This document shows, one piece after another, positions 1 through 64,000 of a stretch of DNA of 64,000 nucleotides. Both the position numbers and the translations under genes were made by a program. Below the pieces are notes generated by a model. It saw only the letters and a program-made list of their open reading frames with translations. It had not been told where the DNA came from and did not search any database. The stretch lies in IMG/VR virus record IMGVR_UViG_3300010396_000003, positions 88,426-152,425 of that record. The stretch is one strand, 5' to 3'. The first letter of the stretch is position 1; every line of letters begins with the position of its first letter. This stretch comes from a virus.

Positions 1-89
1 TCTGTATTCCGCGAAATATGGATGAAAACCCATAATATAACGCCAACACAAACGGTTGCAAAAGCAAAACTAATAACTTCATTCATCAT
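1..89 (-). CDS. Small membrane protein, cut by the left window edge
   Basis: The frame reads leftward from ATG at 89, with AAGGAG about seven bases upstream, and is still open at base 1, so the C terminus is missing. The visible 29 residues begin MMNEVISFAFATVC and form one hydrophobic span, as in a one-pass membrane peptide. Its start overlaps the end of the preceding gene by 11 bases, typical of translational coupling in this operon. No function can be assigned. Confidence 0.5.
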   Translation of the reverse strand, partial: MMNEVISFAFATVCVGVILWVFIHISRNT

Positions 90-228
90 CCTTCTCCTTA
101 TCGTCTTCGTCGTCTCCCTCATACTTACGGTCTATAAAATCTCTACCAATGGCAATCCCAGCCAAAGCAATGACTATCCAAAACAAAGTGGCACCGACCG
201 CTACAGCCATATCAAAATTAAAGAACAT
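79..228 (-). CDS. Small membrane protein with acidic tail
   Basis: Forty-nine residues from ATG at 228, chosen because AGGA lies eight bases upstream. The longer frame from 267 would run deep into the gene before it. One transmembrane span (about residues 8-27, VAVGATLFWIVIALAGIAIG) is followed by a strongly charged cytoplasmic tail ending DDEDDKEKDDE. It overlaps the end of the 218-922 gene by 11 bases. Function unknown. Confidence 0.55.
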   Translation of the reverse strand: MFFNFDMAVAVGATLFWIVIALAGIAIGRDFIDRKYEGDDEDDKEKDDE

Positions 229-922
229 AACCACAATCCTTGAAAATGGCTTCGATAGCGTCAGCACGCACGAATGATCCGTAATTCAACATGAACTTTT
301 TGCAATCCTCTGGAGACATTCCGATAATCGTGGTGCGCGGCAGCGCCTTGATCTGTGCTAGGGCTTGCTCTAAAACGGACCGCTTCTTTGATTCGCTTTT
401 TAACCAGTTACTGGCGATTGCCGCTACAGAGTGCATTGAATGTACACCTGCAATTAAGGCAGCAAGCGAGTATCCCGGTTCTAGTGGAGCGTCATTGTCA
501 AACCAATCAGGAACTTCAACAATCTTCACCTTTTTACCGAACTTCATCGCCTGTGCTTCCAATGAAGCCCGTATTTCCTCAAAGTTATCGTGCCGATGTG
601 GTGTGGATTCTCCACAGTAAGGGCAGCGTTGCGTGCCACTTTCGAGGGCTTGCTCCAGTGCGACAATTCTCTGGATTGCGATAGTCAGTCTCTTCTCTAG
701 AGGCAACATGGAGATTGGCGCATCGGCCCACTGAGCTATCTTCTCTGCATCGCTCAGCGGCGTCTTCTCTTGCTGATAGGGCTTGTCTATCAAGGATTTT
801 TCGTACACAAATACCTCTTGCGCAGAATCAAACAGCTTGCCGTCTTTGGCAACGAATTTTCCGTCGTAAACACCTTCCGATTCCCAAATATAGGGATCAT
901 GTGGATTGCGCAGATAGGTCAC
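218..922 (-). CDS. Hypothetical protein with one zinc-knuckle-like motif
   Basis: A 234-residue protein starting at GTG (922), which overlaps the TGA of the next gene as GTGA. The centre holds CPYCGE followed by HRH, a plausible metal-binding knuckle, inside a helical, charged context. The rest shows no recognisable domain. First large gene of a tightly overlapping leftward operon. Function unknown. Confidence 0.6.
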   Translation of the reverse strand: MTYLRNPHDPYIWESEGVYDGKFVAKDGKLFDSAQEVFVYEKSLIDKPYQQEKTPLSDAEKIAQWADAPISMLPLEKRLTIAIQRIVALEQALESGTQRCPYCGESTPHRHDNFEEIRASLEAQAMKFGKKVKIVEVPDWFDNDAPLEPGYSLAALIAGVHSMHSVAAIASNWLKSESKKRSVLEQALAQIKALPRTTIIGMSPEDCKKFMLNYGSFVRADAIEAIFKDCGYVL

Positions 923-1110
923 GATCTGGCGTCTCCCTTCTCGCGCTTGGTCAGTGGGCGCAAATCTCGTTCATCAAATCCAACAGAATTGGAATCGAAC
1001 CAGTAATACCAAACGCCTCCCTGCTCGTCGCGGTGGTCTATTTGTATAAGAACACCAGAAGCGCGGACTCGCACTACCTGCCCCACACGAAATTTCGGCT
1101 TGCGCTTCAC
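919..1110 (-). CDS. Small SH3/KOW-like basic protein
   Basis: Sixty-three residues with a GTG start at 1110. The pattern FRVGQVVRVRASGVLIQI followed by WYYW and a short basic tail resembles a small beta-barrel of the KOW or SH3 type, which in phages often binds RNA or partner proteins. This is a fold guess from the strand pattern only. It is coupled by GTGA overlaps on both sides. Confidence 0.55.
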   Translation of the reverse strand: MKRKPKFRVGQVVRVRASGVLIQIDHRDEQGGVWYYWFDSNSVGFDERDLRPLTKREKGDARS

Positions 1111-1352
1111 TGCGCATCCTTTGGCTCGTGTTTGATCTTAGCCATCGCAATAATTCCCTTTAGGTCGGAGGAGAGTTTAGGAAATTCCTTTTCACAGGCG
1201 ACTGCGTAAGCCTCTAGCGCAGGAATTGAAAATTGGTCGTGGTCTACGTCCAACACGAAATAAAAGCAGTTGGAGTGCTTGCCTGTAGGATCATGGCGAG
1301 TGATTTGGAATTTTCTATACAGTCCTAAATCCTTATCATGGCCGCTGCGCAT
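1107..1352 (-). CDS. Conserved phage hypothetical protein
   Basis: Eighty-one residues if translation starts at the ATG at 1352, which has AAGGGG at good spacing; an alternative ATG lies at 1358. The body (YRKFQITRHDPTGKH, then YFVLDVDHDQFSIPALEAYA) resembles a hypothetical family I recall from many phages of soil bacteria, with no known function. It overlaps the gene before it by 17 bases. Confidence 0.6.
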   Translation of the reverse strand: MRSGHDKDLGLYRKFQITRHDPTGKHSNCFYFVLDVDHDQFSIPALEAYAVACEKEFPKLSSDLKGIIAMAKIKHEPKDAQ

Positions 1353-1950
1353 CTTCATCCCCCTTTGGCTCGCGTGCGGCGAGTGCGCGCTCAATCTCGG
1401 CGATCCGATCCCATATTTTTGGAGCATCACATACGTCTGTAAAATCGTTCTCGTGAAAGTGAGTCCACACCTTAATGTCACGCCTCTCGTCGTGCGCTAA
1501 ATCAGGATCAGAGTCTTCGCAGCATGCGCAATAAATTTTTGCCGCATCGCGTAGCCCTCTGCGCTCTGCCGCTGCGATGGCCTCTTGGAAGGCTGTGCCG
1601 ACTGGGATACGGAGGATTCTTTCTTTAATCTCAGGCTGCCATGCAAAACCATCTACGTTTGTACACCGATCCCGCATCGCGCCTTCTCCTTCAGCGCGTG
1701 CGGTCTGAAGCAAACGGTCTACTTCATTTTTAATTTCGATATCGCCGCCAACTTTAGGAAACTCCCGCAGGGAATATCGAATCTCATCTAACATCCAATT
1801 CGCTCCGGCATGGTGTGCGGTCTGCTGGAGGCGGGTGAGGATGGGTATAAGGTTCTTAACAATTCTGGCAGTTGTCCACTCATCCGCGAGCGCATCACCA
1901 ATTACGCCAACTATCTCCCGCGCCGTAGCTTCGAGTGATTGGTCGGTCAT
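1336..1950 (-). CDS. Hypothetical helical protein
   Basis: A 204-residue protein from ATG at 1950, coupled by an ATGA overlap to the 31-residue membrane peptide upstream. It is largely helical and rich in Ala, Glu and Arg, with a CACCEDSD motif near residue 140 that could bind metal. The last segment (IWDRIAEIERALAAREP) looks like a coiled coil. No family recognised. Confidence 0.55.
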   Translation of the reverse strand: MTDQSLEATAREIVGVIGDALADEWTTARIVKNLIPILTRLQQTAHHAGANWMLDEIRYSLREFPKVGGDIEIKNEVDRLLQTARAEGEGAMRDRCTNVDGFAWQPEIKERILRIPVGTAFQEAIAAAERRGLRDAAKIYCACCEDSDPDLAHDERRDIKVWTHFHENDFTDVCDAPKIWDRIAEIERALAAREPKGDEDAQRP

Positions 1951-2042
1951 GGTCTTACTCCCGCAAGAATAAAAGCGAGCACAAGCAATACCAGACCGGC
2001 AATTAAAACCAAATCGTGCCAGTCAAGGTTTCGTAATCTCAT
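1947..2042 (-). CDS. 31-residue membrane peptide
   Basis: A short gene from ATG at 2042 with GAGGAG just upstream. It encodes MRLRNLDWHDLVLIAG followed by a hydrophobic helix and a stop that overlaps the next start as ATGA. A strong ribosome site and coupling on its downstream side make it credible despite its size. One-pass membrane peptide of unknown role. Confidence 0.5.
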   Translation of the reverse strand: MRLRNLDWHDLVLIAGLVLLVLAFILAGVRP

Positions 2043-2059
2043 TACTGGCTCCTCCCGCT

Positions 2060-2206
2060 CTAATTCCAATGAGCGTTTCCGATTAAATAAGCAAATAGCG
2101 ACAGTACAACAACGACAAATACTGCGCTCGTAATAAACGGATGATTTAGCGGAAAATAGACAGTTCTAATCGTCCACTCGAACAACATTGGGTGATTCTC
2201 AAACAT
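2060..2206 (-). CDS. 48-residue membrane protein
   Basis: Starts at ATG 2206, directly after GGAGGG inside the end of the upstream gene, and ends at TAG 2060. It begins MFENHPMLFEWTIRTV and carries one C-terminal hydrophobic helix (FITSAVFVVVVLSLFAYLIG). Probably an inner-membrane peptide. It sits between two other coupled genes. Function unknown. Confidence 0.5.
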   Translation of the reverse strand: MFENHPMLFEWTIRTVYFPLNHPFITSAVFVVVVLSLFAYLIGNAHWN

Positions 2207-2795
2207 GGCTCCCTCCCGCTTGTCGCTCTAGCTCGGCGATGTGCTGACAACCAAGACAATCTCTCGGCTGGACCAGCCGATGCGCATCCGGGCAATGCCA
2301 CCACTTTGCTTCCTCCAGCCTCTCGGCAGCGACGAATGTGCGGATGGCGGGCATCAATGCTCTTGCGGTATATCTTGCGAATCTTTTCCCGTGCGGGATT
2401 TCGGAGATTCGCTCTTCTATCTCCCGCTCCAACTCCTCCAGCGAGTGCGGGACAGCGTGTTGGGTAGCCTCCAGCTTCTCTTCCAGGTCGTTTATTCGGC
2501 TGAGTAGACATGCTGGACAGCCGCCGATTTCATCTACTACCCATCCCTGTGGCCCTCCAGTTTCATGGCCGATTTCTTCTAAAGACTGATTGCCGCATTT
2601 TTCGCATTTATGCTGTAGCTGCTTCGCTTCGTCGCGGGAGGCGGAGAGTTGCTGCATAAGAGCGAACAAAATTTGGTGGTTATGTCCCCAGGAGCGTTTA
2701 CAAGTGCATTCCGCACGAGGAAACGGACAGTTGATAACTGGCTTCCACTGAAAAGCCTCTATGTAATTCTCTAAATCTGTTTGTGTGTCTGCCAT
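2199..2795 (-). CDS. Cys-rich hypothetical protein with several zinc-binding motifs
   Basis: A 198-residue protein with three Cys/His clusters: CPFPRAECTC near residue 24, CEKCGN plus GGCPACLL (about 64-95), and HCPDAH with CLGC near the C terminus. A long coiled coil (about 100-130) separates the second and third. This looks like a multi-finger scaffold or nucleic-acid-binding protein, but no named family is recognised. The start at 2795 lies two bases after the previous stop. Confidence 0.55.
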   Translation of the reverse strand: MADTQTDLENYIEAFQWKPVINCPFPRAECTCKRSWGHNHQILFALMQQLSASRDEAKQLQHKCEKCGNQSLEEIGHETGGPQGWVVDEIGGCPACLLSRINDLEEKLEATQHAVPHSLEELEREIEERISEIPHGKRFARYTARALMPAIRTFVAAERLEEAKWWHCPDAHRLVQPRDCLGCQHIAELERQAGGSHV

Positions 2796-2796
2796 A

Positions 2797-3225
2797 TTAA
2801 TTTCCCGCCAGCGCTTCTAATAGCGCGTGGATTTTCTGGCTACAAAACGCGGCATGTTGTTCCGTTGGACTGGGATAAGGAGCATTACAAGAACATTCAT
2901 CCGGAACAAATGAAGCCGCCAGCTTTAGAATTGTTTTGTGTTTTTGATATGGCACGCAACCAAAAATAAATTCAGGCAGATCGAATTTACACATAAAATC
3001 AACCGCTAGGTTGCGCTGTTTAAATTTACAATTACAAGTATCGTCGCAGGGACACTCTTCGTCATGATCGCCGGCGTGATCGACAACATATTCCCGGAGC
3101 AACGATTGCGCCGAAAGAAACCGACAGAATTGTTCTTTGTTTAATTGAGTGCTGGCGTCGATAATAGCGCGCACCGCTTCGGATCCGCCGATTACATCCG
3201 AGAATGAATCGATAGTATCGGTCAT
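2797..3225 (-). CDS. Cys-rich hypothetical protein
   Basis: A 142-residue protein. The middle contains an acidic Cys cluster (DEECPCDDTCNCKF) and the end another (CSCN, then HAAFCSQKIHALLEALAG). A similar C-terminal pattern with Cys before a helix is common in small phage proteins of unknown function. A ribosome site AAAGGA precedes the ATG at 3225. No function assigned. Confidence 0.55.
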   Translation of the reverse strand: MTDTIDSFSDVIGGSEAVRAIIDASTQLNKEQFCRFLSAQSLLREYVVDHAGDHDEECPCDDTCNCKFKQRNLAVDFMCKFDLPEFIFGCVPYQKHKTILKLAASFVPDECSCNAPYPSPTEQHAAFCSQKIHALLEALAGN

Positions 3226-3239
3226 CGAGGTCCTTTCGT

Positions 3240-3497
3240 TTATTTACAGCCTTGTCCGGTGGTGAGTGCGATTGAATCGTCATGTTCGTTTGGGATGATA
3301 CCGACATAAATCGCGCAAGTTCCGTCCTGAACTTTATAGAGTTTGGCAGTACCCGTATTCCACCCCGAGCCAAACCCGTAGGATCCGGTCGACTGGCTCC
3401 AGATCTCCCAGGAACGGTTTTGTTGTGCATATGTCTTTGCTATACCGCTAAACAGCAGTATTGCGACCAAAACACCGAAGATTACACCGATTTTCAT
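3240..3497 (-). CDS. Secreted or periplasmic small protein with Sec signal peptide
   Basis: Eighty-five residues from ATG at 3497 (GGAGG nine bases upstream; longer upstream frames lack a ribosome site). Residues 1-24 (MKIGVIFGVLVAILLFSGIA...) form a typical Sec signal with an AxA-like end (KTYA). The mature part is about 60 residues, rich in Ser, Gly and aromatic residues, with two Cys (GTCAIYVG, GQGCK) that could form a disulfide. It may act at the envelope, for example in superinfection exclusion or lysis control; that is a guess. Confidence 0.55.
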   Translation of the reverse strand: MKIGVIFGVLVAILLFSGIAKTYAQQNRSWEIWSQSTGSYGFGSGWNTGTAKLYKVQDGTCAIYVGIIPNEHDDSIALTTGQGCK

Positions 3498-3706
3498 TCT
3501 TTCCTCCAATAATGTAGGCGAATACCGCTGCGTCCATCGGGAACTTCGCCCATTCCCTCGAGACAAGCATCGAAAATCTTTTGATGCTGGTCACAATAAA
3601 CGACCGTTTCCACTTCGTCTTCGATACAGCGATCGTTACATTCGATCATTGCCGGACAATGCTCCGGCGCCAGATTGGCATAACTACATCGATGCAGGTG
3701 CGTCAT
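3494..3706 (-). CDS. Small Cys-rich protein
   Basis: Seventy residues from ATG at 3706, inside the end of the helicase-loader candidate. Cys at about positions 7, 17, 23, 27 and 38 (LHRCSYANLAPEHCPAM, CNDRCIED, VVYCDQH) look like a treble-clef or ribbon zinc site. The stop overlaps the next start as ATGA. Function unknown. Confidence 0.5.
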   Translation of the reverse strand: MTHLHRCSYANLAPEHCPAMIECNDRCIEDEVETVVYCDQHQKIFDACLEGMGEVPDGRSGIRLHYWRKE

Positions 3707-4442
3707 TCCGCCTCGACAGATATTCGTGTAACTGCTTCTTTTGTTCGGTTTGCCGGCGTGCCAATTCTTCGTCGGTCGGCGGAACATAGGGTTCCTCGGA
3801 AAAAGCATGTACGTTTCGGAAAGATTTAAGATTCGCTTCCAGTTTCTGGGATTCAGGCTGAGGCAATGCCTTCTTTTCCGCGGTCGACTCGACCAAAACC
3901 TTGATTTCCGCGGGCACACCCAATATCGGATGAGTCTCGGTGAGCTCGATATCCCGTAAATAGGCTTCGATGAATCGTTTCTTCGCCCACACAAGCTGGT
4001 CGCCGGTCATTTGGGAAATGTTATGAACCCCACCGGCCGAGGCTGCCGATCGAAAAACATGCTCTGTTAGTTTTGGTCCGCGCCAGCCAATATCCGGATG
4101 ATAGTGTTTATGAATGGACGTCAACAGCGCTTGCCAAGCTTGATCGGCTTCTTCGGTAAGCTGAATCTCTTTCGCTTGGTCGATAAGATCCAGAAAGTGA
4201 GCCGGCAAGGGAAACGGTACTTGCGCGCTGGGAATAAATTTCTTAGCCAGCCTATTAAAGGTCGGGCTTAATTGCTCGTCGGGAATATCGTGCAAAAGCC
4301 TCACCCAAAGGCTAAAAATCCGCTCGTTAATCTTGAATTTATAAAGGTCACCCAGTATTACCAGGCTTTCTTTTATTTTTAAGTCCCGCGGCGGTGAGGT
4401 TTGCGTCCGTGATGTCGTCATACTCTTCTTGCGAGAATCCAT
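3684..4442 (-). CDS. Candidate replicative-helicase loader (lambda P-like), uncertain
   Basis: A 252-residue protein directly downstream of the replication initiator, the place where lambda-like phages keep a helicase loader. I start it at ATG 4442 because GGAGG lies just upstream. The middle part (LHDIPDEQLSPTFNRLAKKF then PFPLPAHFLDLIDQA) resembles the helical domain seen in phage P/DnaC-type loader proteins, which bring the host DnaB ring to the origin. No Walker motif is visible, so an ATP-dependent DnaC role is unlikely. The assignment rests mainly on context. Confidence 0.4.
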   Translation of the reverse strand: MDSRKKSMTTSRTQTSPPRDLKIKESLVILGDLYKFKINERIFSLWVRLLHDIPDEQLSPTFNRLAKKFIPSAQVPFPLPAHFLDLIDQAKEIQLTEEADQAWQALLTSIHKHYHPDIGWRGPKLTEHVFRSAASAGGVHNISQMTGDQLVWAKKRFIEAYLRDIELTETHPILGVPAEIKVLVESTAEKKALPQPESQKLEANLKSFRNVHAFSEEPYVPPTDEELARRQTEQKKQLHEYLSRRNDAPASM

Positions 4443-5058
4443 TCCGTCCTCCATTCCTGTTTCCGTTTAAATTCACCTTATAGCGGCTCAGCCAGCTATT
4501 GGCGAAACGTCCATAATTGCGATACGTCCGCTGATTCGAAACCAGCCACGCGTCCATCTTTTTATATTCAGCATCCAAGTCCAGACCTTGATAGGCCTGT
4601 TTCAAAGACTCATGAACACTGGCCGTAATCTCGAGCCGTTGCCCTTTAAAATAGATTGGCTGGGGAAGGAGTTCCTGTTGGCGGTACTTTTTGGTGCGTT
4701 GGTATTCCGATTGGTATTTGTCCCAGTTTAAAATCGTGATTTTGTAGAGAGGAATAGGTGCTTTGTGTGTGATCTCGACTAAAATCTTGTCTGCTTTCCG
4801 GAAAAGTTCAAAGGTTTCCAGAACGTCAATCTCACCTTTTGCGTCATATGCCTCGTAGATTTTTAGCGGATAACCGACAAATGTATCGCCATCCTTGCCG
4901 GCTACCACCACCCCCGGGAACCGCGATCGGGCCGCCATTGCCATCAGATCAACCCAAAACGCTCGCTGCGCTCCCGACATCGTGTGACGCGTTGTGCCCG
5001 TTAACCACTCTTCCGCAAATAACTTAAGCCAAGTTCTTCTACCGAGTTTAGGATTCAA
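4348..5058 (-). CDS. Phage replication initiator / replisome organiser
   Basis: A 236-residue protein, TTG start at 5058. The N-terminal part is a winged-helix-like domain, and the segment YKITILNWDKYQSEYQRTKKYRQ is characteristic of phage replisome-organiser proteins that bind origin iterons. A flexible Asn/Gly linker and C-terminal helix would contact the loader. It overlaps the loader candidate by about 95 bases. The adjacent non-coding region carries iteron-like repeats, which fits an initiator acting beside its own gene. Confidence 0.6.
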   Translation of the reverse strand: MNPKLGRRTWLKLFAEEWLTGTTRHTMSGAQRAFWVDLMAMAARSRFPGVVVAGKDGDTFVGYPLKIYEAYDAKGEIDVLETFELFRKADKILVEITHKAPIPLYKITILNWDKYQSEYQRTKKYRQQELLPQPIYFKGQRLEITASVHESLKQAYQGLDLDAEYKKMDAWLVSNQRTYRNYGRFANSWLSRYKVNLNGNRNGGRNGFSQEEYDDITDANLTAAGLKNKRKPGNTG

Positions 5059-5176
5059 GAGGAGTTTACTCCGGTGACCACCTTACAGGAACGAGCCGAA
5101 ACTCTATACGTAGTTTTTTGTAGTTTCAAGGCAAATTTTCGTGTTTTTTTCGTACCATATGTCATTGAGATGCCCT

Positions 5177-5185
5177 TAATCCACA
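5177..5185 (+). promoter_or_regulatory. DnaA-box-like site
   Basis: TAATCCACA differs at one position from the DnaA box TTATCCACA and lies about 40 bases left of the iterons. A single box of this quality can arise by chance, so it matters only in this context. Confidence 0.3.
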
Positions 5186-5223
5186 CCTTTTACACACCAA
5201 TATTCAGTGCTTTGTACGTATTT

Positions 5224-5255
5224 GCTACAGATAGTGCTACAGATTTGCTACAAAT
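5224..5255 (+). repeat. Three tandem 9-base iterons
   Basis: GCTACAGAT (5224), GCTACAGAT (5236) and GCTACAAAT (5247) follow each other at 11-12 base spacing, about one helical turn, so a protein could bind all three on one face. They lie about 170 bases upstream of the initiator start. Confidence 0.55.
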
Positions 5256-5290
5256 AATGTACGCTCGCGGCTACGCTTAAGGTAACAAGA

Positions 5291-5322
5291 CAGAAGTAGA
5301 AGTAGAAGAGAGAAGTAGAAAC
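5291..5322 (+). repeat. Purine-rich AGAAGT repeat tract
   Basis: AGAAGT or AGAAGA units recur five times in about 30 bases, giving an almost pure purine strand. Such tracts can bend DNA or form triplexes; here it borders the iterons. Confidence 0.45.
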
Positions 5323-5707
5323 AGAGAACTGCTTTTAAAGCTATACGCATTCGAATTAATTAACCTACTTTAATTGCCTAAGCTGTTCTAAGGAATATAC
5401 GGTATTCAATCACAAACCAGCCTGTGAGCCGTTCTTCGGACCTGGATCGGGTAAAGTGGCTAAGACCTTACCAAAATCGCTCCTGGAGCCTCTAATGACT
5501 AAATCTGCCCTAAATCTGCCCTCTTGCCAACCTCCCTGTAATCCCACAATCAAAATCCTCCAACTGAATTAGAATGTTTTTATGAATAACTCTCAGTTCT
5601 CCGATCAACCTCTCTATGCTCGCCCAGCTCTTCCTAGAACGGATCCATAAAAAATTCTAAATCCTAAACCGAAACCGAATTTTTATTTTAAAAACCTAGT
5701 ACCGCTA

Positions 5708-5723
5708 CCCCGGTAAACCGGGG
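5708..5723. repeat. GC-rich hairpin (CCCCGG-TAAA-CCGGGG)
   Basis: A perfect 6-base-pair inverted repeat with a four-base loop. No T tract follows on either strand, so it is not a typical terminator. It may mark the edge of the origin region. Confidence 0.4.
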
Positions 5724-5828
5724 CGCCACCACTCAAAAGTTTTCGCCGGACCTTCGCCACCCACCGCGGAACCACACCCACCACACCACCACAAGCCACA
5801 CCACATCACAACCAAATAATTTTTGTGG

Positions 5829-5871
5829 AAAAAAAAAAATCGCGGCCACCGTTGAATTGGTGACCGCGATT
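5829..5871 (-). terminator. Rho-independent terminator of the 5887-6099 gene
   Basis: On the minus strand a 13-pair stem (AATCGCGGTCACC with GGTGGCCGCGATT, one U-G wobble) is followed by eleven T. It begins 16 bases after the stop codon. The wobble is allowed only in the minus-strand RNA, which confirms the direction. Confidence 0.85.
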
Positions 5872-5886
5872 ACCGGAAGGATTTTT

Positions 5887-6099
5887 TTAATTCGGCTTAC
5901 GGCGAGGCCGCGATGCATCAACAAAAGCGATTACGCGCGTTGCTTGTTCTCTCGCGCGTTCCACTTCGTAATAACGCGCCATCGGTGACGTGTGCGCGTC
6001 TATAGCGATCACTTCAAATTCAGAAAGCGAATTATCTGCAATGGCGTTTACGGATTCCCGAATCGTTTCCAGCAATTTCGTATACGTAGGATTCAACAT
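5887..6099 (-). CDS. Hypothetical protein
   Basis: Seventy residues from ATG at 6099 (GAAAGG upstream), directly before a strong terminator, so it is the last gene of its operon. Mostly helical, with a basic end (SRPRRKPN). Codon choice in this 5887-7309 block favours GCG- and CGC-containing codons more than the surrounding operons. Function unknown. Confidence 0.55.
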   Translation of the reverse strand: MLNPTYTKLLETIRESVNAIADNSLSEFEVIAIDAHTSPMARYYEVERAREQATRVIAFVDASRPRRKPN

Positions 6100-6171
6100 T
6101 GGCGTTACCTTTCAGGACCTGCGGCGCGTTTGCGTTTGGTTCGTGCTACGCATTTTGAACGCGGTTAGAAG

Positions 6172-6771
6172 TTAAACGGCAATATAACCAACCTTGCGGT
6201 TACGGCGAATCCGGCGACCAGTTAAGCGCCGTTTATGATTCGCGGCGCGTTCTAGTTTATTTAATTCGCGTTCCTGTTTTGTTTCGGCGCGCAGATGTTC
6301 GCGGTATTGTTTGTCGGTTAGAACGTTTGTGTCTGGTACGTCAAAAAATTCGGACAGGAATTTACAAAAAGCGTAGCTAAATTCTGGCGTTATTTTGTCT
6401 GTTGATAGCGTGTGTGTTTCGTGTCCGCCGAAAATTCCAACCGATCGGTCTGACGGAATTTCGACATGGAAGGTTTCGGTTTGTTGTTTTTGTGTGGCGA
6501 GTCTGCGCGTCTTGCGTGGTTTGCGCGTGAAGTATTTAGCCGCGTTGAACGCAAAATCAAAAATGGTTTGGAGTGTTTCCACGGTGAAGTTTTGTTCCTT
6601 ATTCGCGGAATTGTCCGACAGGTGTGTTTCGATAAAATTTTCTGCGATGTTGAGGCGAGTGTCTGTTGGTTCCTCTGTGTCGTTTGTAGGAATAAACGTA
6701 TCTTCGCTGACATATTGGAGTAAGAACGCGGCGCGTCTCTTTAGAATGCGTGTCTTGTCCGGTCTGCGCAT
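6172..6771 (-). CDS. Hypothetical basic protein
   Basis: A 199-residue protein with a very basic start (MRRPDKTRILKRRAAFLLQY) and end (RRLTGRRIRRNRKVGYIAV) around a central acidic and helical part. The charged ends suggest nucleic-acid binding. No family recognised. It belongs to the compact module between the 7.38 kb promoter and the 5.83 kb terminator. Confidence 0.5.
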   Translation of the reverse strand: MRRPDKTRILKRRAAFLLQYVSEDTFIPTNDTEEPTDTRLNIAENFIETHLSDNSANKEQNFTVETLQTIFDFAFNAAKYFTRKPRKTRRLATQKQQTETFHVEIPSDRSVGIFGGHETHTLSTDKITPEFSYAFCKFLSEFFDVPDTNVLTDKQYREHLRAETKQERELNKLERAANHKRRLTGRRIRRNRKVGYIAV

Positions 6772-6803
6772 CTTGAATCTTACCTTTCTGCGCGTTCGCG
6801 CGG

Positions 6804-7010
6804 TTAGATGTTGCGGTTTAAATACGCGGTTAGCGTTGCCATGAAATAAAATGCTTCGATAAGGAAAAGAGTAGAAGCGAAATTCTGTATCGCCTTATCG
6901 CGGTATAGAAACGCGATGAGGAAAATAAAGAATGTGCAAAGTAGCGCGATTGCGATAGCCGGAAGTGTGGGAACGAAAAGACTGGCAAGAAGCGAAATTA
7001 CGGTTTGCAT
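6804..7010 (-). CDS. Two-span membrane protein
   Basis: Sixty-eight residues with two hydrophobic spans (about 4-34, and 45-63). Length and topology would fit a class II holin, but many phage membrane proteins look like this and no lysis gene is adjacent. It lies downstream of a strong terminator, so it needs its own promoter; a TTAGAGTCTAA element occurs at 7031-7041. Confidence 0.5.
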   Translation of the reverse strand: MQTVISLLASLFVPTLPAIAIALLCTFFIFLIAFLYRDKAIQNFASTLFLIEAFYFMATLTAYLNRNI

Positions 7011-7030
7011 TGTTGGTGCCTCGCTTTCGA

Positions 7031-7041
7031 TTAGAGTCTAA
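7031..7041. promoter_or_regulatory. TTAGAGTCTAA operator-like palindrome
   Basis: An 11-base palindrome (TTAGA-G-TCTAA) 20 bases upstream of the 6804-7010 gene. The same sequence lies inside the strong promoter at 56453-56481 and, with one change, at 43416-43426. Confidence 0.4.
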
Positions 7042-7080
7042 AAAAAAATCGCGCGATACGGGTTAGCGTATCGCGCGATT
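7040..7080 (-). terminator. Rho-independent terminator of the 7091-7309 gene
   Basis: A perfect 14-pair stem (AATCGCGCGATACG with its complement) with a six-base loop and nine T on the minus strand, starting 11 bases after the stop codon. One of the strongest terminators in the window. Confidence 0.9.
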
Positions 7081-7090
7081 AGGGAGGCGA

Positions 7091-7309
7091 CTAGGCCGCC
7101 TGTAGGTAACGCTGTACGGCGGGCAACGAACGATGTGCGTTGACAAATTGCGTCAAGCGCTTGGTTTGCGCGGCGCGTTCCTTCGGCGAGCGCTCTTTTT
7201 GGAACGTCTTGTTGGTGTGGGCGCGCAGAGCAGCGAAGGTACGGGTTAGGTTTAACTGAGTCTTTGTGAGTGTGGAGGCGGGTTTCGTTGCTTTCTTGGT
7301 TGCTTTCAT
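7091..7309 (-). CDS. Small basic (histone H1-like) protein
   Basis: Seventy-two residues from ATG at 7309 (upstream AAAGCGAG). The N terminus is Lys/Ala/Thr/Pro-rich (MKATKKATKPASTLTKTQL), as in H1-like and nucleoid-associated proteins; the rest is helical with many Arg. Net charge is strongly positive. It has its own promoter and terminator, so it is a single-gene unit that could be made early and at high level. DNA binding is inferred from composition. Confidence 0.55.
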   Translation of the reverse strand: MKATKKATKPASTLTKTQLNLTRTFAALRAHTNKTFQKERSPKERAAQTKRLTQFVNAHRSLPAVQRYLQAA

Positions 7310-7374
7310 TGTGTCTCGCTTTCGTTGTGGCGCGTTGTGCTTTGATCGGGCTTGCACGTTTGCGCTACTAAGAC

Positions 7375-7403
7375 ATTATGAGGTTAGACGGTAACTTTGT
7401 AAA
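7375..7403 (-). promoter_or_regulatory. Sigma70-type promoter for the 7091-7309 gene
   Basis: On the minus strand, TTTACA at 7403-7398 and CATAAT at 7380-7375 are separated by exactly 17 bases. The spacer contains TTACCGTCTAACCT, which aligns position by position with the spacer of the 56.46 kb promoter (TTAGACTCTAACTT). Confidence 0.7.
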
Positions 7404-7507
7404 GATAAATCAGCATTCAAATTCCAAATACCTAGACGGTCTGCGCATTAATATTTTCTATCGGACAACATTCGCTTTTTATTCGCTGTGCTGATAGATG
7501 AACAACT

Positions 7508-7792
7508 TTGAAATCCAAAGCCGTTGCACCTGGTTGCAGCAGTTACCACCTGGCCGGCGTCCAGATCGCCTTACGTGGCAGCAGTGGGGTACCAAGCTCG
7601 GGGTATCAACAAAATCCGCATGGAAAAATTGAACTGGATTTCAACCTAAACAAATCCGCGTCTTCTACTAATTATTATGTTGCGTTTATTGATTCCACAG
7701 GACTTACCTCGGAAAACGCAGTCGTTTATGCAGAACCGGCGCGTCTAACGGCATTCTGTATAAATATTAGCCGCGATTTCCCAGTCACTTAG
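7508..7792 (+). pseudogene. Possible remnant of a secreted host-type protein
   Basis: A plus-strand frame of 94 codons with only a TTG start and no ribosome site, isolated between minus-strand operons. The translation (GKIELDFNLNKSASSTNYY, VAFIDSTGLTSENAVVY) reads like the C-terminal end of a real beta-rich protein rather than a random shadow. I think it is a leftover fragment, possibly captured from a host. It ends four bases inside the convergent 7789-7965 gene. Confidence 0.3.
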
Positions 7793-7965
7793 GCTGATTT
7801 TAGCACCCACTTCGGATCTTTCAAAAGGCAAACAGCAATACGCATGTGACACTCAGGACATTCTAAGTGCCAGGCGAATCCTTGGAAAACTTTTACGCCT
7901 TCAAATTCAGGCGACTTCCATTCGCCATCTCTTTTTGCTGGACAGTCTAAATGGATCAGTTGCAT
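7789..7965 (-). CDS. Small zinc-ribbon-like protein
   Basis: Fifty-eight residues from ATG at 7965 with GGTGAG eight bases upstream, 32 bases after the terminase stop. Contains DCPAK and ECPECHMRIAVC, a plausible four-Cys zinc site. It lies downstream of the large terminase gene and would be co-transcribed with it. Function unknown. Confidence 0.5.
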   Translation of the reverse strand: MQLIHLDCPAKRDGEWKSPEFEGVKVFQGFAWHLECPECHMRIAVCLLKDPKWVLKSA

Positions 7966-7997
7966 GCGCTCACCATCGCGCGATGCAAGAACAAATG

Positions 7998-9617
7998 CTA
8001 CCGAGAAAATATTCGGCCGGAAACTTTTTTGATCGAGGATAATGCTCGCTGTTTTAAATCTGCGAGCTGCGCTTGATCACCACACGCGGCGCAGCGATAT
8101 CCTCCACCGCCAACTGGATGTAAAATATTGCAACCGCATTTTTTGCATCCCGGCGTCTGATCGTTTGTAGCGACCGCAGCCATATTCTCGCTCGGAATTT
8201 TCTCGATGTTTTTTTCGTCAGACAGGGCGGCGGCATTAAAATTTCCTGAACGGTTTATGATCTCATTTGCGGTCAATCCCGATTCTTTCATTTGTTTTCC
8301 CCATTCAAGTAATCCATATTGCCCACCGCCGGTTAATTCGGTAGCAGCCCAAACGCAGGCGTCATAACGATTTGGAGATCGTGTAGTACCGGGTACATAG
8401 GAGCACCATTCATCCTCGAGTTGAGGCATTTCACCGACGATATGACAACGTTTTTGTTGGAAGAGGACGGCGATAGGTTCCGCGCGGGCATATTTACCGC
8501 GGCTGGCATGAACTTCGCGAACGGGAACATTTTGATCGACGTTATAGATTGTAGATTTACACATATCGCCACCGAAGTTTGTTTCGACGCTGATGCAATC
8601 GGCTTGGCTGGAGTGATACGAGGAGACGGCGGCGGAAGCCCACCCCTCCGGGGTGGAGAGCACGGAATTGTCTTGGAGGATATAGACATGATCATCTTCA
8701 CCGAGACCAGCGACGACGATACCGCATTCGGTGGTAGTAGAGCCGCTGGGGTCCACACCGACAACGATACGTTTTAAGGCTGGAACATCTACTGGGGTAA
8801 CGCGGGTTTTTTCAATGCTTTTACGGTCGAGTAGTGCGCCTGGTACTTCGTCCATTTCCTGCGCGAGGATTTCTTGGCGATAGGCCAAAGGGGTCATGTT
8901 GGCTTTAGCGAACTCGCGGCCGGCTTCTGAGATATACGGGTTGTCGTACATGGTGTAATGCAAACAGAGCCAGTTGGGATCGGATTTGCGCTGCTTAAAC
9001 ATTTTCATGGCATGACGTGGATCCTTGGCTTTGCAGACGGCGGACCGATGGAAGGGATCGGGCGGGGTGAAAATGATAATCAGGTCGCCGTTCGTATCGA
9101 TGATGAGGGGGTAGCCGCACTTATCCAAAGTGTCTTCATTCATCATGCTAAATTCTTCAAGGATCAACAGGTCGGCGCGATCACCGCGGAGGGTATCCGC
9201 GTTGAACGCGGTTTTGCACTTGATGCGTTGCGACCGCTGTTCGGTAGGATCGATATCCGGGGTACGCAATTCGATGAGATGGTCATTGGCGCCGTCCAGG
9301 ATATAGAACAGGCTTTTATAGCGTTCATCCGTAAAAAGATTGTGCAAAGCCTTTTTGACTTCTGACCAAAACGAATCGATTTGTTCGGCGGTAGGAGCGG
9401 CATATAAGACGCGCTTACCATCGAGGAATGCAAGAACAGCTTGAATAGCGACACCGGCAGTTTTGCCGGAACGTCGGCCGGCGAGGATCATACGAAACTT
9501 TTTTTCGCATAGACCGTAAGGGTCATAGCGTTTATCGATAAAGAGTTTTTGCTTGTCGTGGGGTTCCGGCAGAATAATTTCGCAATCGATTTTTACGCGG
9601 TAGACGTCATCAGCCAT
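7998..9617 (-). CDS. terL: Terminase large subunit
   Basis: A 539-residue packaging motor. ATPase domain: Walker A AGRRSGKT (about residues 46-53) and Walker B DLLILEEF (about 149-156), with a TPPD coupling segment after it. Nuclease domain: VGVDPSGS (about 288) and VETNFGGD (about 345) supply acidic residues, and SPNRYDACVWA the last helix. A four-Cys ribbon (CKKCGCN ... CAACG, about 492-512) is appended at the C terminus, which is unusual. The protein ends SGRIFSR. It follows the DUF5681-type proteins, as expected for a packaging cassette. Confidence 0.92.
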   Translation of the reverse strand: MADDVYRVKIDCEIILPEPHDKQKLFIDKRYDPYGLCEKKFRMILAGRRSGKTAGVAIQAVLAFLDGKRVLYAAPTAEQIDSFWSEVKKALHNLFTDERYKSLFYILDGANDHLIELRTPDIDPTEQRSQRIKCKTAFNADTLRGDRADLLILEEFSMMNEDTLDKCGYPLIIDTNGDLIIIFTPPDPFHRSAVCKAKDPRHAMKMFKQRKSDPNWLCLHYTMYDNPYISEAGREFAKANMTPLAYRQEILAQEMDEVPGALLDRKSIEKTRVTPVDVPALKRIVVGVDPSGSTTTECGIVVAGLGEDDHVYILQDNSVLSTPEGWASAAVSSYHSSQADCISVETNFGGDMCKSTIYNVDQNVPVREVHASRGKYARAEPIAVLFQQKRCHIVGEMPQLEDEWCSYVPGTTRSPNRYDACVWAATELTGGGQYGLLEWGKQMKESGLTANEIINRSGNFNAAALSDEKNIEKIPSENMAAVATNDQTPGCKKCGCNILHPVGGGGYRCAACGDQAQLADLKQRALSSIKKVSGRIFSR

Positions 9618-10107
9618 CTTTTTTTTCTTCGTCTACAACCATAATCGGTTGAGCTTGCGAAGCCTCTTGAATTTGTCCTAATGCATCGCCGATGGTCGCC
9701 GGCGGTGCTTCTGGCAATTGGGGAACGTCAATCACCTCGATCGTCTTCATTTCGGGCGGTTTACGCTGAACAAACTTCACATTAAAGTCGAACGAAACCT
9801 TTTCACCCTGCGATACTTCAAAACGAGCCACAGCTTTTCCTTCAGTAGCTTCGCGGAGCTCTTTAGCGGCAAGGGTGCCGCGGCTATCGGTCATAATGGC
9901 CGCTTTGATTCTCTGTAACGCGATGACTCGAGCCCAGGTAGTGCCAGCGGGAAGGCGCAGTTCACGTAAAATCTGAGGATGCGCTGGTTCAAGCAAGGCA
10001 ATACGGTATTCGTCGACCAAGAGACGAGCGGTTTGCGCGCCGACGCCTACGGTACGCGGTTTACCGACAAATGGATGTCCTGTTTTAAACGAGCCCTTGG
10101 TTGCCAT
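9610..10107 (-). CDS. Probable terminase small subunit or DUF5681-like protein
   Basis: A 165-residue protein overlapping the start of the large terminase gene by 8 bases. Its beginning (SFKTGHPFVGKPRTVG) has the Phe-Lys-x-Gly ... Gly-Lys-Pro-Arg layout seen in DUF5681-type phage proteins often encoded just before terL. The centre is helical (about 25-90) and the C terminus is Pro-rich and acidic. Position supports DNA recognition for packaging. No typical helix-turn-helix is obvious, so the assignment is contextual. Confidence 0.5.
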   Translation of the reverse strand: MATKGSFKTGHPFVGKPRTVGVGAQTARLLVDEYRIALLEPAHPQILRELRLPAGTTWARVIALQRIKAAIMTDSRGTLAAKELREATEGKAVARFEVSQGEKVSFDFNVKFVQRKPPEMKTIEVIDVPQLPEAPPATIGDALGQIQEASQAQPIMVVDEEKKDG

Positions 10108-10327
10108 AGATCTCTCTCATAAGTTTCAACATTTCCGCGCTATTCAAGGCTTTGCGTCTCCAGAAGCGAATGCCTGGTCGCCTGTGCAGTCCGCGCCGCG
10201 GTCTGCCTTTAAGATTTCCACTCTGTCCGGGCTTGAACATTGTGGAGGGGTTGGCGCTCACGCCTTTCTTCCAGTTCGGGTTGCCGGCAGTTGGATAGCG
10301 CTTGTTGTATTTGTATGCCACGGGCAA
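10085..10327 (-). CDS. Small protein with DUF5681 signature motif
   Basis: Eighty residues carrying FKPGQSGNLKGRPR (about 32-45), a close match to the hallmark of DUF5681 proteins, repeated in looser form as NPNWKKGVSANP. It overlaps the next gene by 23 bases in another frame. Either two small terminase-associated proteins exist, or one ancestral DUF5681 protein has been split. Start at ATG 10327; 93 bases separate it from the divergent plus operon. Confidence 0.5.
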   Translation of the reverse strand: MPVAYKYNKRYPTAGNPNWKKGVSANPSTMFKPGQSGNLKGRPRRGLHRRPGIRFWRRKALNSAEMLKLMREIYGNQGLV

Positions 10328-10360
10328 GCATTAACAAAAAAAACGCACAAACGGAAATAA

Positions 10361-10413
10361 CAGGATATTTTTGCTTGACTTGTGATACTATCCTGCGCAT
10401 TCCAAGGACTTAT
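10361..10413 (+). promoter_or_regulatory. Divergent control region of the plus-strand operon
   Basis: An AT-rich segment with TTGACT at 10375 and an extended -10-like TGATACTAT. GATACTATC is also a near-perfect palindrome that could be an operator. TTGACT and TACTAT are too close to act together, so the exact promoter is unclear. The leader ends AGGAAATG at 10421. Confidence 0.35.
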
Positions 10414-10420
10414 ATAGGAA

Positions 10421-10804
10421 ATGAATCTCAAAACGGTCGCTGAATTTTTGGATAAGTGCTATCCGGATCAAAAAGCGAAGATTGCCATCGATCCAGCCAA
10501 TTCTCAAATGGGGCAAACGGAAATTAGTCTTGGTGATTTAGTGCGAACCGCCGACGACTATCCTTCGGAAAACCTGAAAACAGATAACACGACTTACTTT
10601 CTTAATAGCATCTATCATGAACTGAATGCCGGCAATAAACCGGTTACGGTAGTTTGGGCGTCTCCGACTAACGGCACAATTTGGATGGATGTCCCGACTG
10701 GCGGACCTGGTTCGGAGGACGCCTGTTTTCGCATTCTCGAATTTATGGTTGAAAACAGGAATAAAACTCTGCGGATACCAATGGATAACTCGCAAAAACC
10801 ATGA
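10421..10804 (+). CDS. Hypothetical protein, first gene of the plus operon
   Basis: A 127-residue protein preceded by AGGA three bases before ATG. The first 30 residues (TVAEFLDKCYPDQKAKIAID) and the middle strands look like a small alpha/beta domain. No family recognised. It is coupled by ATGA overlap to the WLRG-family gene behind it. Confidence 0.6.
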   Translation: MNLKTVAEFLDKCYPDQKAKIAIDPANSQMGQTEISLGDLVRTADDYPSENLKTDNTTYFLNSIYHELNAGNKPVTVVWASPTNGTIWMDVPTGGPGSEDACFRILEFMVENRNKTLRIPMDNSQKP

Positions 10805-11181
10805 GAAACGTAAAATCATTTGTAATCAAGCGTACAAAATGGCTCCGAGGCGAAAAGAACAGCACACTCCATCGCACATGTGATGGCAAAGAGTGCTGTT
10901 TGGGAATTTATTTACGCGCGTGCGGATTTTCCATAGCCGACATTCAGGAACACTTAACGCCACAGGGTGTCGCTAAAAAAAGCAAAGTACCAGCTTGGCT
11001 CATAGACGGCAACTCATGTGGTCTTCGCTCGTCGCGAAATGCAGGAAAACTAATGGACATTAACGACGAAATTAATCCTGAGTTATATTCGGCGGTTGAG
11101 CACGCGGATTTTGAGCGTAAACGCGAATTTGAAATCCGCACTATCTTCGCCAAGCACAACGTGAAAGTGACTTTCGTATGA
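10801..11181 (+). CDS. WLRG/CCLG-family phage protein
   Basis: A 126-residue protein with VIKRTKWLRG at the start and GKECCLGIYLRACG about 20 residues later. The same two motifs occur in the minus-strand gene at 51537-51965, so these are paralogs. I recall the pattern from many uncharacterised phage proteins. The paired Cys may bind metal. It starts with ATGA overlap to the gene before it. Confidence 0.65.
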   Translation: MRNVKSFVIKRTKWLRGEKNSTLHRTCDGKECCLGIYLRACGFSIADIQEHLTPQGVAKKSKVPAWLIDGNSCGLRSSRNAGKLMDINDEINPELYSAVEHADFERKREFEIRTIFAKHNVKVTFV

Positions 11182-11202
11182 AGAAGTATTTTGAGGTGAA
11201 AA

Positions 11203-11799
11203 ATGACTCCCGGTGAATTACAAGCGTCCATTTTGATTCTCATGTTGCTGGTCTGTTGCCTTGGGGCAGCTATCATCACGCTCTGTAGGTGGGCTTATTC
11301 TCTATCGGAACAGTTCAAGGAAATAAAACAAGCAATCGACATGCGTGGTCCGACGATCGATTCAATGTTAAGCGGGATCACAACAGTATTTAAGGCTGAG
11401 TTTTCTGCTGTCACAATGAAACTCGCGCAGGTTGCGAAATCGTCTGAAGATAACGATGTTATGCGCGAGGCCAGGATCCTGGCTGCTATCCAAATGCTGG
11501 ATGACAGAACGGCGGCTATCGCGAAATCGGACGATCAAGAATTTATATCCATCAAAAGAGAAATTGAAAGTAAAGCGGTAACCATCCTAAATGAACAAAT
11601 CGCTCATCGCACGGCAATTGAAAAGTCAATTGTAGCCGGCACGCAACTTCTCCAAGAGTATTTTGAGCCTAGCGTGCAAACATCGGTTTGCGAGGATTGT
11701 GGCGGCTCCGGACAGATCACGAAAGAAATAGACCCTCCACTGGTTCGAGCGGTACGCGATTCTATCCGCGGAAAACTGGAGCCAAAAAAGAAATCATGA
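11203..11799 (+). CDS. Membrane-anchored coiled-coil protein with DnaJ-like Cys motif
   Basis: A 198-residue protein. One N-terminal transmembrane helix (about 8-30) is followed by a long helical, probably coiled-coil region (about 33-155). CEDCGGSGQI near residue 163 is the half-site of a DnaJ-type zinc finger. The ribosome site TTTTGAGGTG precedes ATG. It might tether something to the membrane or act in lysis as a spanin-like protein, but nothing proves this. Confidence 0.55.
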   Translation: MTPGELQASILILMLLVCCLGAAIITLCRWAYSLSEQFKEIKQAIDMRGPTIDSMLSGITTVFKAEFSAVTMKLAQVAKSSEDNDVMREARILAAIQMLDDRTAAIAKSDDQEFISIKREIESKAVTILNEQIAHRTAIEKSIVAGTQLLQEYFEPSVQTSVCEDCGGSGQITKEIDPPLVRAVRDSIRGKLEPKKKS

Positions 11800-11963
11800 A
11801 AAATATAACGGTTGGCGATATCGTCTGTTTAAGGAGCGGCGGCCCGTTAATGACGGTATCTTCTGTTTCTCCGGATTATGTAAAAACAGTTTGGTTCGGT
11901 GCCGATAATATTGAGCACAGTGGAGTATTTCCAATTGCAACACTCGAAAGGAAAAACAAATGA
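11796..11963 (+). CDS. DUF2158-like small protein
   Basis: Fifty-five residues from ATG at 11796 (ATGA overlap). The sequence TVGDIVCLRSGGPLMTV ... VKTVWF matches the DUF2158 pattern (GDxVxLKSGGPxMTV ... WF), a small beta-barrel found in bacteria and phages with no known biochemical role. The family assignment is by recognisable motif; function unknown. Confidence 0.65.
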   Translation: MKNITVGDIVCLRSGGPLMTVSSVSPDYVKTVWFGADNIEHSGVFPIATLERKNK

Positions 11964-12451
11964 ACACAGCACTTCTTTGGCAGATCGTAAATCGGCTGGA
12001 ACGAGATCCGGAACGCTTTGATATTACCGCCAGCATTTACGTGGAACCCCGCGGGTTCTTTCAACGGTTATCCGGGGCGTCATGTAAAACCGTGTGCTGT
12101 ATTGCCGGCGAATGTTATCTGGCGTTAAGCGCCGATGCTCAAGATGACATCGAACTTTACGACAATTTCCGTCATGACGAAGACCGGAGTATGCCGTTCT
12201 TAAATATCTTTCACTTCGCCAGACATCAATTCGGACTAACGAACGAACAAGCCCAACGGCTTTTCTTCTTAAAATACTGGCCGACAAAATTCAGGGAGAT
12301 GTATTTGCGCACAGCGGACGGCCGCGAGCGAGTTTATGTGTTACGCCAAGCGGTCGAAGATTTCATTCTGACAAATGGCTGGGAACCGATTGATGACAGG
12401 GAAATCACCGTCAAGATCGAGCGCGGCCAAGTTGTCACAAATATCCAATAG
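11960..12451 (+). CDS. CCI-motif phage protein
   Basis: A 163-residue protein with SCKTVCCIAGE near residue 40 and, later, a segment in which NEQAQRLFFLKYWPTKF recalls the phage family carrying CGTxxCIxG followed by an A..LF motif. A second member lies at 41942-42421. The motif's small loop and Cys pair may bind metal. Coupled by ATGA overlap to the gene before it. Function unknown. Confidence 0.6.
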   Translation: MNTALLWQIVNRLERDPERFDITASIYVEPRGFFQRLSGASCKTVCCIAGECYLALSADAQDDIELYDNFRHDEDRSMPFLNIFHFARHQFGLTNEQAQRLFFLKYWPTKFREMYLRTADGRERVYVLRQAVEDFILTNGWEPIDDREITVKIERGQVVTNIQ

Positions 12452-12465
12452 AAACAGAATAGCGT

Positions 12466-12942
12466 ATGAGCCATCAATTCGAAGCAAACGGAAACAGGCC
12501 GGCTGATCATCCTTACAACCGATGTAAAAAGTGTGGACTGCATCCAACCCAAACCGAAGACTATCCCGAATGTTTAGCAGACCAAACAACAAAAATTCCA
12601 AAAGATAAATGCGGGACTCCTATCACTACCGGAGCATTTATTTCCTATGGGCACGCGCTAGGACGCTGCGCGGGATTGCGTATCGGCAAGGTACTAAATA
12701 TCAAATGGGAACGTAAAGGCTACTCCGGCGATTCCAACTGGAAGATTACCGTGTGGGGCGTCGATGATGATTGGAGCGCTCAAAAAGTAAAATTGTGCCA
12801 AACACGAGGCACGTTGCAATTTCCGGAACGCATTATTGTATTGCCGCCTTCAATGGTTCCCGAGAAATTCAAAAAGCTGCTTGAACCGGTAACACTAGAA
12901 ACAAAAAAAAACAACCGAGTCGCTGGTGATGACGTTTCCTGA
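12466..12942 (+). CDS. Hypothetical protein with N-terminal zinc knuckle
   Basis: A 158-residue protein. The first 40 residues contain YNRCKKCGLHPTQ and PECL, a small metal-binding knuckle. The rest is a beta-rich domain (GKVLNIKWERKGY, WKITVWGVDDDW) that could be a small barrel recognising nucleic acid or a partner. It ends inside the start of the methyltransferase gene. Confidence 0.55.
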   Translation: MSHQFEANGNRPADHPYNRCKKCGLHPTQTEDYPECLADQTTKIPKDKCGTPITTGAFISYGHALGRCAGLRIGKVLNIKWERKGYSGDSNWKITVWGVDDDWSAQKVKLCQTRGTLQFPERIIVLPPSMVPEKFKKLLEPVTLETKKNNRVAGDDVS

Positions 12943-13609
12943 AGAACGCGCGGCAATTACGGAAATCCTCGAGCGGACCGGTAATTCGGTGTGTCTTGTC
13001 GATTTAGGCGCGCACCTGGGCGAAGATACGGCCTGGATGCTTGAAGTATTAAAGGACCATAAAGACGTACAAGCCGTAATGATTGAAGCGGACAGGCTTA
13101 ATTTTAATTTACTTGTGCAAGAGTATTTTCCGAATGTCTCCGACGAAGAACGACAGCAAACGTGCTTGATATCCAGGTCTATAATTGCGGGACATTTCGC
13201 AATCGCAGATCGTAATGGAAGTTGCGATTTTTATTCTTGCACAGCCAGCGGTGGAGGGTTCGGTTCGGTTTATCGGCCAATTCCGGATAAAATTGCCGTA
13301 TCTGTAGACGATTTTAGATTGGTTCGCAACATCCCCTGCATAAAACTTGATACACTATTCGACTTATGTGTCCTTGAATCTATCGACCTATTGTGGGTCG
13401 ATATCCACGGCGCAGAAAAGGATATGATCGCGCACGGACAAAAGGCACTATCTCGAACCAAATACATGATGATCGAAGCTGTGGCGGAATCGATGTACGA
13501 AGGCGCCGCAATGAAAAGCGAGTTGATTGAGATGTTGCCAGGGTGGACGGTGTTGAAAGAATTTCCATGGAACCTATTGCTGAAAAACAATTCATTCGCT
13601 TGTTTGTAA
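12926..13609 (+). CDS. FkbM-family methyltransferase
   Basis: A 227-residue SAM-dependent methyltransferase of the FkbM type. The SAM loop CLVDLGAHLGEDTAW (about 23-37) starts the Rossmann fold, MIEAD (about 51-55) binds the ribose, and the later strand LLWVDIHGAEKDMI is the family's signature region near the active site. FkbM enzymes O-methylate sugars or small molecules. In a phage this could modify host surface glycans or a capsule. GTG 12926 or ATG 12929 are both possible starts. Confidence 0.7.
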   Translation: MMTFPEERAAITEILERTGNSVCLVDLGAHLGEDTAWMLEVLKDHKDVQAVMIEADRLNFNLLVQEYFPNVSDEERQQTCLISRSIIAGHFAIADRNGSCDFYSCTASGGGFGSVYRPIPDKIAVSVDDFRLVRNIPCIKLDTLFDLCVLESIDLLWVDIHGAEKDMIAHGQKALSRTKYMMIEAVAESMYEGAAMKSELIEMLPGWTVLKEFPWNLLLKNNSFACL

Positions 13610-13788
13610 GCCAACAGATTTTTGCGAAGTTACAAGAGCAAGTAATCAAAAAAAAATACGATCCATCATTCCCGAAGCTCGATGGCATTCCGATAACAAT
13701 TAATCCATGGTTCGGGCCGGATGATTGGTTTGGCGAAGATATTGACGGGAAACTTTGGAGGATTGAATATGCCCCGAGGTGTCAATAA
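13567..13788 (+). CDS. Hypothetical protein
   Basis: Seventy-three residues from ATG at 13567, overlapping the methyltransferase by 43 bases; an in-frame ATG at 13543 is an alternative. Helical start (FIRLFVSQQIFAKLQEQV), then a conserved-looking Trp/Gly-rich end (NPWFGPDDWFGEDIDGKLW). The end overlaps the next start by 20 bases and carries its GGAGG. No family recognised. Confidence 0.45.
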   Translation: MEPIAEKQFIRLFVSQQIFAKLQEQVIKKKYDPSFPKLDGIPITINPWFGPDDWFGEDIDGKLWRIEYAPRCQ

Positions 13789-14047
13789 GGAAGCAGCAAA
13801 ACCTACTGTCTTCAAACTAAAACTGAAATTAATGCCACGTGGTCGTAAAGTTTCATTCCAAATTGCTAAAGACACGCTTTCACTTGTTGGATGCGATTTT
13901 AAATATCAGGATCGCCGACCGCTTCAATCTGAATTAGATGCAGCGTACAATTACGCGATACGCGAGCACTTAGCTGCATCGGATAATCCGGTAAAACGCG
14001 TCAAGATGCCGGATTGCGTGGAAAGAGTAAGCACATGGTTCCAGTAA
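13769..14047 (+). CDS. Hypothetical basic protein
   Basis: Ninety-two residues from ATG at 13769, with GGAGG eight bases upstream. A Lys-rich amphipathic start (TVFKLKLKLMPRGRKVSF) leads to a helical C-terminal half. Positive charge suggests nucleic-acid or membrane contact. No family recognised. Confidence 0.5.
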   Translation: MPRGVNKEAAKPTVFKLKLKLMPRGRKVSFQIAKDTLSLVGCDFKYQDRRPLQSELDAAYNYAIREHLAASDNPVKRVKMPDCVERVSTWFQ

Positions 14048-14607
14048 AAAAAGTCATTTTCCTCGATATCGATGGCGTAATGGTGACGCGCTCCAGCGTC
14101 CGGCGACGCGATGTGATTAATGGTCAGTATCATTCCTCCGCCGATCCTCGGTGCGTAAAAAATCTGAACTGGTTAATCGATAAAACCAAGGCGAAAATTG
14201 TTATTTCCAGCGCGTGGCGATACATTGGGCTCCAAGAAATGCGGATCATTCTGCAATTTTGGGGAGTAGACGCGGACGTTATCGACGTCACACCGCGGAG
14301 CCATGAACTAACACAGAAGCGTTACAACTCCAAGGAATGGAAGGCGATTACAGATCCAAAACGCGGCGATGAAATTGCCTGGTGGATATCAAGAAACCAG
14401 CCAGAAGCGTTTGTGATCATAGACGACGACGCCGATATGTGTAGTCTCCTGCCATATCTTGTTCAAACAAAATTCAAGTTCGGTCTAACGAAAGAACGGG
14501 CCGAAGCGGCTGTAAAAATACTGACAGGCGATGCGGCAAGATGTGTAAACTGCGGCGGTATTGATCACTGCCAGCCGGGATGTCAAGCGGGAGATCCTTA
14601 TCCATGA
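14035..14607 (+). CDS. HAD-superfamily phosphatase (RNA-repair HAD type)
   Basis: A 190-residue HAD protein. Motif I is FLDIDGV (nucleophile Asp plus DxD, about 9-15), motif II VISSAWR (about 57-63), and motif III/IV VIIDDDAD (about 132-139). This short-cap layout matches the HAD domains found in RNA-repair (Swiss-Army-knife) proteins and stand-alone phage copies, thought to remove phosphates from nucleic-acid ends or nucleotides. A C-terminal Cys/His cluster (CVNCGGIDHCQPGC) is extra. Start at ATG 14035. Confidence 0.75.
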   Translation: MVPVKKVIFLDIDGVMVTRSSVRRRDVINGQYHSSADPRCVKNLNWLIDKTKAKIVISSAWRYIGLQEMRIILQFWGVDADVIDVTPRSHELTQKRYNSKEWKAITDPKRGDEIAWWISRNQPEAFVIIDDDADMCSLLPYLVQTKFKFGLTKERAEAAVKILTGDAARCVNCGGIDHCQPGCQAGDPYP

Positions 14608-14906
14608 TTTCACGTCGTTCTTTTTTGCACAACATGATTGGCGGCGTCGCTGCGGCGGCCGCGGTTCGTCAATTTCCGTTTCGAGTTTATAGCTTTCCTT
14701 CGGAAATAAAACTAATCAAACCGGAATTTCCATCTTTGGCAAGTGGTGGTCTTATTGAAGCCAATGCGGAGTGGACCTGGTTGGGTCGCGTTATCAATAC
14801 TTCCTTTATGATTGATAAAAAATACTTTCAAGGCGGGCCGGCAAATCTCTATCTCAAATTGGATTCGGATGGACGATTAAACATAAAGAAAATGTTTCGC
14901 TCGTAA
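14604..14906 (+). CDS. Tat-signal secreted protein
   Basis: A 100-residue protein whose first 25 residues (MISRRSFLHNMIGGVAAAAA...) are a textbook twin-arginine signal: SRRSFL, then a weakly hydrophobic Ala-rich core. The mature part has no Cys and no recognised domain. Tat export moves folded proteins across the inner membrane, which is rare for phage-encoded proteins and suggests a host-derived envelope or exclusion factor. It is coupled by ATGA overlap. Confidence 0.6.
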   Translation: MISRRSFLHNMIGGVAAAAAVRQFPFRVYSFPSEIKLIKPEFPSLASGGLIEANAEWTWLGRVINTSFMIDKKYFQGGPANLYLKLDSDGRLNIKKMFRS

Positions 14907-15100
14907 TGCCTGTAAATACACAAATGAGCTACGATATCCACTGTCCGGATTGCGGCGAATTTCGAGACGCCAAGAACGCGGCCAAAGGCTGTCCGCGCTG
15001 TGGGAATAAGCAGGCATTCTCGATGTATCATCGTTACGACATTGATAAGCGTTTCAATACCGAGAGGCAATGGGGCAAAGAAGGCTGGTCACCCAAATGA
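14906..15100 (+). CDS. Small zinc-ribbon protein
   Basis: Sixty-four residues with CPDCGEF and CPRCGN, a classic CxxC...CxxC ribbon (about 13-32). The tail is charged and aromatic. It may bind DNA, RNA or RNA polymerase, but nothing more specific can be read. It starts within TAATG of the previous stop and ends ATGA-coupled to the next gene. Confidence 0.6.
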   Translation: MPVNTQMSYDIHCPDCGEFRDAKNAAKGCPRCGNKQAFSMYHRYDIDKRFNTERQWGKEGWSPK

Positions 15101-15525
15101 AACTTGATCCGTTCATCTTTCAGCGCGAAATGCAAAAAATCGTTAATCAGATGGCGAGCGCGCCGGACCGTGAACATTTTACGCGTTGGTATAAAGCAAA
15201 GCACAACGGTAAGTGGAGGTTGTTCGATATTTTTATCTACGAACTCGATATATCGACCGGCGAATGTCTGTTTAACAACGACGAACCGTTACTGGATCCC
15301 GTGGCGCCAATCGGCGAATATGGCTTTTATCGGCATGCAATCTACGCCATAGGTTCCGGAGTTAACGAGCGACACATGGAATTTTTCGCGGAATGTCTGA
15401 AAATTACTAAGCAAATTGAACTGAAAGAAATTAATCACATCATCGACACAAAAACCGTGCGCGATCAATTCGAATTTATGCGGGATGTTTTCCCGATGTT
15501 TATGGTCGGCCAGGAGTTGTTATGA
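15097..15525 (+). CDS. Hypothetical protein
   Basis: A 142-residue protein from ATG at 15097 (ATGA overlap). Alpha/beta pattern with many aromatic residues (HFTRWYKAKHNGKWRLFDIF). No motif or family recognised. It belongs to a run of four genes in which each start overlaps the preceding stop. Confidence 0.55.
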   Translation: MKLDPFIFQREMQKIVNQMASAPDREHFTRWYKAKHNGKWRLFDIFIYELDISTGECLFNNDEPLLDPVAPIGEYGFYRHAIYAIGSGVNERHMEFFAECLKITKQIELKEINHIIDTKTVRDQFEFMRDVFPMFMVGQELL

Positions 15526-15629
15526 AAGAATGGTGTCTGATACATCCAGTCATGACGTTTCTTTTGGTTCTCGCCGTAGTCTTTACGATTGACAACGCTC
15601 TCGCAAATTATTTCAAGGGAAAGAAATGA
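15522..15629 (+). CDS. 35-residue membrane peptide
   Basis: Begins MKEWCLIHPVMTFLLVLAVV and ends in a short basic tail, so a single membrane span with the C terminus in the cytoplasm. ATGA overlaps on both sides support translation. Function unknown. Confidence 0.5.
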   Translation: MKEWCLIHPVMTFLLVLAVVFTIDNALANYFKGKK

Positions 15630-15751
15630 GAGCCTTAAGCTGGCTCTATATTGGGTGTGCCTTCGTAGTGGCGTTTATGGGCGATCCGAGAGCCATAATT
15701 CCATTCGCAATTGGTGTTTGTTGGGTGTGGTTAGATTGGAGAAATCAATGA
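15626..15751 (+). CDS. 41-residue membrane peptide
   Basis: Two short hydrophobic stretches (LYIGCAFVVAFMG and IIPFAIGVCWVWL) separated by a turn, with Trp near the membrane edges. Coupled by ATGA overlaps to both neighbours. Possibly a two-span hairpin in the inner membrane. Function unknown. Confidence 0.5.
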   Translation: MRALSWLYIGCAFVVAFMGDPRAIIPFAIGVCWVWLDWRNQ

Positions 15752-16029
15752 CAGCCAAAGAAATGAAACTCGCGGCTTATTTCTTACGCTTAGCGGCAGA
15801 ATCGTATTCCAATCATACTTGCAACGATATTGATTCCGAAGCGATACTCGCGGCAAATTTTACCGAGTTAGAAGACCGTAAATTCGGCGTTAAAGTAGCA
15901 GAAAGCCTCGGTTATACGAAGTATGCCGATAGAGTCGAATGGGCAAACCGTGGACTTGCCGGCTTACAGGATTGCGAGGCGATGGAATTTCTCGCGGAAA
16001 TGTTGGAGCAACATGCCGAGGGGCTTTAA
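15748..16029 (+). CDS. Hypothetical helical protein
   Basis: Ninety-three residues, nearly all helical (KEMKLAAYFLRLAAESY, then AMEFLAEMLEQHAEGL). Start chosen at ATG 15748 by ATGA overlap. Similar all-helical small phage proteins are often inhibitors or scaffolds, but no family is recognised. Confidence 0.5.
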   Translation: MTAKEMKLAAYFLRLAAESYSNHTCNDIDSEAILAANFTELEDRKFGVKVAESLGYTKYADRVEWANRGLAGLQDCEAMEFLAEMLEQHAEGL

Positions 16030-16357
16030 ATCGTGTCCGGCCGAGACCAAAGAGAAGCGCGCTAATAAAGAATTTGTCGACCGAAGATCACAGGTTGTGC
16101 GCGACAGTATCGGCATACGGCACGTTCTACTTCATGGTAAGGATAAATCGGCACAACGTAAAAAAATTTTTGAGCACTACCATCATCGCTGTTGCGTGTG
16201 TCGAGCGTATTGCCCGGAGAAAGATGGTGAATGGCATCACGCGCATCGATGCGATTGTATCGAATGTAGCGAAATTAGGTGCAGTCAGTGGAAATCCAAT
16301 TGTCATCATCACAGAACAATAGGATTCCAGAGGTTAGCCAATGAGGAAGTGCAATAA
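16013..16357 (+). CDS. HNH-like endonuclease or zinc protein
   Basis: A 114-residue protein from ATG at 16013 (GGAG upstream). The C-terminal half has the HNH layout: HHRCCVCRAYC, then GEWHHAHRC, a Cys pair, and SNCHHHRT. EWHH would be the beta-beta-alpha metal active site. Homing nucleases and packaging-associated HNH proteins use this fold to nick DNA. Spacing differs from standard HNH proteins and no terminase is next to it, so a stand-alone or homing role is more likely. Confidence 0.55.
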   Translation: MPRGFKSCPAETKEKRANKEFVDRRSQVVRDSIGIRHVLLHGKDKSAQRKKIFEHYHHRCCVCRAYCPEKDGEWHHAHRCDCIECSEIRCSQWKSNCHHHRTIGFQRLANEEVQ

Positions 16358-16841
16358 GCATGGCACGATAAGAACCGGTGATGGGCGTTGCTTTTGGTGT
16401 GCAGTTGAATCGGGAGAGATAGAACCTCCCCCTGAATTAAACGCTCCCACAAAAACAGCACAAAGCGAACAATGGAAGATCGAATGCCTGAAATACTTCG
16501 GCCGCGTGCTAACCGGCGAGCTCGCACACTGGTGTGATAGTTGGGACGGTATGCCGATCGATGAAACCGTCGATGAGATTCAATCCTGCAATTGTTCCGA
16601 TATCGACAAGTCCAATATACCTCCGCCCGCACCAAAGAAATTAGATTTAGTGGACGCCGAAGGGAATAGTTTAAGCGAACAGATTACAGTCACACACGAT
16701 GGCGAAGCATTTGATGAATCTGGATCACTGATAAAAATGTCCAGCACAAAACTGGGAACCTATATTCGAACAAAACTTAACGGATCCAATGAACTGATTG
16801 AACTCCAAGGCGGCCAGGCTGTTGTTGTTTCAAAATGGTGA
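16341..16841 (+). CDS. Hypothetical protein with N-terminal zinc knuckle
   Basis: A 166-residue protein. MRKCNKHGTIRTGDGRCFWC gives a CxxH...CxxC knuckle, followed by a Pro-rich linker and a helical part. The C-terminal half (VDAEGNSLSEQITVTHDGEA) is beta-like. It overlaps the HNH-like gene by 17 bases. Function unknown. Confidence 0.5.
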   Translation: MRKCNKHGTIRTGDGRCFWCAVESGEIEPPPELNAPTKTAQSEQWKIECLKYFGRVLTGELAHWCDSWDGMPIDETVDEIQSCNCSDIDKSNIPPPAPKKLDLVDAEGNSLSEQITVTHDGEAFDESGSLIKMSSTKLGTYIRTKLNGSNELIELQGGQAVVVSKW

Positions 16842-16845
16842 AAAG

Positions 16846-16932
16846 ATGATCTATGCCGTTCCGATAGCCTTTTTCGTTGCGGGAATAATTTTTCTTGGCT
16901 GGAATGCCTGGATGCAAAGCAAGAAAAGATGA
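16846..16932 (+). CDS. 28-residue membrane peptide
   Basis: MIYAVPIAFFVAGIIFLGW followed by a basic end: one transmembrane helix. It begins five bases after the previous stop and ends just before the first Cas12-type repeat. Small but well placed in the operon. Confidence 0.4.
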   Translation: MIYAVPIAFFVAGIIFLGWNAWMQSKKR

Positions 16933-16942
16933 TTTGATTAAA

Positions 16943-17251
16943 ATGAGGTTCCGTACTACACTTTCGGCTTCCAAATGTCCAACGGAAAGGGTGTTGGAAC
17001 TGTTCCGCGCGCTCGCTTGGATTGCTGCCCAGGTATTTACTGCGTCCAGCAGAAGGGATGTTGGAACCGAACAGCGCAAAAAGGCACAATTGATTTGTGG
17101 TGCCGTTAATAATTTCGAAGAAATGCGCGAAGCTCTCAAGAAAGCCAAAGCAATAACCTTCGGGGAATTACAGGAAGGTGATGAGGGCTACAATGAAGCA
17201 GTGCACCTGATTTGTTGCGCTCTAAATAATGCATCAAAAGTCGAGCTATAA
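16943..17251 (+). CDS. Hypothetical protein; 5' part overlaps two Cas12-type repeats
   Basis: The frame is open from 16943 to 17251 (102 residues), but its first 40 codons coincide with the repeat pair at 16966-17067. The convincing protein part is the end (REALKKAKAITFGELQEGDE, then AVHLICCALNNASKVEL), available from the in-frame ATG at 17123 as a 42-residue protein. AQLICGAVNN before it and HLICCALNN near the end look like an internal repeat, so coding may begin before 17123. Function unknown. Confidence 0.4.
   Translation: MRFRTTLSASKCPTERVLELFRALAWIAAQVFTASSRRDVGTEQRKKAQLICGAVNNFEEMREALKKAKAITFGELQEGDEGYNEAVHLICCALNNASKVEL
16966..17067 (+). CRISPR. Two-repeat mini-array of the Cas12-associated repeat
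   Basis: Two ~35-base units read on the plus strand, ending at 17000 and 17067, with 32 bases between them if full units are counted. Unit 1 has stem TCCAAC...GTTGGA around loop GGAAAGGGT; unit 2 has TCCAGC...GTTGGA, a G-U wobble that keeps the stem only in plus-strand RNA. Both end GTTGGAAC. Unit 1 matches the hairpins at 45975 and 46038 exactly; unit 2 and its next 13 bases match the 45931 unit. The 11 bases before each hairpin are diverged. Confidence 0.55.
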
Positions 17252-17254
17252 GAA

Positions 17255-17431
17255 ATGCCTGGCTATCGTAGGGTGTACGATCTTTGCCGTTTAACGGAGC
17301 GCGAGAAAACCGCGCTTACATTGCGCAGGTCTGGAAATACAGTTAGGCAGATTGCCGAAATCATGAATTTAACGGAAGCAAAGGTTTATGCGGCGCTTCA
17401 TCGTGCCGTAGAAAAGGAGAGAGCAAGATGA
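17255..17431 (+). CDS. Small helix-turn-helix regulator (sigma-region-4/LuxR-like)
   Basis: Fifty-eight residues. LTEREKTALTLRRSGNTVRQ begins the pattern and IAEIMNLTEAKVYAALHRAV completes it: the LTxRE...G.s..eIA..l..s...V layout of LuxR/GerE or sigma-70 region 4 helix-turn-helix domains. It has no other domain, so it probably binds DNA as a dimer or with a partner. It lies between two blocks carrying the Cas12-type repeats and is ATGA-coupled to the next gene. Confidence 0.65.
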   Translation: MPGYRRVYDLCRLTEREKTALTLRRSGNTVRQIAEIMNLTEAKVYAALHRAVEKERAR

Positions 17432-17643
17432 AAGTAAGAGCTCTACAATCGTCAGATGAAATAGCCGCAGAAATAAACTATATGTCTGATCCAAACAATC
17501 TGCCATTTGGCGTTCCGAACGCGCAATCGTCCATTTGGTTGTATACCGCACTCTGTTCGCTTCAATCTGCATATCAAACGGCAAAGTTGCGCGAGGCGCT
17601 GGCCGGCGAGACCAAGGAACCTGAGCGTAAAGGAAAGTCTTGA
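17428..17643 (+). CDS. Hypothetical protein
   Basis: Seventy-one residues, helical (SSIWLYTALCSLQSAYQTAK) with a charged end (ETKEPERKGKS). Coupled to the helix-turn-helix gene by ATGA overlap. No family recognised. Confidence 0.5.
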   Translation: MKVRALQSSDEIAAEINYMSDPNNLPFGVPNAQSSIWLYTALCSLQSAYQTAKLREALAGETKEPERKGKS

Positions 17644-17670
17644 ACCTTACTGATTTAGCGCCACTTGACG

Positions 17671-17705
17671 TGCAGAACCAAGTCCAACAAAGGAAATGTT
17701 GGAAC
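17671..17705 (+). repeat. Solo Cas12-type repeat in a gene leader
   Basis: A full 35-base unit: TGCAGAAC start as in the array, stem TCCAAC...GTTGGA with a changed loop (AAAGGAAAT), and end GTTGGAAC. It lies 14 bases upstream of the ATG at 17720, so a transcript of that gene begins with, or contains, this hairpin. Loop changes with an intact stem point to selection on RNA structure. Confidence 0.65.
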
Positions 17706-17719
17706 AAAGGTAAGTTAAA

Positions 17720-18127
17720 ATGCGTATCCAGTTGGGAATGGATTTTGCCGAAGCGGTTTGTGCCATGGCGGAAGGAAACGTAGGCGCCGTATCGGCGATG
17801 ATAGAATTGGTGAAGGCGCGGCCGATTGTGGATCCCATGAGCGGTTGCCAGGGCATTCTCGCACTGTGTGAGCTTGATGACCTTGGATTTTATGGTCCAG
17901 CTATCTGGATTTTTTTTAAGGATATCTGCGACCAGGATACCAAAAAGATGATTACGCTTCTGCGAGCAGATCAATTAGGTTTTTTACCGAAAGATTCTTT
18001 GAGGGTCGAAGTTTTGAATAGGGCAAATGGCATTATACGTCGCAATGTTGAGCAGCCATTTAATTTTAATCAATTATTAGAGGCGGTCCAGGCTGAAATT
18101 CCGAGATTTGCAACGGATATTCAATGA
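17720..18127 (+). CDS. Conserved phage hypothetical protein
   Basis: A 135-residue, mostly helical protein. The pattern GNVGAVSAMIELV ... LCELDDLGFYGPAIWIFFKDIC ... LLRADQLGFL resembles a hypothetical family I recall from several phages, with no known role. AAGGTAAG lies upstream, right after the solo repeat. It is coupled to the next gene by ATGA overlap. Confidence 0.6.
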   Translation: MRIQLGMDFAEAVCAMAEGNVGAVSAMIELVKARPIVDPMSGCQGILALCELDDLGFYGPAIWIFFKDICDQDTKKMITLLRADQLGFLPKDSLRVEVLNRANGIIRRNVEQPFNFNQLLEAVQAEIPRFATDIQ

Positions 18128-18303
18128 TCGATACCCGCATACTATGTATTGTATTGGGAGAGAAATTACGGCCACACAAGGCTGTGCGCGGACATTATGA
18201 CGGCAAACCGCGGCGAAGTTGTATCTATTGCGGACAGTGGCTGGATAAAGTCGAAGGTGTCTCCGCTTGGTGGGGATGGTTAGAAATTCCGTTAGCCTCC
18301 TGA
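18124..18303 (+). CDS. Small hypothetical protein
   Basis: Fifty-nine residues: basic start, SCIYCGQW zinc half-site and a Trp-rich end (AWWGWLEIPLAS). Coupled by ATGA overlap; last gene before the giant secreted proteins. Function unknown. Confidence 0.5.
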   Translation: MIDTRILCIVLGEKLRPHKAVRGHYDGKPRRSCIYCGQWLDKVEGVSAWWGWLEIPLAS

Positions 18304-18349
18304 ACTAAGAACTTCCATCGGTGCGTGGTTGTGTATATAGCTCTATGTT

Positions 18350-21300
18350 ATGCGCAACCGACTCTTGTTTTTTCTCTTAGCAATACTCTTCTTAGTGCCG
18401 AAGCCGAGCCGTGCAGCGACGCCGGCCACTGTAGTCTCGAGCACTTGCTTCCAAGATGCTCAGGGCAACTGTCTTGCAAATGGTACATTAACACTGGCCT
18501 TAACGCGTCCCGCGCAAATTACGAGTGGCGGACAGGTTGCGCCGATCGTCGTCCAGATTCAGCTTGATTCTAGTGGTTTGATTCCGGTCGGAACGCAAAT
18601 TTGGGCAAACTCAAGCCTAAATCCTTCCGGAACTGGATATGCGGTAACCCTTTCCAGTTCCAGCGGTTTAATCGTGTCTCGTCCTGGGTATTGGGTAATT
18701 CAAGGCACCTCACCGATCGATTTAGCGCAGGAACAGCCAGTCAATCCGTTTGTAAGTTTTCCGAATGTTCCAACGATCGTTGGTTCTATTACGCCCGGAG
18801 ATTGCGCAGCGTTTCAAACTGCGACCACGATCTACGATCCGGGGACTGGCGCTTGTGGCAGCGGCGGCGGAGGCGGATCAACAACTTTTGACAAAGTTGG
18901 CAGCGGAACAAATAGCACGGCAACGATGATTTGTGCTACCGGCTGCGCTATTGGTTCTGCTGGTGGAATTATTAACGCCACAAAAATTAACAATGTGACT
19001 GTTACCGGCACTCCAACTCTAGGACAAATTCCAATTGCCTCCGACAGCACGAATGCTGCTTGGGGTGATCCGATCGTAAGTGGTCATGACGCAAACGGTT
19101 CGGCACCAACTGCAAATCCCGTTCTGACCGCCGGTTGGGATGGCACCTTGGTTCGCACCATAAAAACAGATACGAGTGGTGACGTGGAGGTAGTATTCCC
19201 ATCAACTCCAACTGTTACCATTGGAAATTCGTCGATTGCGGTGACAGGCACGTTTTGGCAAGCAACACAGCCGGTTTCAGTCGCAGCCACGGTTAATACG
19301 AATTTAGCTCAGGTTGGTGGAGCTGGTATTGCCCTGGGACAAACAACAATGACTGGATCCATTCCAGTTGTTATTGCTTCCAACCAGTCAAATCTTCCCG
19401 TAAGCGTTCAGAACGCCTCGATTGCGGTTACCGGAACTTTCTGGCAGGCAACGCAACCAGTTTCGATTGCAGCGACGTTGAACACTACAGATGCGGCAAA
19501 TGGCAGCGTGACCGGTGGTGCCGCGGGCTCAAAGTCTGAGTTAATCGGGGGTCAGTTTAATTCTGCCTTGCCGTCACTTACGAACGGTCAACAAGCGGCC
19601 GTTCAAGTCGATTCATCCGGTCGCTTACTAATAAATTGCTCTGCTGGTTGCGGAGGAGGTTCTGGTGGAACCTCGATGGCAGATGAGGGAGCGTTTACGC
19701 CCGGAACCACTTCAATAACTCCAATTGGCGGTATCTATTCGACCGGATCAATCAATCTTGTCAGTGGTCAGGCTGGTATTCTTCGCCTAACCATCGATCG
19801 TCGCGTTATGACTGATTTGGATGAGGTTGGTGGATCTCCCATCGTTCTCGGTCAGACAACGATGGCGTCATCCATCCCTGTCACCATTGCTTCAAACCAA
19901 TCGAATCTCAATGTGGTGGTTGCATCAGCTCTACCGGCGGGCAGCAATACGATTGGCGCAGTAACGCAAGCATCTGGACCATGGACTCAGAATATAACTC
20001 AGGTTGCTGGAAGCGCGCTTGGTGCTCCTTCAAATTATGGGACATCCCCGGGTGCGGTCTCTGTAATTGGCGTAAACGCCTTCATAACGAACACGCCGGC
20101 AGTTTCACAGTCTGGATCGTGGACCGTAACAGCAAACGCTGGGACCGGCACATTTGGTGTTAAAGATGTAGCGGATATGACAGGAACTACGCCTGCCACT
20201 GCTCCAGCAAATACTCAGATTGTTGGAGAGATTTACAATACCGCGGCGCCAACACCAACAAACGGTCAGACATTGCCGTTGCAGTCAGATTCGGCCGGTA
20301 GGTTGATCGTGTCTTGCGGAAGTGGCTGTGGCGGATCAGGCGGAACAAGTATTGCCGATCTGGGATCGTTCACTCAGGGCACAACTTCCATAACACCAAT
20401 TGGTGGAATTTACACAACCTCGGTGACAAACCTAACGAGTGGGCAGGCGGGTGCGCTGCGTCTAACCAATGACCGTAATTTAATGGCCGATCTCAATGAG
20501 GTTGGCGGAAGCGCATTTACGCTTGGACAAAACACATCTGCAAATTCACTGTCCGTTGTAATTGCCTCCGATTATTCAGTAACGGATACGGTTGGATCTA
20601 CCGTGGCCTTGAACGGCTTAAACGTTTCCGCAACTGTTGCGCTCAATAATAACCAAGGCACAGGATTCTTCCTGGCAAGCGGTACTCTCGCGGCAACGCT
20701 GACGCCAGAAGTTTCTTACGATGGCGGTACAACGTGGAGTGCCACGCAATTTCTAAATTCGGCGACGGGTGCCGTAACATCAACGCTCGTTGTAACAAAT
20801 CCAAACTCCGCAACAGTTCTATCGATTCTGATACCCGGTGGAGTAAGTAATGCGCGTGTGCGCGTGTCTTCATTCACTTCCGGAACAGCGAATGGCACAT
20901 TACGAGCAACATTAAATCAATCACAAGAAGCTGAAATTGTGGGATCACTTCCAACAGGCTCCAATACAATTGGCGCTGTCACACAAGCGTCTGGTCCGTG
21001 GAGCCAAAATATTACACAGGTTGGCGGTTCGGCATTGGCACTCGGTCAAACGACAATGTCCGCATCGATCCCCGTTGTATTGGCTTCGAATCAATCTAAT
21101 GTGAACGTCGCTGTAGCGGCCGCGCTGCCGGCTGGTGGAAATACGATTGGCGCGGTAAACCAGGGAACAACTCCATGGGTTGTTAAAGATAATGCCGACA
21201 TGACCGGTACAACACCTGGAACAGCACCAAGCAATACTTTAATTGTCGGTCAAATTTATAATAGCGCTGCACCCACACCAACCACGGGACAGACGCTGCC

Positions 21301-23170
21301 ATTACAAGCGGATTCGGCTGGACGGTTAATTGTCGATTGCGGTTCGGGATGTGGTGGTTCCGGTGGAACTTCAATGGCAGATGAAGCCGGCTTTACACAG
21401 GGTACGACTTCATTCACGCCAATCGGAGGGTACTACAACACAAGCATTACAAATTTGACGGCTGGCCAAGGCGGAGCTCTGCGCCTGACCAATGATCGTA
21501 ATGTAATGGTTGATATAAATGAAATCGGCGGAACCCTTGTTTCCGTATTTGCGGACGAAGGTTCATTTACTGCCGGAACCACGGCCGTGAATGTAATCGG
21601 AGGAACATACAATACGGGATCAATCAGTTTAACAAGCGGACAAGCCGGTGCGCTGCGTCTTACGGCTGATCGTCGTGTGATGACCGACCTTGAGGATGTT
21701 GCAGGCGCTCAACTAGGCGCACCATCAAACTACGGTACGTCTCCGGGTGCGGTCGCGGTTCTTGGAGTGAATGCATTTGTAACAAATACTGTTGCGGTTA
21801 GCGGGACTGTAACAGCAAATGCCGGCACCGGCACATTTGGAACAAAAGACGCCGCCGACATGACAGGTACGACGCCAGGTACTGCTCCAAGCAATACGCT
21901 CATCGTTGGAGAAATTTATAATTCGGCAGCACCAACACCAACGACAGGACAAACGCTTCCACTTCAGGCGGATAGTGCTGGACGGTTAATTGTATCTTGC
22001 GGCTCTGGTTGCGGTGGTAGTGGTGGCACAAGCATAGCCGACGAAGCTACCTTCACTCAGGGAACCACAAGTCTAACGCCGATCGGTGGAATTTACGTGA
22101 CGTCCGTAACCAATTTGACCGCGGGGCAAGCTGGCGCGGTTCGACTGAATAATGATCGCACTATAATGTCCGATCTTCATGAAGTAGCGGAGACCGTCCT
22201 CGGTGCACCAAGTAATTACGGCACTTCACCTGGCGCTGTGGCTGTGATTGGTGTAAATGCTTTCATTACCAACACACCATCGGTTGCACAGTCTGGAACT
22301 TGGAATGTGACGGTTAATACTGCGCTTCCAGCCGGAACAAATACTATCGGCAAAATCGATGTATTGGGTAATTCCGGAAATACGATGGATGCTGCCGGAC
22401 AAAACCAAACATCTCCAGCAGCAGAGCTGATCATCGGCGGTCAGTTCAACACTTCTCCGACGACGATTACCAGTGGAAATGTCTCACCGTTGCAACTTGA
22501 TGCCAACGGAAATCTTAAAGTAAATCTTAATGCGAATACATTTGGAACGATTACTGTCACCGGCACGGTGACAGCGAATGCTGGCACAGGAAACTTTAGC
22601 GAAAACCTGACGCAGGTGAATAGTGTTGCATTGGGCTCACCCTCGAATTACGGAACTTCGCCCGGCGCCGTTTCCGTTCTTGGCGTAAATGCGTTCGTAA
22701 CGAACACCATTGCCGGAAATATTACACAGATTGGCGGTTCCTCACTGGCTCTCGGCCAGACCACAATGTCTGCGTCAATTCCGGTTGTGATCGCATCGAA
22801 CCAGAGCTCGTTGCCGGTATCTGCGCAACCATCAACTTCTTCAACTAACGCGGCCACAACATTCGAGGCTGACGCGGTTACCACATCCACAACCGTAAAA
22901 TCGAGTGCTGGAAATGTTTACGGTTATTATGTATATAATCCAAATTCTTCTGCCTGTTTCCTTGAAGTATTCAATACAACGACACCAACTCTTGGTACGA
23001 CCACACCAATTCTTAGTCTTGGTATTCCGGCTACGAGCGCTGCAAATATTCCAGCTAGCAGCATCGCTGTGGCTAATTTCAGTACTGCAATTGCCGTCGC
23101 ATCAACAACAGCTTCCAAGGGAGCCTCAACATGCGGGACTGGAATGACCGTAAATGTTTGGTATCAATAA
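18350..23170 (+). CDS. Giant repetitive secreted tail/adhesin protein
   Basis: A 1606-residue protein. Residues 1-22 (MRNRLLFFLLAILFLVPKPS..A) form a Sec signal peptide. A head domain (to about 165) ends in a Gly-rich hinge. From about 200 to 1500 it consists of diverged repeats combining GTTPxTAPxNTxIVGEIYN, TPTxGQTLPLQxDSAGRL, CGSGCGGSGGTS, TQGTTSxTPIGGIY and SGQAGALRLTNDR. Such units occur in virion structural and fibre proteins. The C-terminal ~100 residues are a distinct domain. No ribosome site precedes ATG 18350, and TATATA at 18331 suggests an almost leaderless mRNA. Confidence 0.65.
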   Translation: MRNRLLFFLLAILFLVPKPSRAATPATVVSSTCFQDAQGNCLANGTLTLALTRPAQITSGGQVAPIVVQIQLDSSGLIPVGTQIWANSSLNPSGTGYAVTLSSSSGLIVSRPGYWVIQGTSPIDLAQEQPVNPFVSFPNVPTIVGSITPGDCAAFQTATTIYDPGTGACGSGGGGGSTTFDKVGSGTNSTATMICATGCAIGSAGGIINATKINNVTVTGTPTLGQIPIASDSTNAAWGDPIVSGHDANGSAPTANPVLTAGWDGTLVRTIKTDTSGDVEVVFPSTPTVTIGNSSIAVTGTFWQATQPVSVAATVNTNLAQVGGAGIALGQTTMTGSIPVVIASNQSNLPVSVQNASIAVTGTFWQATQPVSIAATLNTTDAANGSVTGGAAGSKSELIGGQFNSALPSLTNGQQAAVQVDSSGRLLINCSAGCGGGSGGTSMADEGAFTPGTTSITPIGGIYSTGSINLVSGQAGILRLTIDRRVMTDLDEVGGSPIVLGQTTMASSIPVTIASNQSNLNVVVASALPAGSNTIGAVTQASGPWTQNITQVAGSALGAPSNYGTSPGAVSVIGVNAFITNTPAVSQSGSWTVTANAGTGTFGVKDVADMTGTTPATAPANTQIVGEIYNTAAPTPTNGQTLPLQSDSAGRLIVSCGSGCGGSGGTSIADLGSFTQGTTSITPIGGIYTTSVTNLTSGQAGALRLTNDRNLMADLNEVGGSAFTLGQNTSANSLSVVIASDYSVTDTVGSTVALNGLNVSATVALNNNQGTGFFLASGTLAATLTPEVSYDGGTTWSATQFLNSATGAVTSTLVVTNPNSATVLSILIPGGVSNARVRVSSFTSGTANGTLRATLNQSQEAEIVGSLPTGSNTIGAVTQASGPWSQNITQVGGSALALGQTTMSASIPVVLASNQSNVNVAVAAALPAGGNTIGAVNQGTTPWVVKDNADMTGTTPGTAPSNTLIVGQIYNSAAPTPTTGQTLPLQADSAGRLIVDCGSGCGGSGGTSMADEAGFTQGTTSFTPIGGYYNTSITNLTAGQGGALRLTNDRNVMVDINEIGGTLVSVFADEGSFTAGTTAVNVIGGTYNTGSISLTSGQAGALRLTADRRVMTDLEDVAGAQLGAPSNYGTSPGAVAVLGVNAFVTNTVAVSGTVTANAGTGTFGTKDAADMTGTTPGTAPSNTLIVGEIYNSAAPTPTTGQTLPLQADSAGRLIVSCGSGCGGSGGTSIADEATFTQGTTSLTPIGGIYVTSVTNLTAGQAGAVRLNNDRTIMSDLHEVAETVLGAPSNYGTSPGAVAVIGVNAFITNTPSVAQSGTWNVTVNTALPAGTNTIGKIDVLGNSGNTMDAAGQNQTSPAAELIIGGQFNTSPTTITSGNVSPLQLDANGNLKVNLNANTFGTITVTGTVTANAGTGNFSENLTQVNSVALGSPSNYGTSPGAVSVLGVNAFVTNTIAGNITQIGGSSLALGQTTMSASIPVVIASNQSSLPVSAQPSTSSTNAATTFEADAVTTSTTVKSSAGNVYGYYVYNPNSSACFLEVFNTTTPTLGTTTPILSLGIPATSAANIPASSIAVANFSTAIAVASTTASKGASTCGTGMTVNVWYQ

Positions 23171-23176
23171 AATAAA

Positions 23177-24559
23177 ATGAAAAGAATATTGTTGCTCTGT
23201 GGGATTATTCTATTATCACTTCCCCTTTCTGCTCAAACGCTCAGAAATCATGGAAGTGGTACAACTTCGAATATAACTATGGGGTTTACGCCAACCGTTG
23301 GCGACACCGTGGTTGTGGTGACAGAGACGAGCGTAGTCCCTGCCAGCGTACAGTTCTCCACTGGTGGAACGCAGGCATTTCCGATACAAGGCTCTTGTCC
23401 TAATAGTGGAGCATTTTTCCTGTGTTATTACCTTATAAAGAGTGTCGCTACTCCTGGGAGCCACATTACTTGTACGACCTGTGGAACGATGAACGCAGTC
23501 TATGAGTGGGATTGGACAGGCGTAGATACGACAAATACAGTTGATCGCCGTATTCTTTGTCTTAATAACCTTACAACGACCAACTGTGAAGTTGATTTTC
23601 ATCCGGCATTTTCTTCGGAAGCACTCATGGCTGCTTACGTCTGTTCCGCTTCCAGCTCAACGTTAGGCGGAAATGTTACTTGGGTTAATGTTATGACACC
23701 GAACAGTAACCCAGGAGGAGACTTTATTTCTAGCGGCAATGGTCTTGTTAGTGTAACTCCGGGAACGGCCGGAGCTTGTGGTAACAACCTTGGAATGATT
23801 CTTGGTTTAAAAGCATCTGGAGCGACGGAAACATGTGAATCGGATATTTCGTGGAATCAAGACGAGGCCGAAATTGGTTCGAGTGGCAGTCCTTCCACAT
23901 CGGCTTTTGTTAATCAAGTGGGTGATCTGATTATTACGACGCCGTGGTGCATAACAAATGGTTCAACGACCTGTACCGTTACGAGCCCGCTTGCCGGCAG
24001 CGATACGATGACGGATATAACCGTAGATGGCACCAATAGTTCTTCTACGGGGCAAGGACATATTTATTATGTACTTTCTGCTAGTGCGGCAGGAACACAA
24101 ACAATTACCTTTACTCCGTCAGGAACATTTCTGCATGCCCAAATAGCCTATTGGGACTATACCCCAAGCCCCGGTTGTACTTTTTCTCATCATACAGATT
24201 TTTCGCTTGGTTCTGGAACTGGCACCGCGGTTAATTTACCGTCATTTACGCCAACGACCGGTGACCTACTATTTGCGTTCGCTTTCGTTAGTAACCATAC
24301 ATCATCTGTAAACTCCGGCTCATTTCCATGGGCGTGTCGAGCCTTTTTAATTGGTGCGACAGCGACACAAGACTGTACTCTTCAAAATACGATCAATGCC
24401 TCGGAATATATGCTTGCTAATCCCGGCGGAACCATGAATGTAGACTTCACGCAGCTTGCGGCAGATCCGTGGCAAGTTTTAGCGACTTCATTTACGCTGT
24501 CTGGCTCATCTCCAGGTAATACCGTAAAACAACTTTCTACTCTTGGAGTTGGCGAATGA
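23177..24559 (+). CDS. Secreted beta-rich adhesin-like protein
   Basis: A 460-residue protein with a Sec signal (MKRILLLCGIILLSLPLSAQ, cleavage after SAQ or LSA). The mature part is Thr/Ser/Gly-rich with two halves of related jelly-roll-like pattern; the second half (IYYVLSASAAGTQTITFTP, then PSPGCTFSHHTDF) is paralogous to the N-terminal domain of the next gene. Cys pairs suggest disulfides formed after export. Probably a host-receptor or cell-surface protein. It is coupled to the next gene by ATGA overlap. Confidence 0.6.
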   Translation: MKRILLLCGIILLSLPLSAQTLRNHGSGTTSNITMGFTPTVGDTVVVVTETSVVPASVQFSTGGTQAFPIQGSCPNSGAFFLCYYLIKSVATPGSHITCTTCGTMNAVYEWDWTGVDTTNTVDRRILCLNNLTTTNCEVDFHPAFSSEALMAAYVCSASSSTLGGNVTWVNVMTPNSNPGGDFISSGNGLVSVTPGTAGACGNNLGMILGLKASGATETCESDISWNQDEAEIGSSGSPSTSAFVNQVGDLIITTPWCITNGSTTCTVTSPLAGSDTMTDITVDGTNSSSTGQGHIYYVLSASAAGTQTITFTPSGTFLHAQIAYWDYTPSPGCTFSHHTDFSLGSGTGTAVNLPSFTPTTGDLLFAFAFVSNHTSSVNSGSFPWACRAFLIGATATQDCTLQNTINASEYMLANPGGTMNVDFTQLAADPWQVLATSFTLSGSSPGNTVKQLSTLGVGE

Positions 24560-27500
24560 AAGCCAAATTGGCTTTTGCTTTCGCATTTCTATTGTTTCTT
24601 TCACAAGGCGTTTTTGCTGCTTGCACAGCAACGGAACAAAGCGCTGATTATAGTCCTGTTGGCGGAAGCACGTCTACGTTGTCGACCGGTGTTTTGTCTG
24701 ATGGACAAACGCATACCATGAACGTAAATTCCAATGGTGATCTGGTCGTCATTACAGCTTGGTGTTTTCAGAACTGCACTTTCCCAGCCACCATACCTAT
24801 GGATACGCAGAATGCGGTAAAAACAAGCGTAGTAACTCCCGGAACAACTATAGGTATAGACGGTTTACATACGGGTCAGGCCGCATTTTATTACGTCCTG
24901 AATGCTATTCATGGAAATCATACAATTACATTGACGGTGACGGGTGGAGCTACACAGACGCAAGTTTCTTATATAGACTTCAAACCAAGCGCCGGATGTT
25001 CTTTTAGTCACGATGTAGATTCTCCCGTAGGAGCTGCGTCCCACGGAGGAGGTGTGAGTAATGATCAGGCTAATACCCCGTCTATAAGCGGTGTGACTGG
25101 AGATATTTTAGTGAGTTGGACAGTGACAACTCAGCACGTAAATTCTCCTGTAAATGCACCATGGAGCTGCCCTCAGTACTTAGGACAAGGTGAAACTCAG
25201 ACATGCAACATAGACGTTACACAAAACGGGCAGGCATATGTACTTTCTGCTAGTTCAGGGACTACTAGCAACAGTTGGACTTTGATAAACAGTTCTACTG
25301 GTTACGAGGCGATTATCACATCTTTCAAGATGACACAGCAAACGGCAAACGCTTGCCCAACGGGGGCAACGTATGGGGCAAATGGAAACCAGACGTTAGC
25401 GGCACTTGGAATTACGAGTTGTCGTTATGTTGCAAGTTACGGCCTTGATACGGCTACGGGACAATATGAGACGGATCCATGGCTACTTGCTCCGGGGATG
25501 GGAAACTGCGCTTCCAATTGCCTTACTGAGAGAAATACATTGAATGGCGGCGCAACCGGTGTCGGTATTATTTTGCGTGGTGGAGATACTTGGCATTTCG
25601 GCAATAGCAGTGCCAGTCCATATACTGGCCTAATTGCATCCGGTAATGGCTCTGGCTGTGATGCGGGAAATTCCTGCGGTTGGACGATTGGTGGTTCAAG
25701 TAATGCGTGGGGATCGAATGTAAGCAACCCACTTTATTTTGGCGTAGACAAAACGTGGTGGAATTCATCAGTCTGCGGCGTCTCGTGGTGCCGCCCGATT
25801 ATGAATGGCGATAATCCAACGAGCACTACGGGAGTCGCAAGCTGTCCGCATGATCTTAGCACTTTCAGTTTCATAAAAACATGGACCGGAACTGTAAATG
25901 TCATTATCGATAATTTTGAGTTTACCGGGACATGCTGGAGTGGCACGAATAGAACAGTGCCATATGTGGATTTTGGAAATACCTTCACACCAGCGACCAA
26001 TAATCGCACTATCGAGAATTCCTATTTTCACGGCTGGTCACATGTGACGTTTGGTGTGTCTTCGACCGGACAAGCGGTTTCGGCTATCAACGAACCATCA
26101 GCAAACAACGGTGGTATCGGCGATGTCATTACGCATAACATTTTCGATGGCAGCGACACAGACGAAAAGAGCTATTCTGGAATCACCTTTGGTGGCTATG
26201 ACATTGATTCAAACGTCTTCCGTTATATGACACAGGGCTGCATCACAAATAACACGCATACGATGCACGATAACGTTTTTGATCACTTGTACGGATATAG
26301 CGACGGTTTAGCGCATGGCAATGGATGCGAATTCAATACTGAAAACAATACAGACAATGTTGTTTATAACAACATCTGGAGCAACTTTGCCTATGATGGT
26401 GTTGGCTGTGGAAATGAACAATTTCAAACGGCACCCCAAAGCGGAAGAACAACATACTTTTTCAACAACGTGATTTACGGTTGGGGCTGTGGTTCAAATG
26501 GAAACTATCTTGATATCTGCGGATCACCGAGTCCGTCATGCTCAAATACCACATTCACCATCAACGCATTCAACAACACGATGGTGATGACGAATGGTGG
26601 ACTTTCAACTCTTGTTGCTACTGCGCCATCAACAATTCACATAAATTTCATTAATAATCACTGTATCTCGCCGGCTACACCAAGCAGCTGTATATTGACG
26701 ACGCAAGGCGCAACAATAGTCCAGACGACAAACCTTCTTCAGACTACGGCAAATGCGACATCACAAGGATACAATGCAACGCAAACCTATGCGTATTCGC
26801 CAACTCTAGGAACGAATTCATCGGTTGGATTTGGAACCAACGAAACAACATCCCTTTGTAGTCCGTTAGTGGGCTCAGGAGATTCACTTCTACAAGCGGC
26901 AGGCGCCGCATGTGAGCTTGAAACCGGTTACTCCTGCACTTTAAATTTGACAAACCACACGGTGAGTTGTCCTGCGATAGCAATTCCTGTAGCAAGACCT
27001 TCAAGCGGTGTATGGGACGCTGGAGCATATGAATTCAGCGCTGGTGCGCCACAAGTTGCTACTCCGTCAATTTCACCGGTCGCGGGAACATACACGAGTC
27101 CGCAGACGGTGACAATAACTGATAGTACCGGTGGAGCAACGATCTGCTACACCACCGATGGCACCACGCCAACGGCTAACGGTGCCGGAACATGCACGCA
27201 CGGCTCAACGTATTCTGGTTTATTCTTACAATCATTACCGGCAACGGTAGAAGCGATAGGTAGTGAGTCTGGATTCACGGATAGTTCTGTCGCTACTGCA
27301 TCTTATTCGCCTTCAAGTGTAGCAACATACTATATTTCAAAGTCAACTGGATCAGATTCTAACGCGGGCACGAGCAAGACTTTTCCTTGGCAACATTTAC
27401 CAGGAATGAAGAGTTGGTCTGGAACCCACGCTCCAGTAGCCGGTGATGTATTTATTTTGATGGGTTGTGATACCTGGGTGAATTCAGATTTTCCTGTGAA

Positions 27501-28812
27501 CTGGGATTGGAGCGGGGTCGTCGGAAACCCAATTAAGATAACCACAGATAATACGTGGTACAACTCTACAACATGCCCTTCTGGATGGAATCGTCCGATA
27601 TTCGATGCGCAAGGAGCGGTAATTACCGGGGGTGTGGTCAATGGCATGTTTATCGGCGCCGATGCTACGGCAACTTCTTACGTTACAGTAGATGACATAG
27701 AATGGATAGACCTCTTTTCAACTGGAGGGGCCGGAGCAAGTTATATTAAATTTTACAACGATACCCCAAACTGGACTATCACCAATAATTATATGCATGA
27801 TCTTAAGGTTGTACTTGATTCGGCTGGGGATTGTGCATTACTTAACCCGTCTGCCAACATGGATGGTTCTTTATTTGAATTTAATGTCATTAGCGGATCG
27901 GATCGAAGTGGGCAAAGTCCAGCAGGTGGTGTCTGCGATGCCTTCTATTCTAATTTCAATGGCACAACTATCGCATTTAATGTGGTACACGATATCGTAA
28001 ACTTTGCTCCTGTCTACACGAACGGGAATCCACTGACGATAGCGCACAATCTGATCTACAACATTCTCACAACGAATAATGGTGGTGTGAATCACTGCAA
28101 TGCCATAGAAACTTTGGGCGGTGGTACGGTCTACATTGTTGACAACATCATTCATGATATGTTTTGTTCCGGCGGAGAAGCAATGATGATTGGCAACGCT
28201 AGCGAAATAGATTATGTCGCCAATAACGTGATATGGAACTTGGGCGATTCTGGTAACGCTCAAACCCCAAGTATCCCCCAGACAGATTCCGCAACAGGGA
28301 TGGTAATGCACTTTTTCAACAATACAATCGTCAGCCCTGGCGGCCAGAATTGCATAAATTATTCGAGTAAAACCGGCGTATCATGGACGACCCTTGATAT
28401 TCGTAATAATCATTGTATTAATGCTTCGATGAACGACAATTTTTCTTCGATGGTAACTGGAACCTATACGACTACGCCCAATACTACAATGACCACCGCT
28501 ACGGCAACCGCACAAGGGTACAACGCCAGTCAAACTTTTGCGTATTCGCCAACTTCAGGAACAAATGGAACGGTTGGTGCAGGAAGTAATTTGACTTCAG
28601 TCTGGCCTTCTGGATTCACCACAGACGACACGGATTATTCTTGTTCGCAACAGACAATTAGCGGAGTAGTGCAAGCAGTATGTCCGGCCCGCACATCAAA
28701 TACGCGGCCCGCAAGCGGAGCATGGGATAATGGCGCATATGAATTTTCTGGAGCACTTCCGGGCGGAGCAACCGGTAGCGGCGTAAAGTTTTTTACCGGA
28801 AAAAAACCATGA
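24556..28812 (+). CDS. Giant secreted beta-helix protein with CHB_HEX/Fn3-like domain
   Basis: A 1418-residue protein. Signal peptide about 1-21; N-terminal domain (30-270) paralogous to the previous protein; a right-handed parallel beta-helix (about 285-825) with repeated NN and FNN turns (NIWSNF, NNVIYGWG, FNNTMVM); a chitobiase/Fn3-type C-terminal domain (about 834-915: SPVAGTYTSPQTVTI, CYTTDGTTPT); then a second beta-helix from about 925 (YYISKSTGSDSNAGTSK), a duplication of the first. Beta-helices of this type degrade or bind polysaccharide, as in phage tailspikes. The CHB_HEX-type domain is common in Acidobacteriota. Confidence 0.7.
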   Translation: MKAKLAFAFAFLLFLSQGVFAACTATEQSADYSPVGGSTSTLSTGVLSDGQTHTMNVNSNGDLVVITAWCFQNCTFPATIPMDTQNAVKTSVVTPGTTIGIDGLHTGQAAFYYVLNAIHGNHTITLTVTGGATQTQVSYIDFKPSAGCSFSHDVDSPVGAASHGGGVSNDQANTPSISGVTGDILVSWTVTTQHVNSPVNAPWSCPQYLGQGETQTCNIDVTQNGQAYVLSASSGTTSNSWTLINSSTGYEAIITSFKMTQQTANACPTGATYGANGNQTLAALGITSCRYVASYGLDTATGQYETDPWLLAPGMGNCASNCLTERNTLNGGATGVGIILRGGDTWHFGNSSASPYTGLIASGNGSGCDAGNSCGWTIGGSSNAWGSNVSNPLYFGVDKTWWNSSVCGVSWCRPIMNGDNPTSTTGVASCPHDLSTFSFIKTWTGTVNVIIDNFEFTGTCWSGTNRTVPYVDFGNTFTPATNNRTIENSYFHGWSHVTFGVSSTGQAVSAINEPSANNGGIGDVITHNIFDGSDTDEKSYSGITFGGYDIDSNVFRYMTQGCITNNTHTMHDNVFDHLYGYSDGLAHGNGCEFNTENNTDNVVYNNIWSNFAYDGVGCGNEQFQTAPQSGRTTYFFNNVIYGWGCGSNGNYLDICGSPSPSCSNTTFTINAFNNTMVMTNGGLSTLVATAPSTIHINFINNHCISPATPSSCILTTQGATIVQTTNLLQTTANATSQGYNATQTYAYSPTLGTNSSVGFGTNETTSLCSPLVGSGDSLLQAAGAACELETGYSCTLNLTNHTVSCPAIAIPVARPSSGVWDAGAYEFSAGAPQVATPSISPVAGTYTSPQTVTITDSTGGATICYTTDGTTPTANGAGTCTHGSTYSGLFLQSLPATVEAIGSESGFTDSSVATASYSPSSVATYYISKSTGSDSNAGTSKTFPWQHLPGMKSWSGTHAPVAGDVFILMGCDTWVNSDFPVNWDWSGVVGNPIKITTDNTWYNSTTCPSGWNRPIFDAQGAVITGGVVNGMFIGADATATSYVTVDDIEWIDLFSTGGAGASYIKFYNDTPNWTITNNYMHDLKVVLDSAGDCALLNPSANMDGSLFEFNVISGSDRSGQSPAGGVCDAFYSNFNGTTIAFNVVHDIVNFAPVYTNGNPLTIAHNLIYNILTTNNGGVNHCNAIETLGGGTVYIVDNIIHDMFCSGGEAMMIGNASEIDYVANNVIWNLGDSGNAQTPSIPQTDSATGMVMHFFNNTIVSPGGQNCINYSSKTGVSWTTLDIRNNHCINASMNDNFSSMVTGTYTTTPNTTMTTATATAQGYNASQTFAYSPTSGTNGTVGAGSNLTSVWPSGFTTDDTDYSCSQQTISGVVQAVCPARTSNTRPASGAWDNGAYEFSGALPGGATGSGVKFFTGKKP

Positions 28813-31028
28813 GATCAATAGCGCGTGTAATCTTATATTTTTTCGTGGTTGCGCCGATTATCTCCGCGCAGTTGATGGGGCCTGGACTTGGAATATCAAA
28901 CGGAACCGGATCCCCTGGGTCTACCCCGGCATTTGTTGGAGAATTTAGCGACAACAGCACACTAACAAACCAAGTAGGAGCTCTGGCATCCGGAACGACG
29001 GCCGCAACCTGTCAGGTAAATACATATTGTATTCCTTATGCCGACAGTACATTAACCGGAAATCTTGGTGTTATATTTTATCAATATTCAGCAGCTTCAC
29101 AAGTTAGCGTTACTGCGATTGATGTTGTAGCGAATACCGCCTCCGCTCCAACCGCGGTAAATACTTATACTTGTGGAGGAACGACACAACAGAAAAATAT
29201 AACCCCTACGACATTTTATGTCGGCTTTTGTTATGCGCCGAATATGACGGCCGGCGCCCACGTTGTTGAATTTACATTTGCCAGTGCGGTGACACAGGTT
29301 TTTGCAAAAACACAACAATTCAGGAATATCGCCACTTCAACACCAATCGATGGAACCGTTGGTCTTGCATCGGGCGCGAGCTCGACAACCGTAAACGCAG
29401 CTTCGGTCACACCATCGGTTGCAAACGATTTAATCGATGTATTTATTGCGCGCATTGCCACACCTAATACTTCCTCTGTGACGGCCGGAAGTGGCTATAC
29501 GCTCGGAACTATCGACCTCTTGGATGGCGGAAGTACGGAATTTGAGGTAGATAGCGGTACCGGATCTTTAACGCCAACTATGACGATGGGCACGGCCAGT
29601 ACGTATGGTGAGATCGCGATAGCATTTAAATCCGCGAGCGCAGGAACGGCACCGACAGGCATGTATTTGGAGCGTGGTATGTCATGGAGTTATACAACTG
29701 CCACCGTTGGTAGTCGGTCTTTTCAGTTTCCTTCCAGCGGAAATCTTCTTGTGAATACTGATAGTTGTAATACGTTATCTCCGACCAGTATAAGCGGAGA
29801 TATTACAAATAGTTGGACCGCTATTCCGGGAGGATTCTTTAACGGAACCGGAAACCTTACGGGGGGATTTTACGTTCCAAACGCATCTTCAGACAATAGT
29901 GGTGCTTTGACGGTGAATGCAGCATCGGTTAGCGGAGATTGTACATTCAAGTTTTATAGCTTTGCCGGTGCACCAACAACGGTATTTGTTTCGCGGTCGG
30001 ATTTTGAAGACCTGGCTAGCGCGTGGCAGACAAGTTCTACGTTCGTATGGCCTGCAACCAATAAAAATAATACTGCGGCAGCACAGGTTTCACCGTTTAT
30101 ACCAAATCCGACAAGCGGCGTCGCGATAGCATTTGGCGGTCAGATTTTTAATACTACCGTCGGGATATCTGGTCCATCGAATTGTTTTTTTGATGCCGCC
30201 ACACAAGGCGGAGAAAATATAAGCGGTCCATGGCCGGTAGATCAGAATAATCCTTTTGCGCATTGCTATTTTAATGGCTCTCCAAATGTTGTATGGGGCT
30301 GGCCGCAAACTTCTACCCTAAACGCTTCTGGAGATTCAGGAACAATCGTCGGATTTTTTGGTTCTACCGGAGCAGCCATCGTAAACGGTAGCACGATGAA
30401 CCAGTCAACTTCCGGGACGGATTTGACTTTTACAGTAACCGCGCCTACATCCGGTAATCTATTGGCCGTGGTGGTGGGTGCATATAATGGAATTACGGTT
30501 AAAAATGTTTGTATCGGTGGAGACTCTACCTGTGGAACCGGAACACAGTTTACGGCCGTTCCCGGAGCGACATCGACTGGAAGCGGTCATCCAGCTACAT
30601 CCGTTTGGTATGTGTTAAATGCACCGGCAGGGTCTCCGACAAGAATTGATGTTGTAACTTCCGCCGCCTGCTCAAATTGCGAAGCGACATACTACGAAGT
30701 TAAAAAGGGATCGGGAAGCTGGAGTACCGATGGCGGAAATCAAATAACAAATGGAACAGGAAGCGGTACAGGACTAATTACTGGTCCAGCGATAACAACG
30801 ACCGGATCTATTGATTTTTGCACGGCAACTGCTGCCGTTAGCGGAACAATGGCGGATTCCGGTAGTCCGCCAAGTGGAAGCCAATACCAGATAGCCGGAA
30901 CGCTTTATGAAAACACGAGTGATGGAGTAGAATCACTATTGACAACAACGATCGGTACACACACTCCTACGTGGCAGGAGTCGACTTTATCCGATTCATT
31001 TTCGTCATCTCAAGCGTGTTTTAAGTAA
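28809..31028 (+). CDS. Secreted beta-rich tail/adhesin protein
   Basis: A 739-residue protein with a Sec signal (MRSIARVILYFFVVAPIISAQ). Several Ser/Thr/Gly-rich beta domains follow (STPIDGTVGLASGASSTTV; then TSGTDLTFTVTAPTSGNLLA, which recalls secreted fibre modules). The end is Cys-poor and closes FSSSQACFK. Fourth consecutive exported protein in the operon, probably part of the same surface structure. ATGA-coupled. Confidence 0.6.
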   Translation: MRSIARVILYFFVVAPIISAQLMGPGLGISNGTGSPGSTPAFVGEFSDNSTLTNQVGALASGTTAATCQVNTYCIPYADSTLTGNLGVIFYQYSAASQVSVTAIDVVANTASAPTAVNTYTCGGTTQQKNITPTTFYVGFCYAPNMTAGAHVVEFTFASAVTQVFAKTQQFRNIATSTPIDGTVGLASGASSTTVNAASVTPSVANDLIDVFIARIATPNTSSVTAGSGYTLGTIDLLDGGSTEFEVDSGTGSLTPTMTMGTASTYGEIAIAFKSASAGTAPTGMYLERGMSWSYTTATVGSRSFQFPSSGNLLVNTDSCNTLSPTSISGDITNSWTAIPGGFFNGTGNLTGGFYVPNASSDNSGALTVNAASVSGDCTFKFYSFAGAPTTVFVSRSDFEDLASAWQTSSTFVWPATNKNNTAAAQVSPFIPNPTSGVAIAFGGQIFNTTVGISGPSNCFFDAATQGGENISGPWPVDQNNPFAHCYFNGSPNVVWGWPQTSTLNASGDSGTIVGFFGSTGAAIVNGSTMNQSTSGTDLTFTVTAPTSGNLLAVVVGAYNGITVKNVCIGGDSTCGTGTQFTAVPGATSTGSGHPATSVWYVLNAPAGSPTRIDVVTSAACSNCEATYYEVKKGSGSWSTDGGNQITNGTGSGTGLITGPAITTTGSIDFCTATAAVSGTMADSGSPPSGSQYQIAGTLYENTSDGVESLLTTTIGTHTPTWQESTLSDSFSSSQACFK

Positions 31029-31030
31029 CA

Positions 31031-31294
31031 ATGAAGATTGAATTATCTCGGGATAAAACCAGCATTATTCTAACCGGAATAGTTTCTATTCGGATCCCAG
31101 TTGAAGAATTAATACACGTTTTGCGTGAGTGTGATCCATTGCCTCCAAGGTTAAAACAGGTCCGGGATTTAGTGCGGCAACATAGGTGTGATAAAGAAAT
31201 TGCTTCTGAATTGGGAATTTCAGTGCGTACCGTAAAATTACATGTATCACGATTAAAAGAAATTTGTGGTGAAAACGACCGTTACCGACTATAA
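31031..31294 (+). CDS. LuxR/GerE-type helix-turn-helix regulator
   Basis: Eighty-seven residues. The N-terminal part (IILTGIVSIRIPVEELIHVL) is a short beta-helix lead; the C-terminal HTH reads PRLKQVRDLVRQHRCDKEIA and SELGISVRTVKLHVSRLKEI, a clear GerE motif. It lies two bases after the last secreted protein, so it may control that operon. No receiver or ligand domain is present. Confidence 0.75.
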   Translation: MKIELSRDKTSIILTGIVSIRIPVEELIHVLRECDPLPPRLKQVRDLVRQHRCDKEIASELGISVRTVKLHVSRLKEICGENDRYRL

Positions 31295-31316
31295 TCACCA
31301 TTCCAAAGGAGAGTTA

Positions 31317-31754
31317 ATGAAAACTTCCGGCGTAATTGCCATAACTGCTGTCTCAGTAATTATTCTAGCTTTTGCCGTTGTTCCGGGATTCAATTATGTC
31401 AAGACCAAGGTTCAGTCGCCGGCCGCCGCAAAGGATAGCTGCGTCGCCGGCAAAGACGAAATATGTCCCAATGCGGACTTTCTTGGTCAGATTGACCGTA
31501 TTCAGGCCCTAAACGATGATATTGTGAAGCTCGCCGGTAATAACGATTACAAGCGGATTAATTCCAAAATCGCGGATGATCAGGCGATGATCGAAGGAAT
31601 ACGCGACAACCTCTCAACGGCGATCCGGCAGCCAGGTAGTGGCGTTCCCTCGAATTATAAGTGGGATGGTCAGAAGAAGAAGTTTGTGCTCGATCCAAAT
31701 CTGCCCGTTCCGAGTGCTCCGGCACCAACAGCCACCCCAACACAAAAGAAGTAG
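31317..31754 (+). CDS. Membrane-anchored hypothetical protein
   Basis: A 145-residue protein from ATG at 31317 with AAAGGAGAG upstream. One N-terminal membrane helix (about 6-27), then a helical charged region (FLGQIDRIQALNDDIVKLAG) and a Pro/Ala tail (VPSAPAPTATPTQKK). This i-spanin-like topology would fit a lysis or envelope role beside the next, holin-like gene, but the sequence alone does not settle it. Confidence 0.5.
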   Translation: MKTSGVIAITAVSVIILAFAVVPGFNYVKTKVQSPAAAKDSCVAGKDEICPNADFLGQIDRIQALNDDIVKLAGNNDYKRINSKIADDQAMIEGIRDNLSTAIRQPGSGVPSNYKWDGQKKKFVLDPNLPVPSAPAPTATPTQKK

Positions 31755-31787
31755 CGTTGGTTTGTTTTTCTTGGCATACCTCTAGGT

Positions 31788-32159
31788 ATGCTGAATGCCC
31801 TTTCCAAACTTGGTGCACATAGCTGGCATCACGCCGAATTCTGGTTCTTTGTTGCCATCCTGCTATTTATTCTCTATGTGCCACCAGCAGCAGCGCAGAA
31901 ATTATCGGCTGTTCAGGACTTCGTTGAGGCACACTTCGGGGATAGTATCGGCCTTTATATTCTTCACCTTGGCATTGGGTTGATTATTTTGGCGGGTGTG
32001 TTTCCAGAAATGACGCATGTCGACCAAATTGGTCAATCGCTCGTCTTGGCTGCAATGGGAGTACTTAAACTGACGCGGACAAACGGGAATGGAAACGGTC
32101 ATGGACCTGAGTCGGTACCGGCGTCGAATCCTCCTCCTGCACCGGCGCAAACTCCATAA
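31788..32159 (+). CDS. Holin-like membrane protein
   Basis: A 123-residue protein with two to three hydrophobic segments (about 17-37, 55-72 and 81-95) and a flexible Asn/Gly/Pro/Ala tail (NGNGNGHGPESVPAS). Length and topology suit a phage holin. No endolysin was recognised nearby. It is the last gene of the plus operon, followed by a hairpin. Confidence 0.4.
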   Translation: MLNALSKLGAHSWHHAEFWFFVAILLFILYVPPAAAQKLSAVQDFVEAHFGDSIGLYILHLGIGLIILAGVFPEMTHVDQIGQSLVLAAMGVLKLTRTNGNGNGHGPESVPASNPPPAPAQTP

Positions 32160-32161
32160 AA

Positions 32162-32187
32162 TAGGGAGGACCCTCCGATCCTCCCTA
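32162..32187. terminator. Hairpin between convergent operons
   Basis: TAGGGAGGA and TCCTCCCTA form a perfect 9-pair stem with an eight-base loop, starting three bases after the plus-strand stop. No long T tract follows, so it is a weak or bidirectional terminator candidate. Confidence 0.5.
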
Positions 32188-32256
32188 CTACGCGAATGTA
32201 ACACGTCTTTTGGTAGCTCTCGGTAGGGTTTGCTCCTTCTTTTTTAGATTTAACAA

Positions 32257-33831
32257 CTATGAAGCCAGTACTTCACGACATAAAGCTTCCGCGGTGCGAA
32301 CAGCCACGGCATTCCCAATCTGCTTAACTTGGTCTTCTCTGGTTCCAGAAAACTTATAATTTTCATCAAACGACATGGCTCGAGCCAATTCGTGCGGTCG
32401 AAGCATTCGAAACCGGATATCGATCTTCATTGGACCTTGATCTGTCTGAACCAAACCAAATCGGTCTTTAGCTGTAACGGTATCCAGCGGCTCTGAAATT
32501 GGCTTTGCCTTGCCGGTTCCATAATATTTAACAAGGAATGGCTCAACCAACCCCCAAGCATCAACGCTGGTAACTGTAGGCATCGGTCGATCCAGGTGGT
32601 AACTGCGCTTATCCTTCTTGCCATGGTTGGTCGGAGTAATAAATGGCTCAACCAGGGCAGTATGATCCTCGGTTAAAACTGTCGGGAGCGGATCGTTGAT
32701 GCTCTTTGGATTACGCCCCTTACCTCTAGGACCGCCCGCCGCGACGAGGAATGGCTCACAGAGTCCAATTCCCCTACTTGTAGTGGTGATCGTCTGTAAT
32801 GGCTTGCCAATGCTCCTAGGAGCCGAATTACTGCGTTGCGGCAAGATAAAGGGCTCAACCAGTGCGATCGCGCCATCCGTAGCAATGGTCGGAAGCGGAT
32901 CCTTTACGCTCCGCGGAGTGGCTCCGGATTGTTGTCCGAGGACAAACGGTTCGCATAAGCCAAGATGCGTGCCCTTGGCAGTTACGGTAGGCAGTGGCTC
33001 ACTGAGACTTCGCGCAACAGCGTGATTTCGTAACGTCACAATGAAAGGTTCAGCCTGGGTGCCGCCGAATTTCTTCAAGCCAGCTTCGATACGGGCAAGT
33101 GTCGCCGGCGCCAGAGGACGTTTACGGGTAAATATGCTCGGACTTTTAATGCTCCAATCGATAATTTCACGCGCTGGCTTCCAGCGCTCAACAGCGCCAA
33201 ACATTTCTGCTGCGCCTGTACGAGAATGCGTCTTCTGTGGCCACATAATCTTCTTGCGACCGCGGCGTGCAATAACAAATAGTCTTTCGCGCGTTGTGGG
33301 ATCGCCATAATCGGCCGCATTCAACACACGGTATTCAACACGATAATCAAGCGACTCCAGAGCTCGCAGGAAAGCAAGAAATGTCTCGCCTCGCTTAGAC
33401 TTTATAGGACGTTCATTTACTCCGAGAGGTCCCCAGTCGCGAAACTCGCGCACGTTCTCTACGATAATATTGTCGATGTAGATGGCTTCGGCCCATCGGA
33501 CGATGTGCCACGCTGACGCCCGTCGCTGGTCCGACATGGGCTTACCGCCGCGCGCATTGGAATGATGGGTGCATTCCGGGCTTGCTACCAAGATATTCAA
33601 GCGTCCGCCAGGAACAGCTTTACGCGGATCAACACTGTCAATTTCCGTACAGAGATGGGTTGCGTCGGGATGGTTTGCTGTATGCGTGCTAATTGCGACA
33701 TCCCAATGGTTAATCGCAATCAGTTTTACGGTCTTACCAAGGCTAAGGCAGGCTTTTTTTAAACCACTCGAGGTTCCACCTCCGCCGCAAAACAAATCGG
33801 CGGCAATAATATCAGCGGCTCGCTTTCGCAA
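32257..33831 (-). CDS. DNA cytosine-5 methyltransferase with six recognition repeats
   Basis: A 524-residue enzyme. Motif I DLFCGGGGTSSG (about 12-23) binds SAM; the catalytic Cys is C87 in SPECTHHS, an atypical replacement of the usual PCQ; motif VI is VENV (124-127). Between the catalytic half and the C-terminal motif (QIGNAVAV) lie six tandem units of about 35-45 residues, each with EPF, then ...PLPTVT... and a GL motif. Multispecific phage methyltransferases gain targets by adding such units. It probably protects phage DNA against several restriction enzymes. Three bases separate TAA-side sequence from a decayed AAATC leader. Confidence 0.85.
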   Translation of the reverse strand: MRKRAADIIAADLFCGGGGTSSGLKKACLSLGKTVKLIAINHWDVAISTHTANHPDATHLCTEIDSVDPRKAVPGGRLNILVASPECTHHSNARGGKPMSDQRRASAWHIVRWAEAIYIDNIIVENVREFRDWGPLGVNERPIKSKRGETFLAFLRALESLDYRVEYRVLNAADYGDPTTRERLFVIARRGRKKIMWPQKTHSRTGAAEMFGAVERWKPAREIIDWSIKSPSIFTRKRPLAPATLARIEAGLKKFGGTQAEPFIVTLRNHAVARSLSEPLPTVTAKGTHLGLCEPFVLGQQSGATPRSVKDPLPTIATDGAIALVEPFILPQRSNSAPRSIGKPLQTITTTSRGIGLCEPFLVAAGGPRGKGRNPKSINDPLPTVLTEDHTALVEPFITPTNHGKKDKRSYHLDRPMPTVTSVDAWGLVEPFLVKYYGTGKAKPISEPLDTVTAKDRFGLVQTDQGPMKIDIRFRMLRPHELARAMSFDENYKFSGTREDQVKQIGNAVAVRTAEALCREVLAS

Positions 33832-33846
33832 TTTCGTATCTCCCAG

Positions 33847-34110
33847 TCATTTCTTCCCACCCAATTTATCGACTTTCACAAACTCGACCATATTCAAACG
33901 TTGAGAAATTTGTCCAAGCTGAAAATCATTCTTGTGTTTGTTCCAGAACCCACGGCAACAGATGTCGTTTGTTGCATGGTGACACGCGCGGAAGGTTTCA
34001 AAGAAACCCTCCATATAAGGATCGGCTATCTGTTTTTCCAACGCTTTAAGATCAAGCGGAGAGTCTGGTCGGTAGATGCACGTTACGCACATCCTGCTTT
34101 GAACTTTCAT
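33847..34110 (-). CDS. Cys-rich conserved phage protein
   Basis: Eighty-seven residues from ATG at 34110 (GGAGAG nine bases upstream). The pattern CVTCIYRPDSP ... RACHHATND ... CCRGFWNKH ... QISQRLNMVEFV resembles small phage and actinobacterial proteins with conserved Cys, of unknown function. It overlaps the preceding gene by 59 bases in another frame. Confidence 0.55.
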   Translation of the reverse strand: MKVQSRMCVTCIYRPDSPLDLKALEKQIADPYMEGFFETFRACHHATNDICCRGFWNKHKNDFQLGQISQRLNMVEFVKVDKLGGKK

Positions 34111-34321
34111 TTTGTTTTTCTCTCCGGTATCGTTCCCGCATATCTTGACGTTTTTTTTCTCGATGTGCGCGATCGGTTCTGTATTTCTTTCGCGCCAGTC
34201 TTCTAGCCGTGATTCTAACCGCTTCCTCGCGTGCTTTGTCTTGATCCCACCCAGCTTCAATTAAGCGGCGCATCGGTTGATAGTACGGTCGCTTCCCTTT
34301 TGGCCGTCCAGGCTTTCTCAT
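34052..34321 (-). CDS. Basic coiled-coil protein
   Basis: Eighty-nine residues from ATG at 34321. Begins MRKPGRPKGKRPYYQPMRRL, a Gly-Arg-Pro (AT-hook-like) motif, then a very basic helix (RRLARKKYRTDRAHREKKRQ). DNA binding is likely by composition. ATGA-coupled to the SpoU-like gene upstream. Confidence 0.5.
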   Translation of the reverse strand: MRKPGRPKGKRPYYQPMRRLIEAGWDQDKAREEAVRITARRLARKKYRTDRAHREKKRQDMRERYRREKQNESSKQDVRNVHLPTRLSA

Positions 34322-34851
34322 TTTCCGTCCCATCCGGCAACCGCAGCGATTTCACCTCGGTCCTCCTGCATGTAATCTTGGAGCATCCCGCCCTCGAGAC
34401 CAGCATTAATGCGTTTGGCTCTACGGTCGTACAGGACAACGTTCAGAGCCGCGGCTAGATTTAAGCAATGCGCCGACGGGATGTAGAGGAAACGGTGACA
34501 CCAGCGACGATAAACCTGTGGGATCGTGCCGTCTTCTGGACCAAATATATAAACGGCTGAATCGTGTGGATGTTCATAGTCTACCAAAGAAGTTGCGCCA
34601 GGAACGAGCTCGACCGCAACAACATGAAGCTGATCTCTAGCCGGGATAAGATGGAATGGCTTGTCTGATCGCTTCCAGGTCACGTCTTTATATCCCTTCA
34701 TGCGTTCTTCGCGTGGCAGCCGTTCATATTCAGATGGATCCACACGATCACCTGTCCAAAATAGATCGTTTATTCCGAAACAGGAACAAGCGCGAATAGC
34801 CGCCGCGACATTGTGGGGATATTTCGGATTAATAAGAATGATAGCGCTCAT
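34318..34851 (-). CDS. SpoU/TrmH-family RNA methyltransferase
   Basis: A 177-residue protein from ATG at 34851 (ATGA overlap). It shows the three SpoU motifs: NVAAAIRACSCFGINDLFWTG (motif 1; here the Asn/Arg residues), VYIFGPEDGTIP (motif 2) and LYIPSAHCLNLAAALNVVLYD (motif 3), which build the trefoil knot. These enzymes 2'-O-methylate rRNA or tRNA riboses. A phage copy may modify tRNA or phage transcripts to resist host nucleases. Confidence 0.8.
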   Translation of the reverse strand: MSAIILINPKYPHNVAAAIRACSCFGINDLFWTGDRVDPSEYERLPREERMKGYKDVTWKRSDKPFHLIPARDQLHVVAVELVPGATSLVDYEHPHDSAVYIFGPEDGTIPQVYRRWCHRFLYIPSAHCLNLAAALNVVLYDRRAKRINAGLEGGMLQDYMQEDRGEIAAVAGWDGK

Positions 34852-35054
34852 TTCACCCTCACAAATATTTCTCGAATAGCAATTGGAATGATCACAAACC
34901 AAGCAACCACGAAGAATGCAATCTTCTGCAGACCACATCTCTTTTTTAGTTCGTCTCTGATGTTACTAAGGCTTAAAAGGAACAAGCCAAGCGCTAGATA
35001 TGTGAGGATGAGTGCGATTGTATTCACCAATAAATCTTTTACGGGCTCACTCAT
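34848..35054 (-). CDS. Two-span membrane protein
   Basis: Sixty-eight residues with two membrane helices (about 9-30 and 45-65) linked by a short charged loop (SNIRDELKKRCGL). ATGA overlaps on both sides. Function unknown. Confidence 0.5.
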   Translation of the reverse strand: MSEPVKDLLVNTIALILTYLALGLFLLSLSNIRDELKKRCGLQKIAFFVVAWFVIIPIAIREIFVRVK

Positions 35055-35263
35055 TTTACTTCTCCGAGTAATCTTTTGACCTTGGTTTCGTTAAGCGGTC
35101 CAAGGGCGTAGAATAATCGCAAGAGTTTGGCGCGTGTAGAAGGTTTTAGCTTCATCAGTTCACGTTCAGCGATCTTCCTGGCGGCCGCCGCGTGACAACG
35201 GCAATTACAATACCCAGCGCACGTTCCATCGCTGTTCTTTCCACAACCTTCTACATGCATCAC
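35051..35263 (-). CDS. Small Cys-rich/helical protein
   Basis: Seventy residues. The N-terminal 25 contain C, C, C and C spaced as in small zinc knuckles (VEGCGKNSDGTCAGYCNCRC); a helical basic domain follows (STRAKLLRLFYALG). Function unknown. Coupled on both sides. Confidence 0.5.
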   Translation of the reverse strand: MMHVEGCGKNSDGTCAGYCNCRCHAAAARKIAERELMKLKPSTRAKLLRLFYALGPLNETKVKRLLGEVK

Positions 35264-35676
35264 GAACCACCAAAAATCTGGCGTATCAGACCGTCAAGCG
35301 GATTGTTGTGTTCACAGGTATAAGTTACAACGAGCCCTGGCACCCGAAGTCCAACATGCTTTCCGAATGTCTGATACTCGGTTTGCACTAAATACCAGAA
35401 TAGATTTTGAATGCTATTCGAAGTGTCCGCCGCTCTGTGAATGGCAATTATTGTTGCCTGATCATTCGTGTATTTGGCGTCAACGCTGAGCCGACCGTGT
35501 TCGCGCGACCAAAACTGCCAAGCGCAATATAACTTGCGCAGATAAGGTGTGAGTTCACCTATCACCGTTTCGTTAGGTCTAATAGGCGTAGTTATCGCGA
35601 ATAGAGTTGGATCCATCTGGTCTATATCAACCAACAACTGTTCCAGTGATTTAGGGCGTTCTACTGCTTGCTCCAT
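35260..35676 (-). CDS. Hypothetical protein
   Basis: A 138-residue protein from ATG at 35676, chosen for GGAGG seven bases upstream rather than the longer frame. Alpha/beta with a conserved-looking core (RLSVDAKYTNDQATIIAIHR) and Cys near the end. It overlaps the DUF6283 gene end by 26 bases. No family recognised. Confidence 0.5.
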   Translation of the reverse strand: MEQAVERPKSLEQLLVDIDQMDPTLFAITTPIRPNETVIGELTPYLRKLYCAWQFWSREHGRLSVDAKYTNDQATIIAIHRAADTSNSIQNLFWYLVQTEYQTFGKHVGLRVPGLVVTYTCEHNNPLDGLIRQIFGGS

Positions 35677-36007
35677 CGATATCCTCCGTCGTGATATGGT
35701 GCGCCAAGAACTCTTGGCGCGATCCAAAAACCGTAATACGATTGGGCGGCAATCGTAGCACATCCTGTCGCCGTGGTGATTTGCAAATATTCGCTCGATA
35801 AATGGCAGAGCCGGCGCATTGTTGATTACTAACAGTATGGCAATCGATCAATGCTTCACCATGGGCATATTCCAGCCATTCCTCGGCTGTACTATTGCCA
35901 AGCCAACCCTTAAGCGACTTGCGAGCCCATGGGCAGTCGATACATGGTGACGTGTGTTGTTTCTTGCGTGGTTTGGCTTCCGAGCCGATGCGGAGCTGAC
36001 CCTTCAT
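35651..36007 (-). CDS. DUF6283 protein
   Basis: A 118-residue protein. PCIDCPWARKSLKGWLG, then IDCHTVSNQQCAGSAIYRAN and a late VF..R.EF..HH pattern match DUF6283, a four-Cys family in phages and actinobacteria with unknown function. The Cys residues may bind zinc or an iron-sulfur cluster. Start at ATG 36007, ATGA-coupled to the next gene upstream. Confidence 0.7.
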   Translation of the reverse strand: MKGQLRIGSEAKPRKKQHTSPCIDCPWARKSLKGWLGNSTAEEWLEYAHGEALIDCHTVSNQQCAGSAIYRANICKSPRRQDVLRLPPNRITVFGSRQEFLAHHITTEDIDGASSRTP

Positions 36008-36231
36008 GTCTTACCTCCAGACATACGATCCAATTCCTCCTGGGTTTCAACCGAGCACAGCTTATATATGTCCATCCATTCTTCGTGGCAGTCGTCGCAT
36101 GAACAGTGCTGCCACGTCTCCAAGCTTTCCATGTCGATTTCTCCGCCACTGATATTGTTCGATTTGCAAAAAGGACAGCGACTTGGATTTTTCAGGTACG
36201 CTTTCTTTTGTTCTTCAGTGAGTATTGCCAT
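36004..36231 (-). CDS. Small zinc-ribbon protein
   Basis: Seventy-five residues: SRCPFCKSNNI and HCSCDDCHEEW form a clear four-Cys ribbon, followed by MDIYKL. A widespread phage protein type, role unknown, perhaps a transcription cofactor. Start at ATG 36231. Confidence 0.6.
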   Translation of the reverse strand: MAILTEEQKKAYLKNPSRCPFCKSNNISGGEIDMESLETWQHCSCDDCHEEWMDIYKLCSVETQEELDRMSGGKT

Positions 36232-36647
36232 TATTCCTCCAAAGCCAAATGGCGGTGAACCGTATCGCCGGGTCGAACAATCCGCATAAACGATTCGGTC
36301 TTCCTCGTGATACTAATGTCCAGTTTGTCTTCGTGTTCCTGTTTTAGCGCGAGATATGTATCTTTGCCGTCGAACCGATCCGCAATGCGATCGATTTCCA
36401 ATTCAAACTCCGGGCGGCATTTTACAAAGAGTGCCAGTGCAATCAAGACAAGAATCCGATCGGTGTCGGCTAGATTCTCCATGTCGTTCTTTTCGATTAC
36501 AACTTGGAGTGAATCCTCAGGCATCAATTTGCGGAGCGCGATCTGGAGTTCATTCCACAGCGGCTCCATTAAGCCAAAACTTATATCGGCAGCATGCCCA
36601 CAACGAAGTTCTTGGATTAACCTGCGGCAATCTTCAAATGCGCTCAT
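36231..36647 (-). CDS. Hypothetical helical protein
   Basis: A 138-residue protein from ATG at 36647, with GGAGG upstream. All-alpha pattern (DTDRILVLIALALFV; RIADRFDGKDTYLALKQEHE). No motif recognised. It overlaps the YkgJ-like gene end by 14 bases. Confidence 0.5.
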   Translation of the reverse strand: MSAFEDCRRLIQELRCGHAADISFGLMEPLWNELQIALRKLMPEDSLQVVIEKNDMENLADTDRILVLIALALFVKCRPEFELEIDRIADRFDGKDTYLALKQEHEDKLDISITRKTESFMRIVRPGDTVHRHLALEE

Positions 36648-37215
36648 GTTCCTCCAATCTGTCGCGCATAATCGCGCGCAAATCCTCTGCTGGTAACTGT
36701 AACTTCTCTTTGTATGCCAAGTGGATCCACAGAGCACGATAGAGGCTAAACGTATTACCCCATTCCATCATAACGGCGTGGAGGGCGGTATGGGCCAAAC
36801 CTTCCGGTTCTTCGCCACAGTCAAAGAAGGCACAGCCGAATGGCGCCACGGCATGAATATCGCAATTACCTTCTGACGTCAGGTGAATACAACTACCGTC
36901 TTCTTTGGTTGCCGGCACCAGCGTCGGAATACGTCTAAACTTTCCTTCACTGATTACGAGCGCGCCGGGAGACGCTAATAGATTTTGCTCTGCCCAAATA
37001 TATTCATCGACGTTCCGGATCAATCCGCCACAGTCGCAGGCGCCGTCCCACGTCGTGGTACCTTTCATTGGACGGCGGCATTTGCCGCATTCTTTTGGAA
37101 TCATCCGGCCCAGATCGGCAGGGATAAGAAATCCTGGCATGACCTCACAATTAAGCCTGCAATTGTGGCAAGCGCAAGAGGTGCGCCTATAACCAAACTC
37201 GGTACGTTCGTCCAT
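36634..37215 (-). CDS. YkgJ-like Cys-cluster protein
   Basis: A 193-residue protein with the CxxxxxxCxxC...Cys layout of YkgJ-type metal-chelating proteins: CACHNCRLNCEVMPG at about 14-28, GSCIHLTSEGNCDIH at about 113-127, and PFGCAFFDCG. LLASPGALV between them is a strong further match to a phage family. It is thought to bind iron or zinc; the reaction is unknown. ATG at 37215. Confidence 0.6.
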   Translation of the reverse strand: MDERTEFGYRRTSCACHNCRLNCEVMPGFLIPADLGRMIPKECGKCRRPMKGTTTWDGACDCGGLIRNVDEYIWAEQNLLASPGALVISEGKFRRIPTLVPATKEDGSCIHLTSEGNCDIHAVAPFGCAFFDCGEEPEGLAHTALHAVMMEWGNTFSLYRALWIHLAYKEKLQLPAEDLRAIMRDRLEEHERI

Positions 37216-37216
37216 G

Positions 37217-37444
37217 TCAGTAACCTTCCAGTTTCGTGCTCTCTATCGGTGAACCCTCTTCATCGAGCGTATAGAATTCGCGGTGATCGTATTCCTGCAC
37301 GTCGCCGGCTTCACCTCCGGTCCATTCCAGTTCGCTTTCGTGTTCACGCGCATATTCAGCCGCTTCTTCCGCTGAATTGGCTTGAACAGTTGTTTCGTAA
37401 TTCACCCATGCGTCTATCTGCTTTAAAACAGTGAATTCAGCCAT
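37217..37444 (-). CDS. Small acidic phage protein
   Basis: Seventy-five residues: EFTVLKQIDAWVNYETTVQA, then SAEEAAEYAREHESE. This resembles acidic single-domain phage proteins of unknown function. Good codon use and operon position, but no motif beyond that. Two bases separate it from the next gene. Confidence 0.5.
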   Translation of the reverse strand: MAEFTVLKQIDAWVNYETTVQANSAEEAAEYAREHESELEWTGGEAGDVQEYDHREFYTLDEEGSPIESTKLEGY

Positions 37445-37456
37445 TTGGATCCTCCG

Positions 37457-38014
37457 TCAAAATTCCTTCGCGCTTCCGCACCATCTCATAACTTGATAGA
37501 TCATGGGTGATTCTCTGGTTGGATTACCGTCTGGCGCAAGAAGTCCAAGATGATAGTTACGCGCTTCTAGAATAAACATTTTCTCTGGACGTTTTGTGTC
37601 CACGTGGTCGTTGTGAATGATGGCGTATTCGGTATCGTTTTGTATGGGCCGAAGACTATGTTCCAGTCGCTTCCCGCTTAAGAATGGACAAATAGAAGAA
37701 CTGAATTCGGCGCAGCATAGGTGCACCGGACCATCCGTGAACTGGCCGGAGGCCATGCTCTGCGGACCACCTACAAAATAAAACCGGAACATTTTCTTGC
37801 CACAGATCGCACATAGATTTTCACGCTCACATTGCAATGCTTTTTCCCTGTCAATTACTCGGAAATCAGGTCTACCGTTGAACCACATAACGGTATACGG
37901 GACCGGGAAACCGGCGAATGTTGTGAGATGGCTAAGAAAGGATGGAATCTCGATCATCGATGCGCCCTCGCGCATTAAATGTTCTTCAAGATTGAATTTT
38001 TGTTTGCGTGGCAT
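37457..38014 (-). CDS. Hypothetical protein with zinc motif
   Basis: A 185-residue protein from ATG at 38014 (GGGAGG directly upstream). CAICGKKMFRFYFVGGP near residue 68 and HLCCAEFSSSICPFL later make a four-Cys site seen in a phage and actinobacterial family of unknown role. It overlaps the next gene by 29 bases. Confidence 0.55.
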   Translation of the reverse strand: MPRKQKFNLEEHLMREGASMIEIPSFLSHLTTFAGFPVPYTVMWFNGRPDFRVIDREKALQCERENLCAICGKKMFRFYFVGGPQSMASGQFTDGPVHLCCAEFSSSICPFLSGKRLEHSLRPIQNDTEYAIIHNDHVDTKRPEKMFILEARNYHLGLLAPDGNPTRESPMIYQVMRWCGSAKEF

Positions 38015-38177
38015 AAGCCTCCCGAACAATCTGCTTTGCTTCCTCGGGAAGCATGCCGTAGGTTTTAGGCGTGCCGTAAGACAGCGAGCCAATGATGTGC
38101 CCAACCATGGCAATGGCCTCGCGTGTAGTCAAGGCACTCGTGTACCAAATTGCGATTTCGCGTTCTTGGTCGGTCAT
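37986..38177 (-). CDS. Small helical protein
   Basis: Sixty-three residues, helical (REIAIWYTSALTTREAIAMV). Start ATG 38177, ATGA-coupled to the gene upstream. No family recognised. Confidence 0.45.
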   Translation of the reverse strand: MTDQEREIAIWYTSALTTREAIAMVGHIIGSLSYGTPKTYGMLPEEAKQIVREAYATQTKIQS

Positions 38178-38371
38178 GACTCACCGTCCTTCACCACGAC
38201 AACGCTCATCTTGAATTCGCCAATTCGCTTGTGTTTCAGGCGTTCATCGCTAAGAACGTCTTCTACGGCACGCGATGTGGCAACGCGCAGATTGTAACCT
38301 TCGCCAGACTTGCTGATTGTTACGTGACCTGGCATTCCATCGAAAGCATGAGCAAGAACCTGAACTTTCAT
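38174..38371 (-). CDS. Small beta-rich protein
   Basis: Sixty-five residues from ATG at 38371, which overlaps the preceding stop. Pattern GHVTISKSGEGYNLRVATSR suggests a small beta domain. Function unknown. Confidence 0.45.
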   Translation of the reverse strand: MKVQVLAHAFDGMPGHVTISKSGEGYNLRVATSRAVEDVLSDERLKHKRIGEFKMSVVVVKDGES

Positions 38372-38751
38372 CTTTGCGCCTTTCTTTGCTTTAATTTGCG
38401 CTCCAAGAGATCGATTCTGCGATACTGACCAATGCGTAGACACGGCCCTTGTGTGTCGTTACCTGTAAAACAGGCTGTCTCGCCACAGTTTATGTGGTGT
38501 GGAATACGTGCAAGTGCAAATCTCGCTTCGGCAATTCTTGCCTTAAGAATATCGATGTGGCGGTTATCGTTATAAATCTCTGCCGCACCGATACGGCAGG
38601 AATTGCATAGGGTTTTGGGTTGCCAGTCAGCATCAAATGCTGGCTCCAAGCGATCCTTGGAGCCACACATTTGACAGTAGTCCACCGGTTTCAGATCCTC
38701 CAGTGGAGTATCGCTATGCGACTGCGGCTTTTGTTTTTGCCTTCTTCCCAT
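38368..38751 (-). CDS. HNH-like/zinc-ribbon protein
   Basis: A 127-residue protein from ATG at 38751 (GAGG upstream). CQMCGSKDRLEPAFD and CNSCR form a CxxC...CxxC site spaced like the finger of recombination-endonuclease VII/HNH-type proteins, but no HNH active-site His is obvious. A basic helix (LKARIAEARFALARI) and C-terminal basic tail follow. It overlaps the end of parB. Confidence 0.45.
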   Translation of the reverse strand: MGRRQKQKPQSHSDTPLEDLKPVDYCQMCGSKDRLEPAFDADWQPKTLCNSCRIGAAEIYNDNRHIDILKARIAEARFALARIPHHINCGETACFTGNDTQGPCLRIGQYRRIDLLERKLKQRKAQR

Positions 38752-40246
38752 CAGCCTCGCCTTTCTTGACCTGCGTTTCCAATTTCGCAAGCTGCGCCTT
38801 ATTCATTGATGCTTTTTTGGCGAGCTCTCCCATTGGAAGTTTGAGAACCTTGGCGGTGGCTTCCATATTGTCGGCTTTGACGGTTTGGGACGAATAGAAC
38901 CATAGTTCCGAATCGGCAATCATGATTTGATACGTCCATTGGGGGATTTCTGCCGCACTGATTTTGGCAAGCATCTTTCTGACGGTAGCGCCGAAATCCT
39001 TTTCGACGTACTTCCCCTTGACGACGTCCCAACCCATGGCATTGCACAATCCTCGAGCCGTGTCATTGCTCAAGTTATCGATTGCCCAATCCAACACGGC
39101 GCGTTGCTGAACTTCGCCAATGTCGTATTTCGTTTTGGCGATTTCAGCAAAGACAAGACCGCGGCGCCGAATCTCTGTCTTGCGCTTTTTCTCGGCTTCT
39201 CGTTGCTTTTTCTGCGCTGTATCTGCCGATGGATCACGGTAGACCTGCCAATGGACCTTGCATTTCGTGTTGTCGCAGATACGGATGACCTGCCCAAGTT
39301 TTGCATTCTGTTTCTCATGGGCATGACCGACAACTTCGACAACAATGCCTTCGGTGGTGTCGTTGCATTTTTTGTCGGCAAGGACCCATTCAATTGCTCC
39401 CTTGGCTTTCACGCCGGCCCAGCCGCCAACGGTCAAATGAACCGCCTTGGGATGTGCGGCAAGCTGTTTTTCAAGAAGCACCTCGCACTTCTTGCCATAA
39501 CAGACATTGTCGGTACAGGTGTCGTTATCCTTGATGTCCGGAAACAGCATTGAATTTGCACCAGTGCGCTTCGGACATCCGGTACACGCCCCGGCAGCCG
39601 GTAGTAATTCTGCATCCTTGATGTCGAATGGTGCGTCCTTTAGTCGTCGGTGAAATTGTTCTTGGATTTGGTATGCCAATTGATGTGGCGAGCCAAATGT
39701 ATCTCCGCGATCTTCCTTGAGCCAGGTAAGAATTTCCTTTTGGTGTTCTGGTTGTTGCCGCGCGATCAGAATCGCATGGGATAGCGTGAACTTATTAGTC
39801 CGAAACATTTTTTGTGCTTCGGAAATAAGGTTCACAAGGACCAAGCGCATACGAATGTAGGATTCCGACTTCCCGACGCGCAGACTGATGTTCTTTGGGT
39901 CTCCTTGAATACGTTGATATCCAAGTGCTTCATCTAGGGGATGAAGGTCCGCGCGTTGAAGATTCTCGATGTTCTGAATTTCTGCAATTTCTGCCTCGTT
40001 CAGATCATCGCGGTTTAGACACGGTACAGTCTTGAGACCAGCTAAACCGGCCGCGCGCCAACGCCGCTCACCAGCGATAATGCGGAAAGTTCCAGAGCCA
40101 TTCTGTGGAATGACCAGAATCGGCTGGAGGATTCCGTGCGTTTTGATTGTGTCCGCGAGTTCGCCCATCTGCTCTTTATCGAACTGCTTTCGCGGATTGT
40201 TTGGATCAACCGAAAGATTACCTATCGGAACTTCAATTAGATTCAT
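38714..40246 (-). CDS. parB: ParB/Srx-family partition protein
   Basis: A 510-residue protein. N-terminal ParB domain: DPNNPRKQFD (about 14-23), HGILQPILV (37-45), IIAGERRWRAA (about 56-66, the GxRRxxA CTP/nucleotide motif) and NIENLQRADL. A KorB/HTH-like middle (LRVGKSESYIRMRLVLVNLI) is followed by a Cys-rich segment (ACTGCPKRTGAN, CTDNVCYGKKC) and a long Lys-rich C-terminal half. ParB proteins segregate plasmids and plasmid-prophages, but large phages also use them as regulators. No parA neighbours it here. Confidence 0.85.
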   Translation of the reverse strand: MNLIEVPIGNLSVDPNNPRKQFDKEQMGELADTIKTHGILQPILVIPQNGSGTFRIIAGERRWRAAGLAGLKTVPCLNRDDLNEAEIAEIQNIENLQRADLHPLDEALGYQRIQGDPKNISLRVGKSESYIRMRLVLVNLISEAQKMFRTNKFTLSHAILIARQQPEHQKEILTWLKEDRGDTFGSPHQLAYQIQEQFHRRLKDAPFDIKDAELLPAAGACTGCPKRTGANSMLFPDIKDNDTCTDNVCYGKKCEVLLEKQLAAHPKAVHLTVGGWAGVKAKGAIEWVLADKKCNDTTEGIVVEVVGHAHEKQNAKLGQVIRICDNTKCKVHWQVYRDPSADTAQKKQREAEKKRKTEIRRRGLVFAEIAKTKYDIGEVQQRAVLDWAIDNLSNDTARGLCNAMGWDVVKGKYVEKDFGATVRKMLAKISAAEIPQWTYQIMIADSELWFYSSQTVKADNMEATAKVLKLPMGELAKKASMNKAQLAKLETQVKKGEADGKKAKTKAAVA

Positions 40247-40409
40247 TGTTCTCCCTTTCGAGAATTTGACCGATATTCATTAATGCGGTGCTTCCACAAA
40301 CCGGACAGTGTCCGTTCTTGGCAGACGTGATCATATGGCAGTCCTGACAAAGGGTCGCAGATTGCAATGGAATAGCGTCCACATGAACGGACACCTGTTT
40401 CTTCGCCAT
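40233..40409 (-). CDS. Small zinc-ribbon protein
   Basis: Fifty-eight residues from ATG at 40409 with GGAGG upstream. CQDCHMIT and CPVCGST make a standard four-Cys ribbon. It ends inside the first codons of parB, so the two are translated together. Possible partner of ParB; unproven. Confidence 0.55.
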   Translation of the reverse strand: MAKKQVSVHVDAIPLQSATLCQDCHMITSAKNGHCPVCGSTALMNIGQILERENNESN

Positions 40410-40421
40410 GCTACCTCCGGG

Positions 40422-40430
40422 CTGGATTTG
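40422..40430 (-). promoter_or_regulatory. AAATCCAAA-like leader element (CAAATCCAG)
   Basis: Thirteen bases upstream of the ATG at 40409, just before GGAGG; a weaker copy of the element found at seven other minus-strand gene starts. Confidence 0.35.
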
Positions 40431-40432
40431 GT

Positions 40433-40807
40433 TTAGGCGGCTTTGATCTTGCGCATCATGCCAGACGCGACATGAAGTAAAAGCTTCCGGTCGCGCTCTC
40501 CAAGCTTTGGAATAATACGAAGGAATGGGGCAAGGCTCTTGGATTTGACCGTCGAACCGTTGGCCGTTGTTGCTGCTGTGATACTGCCAAGGTTCGCCGG
40601 TGCCTTGATGCTTGGATCGACAAAAATCTGATAGAGCGGGATTTCCATGGCGCGCGCCATCTTCTCCAAAGTCTCAACTGACGGCACGGTATGACCGTTC
40701 TCCACGCGGCTAATATAGCAGCGCAAGAGTCCGGTGCGTTTCTCGATGTCACCCTGCGACATCTTCTTTTCTTCACGTAACTGTTGCAGCCTTTCTCCGA
40801 TAATCAT
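40433..40807 (-). CDS. XRE-family helix-turn-helix regulator
   Basis: A 124-residue Cro/CI-type protein. HTH: IIGERLQQLREEKKMSQGDI and EKRTGLLRCYISRVENGHTV match the XRE pattern exactly, with PSVETLEKMARAMEI completing the domain. The C-terminal 60 residues are helical and likely dimerise. It could control the ParB operon or lysogeny-type decisions. Start at ATG 40807 with GGGAG. Confidence 0.85.
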   Translation of the reverse strand: MIIGERLQQLREEKKMSQGDIEKRTGLLRCYISRVENGHTVPSVETLEKMARAMEIPLYQIFVDPSIKAPANLGSITAATTANGSTVKSKSLAPFLRIIPKLGERDRKLLLHVASGMMRKIKAA

Positions 40808-40822
40808 TGTTTCTCCCTTGTT

Positions 40823-40831
40823 TTTGGATTT
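40823..40831 (-). promoter_or_regulatory. AAATCCAAA leader element
   Basis: On the minus strand AAATCCAAA lies 16 bases upstream of the regulator's ATG, followed by AACAAGGGAG. Same arrangement as at 50279, 58149, 59492 and 63124. Confidence 0.45.
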
Positions 40832-40848
40832 GTAATTCTGAAAACGTT

Positions 40849-41028
40849 TTAATCAACTTCCTTAACGGTGGTTCTGACGACGATTGGCGACTTCTTTTGC
40901 CGATCGGCGAATTGGATGGCACGTTCTTTATTAATATAGACCCGAGCAAACTTCTCGCCATCCTTGTAAAACACTGTTGTTTGCCAGTGCTGATGCTTCC
41001 GGCGTCTATCGGTGAACGTTCGTTTCAT
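40849..41028 (-). CDS. Small basic protein
   Basis: Fifty-nine residues from ATG at 41028 with an almost perfect AAAGGAGG ribosome site. A beta-hairpin-like part (HWQTTVFYKDGEKFARVYIN) is followed by a helix. Net positive charge suggests nucleic-acid binding. Not recognised. Confidence 0.5.
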   Translation of the reverse strand: MKRTFTDRRRKHQHWQTTVFYKDGEKFARVYINKERAIQFADRQKKSPIVVRTTVKEVD

Positions 41029-41329
41029 CGTGACCTCCTTTCAGAAGATTTAAATCAAGCGGGATTCGTTCTATCAGGTGGCCGCAGACGATTACATCTT
41101 TGCGTCCCATCATCTTGGGCCGCGAATCCAATTCAAACGGGTCGGAAACAATCTCAAAATATTCTCTTGCCATACAGCGGTTTGTTGGTTCAACGCGGCT
41201 AAGGGAAACGCGCCGCGCAAAGAATGTCTTGCCCTGGGCGGCTAGCCAGCGGTCTTTTATTTTGGGGTTACGCAAATCCTGACAGCGTAATGCCATTATG
41301 GGGTTGTCAGTAATGCGAAGGTGAATCAC
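41006..41329 (-). CDS. Hypothetical protein
   Basis: A 107-residue protein; the ordered part is LRNPKIKDRWLAAQGKTFFA and the C-terminal half is beta-rich with a conserved-looking Cys. It overlaps the next gene start by 23 bases and the membrane-protein gene before it by four. Function unknown. Confidence 0.5.
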   Translation of the reverse strand: MIHLRITDNPIMALRCQDLRNPKIKDRWLAAQGKTFFARRVSLSRVEPTNRCMAREYFEIVSDPFELDSRPKMMGRKDVIVCGHLIERIPLDLNLLKGGHDETNVHR

Positions 41330-41940
41330 CGGCGAAGACTCGCCATCTGCGCCGACACTTCTAGGCGCTTAACCCTGGCAGCGTGTTCGATAATGGTGAA
41401 CGTAGTGAAAAATCCGGCAGCGAGTGCCAGTAATACCAATAGAAATACCAGCGTATTTGAATCGCGATTATCATCGTCAAATACGCTCGTGACGTCCCGC
41501 AAAATCTCTGGCATCGCGCGTATCGCATCGATAGTGTTATAGACCTGCGCAAACGTGTTATAGGCCGCAATGCCGCCGCTTGCAAAGTCGCGGTTACGCC
41601 AAAAGGATTGCCAGCTTGAAATGGTTATGCCAATACCCGAGCCGATGATTGGGAGAATAATCACCAAGTACCCGAGCTCGATCATGGCGTTGACATAACG
41701 AGGTGCCAATAGAACATGGCCGTGATAATGAATGGTACCAGCCAGATATCCAAGTACGAATAGATAGCACCAAGTGAATCCGCAGCCGGACATAATTGCG
41801 GCGCACCAAGTAACGAAATGCGTGAATCCGCCCTGTGCTTTCGACTCAATCCACGTGCGCCCGACGCCCCAAGCATTGAGCCAGCTAATACCAAAGTTCA
41901 GAATCCAGATGAAAAAGAAACCGATTCCAAGTCCGCTCAT
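41326..41940 (-). CDS. Conserved multi-span membrane protein
   Basis: A 204-residue protein from ATG at 41940 (GGAGAG upstream). Four or five membrane helices: about 4-22, 35-65, 85-105 and 167-190. WNAWGVGRTWIESKAQGGFT after the first span is a segment I recall from phage membrane proteins of this size, function unknown. It may act in exclusion or lysis timing. Confidence 0.55.
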   Translation of the reverse strand: MSGLGIGFFFIWILNFGISWLNAWGVGRTWIESKAQGGFTHFVTWCAAIMSGCGFTWCYLFVLGYLAGTIHYHGHVLLAPRYVNAMIELGYLVIILPIIGSGIGITISSWQSFWRNRDFASGGIAAYNTFAQVYNTIDAIRAMPEILRDVTSVFDDDNRDSNTLVFLLVLLALAAGFFTTFTIIEHAARVKRLEVSAQMASLRR

Positions 41941-41941
41941 T

Positions 41942-42421
41942 CTATTTCTCTCCTGAGACAGGTTCCATGCACCGTCCATTTGTTTCGCAAACCAACCTCA
42001 AAAGACTTGCAGCAACTTCTGCAACATCTTCGGGACAATTCGCATCATCAAACCTCAACCTATAAGCGGTCGGCCATAGGTATTCACATAATGAATTACT
42101 TGTATTCCATCCCATAAATAACCCGTAAGCTATTTCAGGATCCAAGCCGAGAACTCTTTTGGAATGTCTTTCGCAAAACCTGCGGATACTTGCCGGACCG
42201 GTTATATAGTCGTCGTCGATTTTCTTGAGAACGGCTATGGATCCGCCAATACAGCACAACGTTCCACACGGCGGAACCTTTCGCGCTATTCCGTCCATAC
42301 TACTGTAATAACCAGGCGTGTCTGTTTTTCTCCAGGAAGACATTCCAAAGCCGCGTCCATGCTCTCGTTGGATGAATGGGATTAGCTTTTCCAGAACGAA
42401 TTTCTTTTGCCTCGCATTCAC
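41942..42421 (-). CDS. CCI-motif phage protein, paralog of 11960-12451
   Basis: A 159-residue protein with PPCGTLCCIGGSIAVL near residue 50 and AYGLFMGWNTSNSLCEYLWP further on, the same two landmarks as the plus-strand gene at 11960-12451. A small Cys-based metal site is likely. Function unknown. The start ATG 42421 has AAAGGA far upstream, so start is moderately certain. Confidence 0.6.
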   Translation of the reverse strand: MNARQKKFVLEKLIPFIQREHGRGFGMSSWRKTDTPGYYSSMDGIARKVPPCGTLCCIGGSIAVLKKIDDDYITGPASIRRFCERHSKRVLGLDPEIAYGLFMGWNTSNSLCEYLWPTAYRLRFDDANCPEDVAEVAASLLRLVCETNGRCMEPVSGEK

Positions 42422-42441
42422 AGTGATTATCCTTTCTTATC

Positions 42442-42585
42442 TTATGGAACGGTGAAGGTGGATTTGCAGCGATTACACCTATAGCCGTGGTCGCCGTTTA
42501 CTAAATCAATGTCGCGTGATTCGCAATCTGGACAAATTGGGTCGCCATTGTCGTCGTAATCGCATTCCACGTCAAAATCTTCCAC
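42442..42585 (-). CDS. 47-residue zinc-ribbon protein
   Basis: GTG start at 42585 with AGGAGC six bases upstream, overlapping nothing but one base from the previous stop. ICPDCESR and YRCNRCKST give a clean CxxC...CxxC ribbon, preceded by an acidic arm. Function unknown. Confidence 0.5.
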   Translation of the reverse strand: MEDFDVECDYDDNGDPICPDCESRDIDLVNGDHGYRCNRCKSTFTVP

Positions 42586-42586
42586 G

Positions 42587-43369
42587 TTATGCTCCTGTAA
42601 AAAGATTTTTGTTCTTCATTTGTTTGCAATACGTCGCATACTGTTTCGGATATTCGTGGTAGGTCTTGCCATCGAGCTCTGTTCCCATTTCAGTTCTGAC
42701 AGCGGCAGATTGCTTAAAAAAGAAGGCCATATCGCGCGCGCGGCAAATCGTCAAAATCTTACGCGCCCAGTCATGTTCCATTGGTCGAAAGTTGTGGGAG
42801 TTATTGCCACTTTCGCCTCCCACAATAAGTTGATGAAATCCGTCAACATGTTCTTCCAGTTCAGGACAAATGTCTTCAAGTAACGGTTCGAGCGATGCAA
42901 ACCTGACTGCGGCAGGAATGTTACGCAAAACATCCATACGTTTCAAGTGCTTCTTAAGTCCAACACTTGTTCCCAACCACACATTTGGATAGCCACTTCC
43001 CCAATCCGCCGGCAATCGCTTTTCGATTAACTGTGGCCGCTTGGTCAGAATCTGATAGATCAGGTTTGGCGTGTCATGAATAATCTGCCAAGCCTCCGGA
43101 CGCCACGCATCGGCTTGCTGAATAAAAAAGTCGGAGAGAGAACAAGTAAAAACCAAATCGCAGCGGTTTGCGCTGGCTGCCTCTCTCTGCCAACGCTTTG
43201 GATCGTTCCATGTCTTTGTGCGCGTTATAGTATCGAATGATCCTTTTCCGCGTGTGCGCTCAATCAAAACTTTTGCGTAACACTTGTCACATTCCTCGCT
43301 TACAACGCGACAACCAATCCAGAAATTCAACGTGCGGTTAGCCCATGAAATACGGGTGCTATCTCCCAC
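42587..43369 (-). CDS. Phage Gp37/Gp68 family protein (DUF5131)
   Basis: A 260-residue protein. TRISWANRTLNFWIGC, then CDKCYAKVL, FVFTCSLSDFFI region, ILTKRP and VNVWLGTSV-like NVWLGTSVGL, ASLEPLL, and IVGGESG match the Gp37/Gp68 (PF07505) family in order. The early Cys cluster resembles a radical-SAM-type site. Found in many phages and prophages; its reaction is not established. The gene has its own promoter upstream. Confidence 0.85.
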   Translation of the reverse strand: MGDSTRISWANRTLNFWIGCRVVSEECDKCYAKVLIERTRGKGSFDTITRTKTWNDPKRWQREAASANRCDLVFTCSLSDFFIQQADAWRPEAWQIIHDTPNLIYQILTKRPQLIEKRLPADWGSGYPNVWLGTSVGLKKHLKRMDVLRNIPAAVRFASLEPLLEDICPELEEHVDGFHQLIVGGESGNNSHNFRPMEHDWARKILTICRARDMAFFFKQSAAVRTEMGTELDGKTYHEYPKQYATYCKQMKNKNLFTGA

Positions 43370-43406
43370 TTTGATGCTCCTGTACTTATATAGTTGTGAA
43401 AGTGTG

Positions 43407-43435
43407 ATTATATACTTGGAGTCTAACTTCTACAA
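43407..43435 (-). promoter_or_regulatory. Promoter upstream of the Gp37/Gp68 gene
   Basis: On the minus strand TATAAT lies at 43412-43407 and a weak TTGTAG at -35 with 17 bases between. The spacer holds TTAGACTCCAA, one base from the operator-like palindrome at 56462 and 7031. The -10 is perfect; the -35 is poor, as expected if an activator binds the spacer. Confidence 0.55.
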
Positions 43436-43472
43436 CAGGAATTTATAACGGTTTTTATTGCGGAATTAGTGC

Positions 43473-43850
43473 CTATTCTGCAAGAGAAAAGATGCGGGTC
43501 GGTGGTGTCTTTTCTTCTGCCTTTAAGAGACGGTCTGCTATTTCCAGATGCGCAAGATAAATGCAATTACAATCGCGTCCTGTCGTATCAAGTATTCCCT
43601 GACGGAAATTCTCTACGTGTCGCGGTCCGCGACGGTCATGAATTTCGAATGCCAGCATCATGATTTCTTTGTTTACGAGTTCCGTTGGCTGTATTTCCTG
43701 TTCTCGTAGTTTCTTTTCGAGTTTACGGATACGGTTTTCGAGTTTATAGATATGGTTCTCTGCATAACGCAGCAGGTACGAAGCACACTGAATCGTGTGC
43801 CAATCTATCTCGTGGGGTGAAAACTTCTTTGCACAGAATGGGCATAGCAT
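43473..43850 (-). CDS. Zinc-finger coiled-coil protein with TRIFSLAE tail
   Basis: A 125-residue protein. The start MLCPFCAKKFSPHEIDWHTI is a C2H2-like knuckle (CPFC...H...H). A coiled coil follows (about 30-52). The last ten residues (EKTPPTRIFSLAE) form the C-terminal tail also seen on four other proteins here. Coupled to the methyltransferase-like gene upstream. Function unknown. Confidence 0.55.
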   Translation of the reverse strand: MLCPFCAKKFSPHEIDWHTIQCASYLLRYAENHIYKLENRIRKLEKKLREQEIQPTELVNKEIMMLAFEIHDRRGPRHVENFRQGILDTTGRDCNCIYLAHLEIADRLLKAEEKTPPTRIFSLAE

Positions 43851-43851
43851 G

Positions 43852-44493
43852 TCATTGATCCAATGTTAGGATTCTGCTTGGCTGTTGTTCATTCTTAGGA
43901 GAAATGATTTCACCGTTTTCATTGGTCGGTTCCACGATCATTCCATAATAATCGACTCTAAGAAGTCTGATTACGTAGCCAGATGTAATTTTGGCTGTTG
44001 GGCATTGCTGCGTTAATTGGCACCGATCGCCGTACTCCATGAGATCAACCTTACCTGGCACATCCCAGTGTTCGGGAATACCCATGGCGCGCTTCATTGC
44101 TTTACTGATCGGCATCTTGCCGGCGCCGTAGGTTACTTTGCCGCGAGTTAAAAATACGGCCGTCTTGTACCGAATGAGCGGTAAGAGCTCACTCCATAAT
44201 TCCCAAGGGTCGCCATAAGTATCGATGTCAATAGCGTTGTAACGGCTTATGTCAAGTGCCTTAATAATGCGCGGAGTTATCTTGACGCGGATCGTGCCAG
44301 GTTGCCGATCGTCTTTATCGACAGGCGTATAACTTAAAACATTTAATTGCTGGCGCAGTCCCTTCCAGATATGACCTTCACCGGCAAATAGATCCAAGAC
44401 CCGCAGTGGTTCAAGCTGCGCTTCTTTGATCACCTTGTACCGGAGGTTCTGCTTGTCCATCAGGCTTCTGTTGTCTGTCTTTTTTGTGCCCAT
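43852..44493 (-). CDS. SAM-dependent methyltransferase-like protein with SRILTLDQ tail
   Basis: A 213-residue protein. VLDLFAGEGHIWKGLRQ (about 33-49) is a class I SAM-binding loop, and NAIDIDTYGDPW (about 86-97) is the strand 4 region where the DxDxYG pattern recalls DNA or tRNA methyltransferases. Ends in a flexible Asn/Pro-rich linker and PSRILTLDQ. It overlaps the preceding HTH gene by 83 bases. Starts at 44493 or 44460 are possible. Confidence 0.55.
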   Translation of the reverse strand: MGTKKTDNRSLMDKQNLRYKVIKEAQLEPLRVLDLFAGEGHIWKGLRQQLNVLSYTPVDKDDRQPGTIRVKITPRIIKALDISRYNAIDIDTYGDPWELWSELLPLIRYKTAVFLTRGKVTYGAGKMPISKAMKRAMGIPEHWDVPGKVDLMEYGDRCQLTQQCPTAKITSGYVIRLLRVDYYGMIVEPTNENGEIISPKNEQQPSRILTLDQ

Positions 44494-44761
44494 TATTTCG
44501 CTTCTTCTTTTTTTGCCGATTCCAAATCAAACAAACAGTCGATGCGGAGACACTATACATCTTCGCAACTTCCGCCTGAGAGGTGCCGGCCTTGAGTTTT
44601 ACTACGATTTCTGCAACCTGTTCGTCGGTCAGCAGTTTTTGCCTGCCGCCCATACGTCCCCACTCGCGGATTTTTTTGCGCGAATACTTCTTTGCGCGAG
44701 CCTTCCCGCCAGCTTTACCGATTTTATAAAAGAATTCCTGTAGTTCCTTACTCTTTTCCAT
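44411..44761 (-). CDS. Helix-turn-helix DNA-binding protein
   Basis: A 116-residue basic protein. KLLTDEQVAEIVVKLKAGTS and QAEVAKMYSVSASTVCLIWN form a resolvase- or MarR-like HTH; the N terminus is Lys/Arg/Gly-rich (GKAGGKARAKKYSRKK) and the tail is again basic. Likely a phage transcriptional regulator. Its end overlaps the methyltransferase-like gene by 83 bases, so the true C terminus is uncertain. Confidence 0.6.
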   Translation of the reverse strand: MEKSKELQEFFYKIGKAGGKARAKKYSRKKIREWGRMGGRQKLLTDEQVAEIVVKLKAGTSQAEVAKMYSVSASTVCLIWNRQKKKKRNNGHKKDRQQKPDGQAEPPVQGDQRSAA

Positions 44762-44767
44762 AAGACC

Positions 44768-45052
44768 TCACTTCGTGTCCATAACGCTGTGTCCGGTAAA
44801 GATACACTCCAGCTTCTCATTGATGTAATTGACCATATGCGATTCAAGCGGTAGAGATTGTCCGGTATGGGCGTTGCATTCCGAAAAGTCGATGCCCTTC
44901 TTGTGCGCTTCTTCACACGCCTTAATATATTCGTTCATTAAGCCACAAAACTCAATGAACGGATGGTTGCCGATTTGGACTGCGGCTGAATAAAAAGCGG
45001 CCGAAGCCATTTTCATTTTATTGATGGCAACTTTTCTTTCAGTGGCGTTCAT
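44768..45052 (-). CDS. Conserved phage hypothetical protein
   Basis: A 94-residue protein I recognise as a widely conserved family: AFYSAAVQIGNHPFIEFCGL, then IDFSECNAHTG and YINEKLECIFTG. Found in phages and in bacterial genomes; no function is established. Cys and His residues might form a metal site. The stop of the gene before it overlaps its start. Confidence 0.65.
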   Translation of the reverse strand: MNATERKVAINKMKMASAAFYSAAVQIGNHPFIEFCGLMNEYIKACEEAHKKGIDFSECNAHTGQSLPLESHMVNYINEKLECIFTGHSVMDTK

Positions 45053-45357
45053 GTAGACTTCCTTTCAAGGATGGCAACCATAAGACCGGTACTGTCGAAT
45101 ACATGCCAGTGTTTATCTTTTCTGGTGCATGTACCATAGAAGCAGCGACCTGTATCTATCGGTACGACCGCAATCATGTTCTGTAGATTTAATTCGCGGA
45201 AGTCGGCTTCGGTTGTCTCGGTTTCCTTAATCGCTTCTCCAACTTCCTGAAGTAAAGTTTCAGTATGTTTTGTCGGTTTAAAACGTCCATTCTGTACAGA
45301 TACATGGAATGCTAACTCATCCATAAGTTTACGAGCGGCATTGGATAAACGATTCAT
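45049..45357 (-). CDS. Hypothetical protein
   Basis: A 102-residue protein, helical start (MNRLSNAARKLMDELAFHVS) then a beta-rich end with GTCTRKDKHWHVF. Coupled to both neighbours by ATGA overlaps. No family recognised. Confidence 0.5.
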   Translation of the reverse strand: MNRLSNAARKLMDELAFHVSVQNGRFKPTKHTETLLQEVGEAIKETETTEADFRELNLQNMIAVVPIDTGRCFYGTCTRKDKHWHVFDSTGLMVAILERKST

Positions 45358-45809
45358 GCAGCATCCTCTGAAATTTCGTTTAGTGCTCTATGGAAAATAT
45401 CCGCTATTTCCTGGTTGGATAGATTCAAAATCTTCAAGCGGATAATTGCGGTAGTAAGTGCCTTCTCGGCTTTTTCCCGTATATTTTCAAGTTGTTTGGT
45501 CGTGAGCGACGGCATAGCCATATCTACCATCCGATGCTCTCCAGCGCTCCTAGAGAGTCTTATGGCGGCTATGTGAATCTTCCTTGCTTCATACTTTACG
45601 GTAATCATTGAATACCGGTTAAATATTGTGGAATAAACTTGGTCCTTGCCAAGCTCTAACAGTTCAGCTTGTGACCATCCGGCGATAAGTAAGCCGCGAT
45701 TGTGTTTTTCATCCCACAGGCGCAGCATCTTTGAAGATGGTTCTTGTTTTGTTCGTTCGCACCATTTCCGAAATCGATCAAATGCTTTCTGTTCTGATTT
45801 ATTGCTCAT
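45354..45809 (-). CDS. Hypothetical protein; leader carries a degenerate Cas12-type repeat
   Basis: A 151-residue protein rich in Lys/Arg and Ala, with a Trp-containing start (RKWCERTKQEPSSKMLRLWD) and helical end. Its leader includes the degenerate repeat unit at 45840-45861, 30 bases before ATG, the same placement as the repeats before 17720 and 55754. GGAGGAC lies eight bases upstream. Function unknown. Confidence 0.55.
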   Translation of the reverse strand: MSNKSEQKAFDRFRKWCERTKQEPSSKMLRLWDEKHNRGLLIAGWSQAELLELGKDQVYSTIFNRYSMITVKYEARKIHIAAIRLSRSAGEHRMVDMAMPSLTTKQLENIREKAEKALTTAIIRLKILNLSNQEIADIFHRALNEISEDAA

Positions 45810-45839
45810 GTTTTAGTCCTCCGACTGTAACATTTCGAT

Positions 45840-46072
45840 GTTCCAACACCCATTCTGTAACAACTGATGCCTGTGCTTGCCGGTATATCTTCATTAGTTT
45901 TGCGTTTGCGGCAGGTATTTGCGCTTTTCGGTTCCAACATCCCTTCTGCTGGACTTTGGTCCACTCTCGAAGAAGTTCCAACACCCTTTCCGTTGGACAC
46001 AGTTCTGCATACGCGAATGATGGTGGTAAAGGTAGTCGTTCCAACACCCTTTCCGTTGGACACAGTTCTGCA
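45840..46072 (-). CRISPR. Irregular Cas12-associated repeat array
   Basis: Four units read leftward (crRNA sense), 3' ends at 46038, 45975, 45931 and 45840. The first two are identical 35-base units: TGCAGAACTGTG, then a hairpin TCCAAC...GTTGGA with a nine-base loop, then AAC. The third keeps the hairpin (TCCAGC, G-U wobble) and the fourth is internally deleted, joining TTACAGAA to TGGGTGTTGGAAC. Gaps are 28, 20 (or 9) and 67 bases, so spacing is uneven. The array starts 32 bases after the Cas12-like stop, on the same strand. No leader, Cas1 or Cas2 is present. Confidence 0.6.
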
Positions 46073-46104
46073 ACCGCTCTGGTAAGGCACGAATATACAG
46101 CACT

Positions 46105-47679
46105 TTACGCATGGGCCGCCATGCTCTTTTTTCGCAAACCTTCCGATTGCACATTATTTCCACGGGTTTGCGAAAAAATCCACCTTACAATATTATGGTC
46201 GCCGTCAGACAAATGTCCCTTGGCGCAGCCTACCTGCGAATCGGAACCGGTCAGATCAACGATTTGACCGCCGCATACGAAGCAACGGACTTCTTCGTTG
46301 TTTTCGATGATTTTACCGTCGCGCTTATGTGCTGCATTGGAAATCGCTATCTTCAGTTTTCCCAATGCGATCCAGTCGCGCCGCTCAGCCCCTTTGTTTG
46401 AGTCTTTCTCTTTTAGTTTTGGAAGATCAATCATCCGCAAAACTACATTAGAATCTGTCACAATCTCTTTGGCCACATTCCCATAGACCCAATCGCGCCG
46501 GCGATTCCACCAATTGCGTAGCATTCTTTCCTTAACTAGATATTGGATATACTGCCGATTCCAGGTCTGTAGACCAGTTTTAATATCGACGTGCTCGCCG
46601 TTGGATTCCAACTCAAAAAGTAACTGGCGTAGACCACGCGCCCCCAATTTATCAAAAGCACCACCCTGGATACCACGTTCGGCCAACCATCCTTGCATTG
46701 ACTTTTTACACGACTGCACGATCTCTGAACGCAATGCGCGGAGATTTGAAATTGCTTCCGGTGAAACGATGGAGTTATTCCTTACAAAAGCGCGAGGAAA
46801 GAAATATTCTTTGATCCGATGACCATTATAAACAACAGCAAAACGGATGCGATCATCGATTAACCGCCAATTTAGATCGACAACCTTAGTCTTATTGTAG
46901 ACTGGCGGCTCTTTCTGTTCAGTTGCGGGATTCCGTTCCGCCGTGAAGGATAGATAGTACTCCCATGGATCAACAAACGACTCCCGCCGACCACAAAAGT
47001 ACACACGCTTATATATTGAATCAACAGGAACCTCGGAATGGAATATGACGTCCAATCCAATTTCGCTTGTTCCAAGCGAAAACCACGCCGTTCCCTGTCG
47101 ACTACGACGGTTATCCCTGCTGTTTGTAAAATATGCTGATGCATCCGGTGGAACCATTCGGAAGCGTTTTGAGTTACCGATCAAGGCTCTATAAGTCGCC
47201 CCGCCGCCAGTGTATCGAACCAGAAGGATGGAGAAATGTGTTATACCGCGCTTCGGTTTTGGAAATCCACCGCCATGTTTTAGTCTCTTGAACACAGACT
47301 TAAAACGATTCACTATATCGGCATTTCTCTCGCGCTCCATACCGTTGCCGGTGGCAGCAACAGAATTTAAATATTCTTCCCACTGTTTCCAGTATTCGGT
47401 ATCACCAAACTTAGGTTTCGGATGTTTTTTCTCCCACTTCTTAATTTCAACGCCGGCCGCTTTACGGTCTGCACGCAGTTGATTCCACGCCTCGCGTTCC
47501 GTAGTCCAGTTAGGATGCGCAGCTAACCAAGCATCGCTGCGTCTCTGCCTTTCATCACAGAGTTGGTTCCAAATCTGCTGTTCACGCATTGCTTCGTTAA
47601 AAATAGGGTCGGGCAATCGAAATGCGTTTGAATGTTCCTTTAAATACGCACGGAATTGTGGGGGATTGTCGATCTTCAT
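46105..47679 (-). CDS. Compact Cas12-like (Cas12m-type) RuvC effector, probably nuclease-dead
   Basis: A 524-residue protein. N-terminal helical and WED-like part to about 255; RuvC-I at VVDLNWRLIDDRIRF with D268; a helical bridge; RuvC-II region NVVLRMIDLPKLKEKD (411-426); a zinc finger CFVC...CAKGH (466-489); RuvC-III DGDHNIVRWI with D494. The W..R...Y, RRD.VY and IDLPKL layout resembles Cas12m (V-U1), whose characterised members bind DNA without cutting. At the RuvC-II position where a Glu is expected I read R415/M416, so a dead catalytic site is predicted. Its stop leads into the repeat array; its start overlaps the AAA+ gene stop (ATGA). Confidence 0.7.
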   Translation of the reverse strand: MKIDNPPQFRAYLKEHSNAFRLPDPIFNEAMREQQIWNQLCDERQRRSDAWLAAHPNWTTEREAWNQLRADRKAAGVEIKKWEKKHPKPKFGDTEYWKQWEEYLNSVAATGNGMERERNADIVNRFKSVFKRLKHGGGFPKPKRGITHFSILLVRYTGGGATYRALIGNSKRFRMVPPDASAYFTNSRDNRRSRQGTAWFSLGTSEIGLDVIFHSEVPVDSIYKRVYFCGRRESFVDPWEYYLSFTAERNPATEQKEPPVYNKTKVVDLNWRLIDDRIRFAVVYNGHRIKEYFFPRAFVRNNSIVSPEAISNLRALRSEIVQSCKKSMQGWLAERGIQGGAFDKLGARGLRQLLFELESNGEHVDIKTGLQTWNRQYIQYLVKERMLRNWWNRRRDWVYGNVAKEIVTDSNVVLRMIDLPKLKEKDSNKGAERRDWIALGKLKIAISNAAHKRDGKIIENNEEVRCFVCGGQIVDLTGSDSQVGCAKGHLSDGDHNIVRWIFSQTRGNNVQSEGLRKKSMAAHA

Positions 47680-48614
47680 GCGGCCCTACCTTTCTTTCTT
47701 TTTTTGACAGCCTCTGCTACCCGTTTCTGGATTTCTTCTTCGCGTTTCTGTCTCATGGTTTGGTGCGCTTTCTTGGCGCGAAGCGAGCCGGCGGTCATGG
47801 CGCCCCCACAGGCTTGACATTCAGTCCGAAAAGGCAGTTCGCAATTCGGATCTTCATGTTTCCAGGTCTTGTGACATCCGTCATTCGGACAGTTGTGTAT
47901 GTGTGCTTCAACGGGCGACAGTTCCTTTGCTTTTGGGATGCCGGAACGATCGGTTCCCATAAGTAGTTCGACTTCCAACTTCATAAGGGCTGCACGGGCA
48001 TTATACCCGCTCTGCTTCGCAATGTCATAAAAACTTAGAGGGTAACTTCCTCCCTCTTTGCGATAGATGCGGCGCAGGAAGTGTTCCATTTCGCCCTCGA
48101 GAGTCTCGTTTTTAAATTCCATGACCCGCGAGCGAGATACGAACCTATCTTCAAATTCCGTGATTTTATTGCAGGTAAAAACCCAAACGGTTAGTGGCGG
48201 CGATGCCGTCCTGTCAAGTTTCGAGAATAAAGCCGTGCGCGCCGCTGATGACATGGAATCCGCTTCATCGATCAAGACCAGGTGGTGCGTCCTGGCTGTA
48301 CCAGCGTTTTTTCCGAAAAAGTTAAACGCACCACGATGACACATTCGTGTCACGGTATCGATAGCTTCGGCATCGCATTTTTGCGATGGAATGTGATGGA
48401 GTTCTGCATCGATTTCTTCGGCGAGAACCTGTGCCATTGTCGTCTTGCCGGTTCCAGACTCGCCAAAGAAAATAAATGATGACGGTGTGATCGGTTTTTT
48501 GACGAAGTTTCTAAAATATTGCTTTACGGCATGGAGACCGATAAAATCATCGATCTCCCGTGGAGCGTACTTCTCGATCAGCGGCGAATCAAGGTTTAAC
48601 TTAGCCTGGCTCAC
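47676..48614 (-). CDS. Clamp-loader-like AAA+ ATPase with zinc finger
   Basis: A 312-residue protein close to the replication-factor-C small subunit type. Walker A GESGTGKTT (51-59), Walker B VLIDEAD (113-119), sensor 1 VFTCN (145-149) and SRSR (160-163, Arg finger) are in canonical order. The C-terminal part has HNCPNDGCHKTW and ECQACGG, a zinc finger not usual in clamp loaders, then a basic coiled tail. It may load a phage sliding clamp or drive a helicase. It is translationally coupled to the Cas12-like gene. Confidence 0.75.
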   Translation of the reverse strand: MSQAKLNLDSPLIEKYAPREIDDFIGLHAVKQYFRNFVKKPITPSSFIFFGESGTGKTTMAQVLAEEIDAELHHIPSQKCDAEAIDTVTRMCHRGAFNFFGKNAGTARTHHLVLIDEADSMSSAARTALFSKLDRTASPPLTVWVFTCNKITEFEDRFVSRSRVMEFKNETLEGEMEHFLRRIYRKEGGSYPLSFYDIAKQSGYNARAALMKLEVELLMGTDRSGIPKAKELSPVEAHIHNCPNDGCHKTWKHEDPNCELPFRTECQACGGAMTAGSLRAKKAHQTMRQKREEEIQKRVAEAVKKRKKGRAA

Positions 48615-48994
48615 TCTGAATCTCCTCTATACCAGAAATTTACAAATACCGGCGTGCCTTCTTCATCTTTTGTTACGTTGGGATGGTTTCTGTCGTCAAC
48701 ATCGTAATCGTAGACCTCGATCACGGTATCAACTGGAACGTTTGTGACGTTTTGAATTAGTCCGCCTTCCATAGTGATGCGGATGCGGACCGGAAACTTC
48801 TCAGCCGCGCGCCTTTCTTTGGCGCGGATTTTTTTGAGATGCTTGGTTTGTTCTACTTCCTTTCGTTCCTCTTTTTTGAGGACCGCGAGACAACGCTTGC
48901 AGGTGATTTCTCTTGTGCTGTATGTCGATCTTTTGCCCGATACTCCGCAACGAGCCGTGTGACTGCTGTTCCTGCCCACCATATGGATTGGCAT
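48611..48994 (-). CDS. Small zinc-motif protein
   Basis: A 127-residue protein from ATG at 48994 with GGAGGGGG upstream. HTARCGVSGKRS and TCKRCL form a His/Cys site near the start; a charged helix (LKKIRAKERRAAEKFPVRIR) and beta-rich end follow. It overlaps the C-terminal part of the methylase-like frame by 194 bases. Not recognised beyond the motif. Confidence 0.5.
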   Translation of the reverse strand: MPIHMVGRNSSHTARCGVSGKRSTYSTREITCKRCLAVLKKEERKEVEQTKHLKKIRAKERRAAEKFPVRIRITMEGGLIQNVTNVPVDTVIEVYDYDVDDRNHPNVTKDEEGTPVFVNFWYRGDSE

Positions 48995-49838
48995 TACCCC
49001 CTCCGTGTAATTCAAAATCAAAAGCGCTTTGTGTTGGAACTTTAACAATCGTTGCAGTATTCGGTATCTTCGGCTGCTCCGAAAAATATTCTTTGAGCGT
49101 TTCTGGTTTTTGTTCAGAGTAAAGGCGATTCAGTTTTAGCGTCCACAACCCAAGTTGATGTGCTGGCGTTTCCCAAGTCGACCAGACTTCGCCGCTAAGC
49201 GTGTTGCCGTGGATTACGACAGCCGGAATATGGAGCAAGGAAAATTGAATGTATGCCATATGCGCAAAGATAGAACGAACATCAGTTGCGGTAATGTGCA
49301 TACATTTCTGGAAATTCACATCGTGATTTTTAAGTACGGCAGCCGCAGCAATTCCCATGACGCCAGTTCCGCAGGCTGGTTCTGCGAGTGTGATAAAACC
49401 ACGATGGTGTATTGGGTTATCGCCTAAGGCTATTTCAGCCATCATCTCAGCCACGTTCCACGGCGTAAACGCTACATCTTTGTCCATCCGAGAGCGGCCG
49501 GCGATTTCATCTGTCATATAGATTTCGCCAAGCGTGTCGTGGAAATTAAAGCAATCGCCGCGACACTCTTTATCGCTATGAATGTGCGGGCTAGTACAAG
49601 ATAGCGAGTTGACCACACACGCCAGCATTTCGGCGAGTAAAGAATGTTCCTCTTTCGAGTAACGGTTAATTATTTCCAGATATCGATCCTCTCTCTCTTG
49701 CCACGGTTTATCTTTGAACTGGAGAGAATTGGCAAGTGTAATAGCTGTAATTTCAGCCCAATCCAAGAGTGCGTTGGAATGCCTGTGAGACATTTCGTGA
49801 ACGATCTTTACGAATCTTTTTTGGTGGGCATCGAACAT
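48801..49838 (-). CDS. N6-adenine DNA methylase-like protein lacking an NPPY motif
   Basis: A class I SAM fold like type I restriction M subunits. From ATG 49838 (GGAG upstream), the fold carries EPACGTGVMGIAAAAVL (SAM loop), then ITATDVRSIFAHMAYIQFSL and HIPAVVIHGNTLSGEVW. This arrangement resembles phage methylase-like proteins lacking a visible NPPY catalytic motif; I do not see one here. The last ~65 residues overlap the 48994 gene in another frame and are Gln/Arg-rich, so the true end may lie near 49000. Start 49904 is an alternative. Confidence 0.6.
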   Translation of the reverse strand: MFDAHQKRFVKIVHEMSHRHSNALLDWAEITAITLANSLQFKDKPWQEREDRYLEIINRYSKEEHSLLAEMLACVVNSLSCTSPHIHSDKECRGDCFNFHDTLGEIYMTDEIAGRSRMDKDVAFTPWNVAEMMAEIALGDNPIHHRGFITLAEPACGTGVMGIAAAAVLKNHDVNFQKCMHITATDVRSIFAHMAYIQFSLLHIPAVVIHGNTLSGEVWSTWETPAHQLGLWTLKLNRLYSEQKPETLKEYFSEQPKIPNTATIVKVPTQSAFDFELHGGGNANPYGGQEQQSHGSLRSIGQKIDIQHKRNHLQALSRGPQKRGTKGSRTNQASQKNPRQRKARG

Positions 49839-50037
49839 TTTTTTTGTCTCCAGGGCACATTTTAAGTTTTCCGACAGCCATTGCCGCGCGGTCACGATCG
49901 CCATGTTGGTACATTGCCTTATGGCCGCTCGGCCTGACACACCAACTCCCGATTGGCGCATGGCAGGTTGGACATGGAACTTCCAGTGCGGGATCGCGCG
50001 GCCAGGTCTCGCCGCAACGCGAGCAAGTTACTGTCAT
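49753..50037 (-). CDS. Zinc-ribbon protein
   Basis: A 94-residue protein. TCSRCGETW, then CPTCHAPIGSWCVRPSGH, matches a small phage/actinobacterial zinc family (CxxCG...CPxC...WC.RPSGH). The C-terminal 30 residues overlap the methylase-like gene by 86 bases and may be unreal; eight A in a row near 49840 could also hide a frameshift. Start at ATG 50037, coupled to the upstream gene. Confidence 0.55.
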   Translation of the reverse strand: MTVTCSRCGETWPRDPALEVPCPTCHAPIGSWCVRPSGHKAMYQHGDRDRAAMAVGKLKMCPGDKKNVRCPPKKIRKDRSRNVSQAFQRTLGLG

Positions 50038-50258
50038 TTGGAATTGATAAGAAGCTCGACCAGCTTACGATCTGGCATTAGCCGAATTATGGAAGCTATT
50101 TTCGCTTCCACTTGCTTGACAATTTTGAGACTGTCGATGAACTCCGGTGCTTGTTTTGCTCTATAGCTGCGCTGCTTTTTCGCCAAGCTCGCCTTGATGA
50201 TTTTGGACTGTTTTTCTCGCTGTTCTTTCGTCCAGACAGACCTCTGCTGCTTCTTCAT
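50034..50258 (-). CDS. Basic helical protein, paralog of 50397-50576
   Basis: Seventy-four residues. WTKEQREKQSKIIKASLAKK is a basic helix seen in NUMOD-like and small phage DNA-binding proteins, and the end (RLMPDRKLVELLINS) pairs with LRALPDKQLIKMVS of the next paralog. Start has GAAAGGAAA upstream and the AAATCCAAA element 21 bases before ATG. Confidence 0.55.
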   Translation of the reverse strand: MKKQQRSVWTKEQREKQSKIIKASLAKKQRSYRAKQAPEFIDSLKIVKQVEAKIASIIRLMPDRKLVELLINSK

Positions 50259-50278
50259 GAGGGGTTTCCTTTCATGTT

Positions 50279-50287
50279 TTTGGATTT
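50279..50287 (-). promoter_or_regulatory. AAATCCAAA leader element
   Basis: Minus-strand TATAAATCCAAAAACATG, followed by GAAAGGAAA and the start at 50258. Confidence 0.45.
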
Positions 50288-50313
50288 ATACCAGAGCAAC
50301 TACAAAATTAAGT

Positions 50314-50389
50314 TTTTGCGCGGACGTATGGAAATTTCATCGTGTGGTGTTTCGCCGGTTGCGCTTGTTCCGCACGCGTCCGCGCAAAA
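50314..50389. ncRNA. Candidate structured RNA with 13-pair outer stem
   Basis: TTTTGCGCGGACG and its exact complement enclose 50 bases. Inside, CGTGTGG pairs with CCGCACG (one G-U in plus-strand RNA), and ATGGAAATTTCAT can fold on itself, giving a three-way junction. It sits in the gap between two paralogous minus-strand genes. There is no T tract, so it is not a terminator. Strand is uncertain; the wobble favours plus. Confidence 0.4.
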
Positions 50390-50396
50390 TTGTGGT

Positions 50397-50576
50397 TTAG
50401 CTGACCATCTTGATAAGCTGCTTGTCCGGTAGAGCGCGAAGAAGAGAAGCCGTTAAGTGCACCAGCTTACGCTTTGGCGTGGCGATCGATACGACCGTGG
50501 CCTTACGACCACGCTTACGCCCTTTCATTAATTCGGATTGACGTTTCTTTTGTTCTTCGGTCCATGTACGTGGCAT
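50397..50576 (-). CDS. Basic helical protein, paralog of 50034-50258
   Basis: Fifty-nine residues from ATG at 50576 (AAGGGAGAA upstream). WTEEQKKRQSELMKGRKRGR matches the paralog's basic helix and the end (LLRALPDKQLIKMVS) its C-terminal helix. Likely a small DNA-binding protein. It has its own promoter. Confidence 0.55.
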   Translation of the reverse strand: MPRTWTEEQKKRQSELMKGRKRGRKATVVSIATPKRKLVHLTASLLRALPDKQLIKMVS

Positions 50577-50645
50577 ACGTTAATTCTCCCTTAGTTTGTT
50601 TGCACGCCTAGCCCCAAAAAATCGCGTGCTTTTATTCTGGGCGCG

Positions 50646-50675
50646 ATTATATCAATTCCCGAATAAAATTCCCAA
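50646..50675 (-). promoter_or_regulatory. Sigma70-type promoter of the 50576 gene
   Basis: Minus strand TTGGGA at 50675-50670, 18-base spacer, TATAAT at 50651-50646. A GCACGC/GCGTGC hairpin lies in the leader. Confidence 0.6.
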
Positions 50676-50725
50676 TTAAATTGAGCCTGTTGGTCATTTG
50701 CATAATTTTGTTGGATGATATAAAT

Positions 50726-51229
50726 CTAGGTAACTCCTCCCGTCCTGTAATGTTCAAGCGTAATATGCTTGAGATCGGATGGTTTGCTGTCTGGTTCCCA
50801 TGGGCGTTGTTTTGAACCAATATTGTCACCCGATTCGCTAACAAGACGTTCTGCAAATCCGAACGGCCAACGAAAACCGATAATGCAGAATAAATGGTAT
50901 TCGTTGCTCGTATCGACAAGACGTGATTCGGCAGGATAGAGCTCGACCGCTTCAGCTTCCGCTCCACAAATTTCGTTCTTGATCCTCTGGAAATCGCGCC
51001 AATCATGCCGCGCATTTCGTTCATGATTGTGGATAGACATGTGGATTAATTTCAGAGTGGAGTTTTCCTCTGCCTCATAGCGCCGCACGGTGACCGTATA
51101 GCGACTATTGCCCCATACCTCGAGCGGTCCCAGCTTTTCCAGTAATTCTTTTGTGGCATCAAGCGCGGCGCCGGTTGCCCTAGTTGCTGCTCCATTAGAA
51201 CGGACCAATGGCGTCCAATTCGGTTTCAT
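50726..51229 (-). CDS. DUF7694-type phage protein
   Basis: A 167-residue protein. HDWRDFQRIKNEICG, EAVELYPAESR and LVDTSNEYHLFCII follow the pattern I recall for DUF7694, common in phages of proteobacteria and other groups; function unknown. The Pro/Trp-rich end (RWPFGFAERLV) supports it. Start ATG 51229, ATGA-coupled. Confidence 0.6.
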   Translation of the reverse strand: MKPNWTPLVRSNGAATRATGAALDATKELLEKLGPLEVWGNSRYTVTVRRYEAEENSTLKLIHMSIHNHERNARHDWRDFQRIKNEICGAEAEAVELYPAESRLVDTSNEYHLFCIIGFRWPFGFAERLVSESGDNIGSKQRPWEPDSKPSDLKHITLEHYRTGGVT

Positions 51230-51528
51230 TTCTGCTCACAATCGCCGCCACACATCAGTAATTGATGGTGGCAGCCTGGGCATTCTTCAATATCGCAGCC
51301 AGGGTGGTGAAACTGTCCGGGTTTTGCATTGCAATCTGGACAGCGCTTTTCTCCAAACGGCTTACTGTGTCCATAGCGCGTTTCGTCGCCATACTTCACC
51401 GGTGGCAGCGTCTTTATGACTTTTGGCGGTTTATCGCGCGAATCGGTCGCCTCATAAAACTCTACCGGCACCTCTACGCAACCATCGGTTTTCAGCATAT
51501 CCCCCTTGCATGTTGAACACGTTGACAT
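51226..51528 (-). CDS. Zinc-binding protein with two ribbons
   Basis: A 100-residue protein with three CxxC-type sites: CSTCKGDM at the start, CPDCNAKPGQFHHPGC and ECPGCHHQLLMCGGDC at the end. It may contain two zinc ribbons around a flexible middle. No further function is visible. Confidence 0.55.
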   Translation of the reverse strand: MSTCSTCKGDMLKTDGCVEVPVEFYEATDSRDKPPKVIKTLPPVKYGDETRYGHSKPFGEKRCPDCNAKPGQFHHPGCDIEECPGCHHQLLMCGGDCEQK

Positions 51529-51536
51529 GGTTTCTC

Positions 51537-51965
51537 CTAATCGATGAATCGAACCACGATGCCTTGCTTGGCAAATAATTCGATGATTTTTGCTTCGCGT
51601 TCTGCTTCGGTGATCCGAACACCGAATTTATCGTTCCAATTATTACCCTTGCGAAAGATGGCGTCGTTAGCTTCCATGAGAAGGCGAGCGATTTTGGAAT
51701 TGGCGTCAAAATGATTTGTTGTATTTTCGCGACTAAAATCCAGGAGCCACATAACCTCGTTCGGTATCATGGCTTCATGGAAATTTTGCTGAACATCGTA
51801 TAGTGATGGCTGGTCTTCAAGGAGTTCGTCCGATATACCGTGGTTCTTGCAGTAAAAACCAAGACAGCAACGTTTGCCATCTTCCCGGTAGAGTCGGCTA
51901 ATGGCTCCGCCTGTTCCGCGGAGCCAGGTCTGGCGATTAATAACAAGTTCTTCTTGTTTCTTCAT
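51537..51965 (-). CDS. WLRG/CCLG-family phage protein, paralog of 10801-11181
   Basis: A 142-residue protein from ATG at 51965. VINRQTWLRGTGG and DGKRCCLGFYCKNHG match the family; IAEREAKIIELFAKQG-like ending. Two copies on opposite operons imply ancient duplication or repeated gain. A catalytic site is not evident. The ATG overlaps the preceding stop. Confidence 0.65.
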   Translation of the reverse strand: MKKQEELVINRQTWLRGTGGAISRLYREDGKRCCLGFYCKNHGISDELLEDQPSLYDVQQNFHEAMIPNEVMWLLDFSRENTTNHFDANSKIARLLMEANDAIFRKGNNWNDKFGVRITEAEREAKIIELFAKQGIVVRFID

Positions 51966-52429
51966 GTCGTTACTTTCTGGAAATGATGTGATGCCGCAGC
52001 CGCGCGCTTTGCACGCGCAACCTTGACATCTTCGTGCATGTCGAACAGGTCTTTCTCGATCTGACTGGTATCCACCTTCTTCCACTTGCGCCTCGGACCA
52101 TAGAGACGCAGGATTTCTTCTCGCTGGTCAAGTTCGTAAAGATCATAGACGGCGCGGTGGCCAAGATAAGCTGCTGCCCAAAAGTCGATAATAAAGCGAT
52201 CTTCGATCAAGAGAAAATCGTGACCGCCGCAGCCTTTGGCGAGTTCTCCGGGACATTCCTCTTCCCAAAAGCCATAGATGACGCCGCCAAGAACCTTGTA
52301 CGATTCCCAAGCGGCATCCGTACAAACAAAACCTTCGGGAAGTTTTAGGAGACGTTCCCATACTTCGGCAAGGTGTTTTCCGATTGGAGTATCAGATGGC
52401 GCTAACAACGTGAGTTCCTTTCTTGGCAA
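51962..52429 (-). CDS. Hypothetical protein
   Basis: A 155-residue alpha/beta protein with a Cys pair (ECPGELAKGCGGHD) and conserved-looking aromatic core (FIIDFWAAAYLGHRAVYDL). Helical C terminus. No family recognised. It overlaps the next gene by 38 bases. Confidence 0.5.
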   Translation of the reverse strand: MPRKELTLLAPSDTPIGKHLAEVWERLLKLPEGFVCTDAAWESYKVLGGVIYGFWEEECPGELAKGCGGHDFLLIEDRFIIDFWAAAYLGHRAVYDLYELDQREEILRLYGPRRKWKKVDTSQIEKDLFDMHEDVKVARAKRAAAASHHFQKVTT

Positions 52430-52682
52430 AACTAGCCGTAAAGGCAGTCAGTGGTCGATTGGGCTTACCATCATCCCGGACTGGACAAACCTTGCTCTGT
52501 TGACGATAGAAATGTAACGCGGCGACACCATCGTTAAACTGCATCGCCAAATCCTCATTGTTCGTGACGGTGAGGATTCCGATTCCACGTTCATCGGTAT
52601 CCGGCTGGAAAGAAACGACGAAATTTCCTATTTCTGGGCGGTTAAAACCGCCAGCGTCTACGATTAGGATTGTGTAGCTCAT
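52392..52682 (-). CDS. Hypothetical protein
   Basis: Ninety-six residues from ATG at 52682 (ATGA overlap with the ligase stop). SYTILIVDAGGFNRPEIGNF starts an alpha/beta fold resembling small ATPase-like or regulator domains, but no motif is complete. It may form a unit with the ligase, since they are coupled. Confidence 0.5.
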   Translation of the reverse strand: MSYTILIVDAGGFNRPEIGNFVVSFQPDTDERGIGILTVTNNEDLAMQFNDGVAALHFYRQQSKVCPVRDDGKPNRPLTAFTASFAKKGTHVVSAI

Positions 52683-53779
52683 GCGGCAATCCCGGCCTTG
52701 TAGATAATTTGGTCCACGGTACAATCTTCGGCCAAGACATCAGAACGAATCGACTTCATGCGCGCCTGAACAAGGTGTCGGCCGGCGCCGCCGTAAAGAT
52801 AATGCACTTCAATGACTGAGTTGATAGAGACGGTCGGCTTTCCGTTTAGCGAAACGTGTCCCACTTCCACCATCTTGCCTTGCGCGTCGTAGAGCCCGAT
52901 CGCGGCGGAATTATGTCCCTTGTCGCCAATTCGAACGACAATTGCCGAAAGAGACTTGATGAATTTGAACTTCTTATGGTTGCCACTGTTGCCGGGACGG
53001 TATGCAGCGTCGCGTCGCGCAAACACACCTCCCTCGTAGCGATGTTTTTCAAGCGCCGCAAACCCTTCTCGTTTAGCTTCGGGGGTTTCCCAGGTTGGAA
53101 TGAGTGTGACGTGGCGACCGCTTGGCGGAATTAACTTTTCCAGTGCCCTGTAGCGTTTTTCGTAGGTAAGAGTGGAGAGATTCTTGCCGTTAAGACGGAG
53201 AAGATTGTAGGCAATGAAAATATTGCCGACGTGCTCGCCGCAGACAAAAAAAGTCTTCGCTTTGATCCTGTCCAGTTCGTAGACGATTTCCGAGTTTAAG
53301 GCTCCGGAGAGCGTTCCGAGTTTGTTGAAGCCAGCATACGTTCCATCGGCTCGCTTTTCGATTTGCCGAAACTGCCCGTCAGCTTTGAGTTGGAGCCAGT
53401 AGTTGGAATTATTCATATACGGTTCAATGCTGGCTACCGGAATCTCGTCCAGATCCTCAATGGGAAAAGGCGTGCGAAAGTTATCCGTCTTGTTAGAGGG
53501 AACAAGCCCGGCGCGCGCCTCAATAACAGTAGCCATTTTGCCCTTCGGCGGCTCATATCCTTCAATGGTTTTACGATGAACAAGAGAATCGAAGACTTTC
53601 CTGGCTTGTTCGGCCGAAACGCCGCTGATTTTTGTGCCTGTTTGCAGTTTGGAGCCGCGGCGCCCGAATTGGAAGTTCACCGCAAAACCAGTTGCAACTG
53701 GCACAATTTGGATGTGATATTCCTTGTCGCTATTCTTGGCGGAGTTCTGGTAGTAAAGACTAATCGAAGTCGCGCTCAT
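52679..53779 (-). CDS. WGR-domain ATP-dependent DNA ligase
   Basis: A 366-residue protein. Residues 1-80 are a WGR-like domain (FQFGRRGSKLQTG), known from PARPs and some bacterial ligases for binding DNA ends. The ligase core starts at K132 in LKADGQ, motif I of nucleotidyl transferases, with GEHV (motif III region) and GGVFARRDA later; a C-terminal OB-fold part (VVRIGDKGHNSAAIGLYD) closes the clamp. It seals nicks or ends after ATP-dependent adenylation. With Ku upstream it makes a minimal end-joining pair. Confidence 0.8.
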   Translation of the reverse strand: MSATSISLYYQNSAKNSDKEYHIQIVPVATGFAVNFQFGRRGSKLQTGTKISGVSAEQARKVFDSLVHRKTIEGYEPPKGKMATVIEARAGLVPSNKTDNFRTPFPIEDLDEIPVASIEPYMNNSNYWLQLKADGQFRQIEKRADGTYAGFNKLGTLSGALNSEIVYELDRIKAKTFFVCGEHVGNIFIAYNLLRLNGKNLSTLTYEKRYRALEKLIPPSGRHVTLIPTWETPEAKREGFAALEKHRYEGGVFARRDAAYRPGNSGNHKKFKFIKSLSAIVVRIGDKGHNSAAIGLYDAQGKMVEVGHVSLNGKPTVSINSVIEVHYLYGGAGRHLVQARMKSIRSDVLAEDCTVDQIIYKAGIAA

Positions 53780-53836
53780 TGTTTTTTAATTCTCCTCGAT
53801 GTTACTTCCACTACATGACATGGATCTCCAAACTGA

Positions 53837-53861
53837 AAGGGGAGTCTTATCGACTCCCCTT
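53837..53861 (-). terminator. Hairpin terminator between Ku block and ligase
   Basis: AAGGGGAGTC and GACTCCCCTT form a perfect 10-pair stem with a five-base loop. On the minus strand it is followed by TTTCAGTTT, a weak U tract. It may attenuate rather than stop transcription into the ligase. Confidence 0.55.
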
Positions 53862-53890
53862 GACCGCAATATTGCCGGCGTCGCCGGTGC

Positions 53891-53935
53891 TTACCTTTTA
53901 GTTTTGTTTGCCGTAAATGTTGTGTTCGGTGGCAT
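53891..53935 (-). CDS. 14-residue micropeptide with strong ribosome site
   Basis: AAAGGAGAAAC directly precedes ATG and MPPNTTFTANKTKR. It lies alone in the gap between the 53968-54291 gene and the hairpin. It may be a leader peptide that senses translation for attenuation at the downstream hairpin. The only evidence for translation is the ribosome site. Confidence 0.3.
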   Translation of the reverse strand: MPPNTTFTANKTKR

Positions 53936-53967
53936 GTTTCTCCTTTCTATTTCGGCGATGGCTCTCG

Positions 53968-54291
53968 CTAACTTCTATCGCCAAGGTCGTTCAACTCGCT
54001 ATATTTATCGTTAAGCAGTCCGAAAATGCGTTGTAGTTCGATATTTGCAGGTGTCGGTACGTCCTGCAAAATTTTCATGACCAAGTCGATATCGACAGCA
54101 TTTAGGCGTAGGGTTGCGGTTTCAGAATCCACGAGTCGATTGAGAAGTCCCCAAACGATTCCACCGGGCTTTGCCTGTTCACGACATTTGGCGTCGTAAT
54201 GTGCGCCAGCCGCCGACATTAGCATGTTGCATTCGGCGCGCGTGAATTCGATCTCTGCCAACGGAATGAGAATAACGTTTTGAAGTTTCAT
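53968..54291 (-). CDS. Hypothetical protein
   Basis: A 107-residue helical protein (VDIDLVMKILQDVPTPAN) with TRAECNMLMSAAGAHYDAKC in the middle. Its ATG overlaps the Ku stop as TAATG, so it is translated with Ku and may assist it. No family recognised. Confidence 0.5.
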   Translation of the reverse strand: MKLQNVILIPLAEIEFTRAECNMLMSAAGAHYDAKCREQAKPGGIVWGLLNRLVDSETATLRLNAVDIDLVMKILQDVPTPANIELQRIFGLLNDKYSELNDLGDRS

Positions 54292-55130
54292 TACGCCGCA
54301 GCCTTTTTCTTCTTGGCTGGCTTTGTGGCTGGAATCGGTGTCGGCTTTACCTCTGGCTTTTTCTTGTTAACAGCCAACGATGCCCTGAGTGCTTCCATGA
54401 GATCGACAGTCGTACTGCTCTGTGTGAACTGAACCGGAGGCGGAGGCGTCACCGATTCATCCATCTTCGACGCGATCAGTTGCGTCACCCGCTCTTGAAA
54501 TTCGTTCGTAAATGTTTTCGGCTGGAAAGCCGAGGACAGGCTTTCGACCAACTGTGCGCCCATCTTGATTTCTCCCTGACTGAGCGGCGCAGCATTCAGA
54601 TTGTCAAACTCAGGTACTTCCGCCACCTCGCTTGCGTACCAGAGGAAATGCAGCATGAGACCGTTTCCCTTGGGGCGAATGAGCACCAGGTTCTCGCGGT
54701 TGGATTTCGTCAGTTTGGCAAGTGCCACACGCCCGGTTGCTTCGAGAGCCTTGGCCAACAGGCTATACGGCTTGCGGCCAGCGTCTTCTGGCAGCATGTA
54801 AAACGATTCTGCCAGGTAGAGCGGGTCCACATCTTCGGCAAGCACGCAATCGGTGATTTCCATGACTTTTTCGCTCGCCGGAGCCATCGAATTGATTTCG
54901 TCGTTCGTGAGGATCACGTACTTGCCGCCAGTTTCGTAACCCTTAACCGTATTCTTACTGTCCACCTTCTCATTGCAATGCGAACAGAAGTACGGTTTGT
55001 TCAGTGGCGTGTGACATTTATCGTGAAGACTCTTGAAGTCAATCCGATCGTCGCGAGCCCCGACGTTGAGATAGATGGGAATCGACAAAAGACCAAATTG
55101 CAGGGCACCCTTCCAGACTTTAGTTGCCAC
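54291..55130 (-). CDS. ku: Ku DNA-end-binding protein
   Basis: A 279-residue bacterial-type Ku. VWKGALQFGLLSIPIYLNVG at the start is the family signature; then FKSLHDKCHTPL, CSHCNEKV (zinc-like pair) and YYLxPxx-like SFYMLPEDAGRKPYSLLAKA, and LVLIRPKGNGLMLHFLWYA. The C terminus is Lys/Pro/Ala-rich, as in Ku proteins that bind DNA through basic tails. It forms a ring on double-strand ends and recruits a ligase. Phages with Ku are known, but Ku plus its own ligase is less common. Confidence 0.92.
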   Translation of the reverse strand: MATKVWKGALQFGLLSIPIYLNVGARDDRIDFKSLHDKCHTPLNKPYFCSHCNEKVDSKNTVKGYETGGKYVILTNDEINSMAPASEKVMEITDCVLAEDVDPLYLAESFYMLPEDAGRKPYSLLAKALEATGRVALAKLTKSNRENLVLIRPKGNGLMLHFLWYASEVAEVPEFDNLNAAPLSQGEIKMGAQLVESLSSAFQPKTFTNEFQERVTQLIASKMDESVTPPPPVQFTQSSTTVDLMEALRASLAVNKKKPEVKPTPIPATKPAKKKKAAA

Positions 55131-55148
55131 GATTGTTCTCCCTTCGAA

Positions 55149-55373
55149 TTAAAATACGATGTGTTGTTGTAAAACGGTTTGCCGTTGCCAGTCAACTAAG
55201 TAGAAATTGGTATCGGTCAGCCCCCATTTCGAATATTGACGCTCGAAGTATCCTTGTGCGACACCGGCTTCAAGGAATGAGGATTCCAATTCCGCTATCT
55301 CTGAGCCCTTATGGACTGACAAGACAGCGAAATTAAATTTCGGCGGCTTGTTGATTCGCTTTGCCGGGATCAT
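55149..55373 (-). CDS. Hypothetical protein
   Basis: Seventy-four residues from ATG at 55373 (GAGG upstream). FNFAVLSVHKGSEIAELESS starts an alpha/beta unit, ending TVLQQHIVF. It overlaps the preceding gene by 41 bases in another frame. It is the last gene before Ku. Confidence 0.45.
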   Translation of the reverse strand: MIPAKRINKPPKFNFAVLSVHKGSEIAELESSFLEAGVAQGYFERQYSKWGLTDTNFYLVDWQRQTVLQQHIVF

Positions 55374-55629
55374 TCGGTTCCTCGATCTGAAATGAAAACG
55401 GTTCAACTTTCTTATCACCGTCGAACATCGATACGAAGTTCCTTGCTACACTGGGAAGCACGATACGAGTGTCTTGTTCGTTGACACCCACACCCTCAAT
55501 AAGAATAAAACATGGACCAACCAACGCGGTCGTGAGAATACGTCTAACCGCTAAGGCTATCGGGCATTCGCGGCTGTTGCATGTCTTACCGTTTGCAATG
55601 TCTTCGGCTGTGACGGTGATGGTTATCAC
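55333..55629 (-). CDS. Conserved phage hypothetical protein
   Basis: Ninety-eight residues from GTG at 55629 (GTGA overlap). ITITVTAEDIANGKTCNSRE, then CPIALAVRRIL, is a pattern I recall from many phage proteins of unknown function. The Cys pair near residue 17-22 may bind metal. Confidence 0.55.
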   Translation of the reverse strand: MITITVTAEDIANGKTCNSRECPIALAVRRILTTALVGPCFILIEGVGVNEQDTRIVLPSVARNFVSMFDGDKKVEPFSFQIEEPNDPGKANQQAAEI

Positions 55630-55754
55630 TTCTGTTTCCTCGCTTTCCGCTGCCGTTTGGCATCATCTTTGGCTTGGCGTTCTTTTTTGGTCAGATGACC
55701 GTCCAGTTCTTCGCGCGGAACGTTGCGCCAGTGGCGTTCAGGATGGCGTTTCAT
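55626..55754 (-). CDS. 42-residue basic protein; leader carries a solo Cas12-type repeat
   Basis: MKRHPERHWRNVPREELDGH and a Lys/Arg-rich helix (LTKKERQAKDDAKRQRKARK). The repeat unit at 55792-55826 lies 37 bases before ATG on the same strand. AAAAGGAAAAGGA provides ribosome binding. Probably nucleic-acid binding. Confidence 0.5.
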   Translation of the reverse strand: MKRHPERHWRNVPREELDGHLTKKERQAKDDAKRQRKARKQK

Positions 55755-55776
55755 CGTATTTCCTTTTCCTTTTTAG

Positions 55777-55785
55777 TTTGGTTTA
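55777..55785 (-). promoter_or_regulatory. Weak AAATCCAAA-like element (TAAACCAAA)
   Basis: Between the repeat and ATG 55754, in the same order (element, purine-rich ribosome site, start) as the other copies. Confidence 0.3.
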
Positions 55786-55791
55786 ATTCTA

Positions 55792-55826
55792 GTTCCAACA
55801 CCCTTTCTGCTGGACATGGTTCTGTA
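55792..55826 (-). repeat. Solo Cas12-type repeat in a gene leader
   Basis: A full 35-base unit read on the minus strand: TACAGAACCATG, stem TCCAGC...GTTGGA, loop AGAAAGGGT, end AAC. Compared with the array copy, the stem has a C-G pair replaced by a G-U-compatible change, keeping structure. It lies upstream of ATG 55754. Confidence 0.65.
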
Positions 55827-55859
55827 ACGGAGTGACGTAATTTATTTGCGCTATGGTAT

Positions 55860-55928
55860 CTATCCCATAAAATAAAATGCAGCCTCTTCCGGCGTGATGG
55901 CTCTGATAATTTCTTTTTCGTCCGTCAT
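55860..55928 (-). CDS. 22-residue peptide
   Basis: MTDEKEIIRAITPEEAAFYF plus MG, with ATG overlapping the preceding stop (ATGA). Amphipathic helix. Real translation is likely only because of coupling. Confidence 0.25.
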   Translation of the reverse strand: MTDEKEIIRAITPEEAAFYFMG

Positions 55929-56365
55929 GCCGCATTCTCGCGTTGGTGTTCAAAGGCAAGCTGGTTATCGTGCTTTGTCCAGTGACCCTTCTTGGCGCAC
56001 TCAGGGCCAAGACCGCGGTGGAGACTGGCTGGAACCGTAAGGGTGCGCCCACAACGAGCGCACTTGCTTTCTTTCATGGCGAAAGCCATTTGTGCCTGCT
56101 CCGGCTCTCTGGCTACTACATCCAGAGCATAGCGAATGCGAGTCAGTCGCTTTGGTTCATTCGCCTGTTCGAACTTGTGCCAAAACCTGATCTGGTTATC
56201 GTCGGTTAAAAAGCCAACACCTTGAAAACGAAAATTATTTTGACGATCACGCTTCGGCGTGGAGATACCAACTACGGCTTTCCCGTTCCAATCGCTAATA
56301 CGGATTGTGCGATATTGCCCGTCCGAATACACGATGGAGTAGTGACCAAACGCTAGACGCGGCAT
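55925..56365 (-). CDS. DUF6011-domain protein
   Basis: A 146-residue protein. The end KCARCGRTLTVPASLHRGLG and PECAKKG match DUF6011, a small zinc-binding unit (CxxCGRxL...GxGPxC) in phages. The first 90 residues are beta-rich (YRTIRISDWNGKAVVGIST) and may bind nucleic acid. It is the first gene behind a consensus promoter, so it is probably expressed early. Confidence 0.65.
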   Translation of the reverse strand: MPRLAFGHYSIVYSDGQYRTIRISDWNGKAVVGISTPKRDRQNNFRFQGVGFLTDDNQIRFWHKFEQANEPKRLTRIRYALDVVAREPEQAQMAFAMKESKCARCGRTLTVPASLHRGLGPECAKKGHWTKHDNQLAFEHQRENAA

Positions 56366-56452
56366 CTGGAATCCTTTCTGCGAATCGCCACCTTCTAAAC
56401 ATGGACGGCACTATAGACCCACGTAAAGATAAGTGGCGACTCGCGTACTACG

Positions 56453-56481
56453 ATTATAAAGTTAGAGTCTAAGATTGTCAA
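56453..56481 (-). promoter_or_regulatory. Perfect-consensus sigma70 promoter
   Basis: On the minus strand TTGACA (56481-56476), 17 bases, TATAAT (56458-56453): both hexamers are identical to the housekeeping consensus. The spacer carries TTAGACTCTAA (palindrome). It drives the leftward operon starting at 56365, which includes Ku and ligase. Confidence 0.9.
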
Positions 56482-56522
56482 TACTGTAATACAAAGCGAA
56501 AGATACTGGAGAATAGTGTTAT

Positions 56523-57602
56523 TTATTCATCCAGCGTGAGAATGCGTGACGGTTTGGACGTAATAAGCGAAGACAATGCGCTGTCGATTGTGTCGAATCC
56601 GTACTTCACGTAGGCGCGTACATCTTCGTCGGAACGCAATAGGTCTGCGTTCGTGTCTTTCAAGAGAGACTTCGCCTTGTCGACCAAGACTTTCAGTTGC
56701 CGATCCTCCGTGATGTTGCGCACGTCGAACGTCTCCAGAAATTCGTTGATCTTCTTAAACGAATTCTCTTTAAAAATTTTCGTTTTGCCGTCTTCCCCAG
56801 GAGTAAGACGCTCGCGCAGATGCTCAATCATTTCAGCCATGTTCTGGCGAAGCATTTGCTGAATGACCCCGCGTGCCTTTTCCCATGATGCGGCTGTTTT
56901 CTGGATTTCTTGTTTCCGGAGTTTTTCGCTCAACTTTTGCCGGCTTGGTGGCATGATTTCCATGAAGCGCCACGTTAACCGGAAGGATTGGCGAATGACG
57001 TCCGGTGGCGGATATTGCGACTTGTCAAATAGGTTCTTGAGACGATGCCGTGCCTCTTTGATCAAATCGTCATAGTTATCGACAAGTTTTTTAACCAAGG
57101 CATCGCGCTTCTTGGCATATTCGGTCAGCTTGGCATCGACTTCATCAGCCAATGCTTTTGGAAGCAGGTAGATGCCCTTCTTGATCGTGAACGGCAAAGC
57201 CAGGCTGTCGATATACCGCCGTACTTCGCCGTCCAGAGAGGTGATGGCTGTCAATTCTTCGGCGTCCCACAGTTTCTTCGAGACTGCTAGCCATTCCTTG
57301 TCGGACGTTTTGTTGTCTTCGGTCAATTCAATGTTCTCGGTATCAACCTTGCGGTGATTGCCGATCGCGGAAAAGGTGAGAACGAAGATGACTGTCTTTT
57401 CCTCCATTTCCTCGATGCTGGCAATGTGCGCCGGCGGCAGCTTGATTTTCTTGTCCTGCTTCGGCAGTGCTTTTTTGGGTAGTTCTGGTTTCTGGCTCAG
57501 CCTCGCTTCGCCTCGCGGCGGACCGGCCGGACCATACTTAGAGCGGATCGTATCCCAGGCACGTTTTGCATTAGCAGAACGCTCTGCATGTGAAAGCGCC
57601 AT
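56523..57602 (-). CDS. DUF3150-like phage protein with SRILTLDE tail
   Basis: A 359-residue protein, helical throughout. WLAVSKKLWDAEELTAITSLDGE, the LPFTIKKGIYLLPKALADEV segment, and the charged helix after it fit the DUF3150 family, which often accompanies MoxR-type ATPases in phages and plasmids. The N terminus (LSHAERSANAKRAWDTIRSK) is a separate basic helix. The last residues KPSRILTLDE are the shared tail. Function unknown. Upstream lies the AAATCCAAG element. Confidence 0.6.
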   Translation of the reverse strand: MALSHAERSANAKRAWDTIRSKYGPAGPPRGEARLSQKPELPKKALPKQDKKIKLPPAHIASIEEMEEKTVIFVLTFSAIGNHRKVDTENIELTEDNKTSDKEWLAVSKKLWDAEELTAITSLDGEVRRYIDSLALPFTIKKGIYLLPKALADEVDAKLTEYAKKRDALVKKLVDNYDDLIKEARHRLKNLFDKSQYPPPDVIRQSFRLTWRFMEIMPPSRQKLSEKLRKQEIQKTAASWEKARGVIQQMLRQNMAEMIEHLRERLTPGEDGKTKIFKENSFKKINEFLETFDVRNITEDRQLKVLVDKAKSLLKDTNADLLRSDEDVRAYVKYGFDTIDSALSSLITSKPSRILTLDE

Positions 57603-57617
57603 TTTGTTTCCTTTCGT

Positions 57618-57626
57618 CTTGGATTT
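57618..57626 (-). promoter_or_regulatory. AAATCCAAG leader element
   Basis: Minus-strand TTATAAAATCCAAGACGA, then AAAGGAAA and ATG 57602. Confidence 0.45.
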
Positions 57627-57658
57627 TATAACTCGAAATACTTGCGTTGGATTGTCTG

Positions 57659-58003
57659 CTACCGCGATTCTTGGACGAGTTTTGGTAAAAACTTGAAAGA
57701 ATTGTCGATTTCCATGAGTGTATCGTTTACGAAGCGTCGCGTCTTACCGTGTAATCGAATGGTGTAATAATTTTCCTTGTACCATGTGTGGATGTCCCAA
57801 TTCCCATGAGTCGCGCGTCTCGCACCCATCCAATCGGCGATCATTTCGAGTGCGTAACGCTCTGGCATCTGTCTTAAAAAACTTGATTCATGTTCGTAAG
57901 TGCACCAATATTCCCAGTGATGAGGATTCAGTTGTTTGTGACGGCGCTGGGCGCGGGCTAACTCTGCGCCATGGATGCCTACGATTTGGCGTAGGCTTTC
58001 CAT
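57659..58003 (-). CDS. C-terminal half of a split DUF5662 protein
   Basis: A 114-residue protein. NPHHWEYWCTYEH and MPERYALEMIADWMGARRAT, GNWDIHTWYKENYY and LHGKTRRFVNDTLMEI match the C-terminal two thirds of DUF5662. The missing N-terminal third lies in the overlapping upstream gene in the -1 frame. See the findings for the possible frameshift or gene fission. Confidence 0.6.
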   Translation of the reverse strand: MESLRQIVGIHGAELARAQRRHKQLNPHHWEYWCTYEHESSFLRQMPERYALEMIADWMGARRATHGNWDIHTWYKENYYTIRLHGKTRRFVNDTLMEIDNSFKFLPKLVQESR

Positions 58004-58134
58004 TTAAAGGGATGTAGTTTATCCAAATCGTGAAGAACAAGCTGCAACAAGGGAACGCCGAGGTAAAGACCGACTCGCAGCACAAAAAACTTATGCCGAA
58101 TCATGTAACTTAAAAATCGATAGTGCTTGCCCAT
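57979..58134 (-). CDS. N-terminal part of a split DUF5662 protein
   Basis: Fifty-one residues from ATG at 58134 (GGGAG upstream): YMIRHKFFVLRVGLYLGVPL, then LHDLDKLHPFKWKAY, the conserved beginning of DUF5662 (HKxFVxxxG...HDLxKxxP..W..Y). It stops at 57979, 25 bases after the downstream start codon; normal family members continue without interruption. Confidence 0.6.
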   Translation of the reverse strand: MGKHYRFLSYMIRHKFFVLRVGLYLGVPLLQLVLHDLDKLHPFKWKAYAKS

Positions 58135-58148
58135 CTAAAATCTCCCGC

Positions 58149-58157
58149 TTTGGATTT
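58149..58157 (-). promoter_or_regulatory. AAATCCAAA leader element
   Basis: Minus-strand GTAAAATCCAAAGCGGGAG before ATG 58134. Confidence 0.45.
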
Positions 58158-58169
58158 TACTCCGTGGTC

Positions 58170-59234
58170 CTAGACTAAAACATAATCCGTTTCGATGGTT
58201 ACTTCGGCGAGAGTTATCGAATCCTTGATGAGGCGCAGGTCGTTGCCAAACGCAATCTTTGGCGTGACATTGTTCTGTTCATCGATCTGGAGGTATCCTT
58301 TTCCCATCCACGGTGAACGATGATTATTGCTATAGCGTTCAGGAAGCGTGCGGTAATGTACCCGCGCGCGCAGAAGCGGATCACCCGGAATCGGATGGGC
58401 AAAGGCAATATCGATCACCGGTCCGTCCGGCTTGGCGGTTGCCTTGGTATTCACCCGAGCAAGTGTTGATGCAAAATAGCGTGATAATTCGACGATCAAT
58501 TCATCGTCGGATTTTGTCGGCCAGAGCTGATGATAGTGCGCCAGATAGTAATCGCGCTGTTCTTGTGGAATATCTCCGCGCCAACCCATGTCGACTAAGA
58601 GTTTTGATTCACGAATCATCCCGCTTGTTAGATAGCGATAGAACGTTGGCTGGTAGGCTTTTGCCAATTCGCTAAACCTGGTCCAGTTTGTGAACATCGT
58701 TTCGGTGGAGGGATCGGCGCTGTCTCCCAAAACAGCACGCGAAAGTTTAATAAAGGAAGCGACATAATGCTCAATTTGCAAGAGACCGCGATTTTCAAAG
58801 AGCCAGCGGTCACCGAGATCCTCGAGCCGGAAGCGAAAGAGGGATTCAATGCCCTGCATTTCGAGTTCTTTTTTCAGGCAAAGTAATTGCCGAAGCGCCA
58901 TAAACTCCAAGATGTCGATTCCCTGATTATCATCTTGCTTTCTGGCGCCCCAGGGAAGATAGAAGGTAATCTTATTGTTGGAACCAGACATTGTGGCGTC
59001 AGATTTGTATATTGAACCGGTGGCATTGCGAACCACATCGCGGATTTTTACTTGCGTCTCCGGGGCTGGCAGTGGACCATAGCGGCGTTGCTTTGTGCCG
59101 AGGATTGCCGCGACGATCGCTTCAAACCGCACCCGTTGGTTTGTACTGAGTGGAATCTGCGTCTGACAAAAGGTTTCGATTAACCGCGTATACGGCGTCA
59201 TAGTGCGCTCTCCTAGAATTGGATTGGCTACCAT
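58170..59234 (-). CDS. Hypothetical protein, large
   Basis: A 354-residue protein, alpha/beta, without a recognised motif. Conserved-looking patches include FYLPWGARKQDDNQGIDILE, FRLEDLGDRWLFENRGLLQI and AHPIPGDPLLRARVHYRTLP. The length and the enzyme-like Asp/Glu/His content suggest catalysis, but I cannot name a family. Start ATG 59234 has GGGG at good spacing and the leader element upstream; ATG 59201 is an alternative. Confidence 0.55.
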   Translation of the reverse strand: MVANPILGERTMTPYTRLIETFCQTQIPLSTNQRVRFEAIVAAILGTKQRRYGPLPAPETQVKIRDVVRNATGSIYKSDATMSGSNNKITFYLPWGARKQDDNQGIDILEFMALRQLLCLKKELEMQGIESLFRFRLEDLGDRWLFENRGLLQIEHYVASFIKLSRAVLGDSADPSTETMFTNWTRFSELAKAYQPTFYRYLTSGMIRESKLLVDMGWRGDIPQEQRDYYLAHYHQLWPTKSDDELIVELSRYFASTLARVNTKATAKPDGPVIDIAFAHPIPGDPLLRARVHYRTLPERYSNNHRSPWMGKGYLQIDEQNNVTPKIAFGNDLRLIKDSITLAEVTIETDYVLV

Positions 59235-59252
59235 GTTCTGTGGTCCCCTTTG

Positions 59253-59261
59253 TTTGGATTA
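59253..59261 (-). promoter_or_regulatory. TAATCCAAA leader element
   Basis: Minus-strand GTTTAATCCAAACAAAGG, then ATG 59234. It overlaps the stop of the membrane-protein gene upstream. Confidence 0.4.
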
Positions 59262-59444
59262 AACTATTACTCGCTCGATCAGTGCATCGGCCGTCGCATC
59301 AATGATGCGAGAGACCAATAGCGTCGCGGTTATTTGTTGTCCGGCGTGAAAATAGAGCGCAATTCCCATGGCGGCGATTGCCGACAGGAGAAATAACAAT
59401 TTTGTTTTACGAGACAGCATTTCTTTCTTTTTGTGCTTCGACAC
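59259..59444 (-). CDS. One-span membrane protein
   Basis: Sixty-one residues from GTG at 59444 (GGAGGGACGGAG upstream): basic start (MSKHKKKEMLSRKTK), membrane helix about 16-33, amphipathic end. Function unknown. Confidence 0.5.
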   Translation of the reverse strand: MSKHKKKEMLSRKTKLLFLLSAIAAMGIALYFHAGQQITATLLVSRIIDATADALIERVIV

Positions 59445-59491
59445 GTCTCCGTCCCTCCATTATGTGGAAGTGGTTAGTATCGGGTTGTTGC

Positions 59492-59500
59492 TTTGGATTT
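59492..59500 (-). promoter_or_regulatory. AAATCCAAA leader element
   Basis: Minus-strand GTTAAATCCAAAGCAAC, 48 bases upstream of the GTG at 59444 and overlapping the stop of the gene before it. Confidence 0.35.
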
Positions 59501-59654
59501 AACGACCAGAGGTTGATTCGAGGCGTTCTAATTCTGCCAATTGTTTCTTGGCGTCGTTTCTGCGTTTCGTGACAAAGTCGATTTCCCGGTCTATTTCGTC
59601 GTAAAAGAACTGCCCAACGAAGTACCAGAGCAGTTTTCCGACAAGGTGGCGCAT
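59499..59654 (-). CDS. 51-residue membrane/coiled-coil protein
   Basis: ATG at 59654 with AAAGGG upstream. RHLVGKLLWYFVGQFFYDEI forms an amphipathic or membrane-associated helix, then a charged coiled coil (TKRRNDAKKQLAELERLE). It overlaps the end of the 59591-59914 gene in another frame by 64 bases; one of the two may be shorter than drawn. Confidence 0.45.
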   Translation of the reverse strand: MRHLVGKLLWYFVGQFFYDEIDREIDFVTKRRNDAKKQLAELERLESTSGR

Positions 59655-59914
59655 GGTTGACCCTTTCCGAGTAGATTCTTCTTAATCCACCCAACTTCCG
59701 CGTTTAAAGCATCGCCCCTGAGCCGGAAACCGGTCATTACGGGTCCGGAAACCGGTGTTAGGTCTACGGTCCAAGTCCCATTGTCCGCAGGCTCTACATG
59801 ACTCGCACGGCGGGTTTTGGTGTTGCCCTCTTCAAACAATGGTATAAGGGCGTCGTCGTAGATGGTTGTAATGGTGCCGTCTGGCGCGATATCCACGATT
59901 AGTTCATCGTTCAT
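59591..59914 (-). CDS. Hypothetical protein
   Basis: A 107-residue protein from ATG at 59914 (GAAAGGA upstream). ELIVDIAPDGTITTIYDDAL starts like DUF2997 and similar small strands, but the rest diverges (HVEPADNGTWTVDLTPVSG). The last 20 residues overlap the next gene. A diverged DUF2997 relative is possible, given the real one at 60085. Confidence 0.45.
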   Translation of the reverse strand: MNDELIVDIAPDGTITTIYDDALIPLFEEGNTKTRRASHVEPADNGTWTVDLTPVSGPVMTGFRLRGDALNAEVGWIKKNLLGKGQPCATLSENCSGTSLGSSFTTK

Positions 59915-60092
59915 TTTGAATCCTTTCGATCGGAGCGACACCGACTTGAGCGATTAATCGGCACGTCCAACAGATGTAGAAAGACGGCGCGGTGCGAACT
60001 GGAAATTCCTTAGTCAGAAGATCCAGTTCGCAATTACAAGTCGGGCAGTGACTTTTGGGTGCGGATTGAACGATGTAGGTGCTTTTAGCCAC
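59904..60092 (-). CDS. Zinc-ribbon protein
   Basis: Sixty-two residues: HCPTCNCEL and YICWTCRLIA give a clean ribbon. Ends overlap both neighbours by a few bases, so it is part of the DUF1257/DUF2997 operon. Function unknown. Confidence 0.55.
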   Translation of the reverse strand: MAKSTYIVQSAPKSHCPTCNCELDLLTKEFPVRTAPSFYICWTCRLIAQVGVAPIERIQNER

Positions 60093-60270
60093 GCGCCTTT
60101 ACCTGTGCTGGTTGGGCGAGATGCATTTCTGGTGTAGCTGTTTCTTGGAGTTTCTTGCCCAAAGCTTCTTCCAGATCCTTCGTGGCAGCTAAACACGCTT
60201 TGCCGCGGAAGCCTTTGGTCGTCACTTGCGCCTGTCCATCCGGCGCGATATCCACGATTATTTCTAACAC
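60085..60270 (-). CDS. DUF2997 protein
   Basis: Sixty-one residues from GTG at 60270 (GAGGTGA upstream). EIIVDIAPDGQAQVTTKGFR, then GKACLAATKDLEEALG, is a full match to DUF2997 (I..xDG.v....GF.G..C......LE..LG). It is encoded beside DUF1257 and a Ycf46-like ATPase in cyanobacteria and elsewhere; no biochemical role is proven. Confidence 0.75.
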   Translation of the reverse strand: MLEIIVDIAPDGQAQVTTKGFRGKACLAATKDLEEALGKKLQETATPEMHLAQPAQVKARG

Positions 60271-60308
60271 GATTCACCTCGAGTTTTTTGATTCGGCTTG
60301 TGCCGGGC

Positions 60309-60767
60309 TCAGCTTGCTTTCGTATATTTGAGTTGAACGTGACCATTTGGCAGGCGAGATTGAACCAAGCGATATCCCGGTGGCGATTTCTTTTTGGCGA
60401 TATTCACTTGGTATCCCTGTTTAAGCAGGTCTCCATTCTTCCCGACTGCGGCTTCCAGACCATAGCCGCCTGAATAGAAATCCCACAGCAATTGAAAGCC
60501 GGCGCGACCGTCGCGGCGCTTAACGACTCCCACTTCGTAAGAGCCGCGCTGATAAGCGGGATGGGTTTGAGGCACGCGAATAGCGTGATCGCACTTACCG
60601 AGGTCTTCTTCCTTAAATCCGTCCGGCAACGGATAATCGCCGACAGAATGGCCCCACCACTTATACGTCTTTTGACCCTGGACGAGCTCTAGTCCAAGCT
60701 CTTGACAAGTCTTAGTAAGCGCGTCCAGGTCTTTTACTTCAATTTCCATAGTAGCTACATGGCTCAT
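60309..60767 (-). CDS. DUF1257 (Ycf35-like) protein
   Basis: A 152-residue protein. MSHVATMEIEVKDLDALTKT at the start and CQELGLELV follow the DUF1257 signature; YEVGVVKRRDGRAGFQLLWD and the C-terminal QVNIAKKKSPPGYRLV complete it. In plastids and cyanobacteria this is Ycf35. It usually co-occurs with DUF2997 and an AAA+ protein, as here, which suggests a shared complex. Confidence 0.8.
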   Translation of the reverse strand: MSHVATMEIEVKDLDALTKTCQELGLELVQGQKTYKWWGHSVGDYPLPDGFKEEDLGKCDHAIRVPQTHPAYQRGSYEVGVVKRRDGRAGFQLLWDFYSGGYGLEAAVGKNGDLLKQGYQVNIAKKKSPPGYRLVQSRLPNGHVQLKYTKAS

Positions 60768-60768
60768 T

Positions 60769-61140
60769 TCATTCCTCCAAACTGAAAATGCGTTTCGATA
60801 TTATCGTGATTGTAGTTTCCGAAATTTTAACCTGTTCCGGTTGTAATTTCTTTTCGTGTTCTATCCTCTCCCGCTCAGCACGATGTTCCATTTCTTCCTT
60901 ATGCTGTTGTTGGAGAAGACGCATGCGTTCCTGTTCCTTGATCCGCAAACGTGCTTCCTTTAATTTTAACTCCTTTACATAAGCGATGTGTTCGCAATTT
61001 CGTCCGCGCGCTGATTCTGGCGGTAATCCAATCTGTCCACAATCGCACGCCCACGTCCCATCTTCGAATTGCGAAACGTTGGCAATGCGAATTGGCGGAT
61101 AGCCGATAGGTACTTGCCAGGTCTGGACGCCTATAGCCAT
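60769..61140 (-). CDS. SWIM-type zinc-finger protein with KRIFSLEE tail
   Basis: A 123-residue protein from ATG at 61140. WACDCGQIGLPPESARGRNC plus EH is the CxCx(n)CxH SWIM signature (about 30-50). A long charged coiled coil (about 55-105) follows, then KRIFSLEE. The last codons contain GGAGGA, the ribosome site of the next gene. SWIM fingers bind DNA or proteins. Partner of the AAA+ ATPase by context. Confidence 0.6.
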   Translation of the reverse strand: MAIGVQTWQVPIGYPPIRIANVSQFEDGTWACDCGQIGLPPESARGRNCEHIAYVKELKLKEARLRIKEQERMRLLQQQHKEEMEHRAERERIEHEKKLQPEQVKISETTITIISKRIFSLEE

Positions 61141-61147
61141 GTTGAGG

Positions 61148-61477
61148 TTAGTCCATAATGATAATGCGGGTCTTTTTCTGTGTAAACGGTGTAATGACCG
61201 ATGCCGATACGGTGACCGGTTCGGATGTTGGTTGCTGTTTTGAACGCCCTGTCTGCTTAACTGTCGGTTGTGGCGTCTGTGTATGTGCAAACACTTCCGG
61301 TTCTTCGTTTTGGACACCAAGGATGTGTTTGCATGGACCGCGAGGTCTTGCTTTCTGAAAGATCCAGCCGCCACAAGCGCAGGCCCAGGAATGATCATCG
61401 TACAATGTCACCTTGTACGATTTAGACGAGTCTGTGTGGCTGGCTACATCCCATTGCATTAATTTGTTTTTTGCCAT
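61148..61477 (-). CDS. SWIM-type zinc-finger protein with TRIIIMD tail
   Basis: A 109-residue protein. VTLYDDHSWACACGGWIFQK followed by RGPCKHILGVQ gives CxC...CxH (about 33-54). The second half is a flexible Thr/Pro/Gln linker ending KKTRIIIMD, a variant of the shared C-terminal tail. It is paralogous to the next gene. It starts one base after the AAA+ stop. Confidence 0.6.
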   Translation of the reverse strand: MAKNKLMQWDVASHTDSSKSYKVTLYDDHSWACACGGWIFQKARPRGPCKHILGVQNEEPEVFAHTQTPQPTVKQTGRSKQQPTSEPVTVSASVITPFTQKKTRIIIMD

Positions 61478-61478
61478 T

Positions 61479-63104
61479 TCAGTTCACGTCTTCCTTGCTG
61501 AATTTACGGGTTGATTTGCCGGGGATGATCGCACCAACGACGACAATGCCTTCCTGCTTTTCTTCTTCGATTGTCTTTGGCGCTTCATAGTTACCGGAAG
61601 TGGAAGCAGAAATGTAATTACCATCCGCTTCTCGACGCAACGCTTCCAATTGCTTTGCCTTGCTTTTGGCAATCGGAACAATGTACTTCGCCGCTTCGAT
61701 CAGTGTGCGATTGAAATCGTGTGCCATTTCACAGCACGCTTGGATTTCTGAACCGGTCCAGAGACGATCATCGGGTTTCTTCTGCTTGGGCAAATTAAAT
61801 TTGCCCATGTGGATTCCCCAAATCACATCGCGCTCTTTACTGCTTGGCAAATCGAAAAAGAATTTGCCAAACTTGAACCGCCGTAACAGTTCCGGTGGAA
61901 GGTTGTCGATATTGTTGCAGGTCGCAATAAAGAAAGCACGTTCCTGCGAGACCGCTTCGACAACTTTAAGGGCAAGCCGGATATTCGCGTTACTTTCGCC
62001 AACGAGCGATCCTTTCATATCGCCCAAGTTCATCTGAATAACAGGAATGCCGGCTTCATTCCCGACAGCTTTTGCAATTTCGGTTTTGCCGACGCCACCA
62101 GGACCCAATAGCAAGATGCCTTTGGCTTTCTTGTCCTGCATGAAGGTTAACTGCGCTTTGAGCATTTCTTGTGTAACACCGCTTAGGTCGGAACCCGATC
62201 CGGCCATATCCTTGTCGATTTCGTCTTGAAAGACGAATGCTGCCGGACGGTTTGGGTTAGTATCCTTGATAACTTCATTCAAAAATGATTTGATGTTTTC
62301 CAAACCACCGATATCCGAAAATCTTTCTCCGCCGCGCCAAACCGCAAGACCTGGTGTTTGTTCGATTTGCTTGCGCTTGCGCTCATACATTGAATCAATA
62401 TCGAGGCCGTTGCGCGTAATCGACATTGCCGTTACTTGATCCGCCGGAAACGCCGACAAACCAGCAAGTGCATCGACGGCACGTTTCAGGACTTCCTCTG
62501 TCGGTTCATTGGCACCGGCATCTTTATGCATCTGTGTAACGATTGCCGCCAACTGGTCACGATTCGGAAGCGGTTCATCTAAAACCAGGACGTCATTAGC
62601 CAGTTCTGGTGGAAGTGTAATGTCGGGGCAGAGAAACACTACCGTTGCCCCGCGCTCCTTGACCGCATCACGTAAATTCCAGATCGCCTGAATGAATGTT
62701 GGGTCGGCCGTATTACCGCCGAGGAATCGCTGAGGATTAATCATATAAAGGACGCCAAACTTGGCAAGTCTGCGCCATGCCCGGATCAAAACTTCAGTCG
62801 GGTTGCAAAGGATGTTCGGTTCTTCTCCCTTATTCCGGTCGATCCACGTCTGCACGTTCAACTCACCTGGCGACGGCTGAGTCTTATCGTTTACAATCTT
62901 TGGAAAAAGATTCAGTCCAACAGCACCGTTGACGACATCCCATACGATTAACGGCGTCTCGTTTCGTTTGTTCTTTTTATCGATATCCAAAACAATCAGA
63001 GCCGTCTGTTTGATTGTGGATGATGGGTCTGGCGTTCGAATCACGATCAGCGGAGTACTAACCTTACGTGCCGCTGCGAATTGCTCGATAAATGATTTTG
63101 CCAT
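61479..63104 (-). CDS. Circularly permuted AAA+ ATPase (Ycf46-like)
   Basis: A 541-residue protein. Its N-terminal ~250 residues (TPLIVIRTPDPSSTIKQTAL, PLIVWDVVNGAVGLN) resemble Ycf46. In the ATPase part the Walker B-like FVFQDEID (290-297) and GVTQEML lie before Walker A LGPGGVGKTE (332-342), sensor 1 IATCNN (393-398) and LLRRF (about 407-411). Canonical AAA+ proteins have Walker A first, so this domain is circularly permuted. It likely remodels proteins or nucleic acid together with the SWIM and DUF1257 proteins. The AAATCCAAA element lies before its start. Confidence 0.75.
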   Translation of the reverse strand: MAKSFIEQFAAARKVSTPLIVIRTPDPSSTIKQTALIVLDIDKKNKRNETPLIVWDVVNGAVGLNLFPKIVNDKTQPSPGELNVQTWIDRNKGEEPNILCNPTEVLIRAWRRLAKFGVLYMINPQRFLGGNTADPTFIQAIWNLRDAVKERGATVVFLCPDITLPPELANDVLVLDEPLPNRDQLAAIVTQMHKDAGANEPTEEVLKRAVDALAGLSAFPADQVTAMSITRNGLDIDSMYERKRKQIEQTPGLAVWRGGERFSDIGGLENIKSFLNEVIKDTNPNRPAAFVFQDEIDKDMAGSGSDLSGVTQEMLKAQLTFMQDKKAKGILLLGPGGVGKTEIAKAVGNEAGIPVIQMNLGDMKGSLVGESNANIRLALKVVEAVSQERAFFIATCNNIDNLPPELLRRFKFGKFFFDLPSSKERDVIWGIHMGKFNLPKQKKPDDRLWTGSEIQACCEMAHDFNRTLIEAAKYIVPIAKSKAKQLEALRREADGNYISASTSGNYEAPKTIEEEKQEGIVVVGAIIPGKSTRKFSKEDVN

Positions 63105-63123
63105 TTCCAGCTTCTCCTTCGTT

Positions 63124-63132
63124 TTTGGATTT
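63124..63132 (-). promoter_or_regulatory. AAATCCAAA leader element
   Basis: Minus-strand GAAATCCAAAAACGAAGGAG before ATG 63104; one of the cleanest copies. Confidence 0.45.
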
Positions 63133-63434
63133 CAAACTGGTTTTATATGCGATGCATGTACGCGCCAAAGTTCTGGCTCGCTGCCAAACAACGGTTTTAC
63201 GGAGACTGTTACTGTCGTTTGGTTGATTTTTGTTATCGTGCCTCCAATTTTTGCGCCGCGGCGGCCGGTAAAATACACATTTTGGCCGATAGAAAGTTTG
63301 GTGATTGCATGAGCGTTTTGTTCATTGCTCTTTAATAGAAATCTCTCATGGAGCAAACCACTCATTTCCTTCAAATCTTCTTTGGTGGCCGAAGCAATGA
63401 GTCGTTCAAATATGCTTCTGGTCTTGCCGTCCAC
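63132..63434 (-). CDS. KOW/SH3-like small protein
   Basis: A 100-residue protein. Helical N-terminal half, then LSIGQNVYFTGRRGAKIGGT and ITKINQTTVTVSV, the strand pattern of a small KOW-type barrel. Ribosome site AAGGAGG. It could bind RNA or RNA polymerase. Its stop lies within the leader element of the AAA+ gene. Confidence 0.5.
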   Translation of the reverse strand: MDGKTRSIFERLIASATKEDLKEMSGLLHERFLLKSNEQNAHAITKLSIGQNVYFTGRRGAKIGGTITKINQTTVTVSVKPLFGSEPELWRVHASHIKPV

Positions 63435-63454
63435 AATGCCTCCTTAAAAGTATC

Positions 63455-63488
63455 GGCGGGTGAGAACCAGCCAGATTGCTCACCCGCC
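63455..63488. repeat. Strong hairpin in an intergenic gap
   Basis: GGCGGGTGAG and CTCACCCGCC form a perfect 10-pair stem with a 14-base loop. On the minus strand only four T occur, six bases further on, so it is a weak terminator or a leader structure for the 63434 gene. The rest of 63435-63579 shows no gene; one 13-codon frame (LKTVPCGKLRLIK) has no start signal. Confidence 0.5.
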
Positions 63489-63579
63489 GTTGTCCTATTT
63501 GATTAAGCGTAATTTTCCGCAGGGAACTGTCTTCAAGTACGCCCTTTACCGGTGACCGGTACGATCCGGGCGCATAGGC

Positions 63580-64000
63580 TCAACCTCCTTTCTGTAAAAC
63601 TTCCATATTAAACTGTTTCCAAAACTCCAATTGCGTTGTGGCAATCTGTTTTTCTTCGAGGCTCAACTTCATATCACGCAACACGCCCTCGAGTCTATTG
63701 ATTTCATGCTGGCGCTGTTCGGTCGTCCATGCTGTCCAGCGAGCATAGCCACGAATAAATGCCAGCGCCTGTTCAACGAGTTTATCTGCTTCATGTGTCC
63801 CCAAAACGCCCGGTTCCTTTCCGTCCCAACCAAGCTGTCGCGCCTTGTTTAAGATGAAACGCTGGGTTGAAAAATCACCGTTTAAATCTTTAAGAGCTCC
63901 GTCCAACGTCATTGACCAGATCGGTGTCAAGAGCACCTTCGCTTTGTCGTAAACATTTTTGAGAATAGCTTTCTCGTTGTCGCCCTGTAGAGCGATTGCC
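63580..64000 (-). CDS. Hypothetical protein, N terminus beyond the right edge
   Basis: The frame stays open to base 64000 with protein-like sequence (ALQGDNEKAILKNVYDKAKV) before any credible start, so the GTG at 63936 is internal. The visible 139 residues are helical (KLVEQALAFIRGYARWTAWT; RLEGVLRDMKLSLEEKQIA). No family recognised. A ribosome-free end at 63580 lies 92 bases before the hairpin. Confidence 0.5.
   Translation of the reverse strand, partial: AIALQGDNEKAILKNVYDKAKVLLTPIWSMTLDGALKDLNGDFSTQRFILNKARQLGWDGKEPGVLGTHEADKLVEQALAFIRGYARWTAWTTEQRQHEINRLEGVLRDMKLSLEEKQIATTQLEFWKQFNMEVLQKGG

Follow-up and report, generated by a model that had tools for sequence, protein, structure and literature searches.

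A Ycf46-type AAA+ ATPase with an internally transposed Walker B segment, and a C-terminal tail common to its partner proteins, in a clade of phages

The window, a 64-kb stretch of an IMG/VR record, encodes a Ycf46-type AAA+ ATPase in which strand β3, carrying the Walker B motif, and helix α3 have been moved from the gap between α2 and β4 to a position before β1. The rearrangement is an internal segment transposition in which the catalytic residues are retained, as is, by prediction, the overall fold. It arose a single time, at the base of a large clade of phages. Several otherwise unrelated partner proteins share a short C-terminal tail that probably serves to attach them to the motor. The five genes that the first-pass annotation had recognized here (the ATPase, two SWIM-type proteins, DUF1257 and DUF2997) are all present on the minus strand. 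The features, in coordinates of the window, are the following.

61479–63104, minus strand: Ycf46-type AAA+ ATPase, 541 aa (Pfam AAA, E=5.7e-17; transposition test; AlphaFold2; Foldseek)
62340–63104, minus strand: D1 of the ATPase, a degenerate AAA-like domain without Walker A/B, residues 1–255 (AlphaFold2 α/β order)
62124–62243, minus strand: transposed segment of the ATPase, residues 288–327, β3 (Walker B, D294/E295) and α3, before β1
62082–62105, minus strand: Walker A of the ATPase, GPGGVGKT, residues 334–341
61914–61922, minus strand: sensor 1 of the ATPase, TCN, residues 395–397
61878–61880, minus strand: R409 of the ATPase, candidate arginine finger by its position
61148–61477, minus strand: SWIM1, 109 aa, CxC...CxH, C-terminal tail TRIIIMD (family matches)
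60769–61140, minus strand: SWIM2, CDC...NCEH, C-terminal tail SKRIFSLEE, counted as 123 aa from an internal ATG, the full 209-aa ORF overlapping SWIM1 (matches the SWIM1 family, E=1.9e-15)
60309–60767, minus strand: DUF1257 (Ycf35-like), 152 aa (PF06868 at family level)
60085–60270, minus strand: DUF2997, 61 aa, GTG start (Pfam PF11211, E=1.4e-15)
59904–60092, minus strand: CxxC...CxxC protein, 62 aa, overlapping the DUF2997 stop (homologues in loci L011 and L013)
59591–59914, minus strand: small protein of the APDG...YDD...RASHVEP family, the third cassette member
56523–57602, minus strand: DUF3150 protein, 359 aa, C-terminal tail SRILTLDE (Pfam PF11348, E=4.4e-10)
43852–44493, minus strand: 213-aa protein with a methyltransferase-like LDLFAGEG motif and no Pfam match, tail SRILTLDQ (strict tail scan)
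43473–43850, minus strand: 125-aa zinc-finger-like protein (CPFC...H...C), tail TRIFSLAE (tail scan, sequence)

The acidic Walker B segment VFQDEIDK precedes Walker A in the chain, as the first-pass annotation had observed, and sensor 1 and the Arg-finger region are found at their usual places after Walker A. No acidic motif occurs at the usual Walker B position. Against a profile of normal-order relatives, residues 290–327 of the window ATPase align to positions 356–394, and residues 326–387 to positions 293–354. Returning the segment to its canonical site converts four out-of-order matches, the best of 92 bits, into a single match of 303 bits that spans 3–542, the full chain; the standard AAA profile spans just part of the protein. 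The same move raised the score by 147–227 bits in 60/60 proteins of the test set, which comprised the 60 testable relatives, against an average of +10 for random moves. In the profile order, α0 and the C-terminal lid are unmoved and a single internal segment is displaced. A circular permutation of the whole of D2, as the ATPase had initially been described, is ruled out because both domain ends stay in place. The circularly permuted P-loop GTPases RsgA and YlqF are likewise P-loop NTPases with an altered motif order; in these proteins the permutation affects the whole domain, whereas the phage ATPase keeps its ends and has one inner segment moved.

The AlphaFold2 model of the ATPase is confident (pLDDT 91.2, pTM 0.85) and arranges D2 as β3-α3-β1-α1-β2-α2-β4, with the strand at residues 289–293 and the helix at 310–324. 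Structure prediction, proposed earlier as a check, thus did not return the standard AAA+ order. A Foldseek search relates the whole chain to the tandem D1–D2 of p97/NVL over about 600 columns (E~1e-13), and the best viral fold matches are phage proteins named ycf46, with TM values of 0.55–0.64. Residues D294, E295, G334, G337, K340, T395, N397 and R409 are invariant among 52 permuted relatives. The residues of Walker A, Walker B, sensor 1 and the Arg finger are therefore all present, but the AAA+ chain order Walker A–Walker B–sensor 1 is not kept, since Walker B comes first; by homology, the protein is classed as a rearranged rather than a standard AAA+ ATPase.

The permuted order is common to about 60 records, with identities down to 36%, and is found at 40% identity in the ATPase of Tunturi_3, an isolated Acidobacteria phage. 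A chimeric assembly, a frameshift or a misread second motif that conceals a standard order has next to no credibility: the record is metagenomic, and we found nothing else in favour of such an artefact. Chance or misassembly is excluded by the recurrence of the permuted order, which matches one moved segment, in an isolate genome as well as in some 60 independent records, and also by the missing acidic motif at the normal Walker B site and the confident model. The permuted ATPases form one clade (support 100/96) that is present in 100% of bootstrap trees, which establishes a single origin for the transposition.

The ATPase belongs to the Ycf46 type in having a degenerate D1 and a catalytic D2 that are homologous across the full chain; no curated Ycf46 profile matched in Pfam or NCBIfam, and this assignment was made through homologues on cyanobacterial plasmids. 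It resembles Ycf46 (the Slr0374 type of cyanobacteria and plastids) and the normal-order phage homologues, including those of JP1, L338C, Corndog-type mycobacteriophages and Pseudomonas phage SM1, over the whole chain, and many of these also share the DUF1257/DUF2997 neighbourhood. It differs from them in the location of β3-α3 before β1, in an Arg-finger region that lacks the GRFD spacing, and in having DUF3150 as a near-constant partner. The tandem AAA domains recall p97/VCP and NVL; in p97, however, the order is standard and both domains bind nucleotide, whereas D1 of the window ATPase is degenerate. A plasmid operon of Candidatus Manganitrophus, ATPase-DUF1257-DUF2997-DUF3150-RASHVEP, contains the same five families in one row. 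Its DUF3150 ends in RPKRKIRIL, and its ATPase has the normal order and is placed, with moderate support, immediately outside the clade of permuted proteins.

DUF3150 is the most constant partner of the ATPase, being encoded in 59/62 permuted loci, and it also accompanies the normal-order sister ATPase on the Candidatus Manganitrophus plasmids. The window protein scores 39.8 bits with PF11348 (cutoff 24.9) and is modelled by AlphaFold2 with a pLDDT of 90. Its fold provides no function, because Foldseek returned no PDB match below E=0.5, and the literature searched on DUF2997, on phage DUF3150, on permuted AAA proteins and on MoxR together with SWIM and WGR gave no information about function. 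DUF3150 is also the middle gene of MoxR/CobS-type ATPase-DUF3150-VWA(DUF2201) operons in phages and Burkholderiales plasmids, where it likewise adjoins an AAA+ ATPase, although one of another AAA+ class and with a VWA/metallopeptidase partner. The permuted loci are not members of this MoxR-VWA chaperone group: their ORFs include neither MoxR nor VWA homologues, and DUF3150 alone is shared.

This distribution raises the alternative that the ATPase and DUF3150 replace the MoxR-VWA pair as a virion-assembly chaperone, a possible role that we nevertheless regard as unlikely. MoxR-vWA, with or without a metallopeptidase, has been proposed to act in virion assembly (PMC7824862), in jumbo phages and a two-tailed archaeal virus, and genes next to normal-order relatives of the ATPase encode a virion protein in Acidianus tailed spindle virus and a baseplate protein on a Treponema plasmid. 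However, the module in the window is distant from the structural genes and lies amid Ku, DNA ligase-like and ParB-like genes, and the tailed proteins are of zinc-finger, SWIM, WGR and methyltransferase-like types rather than virion proteins. The genome position of the module gives no clear hint of an early or a late function.

Both SWIM proteins contain the CxC...CxH motif; SWIM1 reaches 15.2 bits in Pfam (E=0.016), below the cutoff of 19.6, and SWIM2 has no Pfam match. DUF2997 is above its cutoff (57.3 against 24.1 bits). DUF1257 is assigned through its family, in which 19/26 aligned members match PF06868 (best 4.8e-11) and the window member itself does not. The neighbourhood of ATPase, DUF1257 and DUF2997 is conserved, as the first-pass annotation had held: a duf2997-ycf35-fed7 cluster is found in cyanobacteria (PMC4284462), and the gene set occurs on cyanobacterial plasmids as well as in phages. 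Its view of the module is correct in that DUF1257 and DUF2997 are present, and incomplete in that these occur in about half of the permuted loci (29–31/62) and that the more constant DUF3150 lies outside the interval it had delimited. The RASHVEP family is found in 27/29 permuted loci with DUF2997 and in 0/33 without it. DUF1257, DUF2997 and the RASHVEP family thus constitute an optional cassette. Many virus records are fragmentary, so that absence from a locus is not proof, and whole-record searches of 29 cassette-less records located DUF1257/DUF2997 genes in no more than two or three.

A C-terminal tail, R-x-[IFL]-x-[LF]-[DE], terminates DUF3150 (39/59), SWIM proteins (11/19) and ATPases (17/63), is found in 0/31 DUF1257 and 0/29 DUF2997 proteins, and has a background of 1.2–1.4% on other ORFs; the patterns were written after examples had been seen, and counts inside one family are not independent. 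The tail described by the first-pass annotation is real, but a strict scan of the whole 152-kb record finds it on five proteins of the phage and not on two. Its arginine is invariant in DUF3150 (R353, 45 sequences) and conserved in 50/52 ATPases (Arg533). By a looser motif, DUF3150 carries the tail in 44/59 cases with a Ycf46-type partner, against 0/9 homologues examined from MoxR-VWA operons, a sample that was mostly from Burkholderiales. Phages with a normal-order ATPase show a comparable ending, basic and hydrophobic, on the product of the next gene downstream in 5/6 cases. The WGR protein of a Trichormus plasmid has no tail, and identification of its 353-aa neighbour as DUF3150 was not supported by Pfam.

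The tail is independent of the DUF1257/DUF2997 cassette, being found in 24/29 loci with it and in 20/30 without it. This persistence points to the ATPase as the tail receptor and makes DUF1257 or DUF2997 less likely in that role. The tail might instead be a sorting signal used more generally in these phages, for example to direct proteins into the capsid, to mark them for a processing protease or to bind another hub protein, of phage or host; the ATPase would then be one tagged protein among others. Tailed genes 18 kb from the module (43473–44493) and a tail on the ATPase itself are compatible with this, as is the low model confidence at the ends of the ATPase (516–541) and DUF3150 (350–359), which is expected of a free signal. 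Against it, the tail tracks the Ycf46-type partner and similar tails recur beside normal-order ATPases; this explanation, although it carries some weight, is improbable.

On balance, and with moderate confidence, we favour a transposed Ycf46-type remodelling motor to which adaptors are recruited through the tail. The most secure of the proposed steps is an active ATPase that would assemble into rings as other tandem AAA proteins do, D2 forming the catalytic ring and D1 an inert one, and would handle polypeptide via the LVG pore loop of D2. DUF3150 may be the core adaptor, the same helical protein being flanked elsewhere by a MoxR-type ATPase and a VWA protein. The tail, on a flexible end, would be a docking peptide for DUF3150 and for zinc- or nucleic-acid-binding clients (SWIM, zinc ribbon, WGR, methyltransferase-like) onto the ATPase or onto a subunit next to it. 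The adaptor SspB is tethered to the AAA+ motor ClpX by a short C-terminal peptide, basic and hydrophobic, that is carried on a flexible linker, and docking of the phage tail may work in an analogous manner, with no homology claimed. The DUF1257/DUF2997/RASHVEP cassette could be an optional regulatory layer, the least secure of these steps. The whole would then act, as a chaperone or a remodelling motor, on phage proteins that handle nucleic acids or on virion proteins.

Such a motor could also serve host takeover, remodelling or inactivating complexes with which the host carries out transcription, replication or defence, the targets being picked by SWIM and zinc-ribbon adaptors. The fast-evolving, varied adaptors around a constant ATPase/DUF3150 core and the adjoining DNA-transaction genes are in line with this role, which we consider doubtful, as related gene sets also lie on bacterial plasmids, which is not specific to takeover. 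Returning to the tail-recruited remodelling motor, we tentatively extend it to an AAA+ fold rebuilt by internal segment transposition together with an RxIxL tail code that recruits swappable adaptors to Ycf46-type motors, perhaps in cyanobacteria and plastids too, with a DUF3150 adaptor shared with MoxR-VWA motors.

To our knowledge, the order of the AAA+ core has been treated as fixed across known AAA+ clades, and no description of a rearranged AAA+ family was found in the literature searched, mostly papers available without subscription. Some 60 phage proteins that break this order yet keep all catalytic residues show the tolerance of the fold. For Ycf46, Ycf35 and DUF2997, we know of only broad phenotypes. 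According to work cited in PMC7496141, carbonic anhydrase activity and the use of CO2 are both affected when Ycf46 is lost. The shared tail provides a testable handle on these three genes, which are kept in cyanobacteria and plastids.

The module lies in the final 64 kb of the virus record (152,425 bases) and forms a minus-strand row running downward from position 63104. The ATPase, SWIM1, SWIM2, DUF1257-like and DUF2997 genes of the first-pass annotation were all present on this strand at the correct coordinates.

Gene row of the module, in order
61479–63104, minus strand: Ycf46-type AAA+ ATPase, 541 aa
61148–61477, minus strand: SWIM1
60769–61140, minus strand: SWIM2, 123 aa, starting at 61140, inside the 209-aa open frame rather than at its first codon
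60309–60767, minus strand: DUF1257-like
60085–60270, minus strand: DUF2997
minus strand: 62-aa CxxC protein
59591–59914, minus strand: RASHVEP, a small family named in the present analysis
minus strand: two unrelated genes
56523–57602, minus strand: DUF3150

Close to the ATPase module, a Ku gene (Pfam, E=2.7e-37) adjoins an ATP-dependent DNA ligase-like gene (PHROG 114, E=1e-5) at 52679–53779 and 54291–55130, a putative phage-encoded end-joining pair; in mycobacteriophage Firecracker, Ku is likewise near an ATPase of normal motif order. The genes at 38714–40246 and 42587–43369 encode a ParB-like protein (PHROG 6218, E=5e-34) and a putative relative of the Gp37/Gp68 phage family, homologues of which are present in seven permuted loci.

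In the ATPase REARRANGEMENT, the Walker-B segment VFQDEIDK lies about 40 residues ahead of Walker A (GPGGVGKT), as the first-pass annotation had noticed; this order is termed permuted here. Against a reference profile of 17 relatives with the usual motif order, the native protein matched in four out-of-order pieces, the best single piece scoring 92 bits.

Matches of the native ATPase to the normal-order profile
Piece 1: residues 5–284, profile 3–284
Piece 2: residues 326–387, profile 293–354
Piece 3: residues 290–327, profile 356–394
Piece 4: residues 388–518, profile 394–542

When residues 288–327 were placed after residue 387 in silico, for scoring only, a single 303-bit match spanned profile 3–542. 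The gain was 147–227 bits in 60/60 testable proteins; random moves of an equal-length piece gained a mean of 10 bits, but the best of them gained 200. Because moving 288–327 back restores one profile match, with a gain in every protein, we conclude that a single segment, strand β3 plus helix α3, was transposed ahead of β1. The circular permutation proposed earlier was discarded: both the part of the chain that precedes the domain core and the C-terminal lid have kept their positions.

An AlphaFold2 model built on 52 relatives (pLDDT 91.2, pTM 0.85) places the elements of the catalytic domain in the chain order β3 (289–293), α3 (310–324), β1 (328–333), α1 (340–351), β2 (355–358), α2 (370–386) and β4 (390–396). 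In the model, residues 1–255 form a second α/β domain devoid of nucleotide motifs, and the final 26 residues are disordered. The whole chain matches the tandem D1–D2 of p97 and NVL (E ~1e-13, TM ≤0.48); among viral proteins, the closest structural similarity is to three from phages that bear the name ycf46 (TM 0.55–0.64). D294, E295, G334, G337, K340, T395, N397 and R409 are invariant among 52 permuted ATPases, from which a working ATPase is predicted. At position 339, where Walker A has its final glycine, 23/52 proteins carry alanine (GPPGAAKS), 1/52 serine and the others glycine; alanine at this position is also found in MoxR ATPases.

Successive searches yielded about 60 records with the permuted order: the isolate Tunturiibacter phage Tunturi_3 (Finland), IMG/VR contigs, and two contigs binned with Armatimonadota and Patescibacteria MAGs, respectively. 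Relatives above ~36% identity are all permuted, and those below ~27% with readable motifs all have the normal order. In a maximum-likelihood tree of 74 rows, brought to a common register beforehand, all permuted proteins cluster together (support 100/96; 200/200 bootstrap trees). The tree shows a single origin of the permuted order; the branching of the nearest normal-order sisters is uncertain because of long branches.

Among 62 permuted loci, DUF3150 occurs in 59, DUF1257 in 31, DUF2997 in 29 and RASHVEP in 27. DUF2997 never occurs without DUF1257 (Fisher p 2e-15), and the three small genes therefore constitute a cassette. RASHVEP is linked all-or-none to DUF1257/DUF2997. In whole-record searches of 29 records with cassette-less loci, several longer than 90 kb, one record proved to contain both DUF1257 and DUF2997, and two others held traces of them. 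Normal-order ATPases also have DUF1257/DUF2997 neighbours, in Rhizobium, Agrobacterium, Rhodobacter and Aeromonas phages, an archaeal spindle virus, and plasmids of cyanobacteria, Rhizobium and Manganitrophus. The Manganitrophus row (normal-order ATPase, DUF1257, DUF2997, DUF3150, RASHVEP) likely represents the ancestral state, only the ATPase order having changed thereafter. Such neighbourhoods are already known from cyanobacteria (duf2997-ycf35-fed7; PMC4284462), and a stress- and CO2-related phenotype of Ycf46 is cited in PMC7496141.

RASHVEP (window 59591–59914; relatives' loci L098 7547–7801 and L005 10152–10520) has no match in Pfam and an APDG start resembling DUF2997; similar genes adjoin DUF2997 in Rhizobium and Aeromonas phages. 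DUF2997 of the permuted clade (window 60085–60270; L011, L012, L013, L021, L030, L038, L048) shares a [KT]PE[MYFW] motif and has its own C-terminal motif, [VI][KR]xR[GA], distinct from the tail of other module proteins.

That tail, counted across families as C-terminal R-x-[IFLV]-x-[LFM]-[DE], ends 39/59 DUF3150, 11/19 SWIM and 17/63 ATPase proteins, 0/31 DUF1257 and 0/29 DUF2997, and 1.2–1.4% of other ORFs on either strand. Its arginine is invariant in DUF3150 (R353, 45 aligned proteins) and present in 50/52 ATPases (R533). A stricter motif retrieves exactly five proteins from the whole 152-kb record: SWIM1, SWIM2, DUF3150, a zinc-finger-like and a methyltransferase-like protein. In other records the tail is carried by, among others, a WGR protein (L052) and zinc-ribbon-like proteins (L021, L025; weak Pfam matches). 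Its presence does not follow that of the cassette: 24/29 loci with the cassette have it, and 20/30 without. Most simply, it would be recognised by the ATPase itself or by a protein constantly accompanying it. Small SWIM proteins lacking the tail lie ~2–4 kb upstream of the ATPase in L011 (3140–3364), L012 (3369–3593), L013 (2201–2422) and L021 (3361–3675). Directly 3' of the normal-order ATPase in L004–L008 and L099, a 210–240-aa protein with no match in Pfam ends in RKRRLRLS, ARRAVKL, RNRKLKL, RGRKITI or RRRALDL, and is probably the tail-bearing adaptor of these phages.

The motors found next to DUF3150 are of two kinds, Ycf46-type and MoxR-type ATPases. In Synechococcus phage MinM2 and the eight plasmid loci examined, its homologues adjoin or lie near a VWA-like gene, and nearly all of them immediately follow a gene of MoxR type or one labelled 'ATP-binding'. 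By a looser motif, the tail is absent from DUF3150 of MoxR-VWA operons (0/9), in contrast to 44/59 at permuted loci (p 3e-5, for sequences that share ancestry). Tunturi_3 gp96 (L003 11621–12649), annotated as an HNH endonuclease, is the DUF3150 homologue of its module, and that annotation looks wrong. For MoxR–vWA pairs with a metallopeptidase domain, described in jumbo phages, a role as chaperones of virion assembly has been proposed (PMC7824862). Among the ORFs of permuted loci, no homologues of MoxR or VWA were found. As rivals to the remodelling-motor reading given below, the module may act in virion assembly or in host takeover.

A literature search, conducted mostly without subscription journals, returned no description of the transposed AAA+ core, of DUF3150 in phages or of the tail; the DUF1257/DUF2997 neighbourhoods are the known part. 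We propose that the ATPase would assemble into a ring and work as a remodelling motor, DUF3150 being its core adaptor, and that SWIM, zinc-ribbon, WGR or methyltransferase-like proteins may dock on it through the tail as exchangeable adaptors or clients.
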